Assembly (NCBI GenBank): GCA_003552075.1
Contig: PUOJ01000007.1
Location: 1 to 43,577 of the forward strand
Length of the DNA stretch: 43,577 nt
Reading direction: 5' to 3'
DNA from: Bacteroidales bacterium
Lineage (GTDB): Bacteria > Bacteroidota > Bacteroidia > Bacteroidales > UBA7960
The translations under genes and the position numbers were made by a program. Below, one piece after another: positions 1 to 43,577 of the stretch; within the stretch, counting starts at the first letter, position 1, and each line of letters begins with the position of its first letter. The notes beneath the pieces are model-generated. The model was not told the origin of the DNA, searched no databases, and worked only from the letters and a program-made list of their open reading frames with translations.

Positions 1-2750
1 CCGCCGCCATTGCCACGTACGTCGATGATGAGGGCTTCCTTCCGGAGCTGGGGGTAAAAGTGTTTCACAAACTCATTCAGGCCGCCGGGACCCATGTCAG
101 GCACATGGATGTATCCGACACGGCCATCGGTAGCCTCATTGACCTTTCGGATGTTTTCCTGTACCCAGTTGTAATAATACAAGTCGGCCTCATCAGCCAA
201 CGGGACCACAATTACATCGCGGGCATCGTCTTTGTCAGGCGAATCATTCACTGTAAGTTCAACCTGGGTGTCGGCCTTTCCGATCAACGATGCATATATA
301 TTGGCCATCTCATTGGTTGGCTGGCCGTTTACTGCAATGATGTAATCGCCTTCCTTCACATCAACTCCGATCTCCGTGAGCGGTGAGCGGCGGGAAGCAT
401 TCCAGTTTTCGCCCTCAAGGATCCTGTCAATGCGGTAGTATCCCGATCCATCCTGGCTGAGTTCTGCTCCGAGCAGTCCCATCGGAATGCGTTCTGCTTC
501 AGGCACATCGCCCCCACCCACATAGGCGTGACCCACATTCAGCTCACCAACCAATTCTCCGAGGATGTAAGTCAGGTCAAAGCGGTTGTTCACGTAATCA
601 ACCAATGGACGGTATTTTTCGTGCATGGCTTCCCAATCCACGCCGTGCATATTGGGTGCATAGAAAAAGTCGCGCATCTGACGCCAGGTCTCATCATAGA
701 TCTGCTCCCACTCTTTCCGCAGATTGACCCACACCTTCATGTTGGAGGTATCTACGGGATCTTCGACCTGGAAGGAAGCACGGGGCAGGTCAATCACCGC
801 ATACTGTCCGCGGTGTGCCACCATCATCTTTTGTTTGTCTGCACTGATCTGGTATCCGGAGATCTGGGCCAGGTTGGTTTCCTGCCTCGAATCCATATTA
901 AACATCATCAGGCCACTTCCTCCCCCATGGGAAGTTTTCATGTAATAGATATTATCTCCAACGGTTTGAATATTCCAATAAGTGGCCACGTCTATCGGCA
1001 GGGCAGCGATTCTGTGCTTGATCCCTGGCTTGTCAACATCGATGTGCTCTGCATCGTCATCGCCATTCTGTTGTTCATTATTATTATTCAGGCTAACTTC
1101 ATCATTTTGCGGTTCCAGGAAAGAAGACACGTCATCGCGCAAGGTGATGAAATACACACGGCTCATGTCCGTGTAAGCATGGTTCCACTCCGTACGGCTA
1201 TAAATCGGGTTGAAGTCACGATTGGAAGAGAAGAACAGGTACTTGCCTCGGTCACAGAACGACGGACTGCTGGATGCGTACCAGCCGCTTGTTACCGGGA
1301 AACAGACCTCCTCTTCCAGGTTGTAGATGTGGATCCTGGAATAGTGTTCCAATTCGGGTCGTGTCCATGTGATCCAGCGGCTGTCGGGAGCCCAGCTGTA
1401 CTGGGTGATCTCACCGGCTTCGGCCTGGTCGACAAGGGTCACTTCCTTGGTGTTGATGTCCACATATTGCAGCCGCAGCTTTTTGTCTGACCACATGATC
1501 TTCTCCGAGTCCGGCGACCAGCTCAGCGAATACTTGTAGGTATCAGCATCCGTGGTCAGCTGGATGGGCTGACCGCGGCCGTCCTGGGGTAAGATGTATA
1601 TCTCATCTTCACCGGTGGCGTCAGAAATGTAGGCAATGTATTTACCATCAGGAGACCAGGTCACATTGCGTTCGTGTATGCCAGATGTCTCTGTAAGGTT
1701 CCGGGTAATGCCGCTGGAGGCAGGAACGCTCCAGACATCTCCCCGTGCGCCAAATGCTACACGTTTACCATCAGGGGCCAGTGAAGCTGTGCGGATCATC
1801 TCTGAGGCATCTTTGCGCTGTTCGCGGCCCAGGGCCAGGTCCTCGGCAATACGCACGCTGATGCGCTCCGTGGTTTCACTCTCCAGGTCGAACACATGAA
1901 GATAGCCGCCATTTTCATATATGATGGCATCATCGCCGAGTGAAGGGAACTTGATGTCAAAGTCCTCGTAGTGCGTCAGCTTGCGGGTTTGTTCTGTTTC
2001 CATGTCATAGACAAAAAGGTTCATCCTGCCGTCGCGGTCAGAGGTAAAATATACCTGGTCATCTACCCACATAGGGAAAATATCCTGCGCACCCTCTTCC
2101 TGGGTGAGGTTTATGGTGGTTCTTTCATTCAGGTCGTGCAGCCAGACATCGTCGGCCATTCCACCCGAATAATATTTCCAGGTACGGAATTCGCGAAAAA
2201 CGCGGTTATACACGAAACGGTCACCCGTGTCATCGAAGCTGATCCAGCCCCCTTCCGGTACGGGTATTTGTTCAGGCAGCCCGCCGTCTTTGCTCACCGT
2301 GAAAAGCTCGCCCTTAAATGCATTGAATGACCGTTTGCGCGTTCGAAAAATGATGTGTTCATCATCACGCCATCCCATCACGATGTTGTTCGGGCCCATG
2401 CGATCGGACAGGTCATCGCGCCCCAGGGTGGCTGTATAGGTCAGGCGCTCCGGCACACCTCCTTCTGCCGGCATCAGATACACTTCCGTGTTGCCATCGT
2501 ACTGCCCGGTAAAAGCGATGTGTTCACCATCCGGACTGAAACGGGCAAACATCTTGTATCCGGGATGGTTGGTGAGCTTCCTGGCCACACCGCCGTCACG
2601 ATCCACGGTATAGAGGTCGCCTGCATAACTGAAAACCACCTGGTCGCCATGCAGTGCAGGGAAACGCATAAGCCGTGCCTCTTCTGCACTGGCGGAGCAG
2701 AAAGAGGCAGCCAGGATGAAAGAAAAAATAAGCAAGGATAGTTTTTTCAT
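1..2750 (-). CDS. Tricorn-like S41 family peptidase (signal peptide, PD40 beta-propeller repeats, PDZ region); C-terminus runs off the window
   Basis: Manual reverse-strand translation from ATG at 2750: MKKLSLLIFSFILAASFCSASAEEARLMRFPALHGDQVVFSYAGDLYTVDRDGG..., repeated SPDGxxxAF/Y motifs, later EGDYIIAVNGQPT (PDZ-like) and LIIDVRGNGG at the window edge. Open to the edge, so absent from the ORF track. Confidence 0.9.
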   Translation of the reverse strand, partial: MKKLSLLIFSFILAASFCSASAEEARLMRFPALHGDQVVFSYAGDLYTVDRDGGVARKLTNHPGYKMFARFSPDGEHIAFTGQYDGNTEVYLMPAEGGVPERLTYTATLGRDDLSDRMGPNNIVMGWRDDEHIIFRTRKRSFNAFKGELFTVSKDGGLPEQIPVPEGGWISFDDTGDRFVYNRVFREFRTWKYYSGGMADDVWLHDLNERTTINLTQEEGAQDIFPMWVDDQVYFTSDRDGRMNLFVYDMETEQTRKLTHYEDFDIKFPSLGDDAIIYENGGYLHVFDLESETTERISVRIAEDLALGREQRKDASEMIRTASLAPDGKRVAFGARGDVWSVPASSGITRNLTETSGIHERNVTWSPDGKYIAYISDATGEDEIYILPQDGRGQPIQLTTDADTYKYSLSWSPDSEKIMWSDKKLRLQYVDINTKEVTLVDQAEAGEITQYSWAPDSRWITWTRPELEHYSRIHIYNLEEEVCFPVTSGWYASSSPSFCDRGKYLFFSSNRDFNPIYSRTEWNHAYTDMSRVYFITLRDDVSSFLEPQNDEVSLNNNNEQQNGDDDAEHIDVDKPGIKHRIAALPIDVATYWNIQTVGDNIYYMKTSHGGGSGLMMFNMDSRQETNLAQISGYQISADKQKMMVAHRGQYAVIDLPRASFQVEDPVDTSNMKVWVNLRKEWEQIYDETWRQMRDFFYAPNMHGVDWEAMHEKYRPLVDYVNNRFDLTYILGELVGELNVGHAYVGGGDVPEAERIPMGLLGAELSQDGSGYYRIDRILEGENWNASRRSPLTEIGVDVKEGDYIIAVNGQPTNEMANIYASLIGKADTQVELTVNDSPDKDDARDVIVVPLADEADLYYYNWVQENIRKVNEATDGRVGYIHVPDMGPGGLNEFVKHFYPQLRKEALIIDVRGNGG

Positions 2751-2986
2751 GATCATTGGGATTATTTGGTTTATGTATTAAGTTTGCAGAAAAACAAATA
2801 TACAGGATTATTGAAAAAAATCAGTAAAAATGTAAGCATGACCAGCAAAAAACAACAATGCCTGCTGTTTTAAAGACTAAGTGATGCATTTTATATTGAA
2901 CAATTAAGGTTAAAAATCGTTATTCTATAAACTTTTAATGCTTTTTCACGAATGAATTCACAACTTTATAAACCTATCTAAATTAA

Positions 2987-3682
2987 ATGAATATGGAAGA
3001 GAACAAAACGATGCAGGAAGTAACGAAGTTGCCTTTGATTGGCGATCCCGCGCCCAGTTTCCGGGCCAAAACCACGATGGGACCCTTAAATTTTCCTGAA
3101 GATTACAAAGGCAAGTGGGTAATCCTCTTCAGCCATCCGGCGGATTTTACCCCGGTATGCACCACTGAGTTCATGACTTTTGCCACCATGCAGGAAGATT
3201 TCCGCAAGCTGAACACGGAGCTGATCGGGCTTTCGATAGACAGCATTTACGCGCACATCGCCTGGCTACGCACCATCAAAGAGAAGATCGAGTTCAAGGG
3301 GATGAAGAACGTGGAAGTGAACTTCCCGGTGATCGAAGACCTGAAAATGGATGTATCCAAAAAGTTTGGTATTGTGCAACCCAATGCATCCACCACACAG
3401 GCGGTACGCGCAGTCTTCATCATGGACCCGGAAGCCAATGTCCGTGCCATCCTCTATTACCCGCTCAGCACGGGACGCAACATGGATGAGATCAAGCGGA
3501 TGATCATCGCCATGCAAAAGGCAGACAAGGAACAGATCGCCACACCGGCAAACTGGGAGCCTGGTGACGACGTGATCATACCGCCTCCAGGATCTTGCGG
3601 CACCGCCAAAGACCGCGTAGAATCAAAAGATGACGACAAGTATTGCCTCGACTGGTTCATGTGCTTCCGCAAGGAAAAATAG
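2987..3682 (+). CDS. Peroxiredoxin (AhpC/TSA, Prx6/archaeal-like)
   Basis: SHPADFTPVCTTEF peroxidatic motif, plus C-terminal extension with CGTAK and YCLDWFMC. Start could be 2993. Confidence 0.92.
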   Translation: MNMEENKTMQEVTKLPLIGDPAPSFRAKTTMGPLNFPEDYKGKWVILFSHPADFTPVCTTEFMTFATMQEDFRKLNTELIGLSIDSIYAHIAWLRTIKEKIEFKGMKNVEVNFPVIEDLKMDVSKKFGIVQPNASTTQAVRAVFIMDPEANVRAILYYPLSTGRNMDEIKRMIIAMQKADKEQIATPANWEPGDDVIIPPPGSCGTAKDRVESKDDDKYCLDWFMCFRKEK

Positions 3683-3705
3683 TTTTTTCATAGCTGATTA
3701 TCAAG

Positions 3706-3738
3706 GGCCGTTTGCGCAACAGCAAACGGCCTTTTTTT
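3706..3738 (+). terminator. Rho-independent terminator after peroxiredoxin
   Basis: Perfect 10-bp stem ggccgtttgc/gcaaacggcc, loop gcaaca, followed by 7 T. Confidence 0.9.
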
Positions 3739-3808
3739 ACGAACAGCCTTGAACATTTCTTTTGGCTTGAATGTTTAAATGCTTTGATTTAGGAAATCAC
3801 AACAAACA

Positions 3809-3840
3809 TTTGTTTAATCCAAAAACAATTTTTATCTTTA
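3809..3840 (+). promoter_or_regulatory. Bacteroidota-type promoter candidate upstream of the outer-membrane barrel gene
   Basis: TTTG (3809-3812), 20-bp spacer, TATCTTTA (7/8 match to TAnnTTTG). Confidence 0.45.
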
Positions 3841-3991
3841 ACTTTCTTTTTTTTATCAAGTTTGTTCAGGTGTTCTTAAGCCTGACATGCGATATGTAAA
3901 GATGCTTTAATCCACCATTAGAATGGGTGGGGAGTTCCGAAAATCCTTAAGAGTAGGGTCAAAACAATTTACAAACAAAAAACAAAGCAAA

Positions 3992-4513
3992 ATGAAACAA
4001 GTAAAACGATTTGCAATGCATTTGGCATTGGTTTTCATGCTATCATTTGCAGGCTTACACCTGCAAGCGCAGGACTTCAGTGAGGGGCAAATAGCAATTA
4101 ACGCCGGAATCTCCTACGGCTTTGATGTGGAAGATCTTGGTATTAGAGCCGGAGCCACCTATTTCCTGAATGAAGACATGCGGGTTGGAGGTGATTTGAC
4201 CTACTGGCTTCTTGACTCGCCCAGTGGCGTTTCTTTTACTTATTTGGAGATCAATGGTAATTTCAACTACATTTTTTACAAAGAAGACGACCTGATGCTC
4301 TATGGTATTGGTGCACTTGGTATACACTATGCATCTGTTTCTTATGACAATGGCGCGTTTATGGACGATTATTCCGATACCGACCTTGCGCTTGGATTAG
4401 GTGTTGGGCTGGAATATAACCTGGGAGGTATCTCACTCTTCGCAGAGCCGAAGATTTTCCTGAGTGGCTTCGATCAAGCAAAATTCAATATTGGAGTACG
4501 TTACTATCTCTAA
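3992..4513 (+). CDS. Outer membrane beta-barrel protein
   Basis: ATG at 3992 gives a signal peptide (MKQVKRFAMHLALVFMLSFAGLHLQAQ); alternating strand pattern and terminal aromatic-rich strand FNIGVRYYL. Confidence 0.8.
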   Translation: MKQVKRFAMHLALVFMLSFAGLHLQAQDFSEGQIAINAGISYGFDVEDLGIRAGATYFLNEDMRVGGDLTYWLLDSPSGVSFTYLEINGNFNYIFYKEDDLMLYGIGALGIHYASVSYDNGAFMDDYSDTDLALGLGVGLEYNLGGISLFAEPKIFLSGFDQAKFNIGVRYYL

Positions 4514-4553
4514 AACCCACTTTTCATTCACTAACCCTTAAACGATTTCCATT

Positions 4554-4847
4554 ATGAAAAAAAGACTGATCAATTCCCTGCTGATTGTAGGAGTGGCCAT
4601 CCTGATGACCTCCTGCTACACCTATACATTCAGTGTGGGTGAAGGTGCCCAGACGGGCGTGGAAGTAACGGCCAAGAACCATTACGTGATTTATGGCCTC
4701 GCGCCTGTCAGCATATCAGACCCGGTTGAAATGGCCAATGGTGCTGATGACTTCGATGTAAAAATCGAGCATACTTTTATCGACGGACTGCTGAATGCCA
4801 TTACTTTTGGCATCTACACGCCAACTACCACGACAGTCTGGCGATGA
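4554..4847 (+). CDS. Bor-like small lipoprotein
   Basis: Lipobox LMTSC; FIDGLLNAITFGIYTPTTTTVW resembles the lambda Bor C-terminus (FVNGLLGFITLGIYTPLEARVYC, from memory). Confidence 0.7.
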   Translation: MKKRLINSLLIVGVAILMTSCYTYTFSVGEGAQTGVEVTAKNHYVIYGLAPVSISDPVEMANGADDFDVKIEHTFIDGLLNAITFGIYTPTTTTVWR

Positions 4848-4870
4848 CCCGCATGGGCAAAAGCAATCAA

Positions 4871-4905
4871 CAGGGAAACCGGCTTGGTTTCCCTGTTTGT
4901 TTTTT
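4871..4905 (+). terminator. Rho-independent terminator after Bor-like gene
   Basis: Stem cagggaaacc/ggtttccctg, loop ggctt, followed by tttgtttttt. Confidence 0.85.
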
Positions 4906-4922
4906 AACCAATTTTTTGAATA

Positions 4923-5132
4923 ATGAAGAAAGGATATCTGATCTCAGGGCTTATCATCGTGTTGCTTTCAGTTGGCAGAGGCATAAACTACCTGACAGAC
5001 TTCCGTGAATTGGATCCTGAGCACCAGCAGCTGTTTTATGAATACCACAGTGGCCACCTGATTGGCACGGGCATCATATTCCTGCTGGGACTGGTGTTGG
5101 TTTTTGCGGGATTCAGAAAAAAGCGGCGTTAG
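4923..5132 (+). CDS. Small hydrophobic membrane protein, function unknown
   Basis: 69 aa with two predicted hydrophobic segments and a basic C-terminus (GFRKKRR). Confidence 0.55.
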   Translation: MKKGYLISGLIIVLLSVGRGINYLTDFRELDPEHQQLFYEYHSGHLIGTGIIFLLGLVLVFAGFRKKRR

Positions 5133-5139
5133 TGCGCAG

Positions 5140-6666
5140 CTACTTTTTCAGTATCATCCGGAAAGTGGTTCCGTTGTTTATGGCAGAATCCTTGACGAAA
5201 AGCTTGCCGCCATGATACTGCTCAATGATGCGCTTGCTCAGAGACAACCCCAGGCCCCACCCGCTCTTCTTGCTGGTAAATCCCGGATGAAACACCGCCT
5301 TGTGTTTGGATTGCGGAATACCGCGACCATCGTCCGAGATATCGACCAGCACCTGGTCATCATAGGCTTCCAGGGTAATGTATATATTACCGGACCCATG
5401 CATGGCATCGATCGCATTTTTGATGATGTTTTCCACAACCCATCCAAAAAGATTCGGGTTATGAGGGACCTCCACTGGCTTATCCGGGGATGCCACCTTG
5501 ATTGAAACCTTACGTGGTGTGCGCAAACGCATGTATTCCACCACATCGTCCACGGATGCCCTGACGTCCATCATGAGCAACTGGGGCGGGGAGCCAATCT
5601 TAGAAAAACGCTCGGTAATATCTTCAAGCCGTTTGACATCCTTTGAAATTTCTCTGATGGTGTCTTCATCCACTCCTTTCATCTTCAATAGCTCCATCCA
5701 GGCAATCAGAGAAGACAACGGAGTCCCCAGCTGATGTGCTGTTTCCTTTGACATGCCTACCCACACCTGGTTCTGTTCGGCATTGCGGGCCATGCTGAAC
5801 AGCATGTAGGCCACGAAAAGAAAAATGCCAATTGCCAAAAATTGTGCCAGCGGATAATACCTGAGCTGGGTAAGCAACAGGGAGCTTGTGTAATAGACAT
5901 AGGACGGGCCATAGTTGGGCAGGCTGACCTCCAGGTAACGATCTTTTCCGGCCATGGAGCGAATCAGGTCCTGCACCTCCTGTTCATCATCAAAATCCAC
6001 GCCCTGGATGTTTCCATGGGCGATCAGTTCAGAGCCGGTTCGATCGACTACAATCACAGGCACATTGGCGGAATTCACCACCAGATCCGAAATAAAGGTG
6101 TCGATCAGGTCATCCAGCACGATGCGCAACTCGGTAAACACATTGGAGTCTTCATAATACACATAACGGTGTTCCCCATTAATCGGAAAACTCAGGGGTG
6201 GATATGTGGAGAAAAAGTCGGCCAGTTTGCCCGTGAACGTATCATATTCCGAAAACTGACCATCCAGGTTGGCTACGCTGATCACTGCGCCTTCTTCATC
6301 GGTAAGCACCAGGGGGATGGTGGTGTTGCTTTGCAGGATATTGATATAAAAAGTCAGGGCATCACGGTCATCTTCATGCTCCAGTCTTTCATACACATCT
6401 ACGAGCAGATCCACGCGTTTCTCTTCCTCGCCGCGGATCTCAGAAAACAATCTTTCACTGTCGCGCAAAAGGGTTTCCCGCTTCCGAATGGCATCTGCCC
6501 AAAGTTCTACCCGCTGTCGCTCATCGCTGGCTATTTTGCGCACCATGATGTCGGTATAATAGAGCGAAGCCAGCACGATGAGTGCGGCAAAAACCAATAA
6601 ATAAAGCTTCCAACGCTGCTTTTGCGAATAGATCTGAAATCCGGTAATTTTTTTTAATAGTTCCAA
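5140..6666 (-). CDS. Membrane sensor histidine kinase
   Basis: N-terminal TM, H-box KETAHQLGTPLSSLIAW, N-box NLFGWVVENIIKNAIDAM, G-boxes DDGRGIP and GWGLGLSLSKRI. Confidence 0.92.
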   Translation of the reverse strand: MELLKKITGFQIYSQKQRWKLYLLVFAALIVLASLYYTDIMVRKIASDERQRVELWADAIRKRETLLRDSERLFSEIRGEEEKRVDLLVDVYERLEHEDDRDALTFYINILQSNTTIPLVLTDEEGAVISVANLDGQFSEYDTFTGKLADFFSTYPPLSFPINGEHRYVYYEDSNVFTELRIVLDDLIDTFISDLVVNSANVPVIVVDRTGSELIAHGNIQGVDFDDEQEVQDLIRSMAGKDRYLEVSLPNYGPSYVYYTSSLLLTQLRYYPLAQFLAIGIFLFVAYMLFSMARNAEQNQVWVGMSKETAHQLGTPLSSLIAWMELLKMKGVDEDTIREISKDVKRLEDITERFSKIGSPPQLLMMDVRASVDDVVEYMRLRTPRKVSIKVASPDKPVEVPHNPNLFGWVVENIIKNAIDAMHGSGNIYITLEAYDDQVLVDISDDGRGIPQSKHKAVFHPGFTSKKSGWGLGLSLSKRIIEQYHGGKLFVKDSAINNGTTFRMILKK

Positions 6667-6826
6667 TGTTATCCTCCGCTAATCCCTGTGCAATTTGCCA
6701 GGTTCAAAAATACGTTTTTTATATGATACGAAAGGGCCGCGGGTATCCAAAGCCTGACTGCCATCTAGTGTGCTTTTTGCATGTGTCTTCCGGCCTGTTT
6801 TTAATCATTAACGATAAAACAGGGGA

Positions 6827-6853
6827 TTGGTGTATTGATAATCATTATTTTTG
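6827..6853 (+). promoter_or_regulatory. Bacteroidota-type promoter candidate upstream of GH3-family gene
   Basis: TTG at 6827 and TATTTTTG (TAnnTTTG) at 6846-6853; no upstream coding sequence on this strand. Confidence 0.45.
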
Positions 6854-6887
6854 TGCGAAATTTCGCATTTGTAAAGCAATAGGGCTC

Positions 6888-8405
6888 ATGTCTTTTATTA
6901 GCAATGTCATCTCATGGTTCCTGAGAAAGCGAATCAACCAGATTGATCATTTCCGCTCACATCCCACAGAGGTTCAGCAGGACACGTTAAAAGCACTGTT
7001 GCATGCAGCGCGCAATACCGAGTGGGGGAAAAAATATAGTTATGGAGAGATCAGGGATTATGAAACATATCGCCAAAGGGTGCCTTTACAGGGTTATGAG
7101 GATGTAAAGCCTTACATCGACCGATTATTGAAGGGCGAACAACATATACTTTGGCCATCCCGTATTCAGTGGTTTGCAAAATCCTCCGGAACTACAGCAG
7201 ATCGCAGCAAGTTCATCCCAATCAGCCAGGAATCGCTCTCAGATTGTCATTACCGGGCGGGCAAGGATGTGCTCTCGCTGTATTGCCATAACCACCCGGG
7301 GTCTGAGATTTTTGACGGCAAGGGATTAATCATGGGAGGAAGCCACAGTGTGAGCGAGATCAACAATCAAGCCTATTACGGAGATCTTTCAGCGGTCTTG
7401 CTGCAAAATGCACCTCCCCTGGGATCATTCTTTCGCACACCCGGATTATCACTGGCCTTGCTCGACAACTGGGAGGAGAAACTGGATAAGGTGGCACATG
7501 CGACCTATCGCCAAAACGTGACCAATATCAGCGGTGTTCCCTCATGGAACCTGGTGCTGTTAAAACATATACTTGAAATTACCGGGAGAAATCACATCCT
7601 CGAAGTCTGGCCAAATCTGGAGCTTTTTATCCATGGTGGCGTAAGTTTTGCTCCGTATAAAAGCCAGTTTGAGAAGATCATTCCATCACCGGAGATGAAT
7701 TACATGGAGACCTACAATGCATCTGAAGGGTTTTTTGGCATTCAGGACATACCAGAATCCAATGAAATGCTGCTGATGCTGGATTATGGCATCTTTTATG
7801 AATTTATCCCCATGGATTCCTACGGGCAACCCAGCGAAATAGCCATTCCACTCAGTGAAGTGAAAAAGGACACCAACTACGCCATGGTGATCAGCACAAA
7901 TGCGGGCCTCTGGCGGTATATGATTGGTGACACCGTACGTTTTACTTCCACTGCCCCCTACCGCATCCGCATATCCGGCCGCACCAAAAACTATATCAAC
8001 GCTTTTGGTGAAGAAGTGATCATCGACAACGCCGAAGGTGCATTGGAAGCAGCTTGCCGTGCCACAGGTGCCATAATCAGTGAATACACGGCCGCACCGG
8101 TATACCTCGACGATGATGAATCAGCTGCACATCAATACATCATTGAATTTGAACAAGAGCCGGACAGCGCAGAGAAGTTTACCGGAATACTGGATGAGGA
8201 ACTTCGCAAATTGAACTCTGATTATGACGCCAAGCGCAGTGCCGACCTGATGCTTAAAAAACCACTCATCACCAAAGCACCGCCCAGGACTTTTTTCAAC
8301 TGGATGAAAAAACGAGGCAAAATAGGAGGACAGAATAAGGTTCCCAGGTTGTACAACAACCGGAAATATGCTGACAGCATTCTCGGCTTCATGAAAAACA
8401 GGTGA
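6888..8405 (+). CDS. GH3 auxin-responsive promoter family protein (adenylating acyl-amido synthetase-like)
   Basis: Start chosen at 6888 (MSFISNVISWFLRKRINQIDHF). FAKSSGTTADRSKFIP adenylation motif, NYMETYNASEGFFGIQ, WRYMIGDTVRFT, ISGRTKNYINAFGEEV. Confidence 0.9.
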   Translation: MSFISNVISWFLRKRINQIDHFRSHPTEVQQDTLKALLHAARNTEWGKKYSYGEIRDYETYRQRVPLQGYEDVKPYIDRLLKGEQHILWPSRIQWFAKSSGTTADRSKFIPISQESLSDCHYRAGKDVLSLYCHNHPGSEIFDGKGLIMGGSHSVSEINNQAYYGDLSAVLLQNAPPLGSFFRTPGLSLALLDNWEEKLDKVAHATYRQNVTNISGVPSWNLVLLKHILEITGRNHILEVWPNLELFIHGGVSFAPYKSQFEKIIPSPEMNYMETYNASEGFFGIQDIPESNEMLLMLDYGIFYEFIPMDSYGQPSEIAIPLSEVKKDTNYAMVISTNAGLWRYMIGDTVRFTSTAPYRIRISGRTKNYINAFGEEVIIDNAEGALEAACRATGAIISEYTAAPVYLDDDESAAHQYIIEFEQEPDSAEKFTGILDEELRKLNSDYDAKRSADLMLKKPLITKAPPRTFFNWMKKRGKIGGQNKVPRLYNNRKYADSILGFMKNR

Positions 8406-8442
8406 TCGATCAGGACATCTGGCAAAATCCCGAAAAAGAACG

Positions 8443-8450
8443 TATTTTTG
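8443..8450 (+). promoter_or_regulatory. -7 element candidate (TATTTTTG) upstream of deoxynucleoside kinase
   Basis: Match to TAnnTTTG in the short gap before 8482; no clear -33 element. Confidence 0.3.
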
Positions 8451-8481
8451 TGTGAAGCACTAACCAACAACATCCAAAATC

Positions 8482-9096
8482 ATGCACATCGCCATTGCCG
8501 GGAACATAGGTTCAGGCAAAACAACCCTGACCGGACTGCTCTCTAAACATTATGGATGGGAAGCCCACTACGAAGATGTGGATACCAATCCATACCTTAA
8601 CAATTTCTACGAAGACATGAAGCGCTGGTCATTTAACCTGCAGGTATATTTTCTGAACAGCAGGTTCAGGCAGGTCGTGGAGATCAGAAAAAGAGAAAAA
8701 ACGGTCATTCAGGACAGAACCATATACGAAGATGCCTATATTTTTGCTCCCAATTTGCACGAAATGGGTTTGATGGAGTCAAGAGACTATAACAATTACG
8801 CCAGTCTTTTTGAATTGATGGTTTCCTTCATACAATCCCCTGACCTTCTTATTTACCTTAAAGCCAGTGTACCCACCCTGGTCAATCAAATTCAGAAAAG
8901 AGGAAGAGACTACGAGAATTCCATAAGGCTGGACTATCTTAAAAAGCTCAATGAGCGGTATGAAGATTGGATCAATGGTTATGATCAGGGCAAGTTGCTT
9001 ATCATCGATGTGGATCACACCAAGTTCAGTGAAAGCCAGTCCGATCTTGGTGATGTGATCCGAAAGATCGACGCGGAAATTCACGGATTGTTCTGA
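8482..9096 (+). CDS. Deoxynucleoside kinase family protein
   Basis: P-loop GNIGSGKTTL, QDRTIYEDAYIFA, LIYLKASVPTLVNQIQKRGRDYE. Confidence 0.92.
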   Translation: MHIAIAGNIGSGKTTLTGLLSKHYGWEAHYEDVDTNPYLNNFYEDMKRWSFNLQVYFLNSRFRQVVEIRKREKTVIQDRTIYEDAYIFAPNLHEMGLMESRDYNNYASLFELMVSFIQSPDLLIYLKASVPTLVNQIQKRGRDYENSIRLDYLKKLNERYEDWINGYDQGKLLIIDVDHTKFSESQSDLGDVIRKIDAEIHGLF

Positions 9097-9252
9097 AGTT
9101 GGCACCACCCCTTCTCTTGGGCCAGCACATAAGCAGCAGCAAGGAAATTGCGGAACCGGAAACCAGGCATCCGTTTGACATAATTGGCAAGCATATCGGA
9201 AAGCAAGTCACAAAGAAAATTACTTGCATTGATGCGGTCAATCAAATAATCA

Positions 9253-9260
9253 TATTTTTG
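9253..9260 (+). promoter_or_regulatory. -7 element candidate (TATTTTTG) upstream of HU-like/SPOR gene
   Basis: Match to TAnnTTTG; a TTG lies 21 bp upstream. Confidence 0.35.
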
Positions 9261-9322
9261 CTTAACTTAGTGGAAAGAATTCATCTTTATTAGAAGACAC
9301 GCTGCCAAAAAAAAATCAACAT

Positions 9323-10444
9323 ATGCGGTTAGGAAAACACATCAGTGCATTGCTCAATGAACATGAAAGCTTAATTGTTCCAGGTCTTGGCACTTTTACC
9401 AAAAAGTATGTCCCGGCGAGATTCATTCCGGAAAAAAAGGTTGTTGAAGCCCCAAAGAAGATTGCTGATTTCCATGCTGAGCCAATGGATGGCCATACCC
9501 CTTTAATTCCTTATATGGCCCAAAAAGAAGGTGTTACAGAGATGGAAGCCCGGCTTTTCCTGGAGAAGGTGGTCAGAGAGATTCATATGACCATTGACGC
9601 AGGAAAGACGGTGGAACTGGAAAACCTTGGACATTTTCGGAAAAAGGCTGATGGGTCGCTGCAATTTGATGCGAACCCGGATATCAACTATCTCGCCGAG
9701 TCGTCAGGCACAGGTGCCGTTCAGACACCAAAGCAGCATACGGAACGCGCTGCTGTTCAGCCACCACAAGGCAAGCAGGAAATGGAAAGCACGCCACGGC
9801 AGACCAGCCCTCCTGCCGACAAAAAAAATGCCGATCACATGCAAGATATGGATTATTCAGAGGTATCGGCATCAGGTACCCATCGTCAAACAGACACCCA
9901 AAACCAGACAACCATGACAGACCCTGAAGAAAAGAAACAAATGCCAGCCGCATTAAGATGGCTGCTGATCATTGGGATACCACTGCTTGTCATTGCGGTG
10001 GTATTGTTGTTAAACTTCAATTATTTCTTTGGAGAAGAGGGCTTGGTAAGCAATTGGCGCATCTTCAGCCCGGATAAGGAGGAGGTGGCTATCATTCCTG
10101 AAGAGGACCCGGATGAAATACGTGACGAATTGGTTGAGGAGGTTGTGGAGCCTACGGTTCCGGATCCCGAGAAAAAGGATCCAGATGAAGATTTGCTTGC
10201 CCCCGAACCCGGCAGACCGGTGTATTATCTTGTGGTCGGAAGTTTCCGAAATGAAGCCAAAGCTGACAAGCTTGTGCGTGAGCTTGAGGCACTTGGTGCC
10301 AACAGGGCCAGCCTGCTTGAAAAAACGCCCTCACATTATCATCGTGTAAGCTATGGTTTTTATCATGACCTGGAAGAAGCCCGCAGGCACAAGGAAAATC
10401 TTCCTGAAGAACTCAGGCGGGTGGCCTGGATTCTTCATAGGTAG
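9323..10444 (+). CDS. HU-CCDC81-like N-terminal region, single TM segment, C-terminal SPOR domain protein
   Basis: N-term LGKHISALLNEHESLIVPGLGTF...; TM ALRWLLIIGIPLLVIAVVLLLNF; C-term YYLVVGSFRNEAKADKLVRELEALGANRASLL. Confidence 0.82.
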   Translation: MRLGKHISALLNEHESLIVPGLGTFTKKYVPARFIPEKKVVEAPKKIADFHAEPMDGHTPLIPYMAQKEGVTEMEARLFLEKVVREIHMTIDAGKTVELENLGHFRKKADGSLQFDANPDINYLAESSGTGAVQTPKQHTERAAVQPPQGKQEMESTPRQTSPPADKKNADHMQDMDYSEVSASGTHRQTDTQNQTTMTDPEEKKQMPAALRWLLIIGIPLLVIAVVLLLNFNYFFGEEGLVSNWRIFSPDKEEVAIIPEEDPDEIRDELVEEVVEPTVPDPEKKDPDEDLLAPEPGRPVYYLVVGSFRNEAKADKLVRELEALGANRASLLEKTPSHYHRVSYGFYHDLEEARRHKENLPEELRRVAWILHR

Positions 10445-10471
10445 TAAGATCACAATTAATGATGCCACGTC

Positions 10472-11152
10472 GTGGGAAAGAATAAGTTGAAGAAGTTCGC
10501 AGAGATCAACAGCCTGCCAAACGTCATCCAGCCCCAGTCCCAGCACCACATTCGTCATTTCGAATATAAAGGCAACTGGAATCAGGCCTTCTTTCGTAAT
10601 CCAAACCCCATTATCCTGGAGGTTGGATGTGGAAAAGGAGAGTATACCATCGGACTGGGCAGCCTATACCCTGAAAAGAATTTTATTGGAATCGACATCA
10701 AGGGCGACCGCATATGGAAAGGCGCCACGGAAGCCATGGACAAGGTGCTGCTTAACGTCGCATTTCTGCGTATCCAGGCTGAACACATCAACTCTTTCTT
10801 TGATGCAGGCGAAGTTTCCGGCATATGGTTGACCTTCCCCGATCCACAACCACGCAAAGCGCGGGAGAAGAAAAGACTGACCTCTCCCTGGTTCCTTAGA
10901 AGGTATGCAAAGTTACTTAAACCTGGAAGCCCCATCCACCTGAAAACCGACGACAGGGCATTGTATATGTATACACTGGAGGTGATCAGGGAAGAGGGTC
11001 ACAGGCTGGCGTACCATACGGATCATCTCTATGAGGATTCGTCCGTCGCAGAGCATCCGCTGAAATCGATCCAAACCTATTACGAGAAAAAATTCCTCGA
11101 AGAAGGAAAGCCTATTCATTACATCCGGTTTTCACTGCATGCAAAGCAATAA
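10472..11152 (+). CDS. trmB: tRNA (guanine-N7)-methyltransferase (GTG start)
   Basis: LEVGCGKGEYTIGL SAM motif; GIWLTFPDPQPRKAREKKRLTSPWFL; KTDDRALYMYTLEVI. Confidence 0.93.
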   Translation: MGKNKLKKFAEINSLPNVIQPQSQHHIRHFEYKGNWNQAFFRNPNPIILEVGCGKGEYTIGLGSLYPEKNFIGIDIKGDRIWKGATEAMDKVLLNVAFLRIQAEHINSFFDAGEVSGIWLTFPDPQPRKAREKKRLTSPWFLRRYAKLLKPGSPIHLKTDDRALYMYTLEVIREEGHRLAYHTDHLYEDSSVAEHPLKSIQTYYEKKFLEEGKPIHYIRFSLHAKQ

Positions 11153-11489
11153 AGACAAAGCAAATTTTTTTGACAAGGTGTATGAGGTCGTTTATCGGAT
11201 ACCCCACGGCAGGGTAACCACCTATGGTGCCATCGCCGCTTACCTCGGGAGCAGGGGAAGCAGCAGGATGGTAGGATGGGCCATGAATCACTCACATAAG
11301 GCCAGTCCGGGCATCCCCGCACACCGGGTAGTAAACCGGCAGGGGGTGCTTACTGGAAAGCACCACTTCGGAAGCCCCGCCATGATGCAGCAATTGCTTG
11401 AAAACGAAGGGGTGATCGTCGAAGACGACCAGGTGGTAGATTTCAGGGAAAAGTTCTGGGACCCCTCCCGAAACATAGATGATGCTTAA
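11139..11489 (+). CDS. Alkyltransferase-like protein (MGMT DNA-binding fold, active-site Cys replaced by Ala)
   Basis: IPHGRVTTYGAIAAYLG and IPAHRVVNRQGVLTG; PCHRV motif of MGMT is PAHRV here. Confidence 0.85.
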   Translation: MQSNKDKANFFDKVYEVVYRIPHGRVTTYGAIAAYLGSRGSSRMVGWAMNHSHKASPGIPAHRVVNRQGVLTGKHHFGSPAMMQQLLENEGVIVEDDQVVDFREKFWDPSRNIDDA

Positions 11490-11728
11490 TTGATGGATTC
11501 CACTGCTTTAATCTCCGGAATGGCCTTCTTCACGGCCTGCTCCACGCCCGCTTTAAGTGTCATCTGGCTCATCGGACAGGATCCGCAAGCTCCAAGCAAT
11601 TCCACGTTCACCACGTTGTCATCGGTGATCTCCACAAAACGGATGTTGCCACCATCAGCCTCCAGATAAGGCCTGATTTGATCAATGACATTCTCTACTT
11701 TTTTTACTAATTCAGCATTCTGAGTCAT
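11486..11728 (-). CDS. NifU C-terminal domain Fe-S scaffold protein
   Basis: IRPYLEADGGNIRFVEI and GACGSCPMSQMTLKAGVE (CxxC). Confidence 0.92.
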   Translation of the reverse strand: MTQNAELVKKVENVIDQIRPYLEADGGNIRFVEITDDNVVNVELLGACGSCPMSQMTLKAGVEQAVKKAIPEIKAVESIN

Positions 11729-11842
11729 AACTGCTATTTTGAGGGGTTATTATCTTAATTTAGTTTGTGTAAAAATAATAATATTTTTATAACCCACCAA
11801 ATATTCTCTGGCCATACAAAGCAAAATGGCCTATAAAACAGA

Positions 11843-13510
11843 CTATTTACCTCTTACGTGGATGATGCTTCGATAATCACCTTCCAGGGGCATTTGCCGC
11901 CCGACGCCCAGGCATTTGGGCGACACCCTCAGGATGGGCGGCGTTTGATAACGCTTATATTCACTTTGTGACAACAACCTGATGATTGTTTTCACCAGGT
12001 CTGCATCATACCCATCGCCAACAATGGCGTCAGCATCTTTGTTTTCTTCCAGAAGCCGATACAGGATGCCATCCAGCACATCGTAAGGCGGCAGGGAGTC
12101 CGTGTCTTTCTGATCGGGCTTTAATTCGGCAGAAGGCGGTTTATTTATTGAATTGGACGGGATGATTTCTTTTTCCTTGTTGATCAGGGCGGCGAGTCCA
12201 TAGACGTCGGTTTTATATACATCGCCCAATACGGACAATCCGCCCGACATGTCTCCATATAGTGTGCTGTATCCCACGGCAGCCTCGCTTTTATTTGAGG
12301 TGTTCAGCAACATGTGCCCGAATTTGTTGGAAAGGCCCATCAGGATGATGGATCTTGCTCTTGCTTGCAGGTTTTCTTCAGCGATGCCGGAGTCCGTGCC
12401 CGAAAAATAAGGCTCGAGGCTGTTTTCCAGCGCAGAGACGGTATCATTAATGGAGATGAGGTCATGCCTCACGCCAAGATTCTCTGCGAGTGCCACCGCG
12501 TCGTCAATGGAGTGCTGCGTACTGTGCGGGCCAGGAAGCAATACTGCCCACACATTTTCCGGACCAAGGGCGTTCACTGCAATCACGAGTGTGACGGCTG
12601 AATCGATGCCTCCGGACAGTCCTAAAATGGCTTTCCTGGTCCCTGTTTTTCTAAAATAATCGCGGAGCCCCATATCCAGGGCATCCCATATCAGTTGCCA
12701 CTTCTTTTCTTTTTCAGGTTTATGTGGGAGGGGCTTTGCAGGAATTTGGTCCAGTGCATCCAGGTCATACACGCGCAGATCCTCTTTAAAAGCCGCCAGG
12801 GTGTCCATAAGGTTACCCTGCGGATCAAATACGGCTGATACACCATCAAAAAGCAGATCGGTCTGTCCGCCCACCAGGTTGCATGCAAACAACGGCAGCT
12901 GGTGCAAGCGGGCATTTTCGGACAATATTTCCAGTCGTCCGGGCAAATGATCCCAGGCAAAAGGCGAAGCAGAAATATTGATCATCAGATCTGGCTTTTC
13001 TCTGGACAGCAAGGCCGGTGGATCAATGGCATACATGCCCGACTTCCGCGGATTCCATATGTCTTCGCAGACGGTAACGGCCAGCCGCAGTCCCTGATAG
13101 GTCACTGTGCGAAACGCATCTGCGGATTCAAAGTACCGGTATTCATCAAACACATCATAGGTTGGCAACAAGCCCTTTCGAAAAACATGTTGAATCTTGC
13201 CATCATAAAGCAAAAAGGCAGCATTGTAAAGCTTTTTACCTCCCCCCTCTTTATTTGGCCAGGGTCCGCCAACTATGGCAGCGATCCCTTTACAATGCTT
13301 GGCAATCTGTGTGGTGGTTTCCAGGCATGCTGCGATATAGGCATCTGAAAACAGCAGATCCCGGGAAGGATATCCGCACACAGACAATTCGGGAAATACG
13401 ACGAGGTCAGCACCTGTTGACCCTGCACGGTCAATGGCCTCCAGGATGACTTGCCGGTTATGCGGGAAGTTCCCTACATGCAGATTAACTTGGGCGAGGG
13501 CAATACGCAT
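11843..13510 (-). CDS. nadE: Glutamine-dependent NAD+ synthase
   Basis: N-terminal nitrilase-like domain (VVFPELSVCGYPSRD, AVTVCEDIW) plus synthetase domain (LGLSGGIDSAVTL, GYSTLYGDMSGGLSVLGDVYKT). Confidence 0.95.
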   Translation of the reverse strand: MRIALAQVNLHVGNFPHNRQVILEAIDRAGSTGADLVVFPELSVCGYPSRDLLFSDAYIAACLETTTQIAKHCKGIAAIVGGPWPNKEGGGKKLYNAAFLLYDGKIQHVFRKGLLPTYDVFDEYRYFESADAFRTVTYQGLRLAVTVCEDIWNPRKSGMYAIDPPALLSREKPDLMINISASPFAWDHLPGRLEILSENARLHQLPLFACNLVGGQTDLLFDGVSAVFDPQGNLMDTLAAFKEDLRVYDLDALDQIPAKPLPHKPEKEKKWQLIWDALDMGLRDYFRKTGTRKAILGLSGGIDSAVTLVIAVNALGPENVWAVLLPGPHSTQHSIDDAVALAENLGVRHDLISINDTVSALENSLEPYFSGTDSGIAEENLQARARSIILMGLSNKFGHMLLNTSNKSEAAVGYSTLYGDMSGGLSVLGDVYKTDVYGLAALINKEKEIIPSNSINKPPSAELKPDQKDTDSLPPYDVLDGILYRLLEENKDADAIVGDGYDADLVKTIIRLLSQSEYKRYQTPPILRVSPKCLGVGRQMPLEGDYRSIIHVRGK

Positions 13511-13658
13511 AAGGTAAAAAATATGATTGAAGCGGCACTACCCGCAATGTAACACAAAGATCCGAATGGTTTGTCAGGACCAGACCCAGGAGGGCTCAAT
13601 TTTTCAGACTGAACAACTCAGCAGGCCTTTACTGCGATAAGCAACAGCAGAAAAACAG

Positions 13659-14333
13659 TTAAAAAATCATGCCCACAGTTAGCTCGAAGTAATTATTCAT
13701 GGCACTGGGGGTTGTAGCAACAGCAGGGTTATCTACATCCAGGATGTTGGCAAAGGCGTTGTGAAAAGTGATTCCGCCTAAAATCGATGTTCTGCCACCC
13801 AGACTGTATTCCAAGCCTGCACCAATGATAAGGGCAGCCCTCAGGAATCGGGTGTCATCTGAAATATCCACCTCCCGGCGCCTGAGGGTGCTATCCTCAT
13901 CCAGAAAAATCCGGTCATCTGCTTTTGCCTGGATATTGAAACCCAGTCCAAGGCCAAACTGCCCGTAATAGGTAAAGAATCCCATCTCTCCGGTACGCAA
14001 CTTCAGGCTTATAGGGATTTCAAGATAGCGTAGACTGTAATTGCGGCGTTTTTCTGTCCTTTCTTCTTCATGATAGTAATTATAAAGCATCTTGCCACCT
14101 GTTCTAAGGATATTCAGACCAGATGACGCGGCATAATTTTTGGCAAACTCATAATCCACGATGAGGCCATAACTGAAGCCGGGAGAGACACCGCGGTTGT
14201 CATAGCCCCTGGTTTCGGTACGAAACCAGGAAAGGTTTGGAGAGGCTTTCAGGCCGAAGCGGAAGCCAAAATCATCAGCCAGCAATGGACCGGCGACAAA
14301 CAATAATACGAGGAGCGTACTGTACTTTTTCAT
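13659..14333 (-). CDS. PorT-like outer membrane beta-barrel protein
   Basis: Signal peptide, FGLKASPNLSWF, LRYLEIPISLKLRT, terminal strand YFELTVGMIF. Confidence 0.75.
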   Translation of the reverse strand: MKKYSTLLVLLFVAGPLLADDFGFRFGLKASPNLSWFRTETRGYDNRGVSPGFSYGLIVDYEFAKNYAASSGLNILRTGGKMLYNYYHEEERTEKRRNYSLRYLEIPISLKLRTGEMGFFTYYGQFGLGLGFNIQAKADDRIFLDEDSTLRRREVDISDDTRFLRAALIIGAGLEYSLGGRTSILGGITFHNAFANILDVDNPAVATTPSAMNNYFELTVGMIF

Positions 14334-14390
14334 GTGTGTATATTTTTTTCAAATTATTGGTTTATTGACGTATATGTTTTCAACAGGACT

Positions 14391-14450
14391 GCTATTGGCT
14401 CTTGGCTTTTCGCTTTTGGCTTTCTTACCAATAGCCAATGGCTAATAGCC
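14391..14450. repeat. TTGGCT/AGCCAA short-repeat block with hairpin potential
   Basis: gctattggctcttggcttttcgcttttggctttcttaccaatagccaatggctaatagcc; GCTATTGG (14391-14398) pairs with CCAATAGC (14428-14435). Confidence 0.6.
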
Positions 14451-14683
14451 TACTTAGTCTGAACGCCCATGTGACAATAAACATCGTCGTGTGTGTCATT
14501 TTATTTGGCATGGCTCGGTTCATACTTTTTATAATAAGATTACGTTTGTACTGCGGGATAATCATTATCCCTTGTAATTAAAATGTTTTTAGCAGCCAAC
14601 GCGACATGTCGTACCAGATTGCAATGTATGCCAGGGAGGCTCATACCAAAGTTAAAAAAACTATTTATAATATTAAACAACCC

Positions 14684-15691
14684 ATGAAGGGTTTTGGTTT
14701 ATTTCTGATCCTTACAGGAGCTTGTTTGTTTATATCCTGCGGACCATGGGAAAGAAGTCCGTTCTATGCAGCAGACATTTCAGGCATAGAGGCAGACAGT
14801 GTGGAAATCAGGCAGTATGAGGAAGTGCTGTTCAACCTGAACCCCTTTATCTTAAGACAGGAGATTGAGCCTTACCGGCAGGCTTTTTCTTTTTTCCTGG
14901 GAGACCGTATTGATGATGAAGACGGCCAGCAACAGCTATATGATTATGTGACAGACCCCTTCATGATTGATCTTTATTTAGACACTAGGGAAAAATGGCC
15001 CGGCATGCATGACCTGGAAGATGAGCTCACGGAAGCTTTTCGCTATTACAGGTACCATTTCCCGGCGGATACCATTCCGAAAATGTATACATACATTTCC
15101 GGCATTGATTTCCAGATGCCCGTGATGCTCGCAGATGGGCACCTGGTCATCGCGCTTGATACATACCTGGGCAGTGATTATGAAATCTATGGTAAGCTTG
15201 GGATTCCTGCCTATCAGGCGCGTTGGATGATTCCTGAGCGGGTTGCGTTGGATGTGATGCATCAGTTGGCACTTAAGCATCTCACCAAGGTATCGCCAAG
15301 GCCGGAAAACCTGCTGGAGCATATGGTACATCAGGGCAAAATCCTTTACTTCCTTGATTGTATGGTGCCCCATGTGGAAGACACCCTGAAGATTAAATAC
15401 ACCGGAAGCCAGCTGGCCTGGATGGAAAGAAATGCAGGGCGCGCCTGGACCTACAAGATAGAGAACGAGCTATTGTACGACACGGATCATGGAGCGATCA
15501 CAAAATTTACCCGTGAAGCACCCTTCACATCTCCCTTTTCCAGACATTCTGCGCCACGCACAGGCGCCTGGCTGGGATGGCAAATGGTCAGGGAGTACAT
15601 GCGACGTCATGATGACGTCAGTTTGCAGGAGCTCATCCAGGAAACCGATGCACGCAAGATATTGACCAGGTCAAGATACCGTCCGCGCTGA
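14684..15691 (+). CDS. gldB: GldB-like gliding motility lipoprotein
   Basis: Lipobox LFISCGPWE; overall GldB-like sequence (YEEVLFNLN, FSFFLGD, MYTYISGIDFQMP, ALDTYLGSDYEIY). nadE lies nearby, as recalled for gldB in flavobacteria. Confidence 0.75.
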   Translation: MKGFGLFLILTGACLFISCGPWERSPFYAADISGIEADSVEIRQYEEVLFNLNPFILRQEIEPYRQAFSFFLGDRIDDEDGQQQLYDYVTDPFMIDLYLDTREKWPGMHDLEDELTEAFRYYRYHFPADTIPKMYTYISGIDFQMPVMLADGHLVIALDTYLGSDYEIYGKLGIPAYQARWMIPERVALDVMHQLALKHLTKVSPRPENLLEHMVHQGKILYFLDCMVPHVEDTLKIKYTGSQLAWMERNAGRAWTYKIENELLYDTDHGAITKFTREAPFTSPFSRHSAPRTGAWLGWQMVREYMRRHDDVSLQELIQETDARKILTRSRYRPR

Positions 15692-15702
15692 TGCGACTTC
15701 GC

Positions 15703-16317
15703 TCAATAGGGCGCAGGTGGTTCATAAACCTTATTGCTCTGAGCGATCAGCTGTAATATCTCTTTTTTGCCCGCTGTGGTTTTGGCACTGCTGACAATAA
15801 TGGGGGGCAAGGGCTCCCATTGTTCAGCCAGCTTTTTTTCGTATGCCTGGATTTGTGGCTTCAGCTGTGACCTGGATAATTTGTCGGCCTTTGTAAAAAC
15901 CAGGCACAAGGGCATTTCATTCATTCCCATCCATTCAAGAAAATCCAGGTCATTTTTCATGGGGCCATGCCGGCTGTCGAGCAAGACAAAGGCACACATC
16001 AGTGTGTCCCTTTTCAGCATATAGTTTTTGATCATCTTTTCCCACTTCTTTTTGACAGGGACTGGAACCCTGGCAAAGCCATAGCCAGGCAAATCGGTAA
16101 GATACCAGCTGTTGTTGATCAAAAAGTGGTTGATTAACTGCGTTTTACCTGGCGAGGAAGAGGTCTTGGCAAGCTTATTATGCCCCGTGATCATATTGAT
16201 CAGGCTGGATTTGCCCACATTTGAGCGCCCCAAAAAAGCATATTCCGGAAAAGGCGCTCCCGGACAATCCTTCACATGGGTAGCGCTTTTTACAAATTCG
16301 GCCGAACGAATGCGCAT
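15703..16317 (-). CDS. engB: Ribosome biogenesis GTP-binding protein EngB/YsxC/YihA
   Basis: FLGRSNVGKSSLIN, SSPGKTQLINHF, LTDLPGYGFA, TKADKLS. Confidence 0.95.
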   Translation of the reverse strand: MRIRSAEFVKSATHVKDCPGAPFPEYAFLGRSNVGKSSLINMITGHNKLAKTSSSPGKTQLINHFLINNSWYLTDLPGYGFARVPVPVKKKWEKMIKNYMLKRDTLMCAFVLLDSRHGPMKNDLDFLEWMGMNEMPLCLVFTKADKLSRSQLKPQIQAYEKKLAEQWEPLPPIIVSSAKTTAGKKEILQLIAQSNKVYEPPAPY

Positions 16318-16349
16318 GGTGCCTGGTTTTAAAGAAAACGCACAGGTGA

Positions 16350-17297
16350 TTATCCCTCTTTTTTCTTGTAAGTAGCTACATGCCGGCGTGATTTGGATTC
16401 ATAGATGTCTGAAATGGTCACCATGATGCCGGTTTCTTCCACCCCTCCGAAACCTTCATTGAATGCTGTGCCAAAAGTGCGCATGGTGGGGCTAAGACTC
16501 ATGTAAGAATTGAATAGTGGAGGAATGTTTTCATTGCGTTGACGCACTTTTTGCGACAACACGCGGTAGTTTTCTTCAAAGCTCTTGCATGTAAACTGTC
16601 GCTCGAGCTCCTCTTCAGATGTATGTAAAGAAAGTGGCTCATAGGGCCTGATCAGCTCGTCTTTATCCGGGAAAAAACGATGCATGAAATAAAGAATCAG
16701 GTCACGGGCATATTTGTCAAAATGCTGGTACATGGTCACTTTGCCTACAAAATACTTCAATCGCGGGTAATCTACCACCAAACCGCCAAGACCGTCCCAC
16801 AAATTGTCAAGCGAATAAATGCTTTTGCGGTTATCACGTGATGGCTGGTATGCAGGCTGCACAAATGAACGGCCAAGCTCTATGGTATAAGGAAAATAAT
16901 CTTTCAGAAAACGGTCAGAGAAGCGAAAGAGTGCAGCGGTAGCTACCTGTGGTTTGCCCTTATCATCAAAAGGGACTTCCCAGCAACACAAATAACGGTA
17001 GCCGCCTACTATTTCTTCGGCAGACGGGTCCCAAACAATGAGTTGTTTATAAGGTACATCAGCAGTATCATAACTGTCCAGGTCGCAAGACTTACCCGTC
17101 CCACCACCAGCCTGCCGGAATGATAATTCACGCAAACGGCCAATTTCGCGGGCAGTATGAGGAGAACCATGCGCATCTACCACATAAATTTCATTATGTG
17201 CATTGTTCGTCTTTCTGAAAAATGTATCGGCATTAAGCTCTTCCTTAAGCAACTCCTTTTCAACCGGAGCGATCAGCTTTTCATCCTTTTCCTTCAT
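16350..17297 (-). CDS. GNAT-like N-acyltransferase (GlsB/OlsB-like, hemolysin family)
   Basis: VGGYRYLCCWE, ELGRSFVQPAYQPSRDNRKSIYSLDNLWDGLGGLV; directly upstream of a GlsA-like acyltransferase. Confidence 0.8.
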   Translation of the reverse strand: MKEKDEKLIAPVEKELLKEELNADTFFRKTNNAHNEIYVVDAHGSPHTAREIGRLRELSFRQAGGGTGKSCDLDSYDTADVPYKQLIVWDPSAEEIVGGYRYLCCWEVPFDDKGKPQVATAALFRFSDRFLKDYFPYTIELGRSFVQPAYQPSRDNRKSIYSLDNLWDGLGGLVVDYPRLKYFVGKVTMYQHFDKYARDLILYFMHRFFPDKDELIRPYEPLSLHTSEEELERQFTCKSFEENYRVLSQKVRQRNENIPPLFNSYMSLSPTMRTFGTAFNEGFGGVEETGIMVTISDIYESKSRRHVATYKKKEG

Positions 17298-17308
17298 CTC
17301 CTGCTAAT

Positions 17309-18166
17309 TCAAATATCCAATTGCGCATTAAAATCATCAGCACCACCGGGCAGACGGTACACATGATCCTTCATTTTCTGCGCCCATTCGTGGTGGGTGT
17401 ATTTTTTTGTAAAGGTAGTATACGGCACAGGCTTTCCAAAAATTATCCGCAACTTTTTTTCCTGCTGCCTAAACATTTCATCAGGCAAATAAAGCATCTC
17501 CAAATTAAAGCCAATACCCAGGCGCTTACGCCAACGGGCTAAGTTATAAAAAAAAGCGGAGTTCCTGCCTTCAATATACACCGGAATCACATCCCGCTGA
17601 TGCCTGATCGCTTTTGTAATAAATGTCTTTTTCCAGTCCAGGTCCCTGATCTCATTGCCCTGCTTGCGCGAAACCAAGCCGGCAGGGAATATCAGGATCA
17701 GGTCGTCCGAAGCAAAACTGGCCTCCAGGGCACGTACGAATTCCACATTGTGTCGCCCGTGCTTGTCAACCGGCACAAACAATTCCTTGAGGTTTCTCAA
17801 CTCCAAAAGAATGTCGTTTGCCAGGAACTTGATATCCTGCCGCTTCTTTCCAATCACATGCATCAATGCCATGCCATCCAGCCCGCCAAGGGGATGGTTG
17901 GAAGCCACGATATAACGCCCCCGGGCAGGCAAATGATGCAGGTTTTCAGCAACAATGTCCAGCCCAAACTTATCAATCAATATAGACTCAATGAATGATA
18001 AACCATCATGATCCTTCAACTCAAGCAATACCTGATTGATCTCATCCTGATGCACAATCCGCTTCAAATACCTGACCAACGGCCCGGGTATGAATGGGTA
18101 GGCAGCTCCGGCCTTCGAACGAAGCACCTTTTCCACATCAATCAACTGTATGTCTTCCTTGTTCAT
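17309..18166 (-). CDS. PlsC-like O-acyltransferase (GlsA-like)
   Basis: ASNHPLGGLDGMALM (HX4D-type motif), LILIFPAGLVSRKQ, VIPVYIEGRNSAFFYNLARWRKRLGI. Start chosen at 18166 (MNKEDIQLIDVEKVLR). Confidence 0.82.
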   Translation of the reverse strand: MNKEDIQLIDVEKVLRSKAGAAYPFIPGPLVRYLKRIVHQDEINQVLLELKDHDGLSFIESILIDKFGLDIVAENLHHLPARGRYIVASNHPLGGLDGMALMHVIGKKRQDIKFLANDILLELRNLKELFVPVDKHGRHNVEFVRALEASFASDDLILIFPAGLVSRKQGNEIRDLDWKKTFITKAIRHQRDVIPVYIEGRNSAFFYNLARWRKRLGIGFNLEMLYLPDEMFRQQEKKLRIIFGKPVPYTTFTKKYTHHEWAQKMKDHVYRLPGGADDFNAQLDI

Positions 18167-18397
18167 GCGCGTCGTAATCATTGTAAGCAAAAACACAGCT
18201 GCGCCTGTTTCCGCAACATCACAAAAATATAAAAAACCTGCACAATATGGTCACAACTGTGTTGCTGCGCCTCTAAAGTCAACAATTTTTTTCAACACAA
18301 TAAACGAAACCCGCACATTGCAGAAAATACAGCATCTGAAAAACAAGGGTGCGCAGATGAGGCATGATCCCCCTGACAAACATTTTTTCCATGCGTG

Positions 18398-18448
18398 AGC
18401 ATATATATGCAACAAAAGGCAAAAAACACAACATGTTGTATATATGCT
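18398..18448. promoter_or_regulatory. Inverted-repeat/palindrome cluster in the glsA-mraZ intergenic region
   Basis: agcatatatatgcaaca (18398-18414) vs tgttgtatatatgct (18434-18448); includes perfect palindromes GCATATATATGC (18399-18410) and ACAACATGTTGT (18428-18439). Confidence 0.55.
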
Positions 18449-18519
18449 TGATTTTATGCATGTTAACCATTTTGCCCCAAGCAAAAGCACAGCCTTCAGC
18501 GTGAAAAGTTATCAACAAT

Positions 18520-18550
18520 GTGGTAAAAAGTGGTAAAAAGTGGTAAATTT
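18520..18550 (+). promoter_or_regulatory. MraZ-box-like triple direct repeat
   Basis: gTGGTAAAAAG TGGTAAAAAG TGGTAAATTT: three GTGGTAAA units at exact 10-bp phase, 42 bp upstream of the mraZ ATG. Confidence 0.8.
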
Positions 18551-18591
18551 ATTCATATATTTACACTTTGAAACACAACACGTGGCACATC

Positions 18592-19083
18592 ATGCTGGGA
18601 GAATTTGAATGTAAAATTGATGCCAAAGGGCGGTTTATGATGCCTTCGGGTCTGCGAAAGCAGCTGGGTCCGGAAGATCAGGAGCGCTTTGTCATCAACC
18701 GTGGGTTTGAAAACAATCTTACCCTTTACCCCCAGAGTGAATGGCTGAAAATTTCGCGTGAAGTTAATGCATTGAACCTGTACAACAAAAAAAACCGGGA
18801 GTTTGTAAGGTATTTCTTCAGGGGTGCCAGTGAAATGCGCCTGGATTCAACGGGAAGGCTTTTACTTCCCAGGCAGCTGATCAGTTATGCTGGCATCGAG
18901 AGGGAGATTGTGCTTTTTGCTTATGGCAACAGGATTGAAATATGGGCCAGGAATGCTTATGAAGAAATGATGGCCAATGAGCCGGATGATTTTTCTTCAC
19001 TGGCCGAGGAAGTGATGGGCAAGGTTAACCAACAAGCAGGAGGTGATCAACATGACGTATCATCAAGCCGTGATGCCAGATAA
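18592..19083 (+). CDS. mraZ: Transcriptional regulator MraZ
   Basis: MLGEFECKIDAKGRFMMPSGLRKQL and MRLDSTGRLLLPRQLISYAGI (two AbrB-like repeats). Track start 18568 is a TTG; ATG at 18592 preferred. Confidence 0.95.
   Translation: MLGEFECKIDAKGRFMMPSGLRKQLGPEDQERFVINRGFENNLTLYPQSEWLKISREVNALNLYNKKNREFVRYFFRGASEMRLDSTGRLLLPRQLISYAGIEREIVLFAYGNRIEIWARNAYEEMMANEPDDFSSLAEEVMGKVNQQAGGDQHDVSSSRDAR
19038..19048 (+). promoter_or_regulatory. Extended Shine-Dalgarno sequence for rsmH
   Basis: AGGAGGTGATC, complementary over 11 nt to the conserved 16S 3' tail GATCACCTCCT; AGGAGG ends 8 nt before ATG 19052. Confidence 0.75.
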
Positions 19084-19969
19084 GGCCTTGGATGCGCTGG
19101 ATGTGAAGCCGGGGGGTGTTTATGTGGACGCTACCTTCGGAGGTGGGGGTCACAGTCTGGCCATACTGGAGAGACTCGGAAGTGGGAAGCTGGTTGCCTT
19201 TGACCAGGATGATGAGGCAGCGAAGAATGTTCCTGGAGACGATAGGTTGATCTTTCTGAATCATAATTTCAGGTACATGAAAAACCTGCTTAAATACCAT
19301 GCTTGCATCCCTGTTGATGGAGTCCTTGCCGACCTGGGCGTTTCGTCGCATCAGTTTGACGAAGCCATGCGGGGGTTCTCCATAAGGGCTGATGGCCCGT
19401 TGGATATGCGCATGAACCGTTATGCAAGGGCCACGGCAGCAGACATCATCAATACGTATGACTATGAAAAACTGGCTGACTTGTTTTATTTTTCCGGTGA
19501 ATTGCGAAGTGCCAGGAAAATTGCCGGTGTGATTGAAAAACAGCGCAAACAGCAGCCCATCAAAACGACGGCAGCGCTCATTGATGCCATCAGGCACCTG
19601 GCGCCACGGGGGAGGGAAAATAAATTCCTGGCCCAGGTTTTTCAGGCTTTGCGCATTGAAGTGAACCAGGAGCTGGAAGCGCTGAGGGCCTTCCTCATGC
19701 AGAGCCTGGAAGTATTAAAACCCGGAGGAAGGCTTGTAGTAATCTCGTATCATTCTTTGGAAGACAGGTTGGTGAAGAACTTTATGAGAACCGGAAGTTT
19801 GGAGGGGAAACTGGAAAAAGATTTTTACGGCAACCCACAAACCCCATGGTGCAAGGTAAGCAAAGCCATAAAGCCTGACCCATTGGAGGTTGAAAGAAAC
19901 AAGCGAGCCAGAAGTGCCCGACTTCGTTTTGCTGAAAAGACCAAAAGTGATGACAGCGAATCAGTATAA
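19052..19969 (+). CDS. rsmH: 16S rRNA (cytosine1402-N4)-methyltransferase
   Basis: GVYVDATFGGGGHSLAIL, ADLGVSSHQFDEAMRGFSIRADGPLDMRM, VVISYHSLEDRLVKNFM. Confidence 0.96.
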   Translation: MTYHQAVMPDKALDALDVKPGGVYVDATFGGGGHSLAILERLGSGKLVAFDQDDEAAKNVPGDDRLIFLNHNFRYMKNLLKYHACIPVDGVLADLGVSSHQFDEAMRGFSIRADGPLDMRMNRYARATAADIINTYDYEKLADLFYFSGELRSARKIAGVIEKQRKQQPIKTTAALIDAIRHLAPRGRENKFLAQVFQALRIEVNQELEALRAFLMQSLEVLKPGGRLVVISYHSLEDRLVKNFMRTGSLEGKLEKDFYGNPQTPWCKVSKAIKPDPLEVERNKRARSARLRFAEKTKSDDSESV

Positions 19970-20357
19970 AAAACAAAAAACGGAGAAGCCTGAGCGGCCC
20001 TCCGGCTTCGGTCGGTACATAGCCGGCATGTTGGATGGCAGCCTTATTTCAGGCAATACCAATTTACACGCCATGCGTTTTATCCTGTTCTTGTTCGCAC
20101 TGGCATTGTTTTTCATATTCAACACCTATTATGCGGAACGCAAAACCCGGGAAGCAGAGCAATTGCGACACGAAATGACTGAGCTGCGCATCCGCTATAT
20201 TCAGACCCGCTCTGATTACATGTTTCTGACAAAACAATCTGAAATGGTACGCAGGCTCAGCAACCAAGGGTTTATTGAACCCGTGGAGCCACCAAGACAA
20301 ATTATAGCAAGCGAAAAAAAAACGACATGGGACAGGTTCCTGGGCTGGTTTGATTAA
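19950..20357 (+). CDS. ftsL: FtsL-like division protein
   Basis: Small single-TM protein with coiled-coil-like C-terminus, located between rsmH and ftsI. Confidence 0.75.
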   Translation: MTANQYKKQKTEKPERPSGFGRYIAGMLDGSLISGNTNLHAMRFILFLFALALFFIFNTYYAERKTREAEQLRHEMTELRIRYIQTRSDYMFLTKQSEMVRRLSNQGFIEPVEPPRQIIASEKKTTWDRFLGWFD

Positions 20358-20431
20358 TGTAACCCGGGTGACACAAAGCATTGTAAAACTGTGCTGGTAA
20401 CGAAAAAAACACACCACTGCCAAAACAACCA

Positions 20432-22537
20432 ATGGAAAATCGCAGCAACATATTGTGGAGGATGCGCCTGGTCTATTTTATGATGGCCTTTTTCGGACTG
20501 TTGATAATTGGGAAGGTTGTATATATTCAGTTTGCAGAGGGCGACCATTGGCGGGAAAAAGCTCGCCGCTCAGGCATCAGGCATGCAACCATAGAGGCTG
20601 TCAGGGGCGACATCTACGCCGATGATGGCAGCCTGCTTGCTACCAGTGTTCCGGTATTCGATATCCGCATGGACCTAAGCAGGGAAGTGACTTCTGATGA
20701 CCTGTTTTATGCAAAGGTAGATTCTCTGGCCCTCGAGCTCTCGCGTTTGTTTGGTGATCGGTCACCGGCACAATATCGCGCAGCACTGGTCAGGGCACGC
20801 AGGGACCAAAACCGCTACTTTCTTGTCAAGCGCAGGGTGAGCTGGGATCAGCTTCAGCAGCTCAAACATTTCCCGCTGTTCCGCCTCGGAAGATACGGCG
20901 GGGGGTTGATCGTTGAACGGCAAAGCAGAAGGGAGATGCCCTACAGGTCTCTGGCAGCAAGAACCATCGGTTATGAGCGAGAGGGGGTTTATGTCGGGTT
21001 GGAAGGTGCTTACCGGAATTACCTGGAGGGCGTGGAAGGCAAACGTCTTGAACGACGAGTCAGTGGTGGAACCTGGATTCCTGTAAGCAATCAAAACGAA
21101 ATACAGCCTCAAAACGGCAAAGACATTGTCACTACCATTAACGTACAAATCCAGGATATAGCCGAAAAGGCGCTTAAACAACAGTTGTCCCGCTTTCGTG
21201 CTGAGCACGGAACCGTTGTAATCATGGAGGTCTCCAGCGGAAAGGTCAAAGCCATTTCCAACCTGACCCGGAACAATCAAACAGGTCGCTATGAAGAAAT
21301 CTATAATTATGCTGTAGGCCAAAGCACGGAGCCAGGATCCACATTCAAACTGCCGGTGTTGATGGCCGCCATGGAGGATGGTATGATTGCGCCGGAGGAT
21401 AGCATAGATGCACTCGGAGGCCAGACCGTTTATTATGGCAGGCGTATGCGGGACGCTGGTGCAGGGCATGGTGTCATCACCGCACAAAAAGCTTTTGAGA
21501 TATCGTCCAATGTGGCTGTTTCACAAATTATTTATTCAAACTACAAGGACAAACCCAGCCAATTTATTGACCGATTGCGCGATATGCACCTGCATGAACC
21601 TTTGGGTGTTGAGATCAGCGGAGAGGGAAGTCCGCTCATCCGAGGTGAAGGTGAAACGGGGTGGTCAGGCTTATCACTTCCCTGGATGTCCATTGGCTAT
21701 GAAGTATCCATGACACCCTTGCAGATATTGACGTTTTACAACGCCATTGCCAACAATGGACGCATGATGAAACCCTTGTTCGTACAGGAAATCCGGCAGT
21801 CGGGGCGGACAATCAAAAGGTTTACGCCTGTTGAGATCAACCGGGCAGTGGCATCAAGAAATACGCTAAAGAATGCCAGGCAGATGCTACGCGGGGCAGT
21901 CAAAAACGGAACGGGTAAAAACATCAACTCCCGGCATTATCACATAGCAGGTAAAACGGGAACAGCACAGGTAGCAGATTCCGGGCGCGGTTATCAGACT
22001 GCTGCAGGCATTCAGCATCGGGCAAGTTTTGTTGGCTATTTCCCGGCCAATGAACCAAAATACAGTTGCATCGTGCTGATTAACCGGCCCATTGGCAATA
22101 TTGTAACAGGGAGCCAGGTGGCAGCCCCGGTGTTCCGTGAAATAGCAGACAAAATGTTCGCTGCCCGCATGTTCCTGCCCGACATTGAACCACCGGCCAT
22201 AGCCCCGGCAGTTGCAGCTTTGCCAAGGTTCCGCAATGCCCATCCGCAGGATGTGAAAGCAATATACCACGCCCTTGGCGCCCATGTCATTGATATGGCA
22301 AACACCAACTGGGTGGAAGCAAGAGTCAGCCAGGACACTGTCAAGCTCCACGAAAAGGAGTATATAGAAAACCTGGTGCCTGACGTGGAGGGAATGGGTA
22401 TACGCGATGCGATGTACATTTTGGAAAATGCCGGACTCAGGGTTTTGTACAGGGGTCGGGGCACCGTGAGCACGCAAGACCCACGGGCTGGCACCCGAAT
22501 CAGGGAAGGAAGTATCATAGAGATTGAATTGTCATGA
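20432..22537 (+). CDS. ftsI: Penicillin-binding protein FtsI with C-terminal PASTA domain
   Basis: EPGSTFKLP (SxxK), EISSNVAVS (SxN), AGKTGTAQVA (KTG), C-terminal VPDVEGMGIRDAMYILENAGLRVLYRGRG. Confidence 0.95.
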   Translation: MENRSNILWRMRLVYFMMAFFGLLIIGKVVYIQFAEGDHWREKARRSGIRHATIEAVRGDIYADDGSLLATSVPVFDIRMDLSREVTSDDLFYAKVDSLALELSRLFGDRSPAQYRAALVRARRDQNRYFLVKRRVSWDQLQQLKHFPLFRLGRYGGGLIVERQSRREMPYRSLAARTIGYEREGVYVGLEGAYRNYLEGVEGKRLERRVSGGTWIPVSNQNEIQPQNGKDIVTTINVQIQDIAEKALKQQLSRFRAEHGTVVIMEVSSGKVKAISNLTRNNQTGRYEEIYNYAVGQSTEPGSTFKLPVLMAAMEDGMIAPEDSIDALGGQTVYYGRRMRDAGAGHGVITAQKAFEISSNVAVSQIIYSNYKDKPSQFIDRLRDMHLHEPLGVEISGEGSPLIRGEGETGWSGLSLPWMSIGYEVSMTPLQILTFYNAIANNGRMMKPLFVQEIRQSGRTIKRFTPVEINRAVASRNTLKNARQMLRGAVKNGTGKNINSRHYHIAGKTGTAQVADSGRGYQTAAGIQHRASFVGYFPANEPKYSCIVLINRPIGNIVTGSQVAAPVFREIADKMFAARMFLPDIEPPAIAPAVAALPRFRNAHPQDVKAIYHALGAHVIDMANTNWVEARVSQDTVKLHEKEYIENLVPDVEGMGIRDAMYILENAGLRVLYRGRGTVSTQDPRAGTRIREGSIIEIELS

Positions 22538-23997
22538 AAAAAACACTGGCAGACGTTTTATACAAAACAGGTATCAGTAAAACCACTGGCGACCTGCAAC
22601 AGGACATCCTGGCGGTCACGGATGACAGCCGTAAGGTCACCCGGGGCTCACTTTTTGTCGCCGTAAAAGGGCTTAGTGCAGATGGTCATCAGTTTATTGA
22701 CCAGGCCATCGCACAGGGTGCCGCTGCCGTAGTCTGCCAGGAATTGCCTTCGGTCACCAATCCTGCTGTCACTTACGTGGAGGTTGCAGACAGCCGGAAG
22801 GCGCTTGGGTGGATCGCTTCTAACTTTTACGACCAGCCCACGGAAAAGCTCCATGTGGTAGGCGTTACCGGTACAAATGGAAAAACCACAGTGGCGTTTT
22901 TGCTATATGAGGTCTTTACCAAATTAGGTCACCCCTGTGGGTTGATATCTACCATAGGCCATCGCATTGGCACAAAAATGCTGGACACAAGCTATACCAC
23001 GCCGGATCCTGTGACACTCAACAGCCTTTTGCACCAAATGGCAAGCGAAGGCTGCGAATATGTTTTCATGGAAGTGAGCTCTCATGCCCTTGATCAGGCC
23101 AGGGTTGAAGGCATGCGATTCGCCGGCGCCATTTTCACCAACATCACGCACGATCACCTGGATTACCATCACGGGTTCAAGGAGTATCTGCAAGCCAAGC
23201 AGCGCCTCTTCCAGTCGCTGGACAAAAATGCTTTTGCGCTTACCAACCTGGATGACAAAAACGGCATGATCATCATGCAAAACAGCAAGGTGAAGCCAGT
23301 CACATACAGCTTGAGGGCCATTGCAGACTATAAGGGCAAACTGCTTGACAACTCCTTTGCTGGTCTTCATCTGATGATAGACGGCCACGATGTATGGTGT
23401 AAGCTTACCGGCACCTTTAATGCCTATAACATATTGGCTGTCTACGGAACTGGGCGCATACTCGGGAAGGCGCCGGATGAACTGCTGGCAGCTATCTCAG
23501 GCTGTGAAGCACCTGAAGGTCGTTTCGATTATTTTGCAGGAAAGGACAACATCATTGGCATCGTTGATTATGCACATACGCCTGATGCCTTGGAAAATGT
23601 CCTGAAAAACATCCAGGACCTGCGCGGCAAACATGAGAAACTGATCACGGTCATTGGCTGTGGCGGAGACCGTGACAAGTCCAAGCGCGCACCCATGGCC
23701 ACCATTGCGGCCCGTTACAGCGACCAGGTGATCTTCACAAGCGACAATCCCCGGTTTGAAGATCCGGAAGCCATCATCCGGGACATGGTCAAAGGCCTTG
23801 AGCTTGACCCTGCAATGAAAAATAAATATGTGCGTATCGTCGACCGGAAAGAAGCCATGAAAATCGCGAGGGTGATGGCCAGAAACAATGACATCGTGCT
23901 TGTGGCAGGCAAAGGACACGAAAAATACCAGGAGATCAGGGGAGATAGAATACCCTTTGATGATAAGGCCGTTTTACAGGAACTGTTAAACAAGTAA
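22534..23997 (+). CDS. murE: UDP-MurNAc-L-Ala-D-Glu ligase MurE (DNPR motif, consistent with meso-DAP)
   Basis: [16 protein letters not shown]-loop; [17 protein letters not shown] overlap with ftsI stop. Confidence 0.96.
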
Positions 23998-23999
23998 TC

Positions 24000-25256
24000 A
24001 TGCTGTACCCGCTTTTTGAATACCTGGATAAGGTTTATGATATTCCCGGAACAGGGGTGTTTCAATACATCTCCTTCAGGGCCGGTATGGCCGTGATCGT
24101 CTCCCTGGTTGTCACGATGATCACAGGCAGACGCATCATCGACTATTTGCAGAAAAAACAGGTTGGAGAAACCATACGCGACCTCGGGCTGGAAGGACAA
24201 CAAAGTAAAGCAGGTACACCTACCATGGGCGGACTGATCATCATTGCCGCCATCGTCATCCCTACTTTGCTGTTTGCCAGGCTGAACAACATCTATATTG
24301 TCCTGATGCTCATTTCCACCTTATGGCTTGGTATCATTGGCTTTATTGATGATTACATCAAAGTGTTCAGAAAAGACAAAAAAGGCCTGCATGGCCGATT
24401 TAAAATCATTGGCCAGATCACCCTCGGAATCATCGTGGGCTCCACACTCTATTTTCATGAAGGGGTTGTAATCAGGGAAAAAGCTGATTTCCCAACAGAA
24501 TACGCTACAACAGATGAATTGCTGGAGCTGGATGGCTTAGTCAGACCGGACTCCCCATTTCCCTTGGAGTCAGAGAAATCTACCAAGACAACAATTCCAT
24601 TTTTTAAAGATAACGAATTTGATTACGCAAGATTGATCGCTTTTTTGGGTGATGGCTACGAAAGATGGGCCTTCCTGGTGTTCATTCCTATCGTGATCCT
24701 GATCATCACTGCGGTTTCGAATGGCGCCAATATTACAGACGGTCTTGACGGACTTGCTACCGGCACATCAGCCATTATCGGGGTAACACTGGGAATCCTG
24801 GCCTATGTGAGCGGCAACATGCTGTTTGCAGACTACCTCAACATCATGTATATCCCCCACACGGGAGAGTTGGTGGTTTTCATCGCCGCCTTTGTGGGAG
24901 CCTGCATCGGATTTCTCTGGTACAACTCCTACCCTGCACAGGTATTCATGGGAGATACAGGCAGCCTTTCCCTCGGCGGTATCATCGCCGTGTTCGCTAT
25001 AGTCATCAGAAAGGAATTGCTGATTCCGATATTATGCGGGATCTTCTTCATAGAAAGTTTGTCCGTAATTATCCAGGTTACCTGGTTTAAGATTACCAAA
25101 AGAAGATTTGGCGAGGGCAGGCGGATTTTTAAAATGGCACACATACATCATCACTTTCAGATGAAAGGATTGCATGAAGCAAAAATTGTGCAACGCTTTT
25201 TCATTGTGGGTATCATGCTGGCGATCTTTTCAGTGATTACACTGAAGCTGAGGTAG
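24000..25256 (+). CDS. mraY: Phospho-MurNAc-pentapeptide translocase
   Basis: [65 protein letters not shown]. Confidence 0.97.
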
Positions 25257-25467
25257 ATTGAATACAGCCGGAATGACTTGGGCTCCAGGGCATCATCATC
25301 CCGAACCAAGTGCGCAATCGCACTGATTGCCGTGAGAGCTGCTAAGGTTGATGACAGATTACCGCGGATCAAGGACTGATTGGGCTGACATACGGATGGG
25401 AATTTGCAGGTGCGACAAGAGGTTGAATAAACAATAAGGGTTACAACTAATAAGACAGGAATAGGAT

Positions 25468-26016
25468 ATGGATCGTTTGGAAAAGACATTGAAGGAAAGC
25501 GGGGGCATCTACGCTGGAATGGCAAAGTCCATTGCCTCCAGACTGATCGACGTGCGTAAGGAGGGAATTAAAAACAGCTTGAATGGTTTTCAGAATCAGG
25601 CTCACCGGCTGGAGGAAGTGGCCTGTATAAGAGGGGTCCGTTTTATTAATGACAGCAAGGCAACGAATGTGAACGCAGCCTGGTTTGCTCTTGAAAGCCA
25701 GGACAAACCAATAATCTGGATTGCCGGAGGCAGGGATTCAGGTCATGATTATTCATCCCTCCTGCCACTGGTGGCAAAAAAGGTTAAGGCATTGATATGC
25801 CTGTCAGCAGATGGCTCAAACCTGGTCAGTCAAATGCAGGAAGCCATGGCATGCATTTACCATGTGAGGTTTATGGAGGCAGCTGTAAATACGGCATATA
25901 GGCTGGCAGACCCGGGAGACAACGTGTTGCTGTCACCCGCATGCCCGAGTTTTGACTTGTTTGAAAATTATGCTGACAGGGGAAATCAGTTCAAAGCACA
26001 CGTATATGCATTATAA
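25468..26016 (+). pseudogene. murD: MurD remnant: C-terminal domain only (N-terminal and ATP-binding domains absent)
   Basis: HRLEEVACIRGVRFINDSKATNVNAAWFALES and LLSPACPSFDLFENYADRG match the MurD C-terminal domain. Only 182 aa versus about 440; no GxxGKTT motif; in-frame TAG at 25462-25464 just before the ATG. Confidence 0.85.
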
Positions 26017-26077
26017 TAAGCCACATGGCTGGTCACAAATAGGCTGACCAGCAGGCAGCAAATCCGGAACAGAAGAA

Positions 26078-27265
26078 ATGCAGAAAATATGGACAAATTT
26101 TAAAGGTGATCGCACCATCTGGGTGATGGTAGGTTTCTTGTATATCATTTCCATCCTGGCGGTATACAGTTCAACAGGGTCTCTGGCTTATCGCCTTCAG
26201 GCTGGCAATGCGGAGTATTATCTTATCAAACATGCCATCATCATCGGTTTTGGACTTGCTTTGATGTATCTTGCACATAAAGTCAGGTATCCATATTACT
26301 CGCGCATTTCACAGCTTGCCTTGTTTATAGCCATCCCCCTGCTACTATTTACCTTGTTCAGGGGCACAAATATCCATGAAGCATACCGTTGGATCACGCT
26401 GCCAGTAATTCAAATCACGTTTCAGAGTTCTGATTTCGCCAAGTTTGCGCTGGTGATGTACCTCGCGCGCATCCTCACGCGCAAACAGGATTACATCAAA
26501 GACTTTCGGGCCGCGGTTTTACCTGCCGTAATACCCGTGCTGCTGGTTTGTGCCTTGATTTTGCCGGCCAACTTTTCCACGGCGGCCATCCTTTTCACCA
26601 CATGCATTGTGCTGATGTTCATTGCCAGGGTCAGGGTACGCTACATCATGTCTCTGATTGGCATCGGCGTGGTGGGTGCTGCACTCTTTATAGCCATCAT
26701 GATGGCTTTGCCGGAAAAAGGCCGGACGCTGACCTGGCAAAACAGGGTCAATACATTCATTAACCAGGAACAAGGCGACACCTACCAGGCAGACCAGGCG
26801 AAGATCGCGATAGCCAGCGGTGGAATCATCGGCAAGTTGCCGGGCAACTCCACCCAAAGAAACTATCTGCCCCAGGCCTATTCTGATTTCATTTATGCCA
26901 TCATCATCGAAGAGTATGGGCTGATAGGTGGCTTTATGGTATTGCTGTTTTACCTGGTTATTCTATACCGTGGAATAAAGATTGCGCACAAAAGCCCCGG
27001 CACGTTCGGGGCATTACTGGCTGCGGGACTCAGTTTTGGCCTTGTCTTTCAGGCCATGGTCAACATGGCGGTGGCAGTGAACCTCTTACCCATCACAGGG
27101 CAACCCCTTCCCCTGGTCAGCATGGGAGGAACATCCCTTTGGTTTACCAGCCTGTCACTGGGCATCATCCTCAGTGTAAGCCGGGCATCTGCAAATGAAG
27201 AAACAGGAAACCAGGAGCATCCTGAGATGCCACATGAGGCTGTTCAGGAACAGCTGTCGCAGTAA
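26078..27265 (+). CDS. ftsW: Lipid II polymerase/SEDS protein FtsW
   Basis: Multi-TM SEDS protein: YRWITLPVIQITFQSSDFAKFALVMYLA, VNMAVAVNLLPITGQPLPLVSMGGTSLW. Confidence 0.95.
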   Translation: MQKIWTNFKGDRTIWVMVGFLYIISILAVYSSTGSLAYRLQAGNAEYYLIKHAIIIGFGLALMYLAHKVRYPYYSRISQLALFIAIPLLLFTLFRGTNIHEAYRWITLPVIQITFQSSDFAKFALVMYLARILTRKQDYIKDFRAAVLPAVIPVLLVCALILPANFSTAAILFTTCIVLMFIARVRVRYIMSLIGIGVVGAALFIAIMMALPEKGRTLTWQNRVNTFINQEQGDTYQADQAKIAIASGGIIGKLPGNSTQRNYLPQAYSDFIYAIIIEEYGLIGGFMVLLFYLVILYRGIKIAHKSPGTFGALLAAGLSFGLVFQAMVNMAVAVNLLPITGQPLPLVSMGGTSLWFTSLSLGIILSVSRASANEETGNQEHPEMPHEAVQEQLSQ

Positions 27266-27289
27266 AAAAATACAATCAGGGTAATCGGC

Positions 27290-28426
27290 ATGCAACATAT
27301 AAAAGGCACATACAAAAACCTCAGGGTGATCATAGCCGGCGGTGGCACCGGTGGCCATGTATTTCCAGCCATTGCCATTGGTTCTGCACTGAAAAAGCAG
27401 GTTTACCAGGTGCAAATCCTGTTTGTTGGAGCAAAAAACCGCATGGAAATGCAACAAGTGCCTGCTGCAGGCTTTCATATTCTCGGACTGGACATTTCAG
27501 GCATTCAGCGTAAGTTAAGCTGGAAAAACCTGTTGCTCCCCATAAAGATCATCCGCAGCCTTGCCGCATCCAAGCAGATCGTCAAACGATTCAGGCCTGA
27601 TGTAGTCATTGGGGTGGGAGGCTATGCCAGCGGCCCGCTTTTATGGGCAGCGGCAAACCAAAAAGTCCCTGTAGTCATACAGGAGCAAAACTCCTACCCG
27701 GGCATCACCAACAGAATCCTCGCAAAGAAAGCGCAAAAAATTTGCGTGGCTTTTGCTGGCATGGAAAAATATTTCCCGAAGGAAAAGATCTTTATCACTG
27801 GAAACCCAGTGCGACAGGATGTAATCAAAACCGAAGGAAAATACAACGAGGCCATGCATTATTTTGGCCTATCCGGCAACAAGCCGGTGTTGTTTGTAAC
27901 CGGTGGCAGCCTGGGTGCCGGAAGCATCAATGAAGCCTTAACCAGGCATATCCGGCTGTTCCTTGAGCACAATATTCAGGTGATCTGGCAGACCGGTACT
28001 GCTTACCTGGAGGAAGCCAGGAAAGCCATAGCCGGGTCAGATACCGGTCAGCTTTATGTAAGTGCTTTTATCGACAGGATGGATTATGCATTTGCTGCTG
28101 CAGATGTTGTTGTAAGCAGGGCTGGAGCCATCGCGGTATCCGAAATCTGCGCAGTGCGCAAACCCGCAGTGCTCATTCCTTCACCCAATGTGGCGGAAGA
28201 CCATCAAACCAAAAATGCCATGGCACTGGTGAACCATCATGCGGCTATCCTGCTTAAGGATGAACGGGCAGCATCAGAGCTGGGGCCTGTCATCCTCGAC
28301 CTGATACATGATGAATATAAAAAGCAACAGCTTAAAGAGCGGATTGCCGGGATGGCATACCGCGATGCGGCAGAGGCCATTGCCGGCGTGGCACTCAGCC
28401 TGGTAAGGAAAAACAGCAACACATAG
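27290..28426 (+). CDS. murG: UDP-GlcNAc:lipid I GlcNAc transferase
   Basis: IIAGGGTGGHVFPAIAIG, QEQNSYPGITNRILAKKA, VTGGSLGAGSINEAL, VSRAGAIAVSEICAV. Confidence 0.96.
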   Translation: MQHIKGTYKNLRVIIAGGGTGGHVFPAIAIGSALKKQVYQVQILFVGAKNRMEMQQVPAAGFHILGLDISGIQRKLSWKNLLLPIKIIRSLAASKQIVKRFRPDVVIGVGGYASGPLLWAAANQKVPVVIQEQNSYPGITNRILAKKAQKICVAFAGMEKYFPKEKIFITGNPVRQDVIKTEGKYNEAMHYFGLSGNKPVLFVTGGSLGAGSINEALTRHIRLFLEHNIQVIWQTGTAYLEEARKAIAGSDTGQLYVSAFIDRMDYAFAAADVVVSRAGAIAVSEICAVRKPAVLIPSPNVAEDHQTKNAMALVNHHAAILLKDERAASELGPVILDLIHDEYKKQQLKERIAGMAYRDAAEAIAGVALSLVRKNSNT

Positions 28427-28472
28427 ATAAATAGCCGGTTACAAAAACGGCACAAATCGTCATGACACACAG

Positions 28473-29831
28473 ATGATCAAAAACGCGACACATATATTCT
28501 TCCTTGGTATAGGCGGCATTGGAATGAGTGCACTGGCACGCTATTTCCACGACCGTGGCGTGCAGGTGTGTGGATATGACAAACAGCCGTCGGCGCTTAC
28601 GGAGCAGCTACGTAAAGAAGGCATCTCCATAACACACAGTGACGATCCCGCCACCATCAGCACCAACCCGCAACTGGTGATATATACCCCTGCAGTGCCC
28701 AAAGGCACCGCATTATACCGTCATTTTGCCAAACACCACATTCCTGTATACAAGAGATCAGAAGTGTTGGGGCTGCTTTCTGAAGAACTACCCACCATAG
28801 CGGTTGCCGGCACGCATGGCAAAACAACCATCACGGCCATGCTCACCCATATCATGAAAAGTGCGGGTATTCCATGCATGGCATTCCTTGGTGGGATATC
28901 CACAAATTACAACACGAATTATATAGGGGATACCAATGCTGCGTGGCTGATAGCAGAAGCGGATGAATTTGATCGCTCCTTTCTTAAGCTTTCACCCCAG
29001 ATAGCGCTGATCAGCTCCATTGATGCGGACCACATGGACATCTACGGCAGCCGGCATGTATTGCTGGACTCCTTCCGCCTCTTCGCAGAGCGACTTCCGG
29101 ATGATGGTACGCTGATCACCAACAAAAAGCTGACAAATACCAAAGGCTGGCACAGCAATGAGCTGCATTACCACGTGAGTGAAGAAGCCGATTATTACAT
29201 GCAAGACCACACGATCAGCGACGGACGATACCAGGCCAGGATATGTGGCAGATTATATGCTGAGGGGCTTAAAATACAACACCCCGGCTACCATAACCTG
29301 GAAAATGCGCTGGCAGCTGCAGCTTTGGCTCACCAGGCAGGCATTGAAGCACCCGGCATCATCAAAGGTCTGAATAGCTTTACCGGGGTCAAAAGACGTT
29401 TTGAGATATGCTTCCAGGATTCAAACACCGTGTATGTTGACGACTATGCCCATCACCCTGAAGAGATCAAAGCCACCATAGAAGCAGCCAGGGAGATGTG
29501 GCCCGGGAAAAAGATCACAGGCGTATTTCAGCCGCACCTTTATTCAAGGACAAGGGACCTGGCTGATGAATTTGCCCAAAGCCTGCAGGCACTTGATGAA
29601 CTGATACTTCTGGATATTTATCCGGCACGCGAAACACCCATACCCGGAATCAACAGCGGCATGTTGCTTAAAAAGGTCAACATGTCAAAAGCAATATATT
29701 GCAAAGCAGAAGATTTGTTGAATACAATCCGGGAAAGGAGCCCGGAGGTATTAATTACAATGGGTGCAGGAAACATTGACCGTTTTGCTGCTTCCATCAT
29801 CGAATTGTTTAACCAAGAGACAGCAAGTTGA
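28473..29831 (+). CDS. murC: UDP-MurNAc-L-alanine ligase
   Basis: FFLGIGGIGMSALARYF, AGTHGKTTITAML, DDYAHHPEEIKATIEAARE. Confidence 0.96.
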   Translation: MIKNATHIFFLGIGGIGMSALARYFHDRGVQVCGYDKQPSALTEQLRKEGISITHSDDPATISTNPQLVIYTPAVPKGTALYRHFAKHHIPVYKRSEVLGLLSEELPTIAVAGTHGKTTITAMLTHIMKSAGIPCMAFLGGISTNYNTNYIGDTNAAWLIAEADEFDRSFLKLSPQIALISSIDADHMDIYGSRHVLLDSFRLFAERLPDDGTLITNKKLTNTKGWHSNELHYHVSEEADYYMQDHTISDGRYQARICGRLYAEGLKIQHPGYHNLENALAAAALAHQAGIEAPGIIKGLNSFTGVKRRFEICFQDSNTVYVDDYAHHPEEIKATIEAAREMWPGKKITGVFQPHLYSRTRDLADEFAQSLQALDELILLDIYPARETPIPGINSGMLLKKVNMSKAIYCKAEDLLNTIRERSPEVLITMGAGNIDRFAASIIELFNQETAS

Positions 29832-29891
29832 AAAAAAGAAGCTGGCACTCCAAACATGAGTGGCCTGCAAAATATGAGAACCATCAGGGGC

Positions 29892-30677
29892 ATGAAGAAA
29901 AAAATTATTGAAATCATAGCAGGCGGCGCGGTGTTGGCATGCATCATGCTGATGCTGGGATTTTCCGCGTCAAGCAACATGCAAAAAACCACCGAAAAAC
30001 TTTTTATTCGCGTAGAAAGTGGAAGTGGCCAATATTTCATATCACCTGAGAATGTACGCCATATTATTGTGGAAGAAATGGATAGCCTGGAAGGCCGTAT
30101 TATTAATCAAAAAAATCTTCAAGAGATCCATGAGCTCGTAAGCAATATTCCGTGGGTCGACCATGTAGCTGTATATCGCACCATTGACGCATCTGTCCAT
30201 ATAGACATCAGACTGCTTGAACCCATGATGCGGATCGTTAACAACCAAAATCAGAGTTTTTACATCGGCTATGACGGGGAGCTCTTCCCTTTATCCGACA
30301 AATACACAGCACGCGTAATGCTTGTAAGCGGAGACATCAGCCTGTCACCAGATGAAACTGATCACCTGCAAACAGCCATTGCGCAGGATGCACATATGGG
30401 TAAGCGATTACAAGGCCTTTTTGATCTGGCACAATATATTTCAGGTGACAAGTTTTGGTGTGCCCTCATTGATCACATCTATTTACGCAGGGACGGGCAG
30501 TTTGAACTCACACCCAAGGATGGCGCACACATTATCGAATTTGGTGAAGCGAATGACATCGAGAAAAAATTGAATAAGCTCAGGCATTTTTATACCGGTG
30601 GAATCACACAGGTTGGATGGCATTACTATAGCCGGATAAATATTGCTTATGCAAACCAGGTAATTTGCAGAAAATAG
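29892..30677 (+). CDS. ftsQ: FtsQ-like division protein
   Basis: Single N-terminal TM; FtsQ/POTRA-like IPWVDHVAVYRTIDASVHIDIRLLEPMMRI; between murC and ftsA. Start could be 29856. Confidence 0.85.
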   Translation: MKKKIIEIIAGGAVLACIMLMLGFSASSNMQKTTEKLFIRVESGSGQYFISPENVRHIIVEEMDSLEGRIINQKNLQEIHELVSNIPWVDHVAVYRTIDASVHIDIRLLEPMMRIVNNQNQSFYIGYDGELFPLSDKYTARVMLVSGDISLSPDETDHLQTAIAQDAHMGKRLQGLFDLAQYISGDKFWCALIDHIYLRRDGQFELTPKDGAHIIEFGEANDIEKKLNKLRHFYTGGITQVGWHYYSRINIAYANQVICRK

Positions 30678-30778
30678 GTTTGGAGATGCACCGTGCCATG
30701 CCAAACAACATGCACACACACAACGAAAATCATTGCATGGCAAGCTCCATGTGACCAAAATATAAAAATTATTAACAC

Positions 30779-32047
30779 ATGCACTCTTCTGAAATCATTG
30801 TAGGATTAGATATCGGATCAACAAAAATAGCCTGCATCGTAGGCAGCAGAAATGAATATGGCAAGGTCGAAATTCTTGGCATGGGCAAGACCGATTCGCT
30901 CGGGGTCAACAGGGGTGTCGTCGAAAATATTCAACATACTGTAAACTCCATAGAAAAAGCCGTTTCTGATGCGGGAGAAGCGTCCGGTGTGGAGATTAAG
31001 GTCGTCAACGTAGGCATTGCGGGACAGCATATCCGGAGTTTGCAGCATCGCGGCAGCATCATGCGCAACGACATTGAGGAGGAAATCATATCTGATGACA
31101 TCCACAGCCTGATTGACAACATGTACAAATTGGCTTTGCCTCCAGGTGAAGACATTATCCATGTGATTCCACAGGAGTACATTATCGACGGGCAACAGGG
31201 CATTCGCGAGCCAATCGGAATGGCGGGCAATTGTCTTGAAGCCAATTTTCACATTATCACAGGCAAGATCGCTGCCGCAAAAAACATCAAAAAGTGTGTA
31301 AAGAAGGCTGGCCTGGAAGTGACTGATCTGATTTTGGAACCCCTGGCATCTGCAGAGGCAGTGCTTAGCCAGCAGGAGAAAGAAGCCGGTGTAGTGCTTG
31401 TTGACATAGGTGGTGGCACAACGGATATGGCCATATTCCAGGATGAGATCATACGGCACACTGCGGTGATTCCACTGGGGGGTAATGCCATCACGGAAGA
31501 CATCAAAGAAGGCTGTGCAATCATCCGTAATCAGGCCGAAGCATTGAAAAAAAGCTTTGGTTCAGCGCTGGCCAGTGAGAACAAAGATGAGGAGATCGTG
31601 TCCATTCCGGGATTAAAGGGCCGCGAGCCCAAAGAGATCTCCTTGCGAAACCTGGCGAGCATTATCCAGGCCCGCATGGAAGAGATCATAGAGCATGTTT
31701 ACTATGAGGTGAAAACCAGCGGTTATGAGAAAAAGCTTATTGCTGGAATAGTACTTACCGGGGGTGGCAGCCAATTAAAGCATGCAGCACAGCTTACGGA
31801 GTTCATCACAGGCATGGATACCCGTATTGGTTATCCTAACGAGCATCTGGCAAAATCCCTGAGTGGAGAGACAGGCAGTCCGATGCATGCAACAGGCATC
31901 GGCTTGGTGATCAAAGGATTTGAAGCCATTGAAAAGCGCAACGTGCAAAAACAAGCACCGGATAAAAAAAGTCCTCAGCGAGAAAGCTTTCTGGACAGGA
32001 TCTTTTCCAAAGGAAAGGACTTTTTTGAAAAAGACGGTGATGAATAA
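30779..32047 (+). CDS. ftsA: Cell division protein FtsA
   Basis: IVGLDIGSTKIACIVG, VLVDIGGGTTDMAIF, AGIVLTGGGSQLKHA. Confidence 0.96.
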   Translation: MHSSEIIVGLDIGSTKIACIVGSRNEYGKVEILGMGKTDSLGVNRGVVENIQHTVNSIEKAVSDAGEASGVEIKVVNVGIAGQHIRSLQHRGSIMRNDIEEEIISDDIHSLIDNMYKLALPPGEDIIHVIPQEYIIDGQQGIREPIGMAGNCLEANFHIITGKIAAAKNIKKCVKKAGLEVTDLILEPLASAEAVLSQQEKEAGVVLVDIGGGTTDMAIFQDEIIRHTAVIPLGGNAITEDIKEGCAIIRNQAEALKKSFGSALASENKDEEIVSIPGLKGREPKEISLRNLASIIQARMEEIIEHVYYEVKTSGYEKKLIAGIVLTGGGSQLKHAAQLTEFITGMDTRIGYPNEHLAKSLSGETGSPMHATGIGLVIKGFEAIEKRNVQKQAPDKKSPQRESFLDRIFSKGKDFFEKDGDE

Positions 32048-32095
32048 CCCGAGATACAATAAAAACCAATTAATCATACTAAACACCGATTAGCT

Positions 32096-33610
32096 ATGAC
32101 AAAAGACATGATCAATTTTGACCTTCCAAAAAACCAAAGCTCCATCATCAAAGTGATGGGTGTAGGCGGTGGTGGCAGCAATGCTGTCAACCACATGTTT
32201 CGTCAAGGCATAGAGGGTGTAGACTTTTTTGTATGCAACACCGATGCACAGGCATTGGAAGCGAGCCCGGTTCCAAGTAGGATCCAACTCGGTATAAGCC
32301 TTACTGAAGGCCGGGGTGCCGGGAGCATCCCTGAAGTGGGGCGCAAAGCTGCCATCGAAGATATCGACAGGATCAAGGAGGTCCTGGGCACCAATACAAA
32401 AATGCTATTTATCACAGCAGGCATGGGTGGAGGCACAGGTACAGGAGCTACGCCGATCATTGCCAGGGCATCCAAAGAGATGGGAATTCTTACCGTGGCC
32501 ATCGTCACGATCCCTTTTTCATTTGAAGGCAGGAAAAGAAAGCAGCAGGCAGAGGAGGGGATTAAAGAATTATCTGAAGGTGTCGACACCCTTTTGGTCA
32601 TATGCAATGACAGGCTGCGGGAACTCTACGGAAATCTTTCCATATCAGAAGCATTTGCCAAAGCAGACAATGTATTGACTACAGGCGCCAAGGGCATCGC
32701 AGAGATCATCACACTGACAGGCAATATCAATGTTGACTTTGCCGATGTAAGCACGGTGATGCATGAAAGCGGCGTTGCCATCATGGGAAGTGGCAATGCC
32801 GAAGGAAACGACCGGTCAATAAAAGCAATTGAATCAGCGCTTTCATCGCCTTTGCTCAATGACAATCAAATCAAAGGGGCAACAAACATCCTGCTGAACA
32901 TTACCAGTGGCAAAGAGGAAGTCCTGATGGATGAAATATCTGAGATTACAGACTACATTCAGGCGGAAGCCGGCTCATCGGCAGAGATTATTTGGGGGCT
33001 TAGCAAAGATGAAAGCCTGGAGTCCAGCATTAGTGTCACACTGGTAGCTACAGGCTTTGATGCAAAAAACAAATTGGGCGATGAGGAAAAAGAAAAGAAG
33101 GTAATGGTTCTCGATGAGGACAAGGAGCCGAATACCATGGAATGGGACGGCCCTTTTGATAAAACGGAAGAAGAAGCTCCACCTGAAGGAATGAAGTTGC
33201 GGGTGAAAAAGCGTGATCAAAAAAGCGAGTCCAAAACGGATAAACAATGGCATGCTGAACCCAAAACCGCTACAGCAGATGCGGCAGAAAAGTTCAAAGA
33301 GAACCTTTTGAGTCAAGCCAAAAAAGTCCATCAACGCGCCGAACAAGACACCCACATTTCTGAGGAAGACCTGCAACAGCAGATCAAGGAGCGGGAAGAA
33401 CGTCTCAAAAGCCTGAGCATACAGCTTAAAACGCCCGAAGGCCTTGCTGACCTGGAGAAACAGCCGGCCTATGTCCGGCGCAATGTGCATCTGAACCCCG
33501 TACCTCCAAGTAATGAAAGCCAGGTATCCCGTTTTACGCTAAAAGAAACAGGTGATAAAAAAACACAAATCAAGTCAAATAATTCATTCCTGCATGATAA
33601 TGTAGACTGA
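32096..33610 (+). CDS. ftsZ: Cell division protein FtsZ
   Basis: IKVMGVGGGGSNAVNHM, FITAGMGGGTGTGATPIIA tubulin signature, long charged linker, C-terminal NNSFLHDNVD tail. Confidence 0.97.
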   Translation: MTKDMINFDLPKNQSSIIKVMGVGGGGSNAVNHMFRQGIEGVDFFVCNTDAQALEASPVPSRIQLGISLTEGRGAGSIPEVGRKAAIEDIDRIKEVLGTNTKMLFITAGMGGGTGTGATPIIARASKEMGILTVAIVTIPFSFEGRKRKQQAEEGIKELSEGVDTLLVICNDRLRELYGNLSISEAFAKADNVLTTGAKGIAEIITLTGNINVDFADVSTVMHESGVAIMGSGNAEGNDRSIKAIESALSSPLLNDNQIKGATNILLNITSGKEEVLMDEISEITDYIQAEAGSSAEIIWGLSKDESLESSISVTLVATGFDAKNKLGDEEKEKKVMVLDEDKEPNTMEWDGPFDKTEEEAPPEGMKLRVKKRDQKSESKTDKQWHAEPKTATADAAEKFKENLLSQAKKVHQRAEQDTHISEEDLQQQIKEREERLKSLSIQLKTPEGLADLEKQPAYVRRNVHLNPVPPSNESQVSRFTLKETGDKKTQIKSNNSFLHDNVD

Positions 33611-33701
33611 TGGCTTATTGTCTTTGCTTAACAAGCGCTTCTTTGCTTCCTGAAAGCAAGCTTTTTATGAAGCTTTAACCTGGTCTTAACCATATTTTTA
33701 T

Positions 33702-33709
33702 TAATTTTG
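33702..33709 (+). promoter_or_regulatory. -7 element candidate (TAATTTTG) downstream of ftsZ
   Basis: Exact TAnnTTTG match in the gap before the FKBP-type lipoprotein; no clear -33 element. Confidence 0.3.
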
Positions 33710-33853
33710 TACTGTTCATTTTGACCTGGATGCTGCACGTAGCAAACAATTAGCAACTGGACAGCCAGTGGTTCTTTTTCTGCCTGATCAGACAGATTCT
33801 ATTGCTTGTTTGCTTCTTGTAAACCATCCGGAAAAAACATGGTTGAGACATTT

Positions 33854-34339
33854 ATGATAAAAACAAGTTCCATATCCAAAAAAACAATCTTGTTGATAGC
33901 CTGCATGCCCTTTCTTTTGATTGCATTGGTTTCATGCGACATTGAAAGTGACTCAGATAGAGCTGAAATCGACCGCAACAAAATACTGGATTACCTCCAG
34001 GAAAACCAAATAGAAGGCTATTATGAGCTCGAATCGGGCGTATTTGTTTACATTGATAAGCCCGGAAGCGGAGAACAGCGGCCACATGAGCAAAGCAGAG
34101 TGCAAATGATACATACAGGCTATTTTCTTGACGGAGAATTCTTTCACAATACTGGCGTTCCAGAAAATGTGAATTTGTCAAGCGTGGTCAGGGGGCTCAA
34201 ATATGGTGTCATGGAATTCCGGCGTGGCGGCACTGGTACAATCTTTGTCCCATCTGCGCTTGGCTTCGGAAGACAAACAATTGGAGACATCCCGAAAAAT
34301 TCAGTACTCATTTTTGATGTGGAAATCATCGATTTTTAG
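33854..34339 (+). CDS. FKBP-type peptidyl-prolyl isomerase-like lipoprotein
   Basis: Lipobox LIALVSCD; MIHTGYFLDGEFFHNT, IFVPSALGFGRQTIGDIPKNSVLIFDVEIIDF. Confidence 0.82.
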   Translation: MIKTSSISKKTILLIACMPFLLIALVSCDIESDSDRAEIDRNKILDYLQENQIEGYYELESGVFVYIDKPGSGEQRPHEQSRVQMIHTGYFLDGEFFHNTGVPENVNLSSVVRGLKYGVMEFRRGGTGTIFVPSALGFGRQTIGDIPKNSVLIFDVEIIDF

Positions 34340-34376
34340 TACCTTTATCTCATACGTTAAATTAATCCCCAGAGTC

Positions 34377-34664
34377 ATGGCAAGTAAAAAAAACCTGAAA
34401 AAAGACATCAACTATTTGATAGATGAGGTGATTGGGACAAGTCTGATGCATCAGTCCTCCAAAGATGAGAAAATCCAGGCCCGGATGGACGAGCTGATCA
34501 AGGAAATGCTGGCATTCAGGGAAGAACTGGTCGAAAAAGTAAACCAGCCAGATGTAGATCCCCCAAAAGGCAAGAAACTAAAGGCCTATTACCGGGACCT
34601 ATACAGTGAGCTGCTGACCAAAGTGAATGACGCTTTTGAACAATTAAACAAACTGGTGGAATAA
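34377..34664 (+). CDS. Conserved small hypothetical protein
   Basis: 95 aa from ATG 34377 (MASKKNLKKDINYLIDEVIG...); compact charged helical protein followed by a terminator. Confidence 0.7.
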   Translation: MASKKNLKKDINYLIDEVIGTSLMHQSSKDEKIQARMDELIKEMLAFREELVEKVNQPDVDPPKGKKLKAYYRDLYSELLTKVNDAFEQLNKLVE

Positions 34665-34687
34665 AACCACCCTGATCAACGTTATAA

Positions 34688-34709
34688 AGGCGCAACAGCG
34701 CCTTTTTTT
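34688..34709 (+). terminator. Rho-independent terminator
   Basis: aggcgc aaca gcgcct followed by a T tract. Confidence 0.75.
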
Positions 34710-34751
34710 ATTTCGGGCAATCCCTATGTATCATCCCCCATAATAACGATC

Positions 34752-35552
34752 ATGAGAAACAGAACACCTGGCCATTCGAGCAAACCGAAAAAAAACACCA
34801 GACCCATCAGGCAACCGAAAAAGGGTGGTGCCGAACAGGATGAACGCATGCGGCTCAATAAATTCATCGCGAACGCAGGTGTTTGTTCCCGGCGGGAGGC
34901 CGATGAACTGATCAGCAAAGGTGAAATCAAAGTGAATGGTGAAGTGGTGACCGAACTGGGGACAAAAGTAAAATCGGATGACACCGTAAGCTATGGTGGG
35001 AAAAAGCTGACACACGAACAAAAGGTTTATGTTTTGCTCAACAAACCCAAAGACTACATCACCACGGCAGATGATCCGCAGCAACGCAAAACAGTGCTCG
35101 ACCTGCTTGGCAACCACTTCAAGGAGCGCCTTTACCCCGTGGGTCGACTTGACAGGAACACCACGGGGCTCCTCCTGCTTACCAATGATGGCGAACTCAC
35201 TAAAAAACTGAGTCATCCACGGTATGGGGTCAGGAAAATATACCACGTACACCTTGATCGCCCCCTGGCCAGGACCGATCTTGAAAATATTGCCAAAGGG
35301 GTGAGCATTGACGGGAAAATGCTTCGTCCCGATAACATCGATTACGCCAATCCGGACGACAAGCGAGAAGTAGGGATCGAGCTGCATTCAGGCCAGAACC
35401 GTGTGGTAAGAAGGATTTTTGAGCAATATGCCTATGGCGTGGTGAAACTCGACAGGGTGGTCTTTGCCGGTCTCACAAAAAAAGACCTGCCAAGGGGCAA
35501 ATGGCGCAGACTTTCACAGAAAGAGATCAATTACCTGAAAATGATTTCCTGA
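34752..35552 (+). CDS. RsuA/RluB-family pseudouridine synthase with N-terminal S4 domain
   Basis: MRLNKFIANAGVCSRREADELISKGEIKVNG (S4); VGRLDRNTTGLLLLTNDGEL catalytic motif. Confidence 0.94.
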   Translation: MRNRTPGHSSKPKKNTRPIRQPKKGGAEQDERMRLNKFIANAGVCSRREADELISKGEIKVNGEVVTELGTKVKSDDTVSYGGKKLTHEQKVYVLLNKPKDYITTADDPQQRKTVLDLLGNHFKERLYPVGRLDRNTTGLLLLTNDGELTKKLSHPRYGVRKIYHVHLDRPLARTDLENIAKGVSIDGKMLRPDNIDYANPDDKREVGIELHSGQNRVVRRIFEQYAYGVVKLDRVVFAGLTKKDLPRGKWRRLSQKEINYLKMIS

Positions 35553-35560
35553 ACAACACA

Positions 35561-38152
35561 ATGAAAATCCCTAAACCCCAATTCATCAAAAGCATCTTGC
35601 TTAAGATAAAATCCTTTTTGCTGGGGGTTGGCCTTTTTCTCTTCGCTGCCCTGGCCACTTTTTCCGTGATGCTTTCCACGGATGAAGATAAAATAAAGGG
35701 CATGCTGATCGCAGAAATGAACCGGAGAATGAATGCTGAAATTTCGGCAGGTGATCTTCATTTCAGCGTGATAAGAACTTTCCCGATGGCCACATTCCGT
35801 TTTGAAGATGTGCTTGTCATGGAGCCATCCTATTGGGCAAAACCAGACACCTTGACTTACGCTTCATCGATCGCCCTGAGCTTTAATATGCTTGATTTTT
35901 TCAAAGGTGAATATAAAATAAGGCGGCTCACCGTGGCAGATGGCATGGCCTTTCCGAAAACTGACGAAGATGGAGTGGCAAACTACCACCTTTGGCAGAA
36001 CGGCGCAGATGACTACCACGCAGACATCCATTTTGACATCCAGCGCATCGACCTGGAAAACATACGCGCAACATACCAGCACAAATCAACGCATCAATTG
36101 CTGGATATAACGGTACAAGATATGCGCTTCTTCACCAATCCAGCTTACCATCATCTGCAGTTCACTGCCGACGGGTCTTTTACTGTCCATAGAATCCGGA
36201 CAAACGACCATTGGCTTCCTGAAAACATAGCCATTGAAACGAAACTGGAAGCATCCATCGGAGCAAAAAGCGATCTGAGCATAGCCGAAAGCCAAATAGT
36301 TATTTTAGGCCATCACCTGCAGATGAATGGAAACATGCAAATAGACCGTGGCGAGGTTATGGCTGACCTGCAAGTCAGCGCCAGTGATCTGCAAATAGAA
36401 TCGCTGCTTGCGGATTTGCCCGTAAGCTGGAAAGCACAACTTAAAACTTATGAACCCGCGGGTCGGCTTCATGCCGAATTACACATCAAGGGGCTGCTGT
36501 CAGACCTGTCAGGCCCTGAGCTTAGTGCCAGTTATCGCATTAGCCAGGGAAGTATAAGCCTGCCAGCAAAACATGTAACCGCTGATATTTCTGAGTTGGA
36601 GGGCAGCTTTATCAAAGACGCTCATCGCCCTTTTTCAAAGGCAAAAATTGATGTCCGCCAGTTCAAAGCAACTTCAGCAGATGCTGACCTGGAAGGGAGT
36701 CTCAGCCTCAGCAAACTGAAGAGTCCAGAGATCTCTTTTGAACTCCTGGCGCAGGTATCTCCAAAAAAACTGGTGAGTTTATTTCCACGCGAATCACTGA
36801 GTCAATCCTCAGGACAAGTTATGATGGACATCGCATTTACGGGGGCCATGAGCCACGGCGATCAATTTACGCGTGAAGACCTCCTTGCATCTCAGTTATC
36901 GGGCGAAATAACTCTAGAAGATGTCAGTTTCATTGTCAACGACAATCAACTGCTCCCCTACCACCAGATCCATGCAAGCCTGGTCTTTAAGGACAATAAC
37001 CTGCACATGAACAACCTGAGCGGCAAGGCCGGTTCAAGTGATTTTGCTGTTTCCGGAGTGATGCATAACGTACTGCCCTTTCTGTTCCTGGATGATGAAG
37101 AGGCCATGATACAAGCGCAACTGCACTCGAACCACATCAACATGGACGAGATCCTGCAACTGCAAACCCATGAATCGGATACCACTTATCGCTTGCGTGT
37201 GCCATCCCGCATAAGGCTCGGGATGCAGGCCGCAGTTGGAGATTTTACTTTCCGAGAGTTCCGTGCAGGCAACCTGCAAGGCCAGGCGAGGATATCGGAC
37301 GGGCAGTTTTTTGCTGACCATCTCGAACTTGAAGCCATGGGTGGCAAAGTGTTGTTGGAAGGCTTGATTGACGCAAGGCCGGATGATCGTATACACATAA
37401 GCTGCCAGGCAGACCTGGTGGACGTAGACATTCACCAACTGTTTTTTCAAACAGGCAATTTTGGCCAACAAGGCATCCGTCATGACCATATTTATGGACG
37501 GATGACTGCCGGCCTGCATTTTTCCTCCACGTGGAGCCCGGAGCTGGACATTGACTGGAAAAGCATGCAAACCAACGCCAAACTAACCATTGAAGACGGT
37601 AGGCTGATCGATTACAAGCCCCTTATCGCGCTGGGAAGGTATATTCGCACCAGCGATCTGTCCAATGTAAGCTTTTCGACCCTGGAGAATGAAATACACA
37701 TACAAAACCGGGTGATTACCATCCCCAGTATGGAGATTTCCAGTAGTGCACTGGACCTGCAACTTTCAGGAAAGCATACCTTTGACAATGAAATTGATTA
37801 CCGGCTGCAGGTACTCCTGTCGGATATCCTCGCCAGGGAGCACCGTGAACGTCGCAACCCGCAGGAGCAATACGGGGATATTATTGACGATGGACTGCAT
37901 ACCACACTTTTTTTACAGCTCTCCGGCGACTTTGACAACCCAAGGTTCAGATACGATCACCGGGGTGCCAGGGAACAATTAAAGGACAACCTTCGTGCAG
38001 AAAGAGAAAACCTAAGGCAAATCCTACGTGAAGAGTTCCGTTTTTTGTCTCGTGATGCGCAGGAAGACACAGATGAACAAAAAAAGACAAATGATCGCCT
38101 GCAAAAACGAGAAGCCGGTGGTTTTATCATTGAATGGGAAGAGCTCGAATAG
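35561..38152 (+). CDS. AsmA-family (AsmA/TamB-like) membrane-anchored protein
   Basis: N-terminal TM then long beta-rich protein; AEISAGDLHFSVIRTFPMATFRFEDVLV; C-terminal AsmA-like repeat region. Start chosen at 35561. Confidence 0.8.
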   Translation: MKIPKPQFIKSILLKIKSFLLGVGLFLFAALATFSVMLSTDEDKIKGMLIAEMNRRMNAEISAGDLHFSVIRTFPMATFRFEDVLVMEPSYWAKPDTLTYASSIALSFNMLDFFKGEYKIRRLTVADGMAFPKTDEDGVANYHLWQNGADDYHADIHFDIQRIDLENIRATYQHKSTHQLLDITVQDMRFFTNPAYHHLQFTADGSFTVHRIRTNDHWLPENIAIETKLEASIGAKSDLSIAESQIVILGHHLQMNGNMQIDRGEVMADLQVSASDLQIESLLADLPVSWKAQLKTYEPAGRLHAELHIKGLLSDLSGPELSASYRISQGSISLPAKHVTADISELEGSFIKDAHRPFSKAKIDVRQFKATSADADLEGSLSLSKLKSPEISFELLAQVSPKKLVSLFPRESLSQSSGQVMMDIAFTGAMSHGDQFTREDLLASQLSGEITLEDVSFIVNDNQLLPYHQIHASLVFKDNNLHMNNLSGKAGSSDFAVSGVMHNVLPFLFLDDEEAMIQAQLHSNHINMDEILQLQTHESDTTYRLRVPSRIRLGMQAAVGDFTFREFRAGNLQGQARISDGQFFADHLELEAMGGKVLLEGLIDARPDDRIHISCQADLVDVDIHQLFFQTGNFGQQGIRHDHIYGRMTAGLHFSSTWSPELDIDWKSMQTNAKLTIEDGRLIDYKPLIALGRYIRTSDLSNVSFSTLENEIHIQNRVITIPSMEISSSALDLQLSGKHTFDNEIDYRLQVLLSDILAREHRERRNPQEQYGDIIDDGLHTTLFLQLSGDFDNPRFRYDHRGAREQLKDNLRAERENLRQILREEFRFLSRDAQEDTDEQKKTNDRLQKREAGGFIIEWEELE

Positions 38153-38190
38153 CCCCCACCCGCTTCTATGCAACAGCTAAACAACTAAGG

Positions 38191-39138
38191 ATGATCACTT
38201 TCCCTCATGGAAAAATCAACCTGGGCCTTCATCTCACCGGCATCTGGAAATCCGGTGATGCCAGCACACCTGGTACGGACTCAAGAAATACAGCAGAAAG
38301 GCTCAATGATAAGAAAATAGCTGCAAGCGCAGCCTTGCCCGCATATTATGACGGATATCACACCATTGAAAGCTTGCTTGTTGCGATTGACTTATGTGAC
38401 ATCCTGGAAGTGACCGAATCAGGTGATGACCACACCCGGATATCCATCAGCGGATTGCCCATTGAAGGAGATGCTTCTCAGAACCTTTGTATGAAAGCCT
38501 ACCATGTGCTTGCAGCAGAAATTGGCGGACTTCCCCCGGTATCCATATACCTGCATAAAAACATCCCGCCGGGAGCAGGTCTTGGCGGTGGAAGTGCCGA
38601 TGCGGCATTCATGTTGCGACTGCTCAACAACTATTTTAAGCTGAACCTGGGACATGCCCGTCTTTGTCGCCTGGCAGTCAGCCTGGGTAGTGACTGCCCA
38701 TTCTTCCTGCATGATGAGCCCATGCTTGCCACAGGTATAGGACATATACTAGAGCGAACGGCACTTGATCAACTGCAGGGCAAACACCTGGTCATCGTAG
38801 TTCCACCCATACATATCAGCACAGCCTGGGCATATCAGCAAGCAAAGGTCGATCCATGCGCAGCCAGCGCACATGGATCAATTCAAAGCATTTGCCAGCA
38901 AGACATCACCAGATGGCAAGGCCAGCTTCAAAACGATTTTGAAACCATTGTCAGCATGCATTATCCGATGCTAAAACAAATTAAGAAGACCTTGCAAGAT
39001 ACAGGGGCAAAATATGCTTCTCTTACAGGGACAGGATCAGGGGTCTATGGCATATTCCACATCCGCCCTTCTATTCAAAAGATGCAGCAACTCTTTCCCG
39101 GGTGTCATGTTTATCTGGCACAACCCGCCGTTTGTTAA
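38191..39138 (+). CDS. ispE: 4-diphosphocytidyl-2-C-methyl-D-erythritol kinase (with N-terminal insertion)
   Basis: HGKINLGLHL, YDGYHTIESLLVAIDLCD, PPGAGLGGGSADAAFMLRLLN (GHMP), SLTGTGSGVYGIF. Start ATG 38191. Confidence 0.92.
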   Translation: MITFPHGKINLGLHLTGIWKSGDASTPGTDSRNTAERLNDKKIAASAALPAYYDGYHTIESLLVAIDLCDILEVTESGDDHTRISISGLPIEGDASQNLCMKAYHVLAAEIGGLPPVSIYLHKNIPPGAGLGGGSADAAFMLRLLNNYFKLNLGHARLCRLAVSLGSDCPFFLHDEPMLATGIGHILERTALDQLQGKHLVIVVPPIHISTAWAYQQAKVDPCAASAHGSIQSICQQDITRWQGQLQNDFETIVSMHYPMLKQIKKTLQDTGAKYASLTGTGSGVYGIFHIRPSIQKMQQLFPGCHVYLAQPAVC

Positions 39139-39202
39139 AAATCATTATTTTTGTGGCCATCTGATCTTAAAAACGTTGAATTACAAACCAAAACCCAAAA
39201 CC

Positions 39203-41230
39203 ATGCGAAAAATTACCTTGTTAATCATCATGCTCTGGTTGTTTGTACCGATGGCAAAAGCCGATGACGTGCTGACCACGCACAATATGTTTGATCTCAA
39301 ATCGGTAGTGGAAGTCGCCATGTCTCCCGACCAGGATTACATCGCTTTCACTGTGAATGTGCCGAGGCCATTCACACATGCTGCAGGCCGGGACTATCGT
39401 GAACTTTATGTCTATGACATAGAAAACGACGAGGTCCTGCCTTTCATGACAGGCAAGCGGCAGGTATTTAACATTGGCTGGACGCCCGACGGCAGTGCCG
39501 TAACCTTCCGGGCCAACCTGCCGGAGAACCCCTATGTACAAGTCTATGCCATGAGCTTGCGCGGTGGTGAGCCCTATTCGCTCACCGAGCATACCTCCTC
39601 GGTAATGAGTTATTCCTTCATGGATGATGAAACGCTGGCCATCGTAGCTACCGGTGACCAGGACCCCATGCGCGACGAATTCCGTGACAAAGGGGTTGAA
39701 ATTGAAGTGTATGAAGAAGAGTGGGTGCATCGCAACCTGTATGTATATGACATCCACACCCATGATACCCGCCAGGTTACGGAAGACATGACCGTGTTTG
39801 ATTTCGTGCTGAGTCCCGATAGCCGGTATGCAGCTGCTGCCATTGCCCCGCGCAACCTTGTGGATGACAGCTATATGTTCAAACGCATCCACCTGGTGGA
39901 CCTGGAAACCGGCGAGGTAGAAATGATCATGGAAAACCCAGGCAAACTTGCCAACATGGAGTTCAGCCCGGATGGTACCAAATTGGCATTTCGCGGAGCC
40001 AGCAAACTGGAGGACTCGGTAGAAGGCAGTCTGTTTGTGATGGATGTCGACACGGACAAAAGCTTTGAAGAACTCAGAAATTATGTGGAAGGTATGGAGC
40101 TGAGCGTGATTGACTTTGCCTGGAAAGACAACAACACCCTCCTGTATGCGGCAGAAGAACGGAATGACATTGTACTAAGTGAACAAGGCATCGACGAGGA
40201 AGAGCGAACCATCCTCATAGATCCCGAAACCATCGTATTCGGAAGGTTTCAATACCTGGACGGCATGGTCACCATGGCTGCCAATACCTGGCAACACCCC
40301 AATGAATTGTTTACTTTCAACCTTGAAGATCAAATCCTGACGCGCCATACGAACCATAACAAGTGGCTTGAAGACATTCGCCTGGCGGAGCAAAAAACGA
40401 TTACCTATGATGCACGTGACGGAATGGATATCGACGGTGTGCTTCTTTACCCGGTTGATTATGACGAAAATGAAACCTATCCAATGATCGTTTACATCCA
40501 CGGAGGTCCTGAAGCTGCAGTGCAGAACGGCTGGGTAACCTCTTACGGCACCTGGGGGCAGGTAGCTGCCGCGCGCAATTATTTTGTGTTTATGCCAAAC
40601 TATCGCGCAAGCTCCGGGCGAGGCGTGGATTTCACGATGGCCGGTTATGGCGACCTGGTAGGTGTGGAATACGATGATGTGATCGACGGCATAGACCACC
40701 TCATTGACATCGGCTACGTGGATATCGACCGTGTAGGCATTGGTGGTGGCTCCTATGGGGGCTATTTTGCTGCATGGTCTGCTACCAGGCATACGGACCG
40801 CTTTGCTGCGTCCGTGATGTTCGTCGGCATCTCCAACCAGGTATCCAAAAGAAACACCACCGACATTCCTTACGAGGATTATTACGTACACTGGGGTTAC
40901 TGGACCCATGAAGACTGGCAGGATGTGTACAGCCGCAGCCCGGTAAAATATGCGAACCAGAGCCTCACCCCCACCCTCATCCTTCATGGCGATGCCGACC
41001 CCCGCGTACATCCCTCGCAAGGGCTCGAAATGTATCGTGCACTCAAGCTGCATGGCAATGCGCCCGTCCGACTCATCTGGTACGAAAACGAAGGCCACGG
41101 CAATGCCCGGAATGTGCACCGCCTCGATTACATCGTCAGGACCATGGACTGGTTTGACCATTATCTGAGGCTGGATAAACCCCGTGACGAGAAGCCGGAG
41201 AAATATCCCGAATCCGTGTTGGGGTGGTAA
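39203..41230 (+). CDS. S9 family serine peptidase (prolyl oligopeptidase/acylaminoacyl-peptidase type), secreted
   Basis: Signal peptide MRKITLLIIMLWLFVPMAKA; beta-propeller SPD motifs; nucleophile IGGGSYGGYFAAW; LHGDADPRVHPSQG; ENEGHG. Start chosen at 39203. Confidence 0.93.
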   Translation: MRKITLLIIMLWLFVPMAKADDVLTTHNMFDLKSVVEVAMSPDQDYIAFTVNVPRPFTHAAGRDYRELYVYDIENDEVLPFMTGKRQVFNIGWTPDGSAVTFRANLPENPYVQVYAMSLRGGEPYSLTEHTSSVMSYSFMDDETLAIVATGDQDPMRDEFRDKGVEIEVYEEEWVHRNLYVYDIHTHDTRQVTEDMTVFDFVLSPDSRYAAAAIAPRNLVDDSYMFKRIHLVDLETGEVEMIMENPGKLANMEFSPDGTKLAFRGASKLEDSVEGSLFVMDVDTDKSFEELRNYVEGMELSVIDFAWKDNNTLLYAAEERNDIVLSEQGIDEEERTILIDPETIVFGRFQYLDGMVTMAANTWQHPNELFTFNLEDQILTRHTNHNKWLEDIRLAEQKTITYDARDGMDIDGVLLYPVDYDENETYPMIVYIHGGPEAAVQNGWVTSYGTWGQVAAARNYFVFMPNYRASSGRGVDFTMAGYGDLVGVEYDDVIDGIDHLIDIGYVDIDRVGIGGGSYGGYFAAWSATRHTDRFAASVMFVGISNQVSKRNTTDIPYEDYYVHWGYWTHEDWQDVYSRSPVKYANQSLTPTLILHGDADPRVHPSQGLEMYRALKLHGNAPVRLIWYENEGHGNARNVHRLDYIVRTMDWFDHYLRLDKPRDEKPEKYPESVLGW

Positions 41231-41275
41231 CCCATGATTGTAAAGCAACTAATAACTTCTAAACGAACGATTTGA

Positions 41276-42817
41276 ATGGGACTGAACAAGTTTAAGAAGG
41301 GCACGAAGAAAGTTTTCAGAAAGTCACTGGACTGGATTGAGATCATTGGCAATCGCCTGCCGCACCCCGCCACCATATTTGCCATGCTGGCCGGTATTGT
41401 GCTGATCATTTCCGCCATCAGTTACTGGGCCAATGTGTCGGCCGTGCACCCGGTTGACGGTTCGGTGGTTACTGTCAACAACCTGCTCAGCGGAGACGGC
41501 ATCCGTTGGATTTACACCAACATACTGGATAACTTTCTGAGGTTTCCGCCGTTGGGTTATGTATTGGTCGTCATGGTTGGCATTGGCCTAGCCGAGGGCA
41601 CCGGCCTGTTTGCCATCATGATCCGTGCACTGGTACTGGGTGCACCACCCAAACTGATCACTGGCGCCGTAGTATTGGCCGGCATCATTTCCGGCCTTGC
41701 CGTAGAGGCAGGATATGTGATCCTGATACCGCTTGGCGCCATGATATTCCACGGCATCGGCCGGCATCCCATGGCAGGACTGGCCGCAGCCTTCTGCGGC
41801 GTAAGCGGCGGCTTTGGAGCCAACTTTTTCATTGGCTCCATCGACCCCATCCTGGCCGGGATATCCACCTCTGCCGCCCAGCTGATCGACCCGGAAATGG
41901 TGGTTAACCCTGCGGTGAACTACTACTTCATGATCATCTCCAGCTTTGTGGTGTTGTTCGTGGGCATCTGGGTGACCGAAAGGGTTGTGGAGCCCCGTCT
42001 GGGTAAGTATAATGGTCCCACGGAGCGGATTGCCATTGAACAACTTACCCCGAGGGAAAAGAAGGGACTTCGCTGGGCCGCCATTACCGCAATGGTTTTC
42101 CTGGCGCTACTGGCCTACACCGTCATTCCATCCGATGGCATATTCCGTGATCCGGAAACGGGATCTGTCCTCCATTCGCCTTTCTTTGAGGGCATCATCA
42201 TCGGCATCATGCTGTTCTTTTTCTTCCCGGCACTGGTTTATGGGATTGTCGTAGGCACCATTCGCAACGACAAGGACATGATGAAACACATCATCAAATC
42301 GATGAGCGGGATGGGAGGCTATATCGTGCTGGTGTTCTTTGCTGCACAGTTTGTCTATTTCTTCAATGAGTCCAACCTGGGCCTGATCATCGCCATCAGG
42401 GGAGCCGCCACCCTCAGTGAGGTGGGTTTCACCGGCCCTGTACTGATTGCTACATTTGTCTTATTATCCGCGTTTATCAACTTGTTTATGGGGAGCGCAT
42501 CGGCAAAGTGGGCAATTATTGCACCGGTCTTCATCCCCATGTTGATGCTTCTTGAAAATGGCTATCATCCGGGCATCACCCAGGCCGCATTCCGTATCGG
42601 TGACAGCCTTACCAACCTGGTGACCCCCATGATGAGCTATTTTGCACTGATTGTCACCTTTGCCCAAAAATATGACGAAAAGTATGGCATCGGCACCATC
42701 ATCGCCACCATGCTACCATACACCATCATCCTGGGCATCGTGTGGATTGCCACACTGATGCTTTGGGTATGGCTGGGCATTCCATTGGGACCAGACGGAC
42801 CCATTTACATTAATTAA
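41276..42817 (+). CDS. AbgT-family transporter
   Basis: Multi-TM; NRLPHPATIFAMLAGIVLIISAISYWANVSAVHPVDG, GFGANFFIGSIDPILAGISTSAAQLID, FMGSASAKWAIIAPVFIPMLMLL. Confidence 0.9.
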   Translation: MGLNKFKKGTKKVFRKSLDWIEIIGNRLPHPATIFAMLAGIVLIISAISYWANVSAVHPVDGSVVTVNNLLSGDGIRWIYTNILDNFLRFPPLGYVLVVMVGIGLAEGTGLFAIMIRALVLGAPPKLITGAVVLAGIISGLAVEAGYVILIPLGAMIFHGIGRHPMAGLAAAFCGVSGGFGANFFIGSIDPILAGISTSAAQLIDPEMVVNPAVNYYFMIISSFVVLFVGIWVTERVVEPRLGKYNGPTERIAIEQLTPREKKGLRWAAITAMVFLALLAYTVIPSDGIFRDPETGSVLHSPFFEGIIIGIMLFFFFPALVYGIVVGTIRNDKDMMKHIIKSMSGMGGYIVLVFFAAQFVYFFNESNLGLIIAIRGAATLSEVGFTGPVLIATFVLLSAFINLFMGSASAKWAIIAPVFIPMLMLLENGYHPGITQAAFRIGDSLTNLVTPMMSYFALIVTFAQKYDEKYGIGTIIATMLPYTIILGIVWIATLMLWVWLGIPLGPDGPIYIN

Positions 42818-42878
42818 TTAAATTGTTCAATAAACGCAATATTTTTTAAACAATCCGATCATTAATGTGGGCAAAAAA

Positions 42879-42909
42879 GGCTTGGCAGCATATGCCAAGC
42901 CTTTTTTTT
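42879..42909 (+). terminator. Rho-independent terminator after AbgT transporter
   Basis: ggcttggca gcata tgccaagcc followed by a run of T. Confidence 0.9.
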
Positions 42910-43006
42910 ATACCAGGATCCTGATATGGTCAGTGAGGGGCATCTATTCTGCATGAATAACAAAGGCAAGATGTTAAGCATAAATTTCTTACTTTTGGAT
43001 TAGCAC

Positions 43007-43276
43007 ATGCAAAAAACCTCGACCATGACACAAATACACGATGATGTGCCGGTAACGGTTTTTTCTGGCATGCTTTGGGAGGCAGAGCTGGTGAAAGCCA
43101 TGTTGCTCGATGCAAAGATATACGCTTTTCTCTCAGACAAGATCTTTGGCGGCGTATTGCCACCCATCTATTCGGCCACTGACACCGGCCAGGTGAAAGT
43201 AAAGGTTTCCAGCAGGGATGTAGAGCAGGCCCAAGAAATTGTCGCCGAATTTGAAAAGAACAGGAAAGCAGAATAA
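43007..43276 (+). CDS. DUF2007-like putative signal-transducing protein
   Basis: VPVTVFSGMLWEAELVKAMLLDAKIYAFLSDKIFGGVLPPIYSATDTGQVKVKVSSRDVEQAQEIVAEFEK. Confidence 0.75.
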   Translation: MQKTSTMTQIHDDVPVTVFSGMLWEAELVKAMLLDAKIYAFLSDKIFGGVLPPIYSATDTGQVKVKVSSRDVEQAQEIVAEFEKNRKAE

Positions 43277-43306
43277 CTAAAATACACCATAGAAGCAGGG
43301 CTAAAG

Positions 43307-43577
43307 ATGTCAAAGGAAAATCTACATACCATATCCAATTATCTCACATGTTATCGGTTTGTATCGGCTCCGGTCATCCTCTATTTCATCTTTTCGGGCA
43401 GACCTACGCTTTTTATGGCCTTTATCATCCTGAATCTCATCACAGATGCCCTGGACGGCTTTTTTGCCAGGAGGCTCAATCAGCATACCGATTTCGGAGC
43501 ACGCATGGATTCTATCGCCGACAAAGTCACTTATGCCCTGGCGATTATTGGTTTGTTTGTTTTTAAAATGGAGGAAA
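43307..43577 (+). CDS. CDP-alcohol phosphatidyltransferase (truncated by window end)
   Basis: Translation from ATG 43307: MSKENLHTISNYLTCYRFVSAPVILYFIFSGRP...DALDGFFARRLNQHTDFGARMDSIADK (DGxxAR...GxxxDxxxD motif). Confidence 0.88.
   Translation, partial: MSKENLHTISNYLTCYRFVSAPVILYFIFSGRPTLFMAFIILNLITDALDGFFARRLNQHTDFGARMDSIADKVTYALAIIGLFVFKMEE

What the first reader, a model, noticed from the sequence alone, without database searches (positions are those of the whole stretch)
25257..26016. murD in an otherwise intact dcw operon is reduced to its C-terminal domain
Seen: mraY ends at 25256 and the only MurD-like ORF starts at 25468 (182 aa). It covers the MurD C-terminal domain (HRLE, NDSKATN, LLSPACPSFDLF) but lacks the N-terminal UDP-binding domain and the central ATPase domain. 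No third GxxGKTT P-loop exists in the cluster; only murE (GTNGKTT) and murC (GTHGKTT) have one. The 211 bp between mraY and the remnant carry no recognisable MurD in any + frame. By motif alignment from memory, the conserved Lys in the MurD loop GG-x-DKG-x-D (E. coli K348 region) appears as Ser here (GGRDSGHDY), suggesting relaxed constraint. Knowledge: MurD is normally essential for peptidoglycan synthesis. Inference: either a full-length MurD lies elsewhere and this is a decaying copy, or MurD activity is split or replaced, or the assembly is wrong here. The retained ORF, start codon and operon position make it worth testing.
Basis: partly seen in the sequence, partly recalled or inferred. 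Interest (0 to 1): 0.85.

Follow-up and report, generated by a model that had tools for sequence, protein, structure and literature searches.

The report
Free-standing MurD tail kept by selection
In many Bacteroidales an alternative enzyme pair (MurL and MurD2) appears to do the job of the essential cell-wall enzyme MurD, and the old murD gene has shrunk, many separate times, to the same 180-residue end piece, which natural selection still preserves, so that piece must do something other than MurD's known chemistry.

Summary
[quoted passage not shown] It is neither a misassembly nor a decaying copy. The same stand-alone domain sits at the same place in 20 of 21 genomes of the genus and in 28 further Bacteroidales genomes. 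It starts at the same conserved methionine, and in close pairs evolves at dN/dS 0.05-0.12, like active neighbouring genes. On a tree of the flanking genes, full-length and truncated forms interchange at least 16 times (9 forced by strong branches), so truncation happened repeatedly. Ligase function has an obvious substitute: MurL beside a second MurD (MurD2) bearing the L-Glu specificity residues (Arg348 39/39, Glu182 37/39). Glutamate racemase is absent from all 38 MurL genomes tested. In the truncated proteins ligase residues (Lys348, Asn268, Asn271, His267) vary freely, while others stay fixed (Asp317, Trp327, Trp at 341). Best reading: after MurD2/MurL took over, dcw MurD became a conserved non-catalytic domain protein, probably an interaction module of the MraY-MurG-FtsW machinery (role inferred). 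No earlier report was found.

The parts
25468..26016 (+). stand-alone MurD C-terminal domain (182 aa), conserved, predicted non-catalytic
   Evidence: TIGR01087 274-439 and PF02875 full length; intact orthologues in 47 other genomes; omega 0.05-0.12; AlphaFold model pLDDT 82, best PDB matches all MurD
25257..25467 (+). mraY stop to remnant start, 211 nt; no remnant of the MurD N-terminal or central domain
   Evidence: profile search of all forward frames, no hit; the gap is 0-277 nt (median about 33) in the other genomes
25657..25659 (+). codon of K64 (E. coli K319), K or R in the genus
25738..25740 (+). codon of S91 (E. coli K348, D-Glu contact), free to vary in all stand-alone domains
24000..25256 (+). 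mraY, upstream neighbour
   Evidence: TIGR00445 331.9 bits
26078..27265 (+). ftsW, downstream neighbour
   Evidence: tblastn synteny in the relatives
22534..23997 (+). murE (dcw context)
   Evidence: Mur_ligase_M match; synteny
27290..28426 (+). murG (dcw context; MurG of Thermotoga maritima is reported to bind MurD)
   Evidence: ORF; PMC6420597
28473..29831 (+). murC (dcw context)
   Evidence: Mur_ligase_M match

Best explanation
MurL plus MurD2 (L-Glu addition, then epimerisation to D-Glu) replaced the MurI plus MurD route. The dcw murD gene then lost its UDP-binding and ATPase domains but kept its C-terminal domain as a separate, selected, non-catalytic protein between mraY and ftsW. Shown: the truncation, its conservation, purifying selection, repeated origin, co-occurrence with MurL, and relaxation at ligase residues. 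Inferred from residues and relatives: the L-Glu specificity of MurD2. Inferred from operon position and literature: the retained domain works by binding partners, most likely as a docking or assembly module of the membrane-associated Mur complex (MraY, MurG, FtsW), a second role the MurD C-terminal domain would already have had in the full-length enzyme. I put about 0.9 on 'conserved, functional, not a ligase' and about 0.4 on the docking role itself.
For: Stand-alone domain in 20 of 21 genus members and 28 other Bacteroidales genomes, always mraY-domain-ftsW. Omega 0.112, 0.047, 0.054 and 0.121 in four close pairs; mean pN/pS 0.356 against 0.30-0.32 for murE, murC and murG. On the mraY+ftsW tree at least 16 full/truncated changes, 9 forced by starred branches; one clade for the domains is rejected, p-AU 0.0003. 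Full and truncated forms occur within one genus. MurL in all 24 truncated genomes tested outside the family. In 61 relatives: MurL in 38, MurI above cut-off in 17, both in none. MurD2 R348 39/39, E182 37/39, I319 39/39; MurL-MurD2 fused into one protein in two genomes. D182-to-E and K348-to-R are the changes shown to set L-Glu specificity in Xanthomonas MurD2 (PMC8788868). Ligase residues relaxed, others fixed; W at 341 in 48/48 stand-alone domains against 85% in full-length MurD. T. maritima MurG binds MurD (cited in PMC6420597).
Against: No experiment; no binding partner is identified. The window genome's own MurD2 is only half present (contig end), so its full length rests on relatives. MurL scores are below the NCBIfam equivalog cut-off, which was built for Xanthomonadales (238 against 700 bits). 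Some lineages (G113, G132, G105, G037, G152, G069) have very divergent domains (about 29-37% identity), so constraint is not equally strong everywhere. One MurL genome with a dispersed cluster (G111) shows no domain beside mraY. HR and NDSKATN motifs are kept, so some nucleotide- or substrate-linked role is not excluded.
Confidence: 0.66

Rival explanations
1. The domain is a regulatory or accessory subunit of the MurD2/MurL route, for example sensing nucleotide or glutamate or completing a ligase site in trans.
For: All truncated genomes tested outside the family carry MurL, as do the truncated genomes of the genus wherever the MurL locus is assembled. Residues that contact ATP in MurD are kept in most copies: R302 (R or K in all), D317 48/48, most of NDSKATN.
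Against: MurD2 is complete in relatives and has its own C-terminal domain. N271, N268 and K348, needed for substrate and ATP contacts, are lost. The gene stays in dcw, never next to murL in the loci read.
Confidence: 0.2
2. The full-length murD of this order already makes a second, shorter product from the conserved internal methionine, and truncation only removed the unused 5' part of a two-product gene.
For: Met at that column in 37/40 full-length dcw MurDs and 43/48 truncated ones, in an otherwise variable stretch. Sequence upstream of the internal Met is richer in A (0.42) than at other internal Mets (0.32).
Against: The Met may be structural; the column is hydrophobic elsewhere (Leu in E. 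coli). The context signal is weak and confounded by the coding sequence. Any 5' deletion would use this Met as the next start.
Confidence: 0.15
3. It is a decaying pseudogene of a displaced murD.
For: Ligase residue K348 has drifted and a substitute enzyme exists.
Against: Intact ORF at the same place in 48 genomes over many families, omega 0.05-0.12, W at 341 in 48/48.
Confidence: 0.03
4. Misassembly or missing sequence at the mraY-murD junction.
For: The MAG is fragmented (198 contigs, 86.5% complete), and an N-terminal MurD part lies at a contig end.
Against: The same junction in sister assemblies and on large contigs, one of 5.26 Mb. The contig-end piece belongs to the murL-murD2 locus, which is elsewhere and complete in relatives.
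Confidence: 0.01

Closest known systems
MurD2/MurL alternative peptidoglycan route (Xanthomonas oryzae XOO_1320/XOO_1319)
   Same: MurL homologue next to a MurD with Glu182 and Arg348; no MurI in MurL genomes (PMC8788868)
   Different: Here in Bacteroidales, not on the published genus list; MurL below the Xanthomonadales cut-off; a stand-alone dcw MurD C-terminal domain is retained, which the papers found do not describe; MurL-MurD2 fusions in two genomes
[quoted passage not shown]
   Same: Sequence and predicted fold; best structural matches are all MurD
   Different: N-terminal and central domains absent; K348, N268, N271 and H267 not kept
MurT of MurT/GatD
   Same: A Mur-ligase derivative that lost a domain and works with a partner; weak structural match (6h5e_D, E 4.7e-5)
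   Different: From general knowledge MurT keeps the ATPase (central) domain and loses the N-terminal one; here the ATPase domain is lost too. No GatD-like gene beside it
MurG-centred scaffold of Mur enzymes (Bordetella pertussis, Thermotoga maritima)
   Same: MurD reported as a MurG partner, dcw order (PMC6420597)
   Different: No binding test exists for the stand-alone domain

Membership tests
MurD ligase | three domains: UDP-binding, ATPase with GxxGKTT, C-terminal | tested here: not met
   only PF02875; no PF08245; starts at profile position about 265
MurD ligase | D-Glu and substrate contacts K348, N268, N271 | tested here: not met
   S91, G13, A16 in the window protein; variable in all 48 stand-alone domains, 100% kept in 40 full-length dcw MurDs
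MurD C-terminal domain (Mur_ligase_C) | profile and fold match | tested here: met
   PF02875 53 bits (cut-off 28.4); AlphaFold model matches MurD structures, probability 1.00
Pseudogene | broken frame, relaxed selection | tested here: not met
   intact in 48 genomes; omega 0.05-0.12 in close pairs
MurL (C128 ORF) | NCBIfam NF041275 equivalog score | tested here: inconclusive
   237.9 bits, E 1.5e-70, against a cut-off of 700 set for Xanthomonadales
MurL/MurD2 route | absence of glutamate racemase | tested here: met
   window genome: only a 21-bit hit (cut-off 146.65); 0 of 38 MurL genomes above cut-off
MurL/MurD2 route | absence of D-amino acid aminotransferase | not tested
MurD2 | Glu at E. 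coli 182 and Arg at 348 | tested here: met
   37/39 and 39/39 in relatives; the window genome's part has Glu182, while its 348 lies beyond the contig end
MurL/MurD2 route | enzyme activities (L-Glu ligation, ATP-dependent epimerisation) | not testable with these tools
   needs biochemistry

The most novel reading that the evidence does not exclude
[quoted passage not shown] It was unmasked repeatedly when MurL/MurD2 made the ligase dispensable.
Probability: 0.45. Interest if true: 0.88.

Novelty: new variant of a known kind. Interest (0 to 1): 0.77.

Why it matters
MurD is regarded as a pure catalyst and is an antibiotic target. Repeated reduction of its gene to the same conserved domain, with ligase residues free to vary, is a natural separation-of-function experiment. 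It says that the C-terminal domain does something else, and it makes the long-standing idea of a Mur enzyme complex at the membrane testable with one small protein. It also extends the MurL/MurD2 route, published for Proteobacteria and Actinobacteria, across much of Bacteroidales, so D-Glu synthesis there is not what textbook annotation assumes.

Tried and rejected
Decay: rejected by omega and order-wide retention. Misassembly: rejected by sister genomes and long contigs. N-terminal domains hidden in the 211-nt gap: profile search with filters off found nothing. Split MurD, with the N-half on C128 as its partner: rejected, since in relatives that gene is a complete MurD2 beside murL. Fusion of the domain to a neighbour in G016/G019, suggested by a reported 619-aa open frame: not confirmed by translation, stops on both sides. 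Complete loss of dcw murD in genomes with only a MurD2 match: in G037, G069, G105, G113, G132 and G152 a divergent domain is there, in G262 full-length murD, and only G111 lacks it; for G056 and G160 mraY was not found. Single ancient truncation: rejected by trees, though a transferred full-length murD could mimic some changes. Contig-length matches place relatives in Bacteroidales (G049 = JAIPAH01). Literature searches found no report of the stand-alone domain.

Full report
What was checked. The window is the whole of contig C149 of a 2.39-Mb assembly in 198 contigs, 86.5% complete. [quoted passage not shown] PF02875 over its full length; no PF08245 match. A profile of 40 full-length Bacteroidales MurDs finds nothing in the forward frames of the 211-nt gap.

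What replaces the ligase. The only other MurD part in the assembly is an N-terminal stretch (profile 1-204) that runs off the end of contig C128. [quoted passage not shown] In Xanthomonas oryzae MurD2 adds L-Glu and MurL turns it into D-Glu, and the organism has no glutamate racemase (PMC8788868, PMC5808125). The window genome has no MurI above cut-off (21 bits against 146.65). Among 61 genomes (own plus 60 relatives) MurL occurs in 38 and MurI above cut-off in 17, never together. In relatives the gene beside murL is a complete MurD-type protein of about 430-490 aa. Of 39 such proteins, 39 have Arg at position 348, 37 have Glu at 182 and 39 have Ile at 319. The first two are the positions whose mutation switched Xanthomonas MurD2 between L-Glu and D-Glu, and K319T made E. 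coli MurD accept L-Glu. The window genome's own fragment has Glu182. In two genomes (G113, G138) MurL and MurD2 are one fused protein. L-Glu specificity here is a residue-based inference, not an assay.

The truncated gene is conserved. In the genus, 20 of 21 genomes carry the same stand-alone domain between mraY and ftsW (as far as their contigs reach), aligned from the same start methionine with 52-72% identity to the window protein and almost no indels. Outside the genus it was read in 28 more genomes of the order, spread over many families. These include six whose domain was too divergent for the first search and was found by reading the mraY-ftsW junction. One lies on a 5.26-Mb contig, so assembly error is excluded as a general cause. 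The gap from mraY to the start is 0-277 nt, median about 33, without fossils of the lost domains.

It is under selection. Nei-Gojobori omega is 0.112, 0.047, 0.054 and 0.121 in the four genus pairs with usable dS, similar to murE, murG and ftsW in the same pairs; mean pN/pS over all pairs is 0.356 against 0.302-0.322 for murG, murC and murE. One pair from another truncation (G041-G156) gives 0.077, with dS near saturation (2.3); a divergent pair (G187-G089) gives 0.38. Most dS values outside the genus are saturated and were not used.

What is kept and what is lost. Comparing 48 stand-alone domains with 40 full-length dcw MurDs: K348, N268 and N271 are invariant in the full-length proteins (H267 95%) and scattered in the stand-alone ones; G265, T321, A414 and K319 also relax. 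D317 is 48/48; W at E. coli 327 is 47/48; W at 341 is 48/48 against 85% in full-length; P at 338 is 46/48 against 75%; S410, P411, V363, K362 and F429 columns are also kept. So the D-Glu ligase constraint has gone while a different constraint stays or tightens. AlphaFold gives a folded domain from about residue 45 on (mean pLDDT 82, pTM 0.76), and its PDB neighbours are MurDs. The first 40 residues are predicted with low confidence.

It happened many times. On a mraY+ftsW tree of 88 loci, full and truncated states need at least 16 changes, 9 of them forced by well-supported branches. On the domain sequences themselves a single truncated clade is rejected (p-AU 0.0003). Within single genera both states occur: g13 (G244 full; G041 and G156 truncated), g139 (G262 full; G180 truncated) and g57 (G184 full; G085 truncated), all read at the locus. 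The count cannot separate truncation from re-acquisition, but a truncated gene cannot regrow its domains by mutation. All truncated genomes tested outside the family have MurL (24 of 24).

How it most likely works. Steps shown: MurL/MurD2 present, MurI absent, 5' part of dcw murD (two of three domains) lost, C-terminal domain retained under selection. Steps inferred: MurD2/MurL supply the D-Glu-containing precursor; the retained domain has no ligase activity (it has neither P-loop nor UDP-binding domain); and it serves as an interaction module. The docking idea rests on its fixed position between mraY and ftsW and on published contacts of MurD with MurG (PMC6420597). An accessory role with MurD2 or MurL, or nucleotide sensing through the kept HR and NDSKATN motifs, is the main rival. 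The conserved Met at the start column (37/40 in full-length MurDs) allows the idea that full-length murD already makes a short product from an internal start; the context signal is weak.

Limits. No experiment, no partner identified, and no test of D-amino acid aminotransferase. Full-length dcw MurDs in MurI-less, MurL-carrying genomes keep all ligase residues, so those cells may run both routes; where their D-Glu comes from is open. Organism names could not be attached to the truncated genomes; the order is Bacteroidales by contig-length match of relatives. The literature library covers open-licence papers only, so 'no prior report' is limited to that.

Noticed in passing
L252 (G113 contig C12) and L253 (G138 contig C329): MurL and MurD2 are fused into one protein (885 and 949 aa), a MurL-MurD2 fusion not mentioned in the papers read.
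   Followed up: partly
L071, L076-L081, L083, L085-L088 (family f1 full-length dcw murD): Genomes with MurL and without MurI still carry a full-length dcw MurD with all D-Glu ligase residues, so two MurD routes may coexist; the source of D-Glu is unexplained.
   Followed up: no
G000 C128 end, G005 C140/C129, G088 C158/C214, G033 C38, G001 C3: Several assemblies break inside murD2 at a similar region; cause unknown.
   Followed up: no
G051 (order member, 98% complete, about 10 contigs): No MurD above E 1e-35, no MurI and no MurL match; possibly a reduced or absent wall pathway.
   Followed up: no
L161 (G111 contig C183): mraY is detached from the dcw cluster in a MurL genome, and no stand-alone MurD domain lies beside it.
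   Followed up: partly
L096 and L099 (G016, G019): the genome search reported a 619-aa open frame around the domain; direct translation shows stops on both sides, so no fusion.
   Followed up: yes
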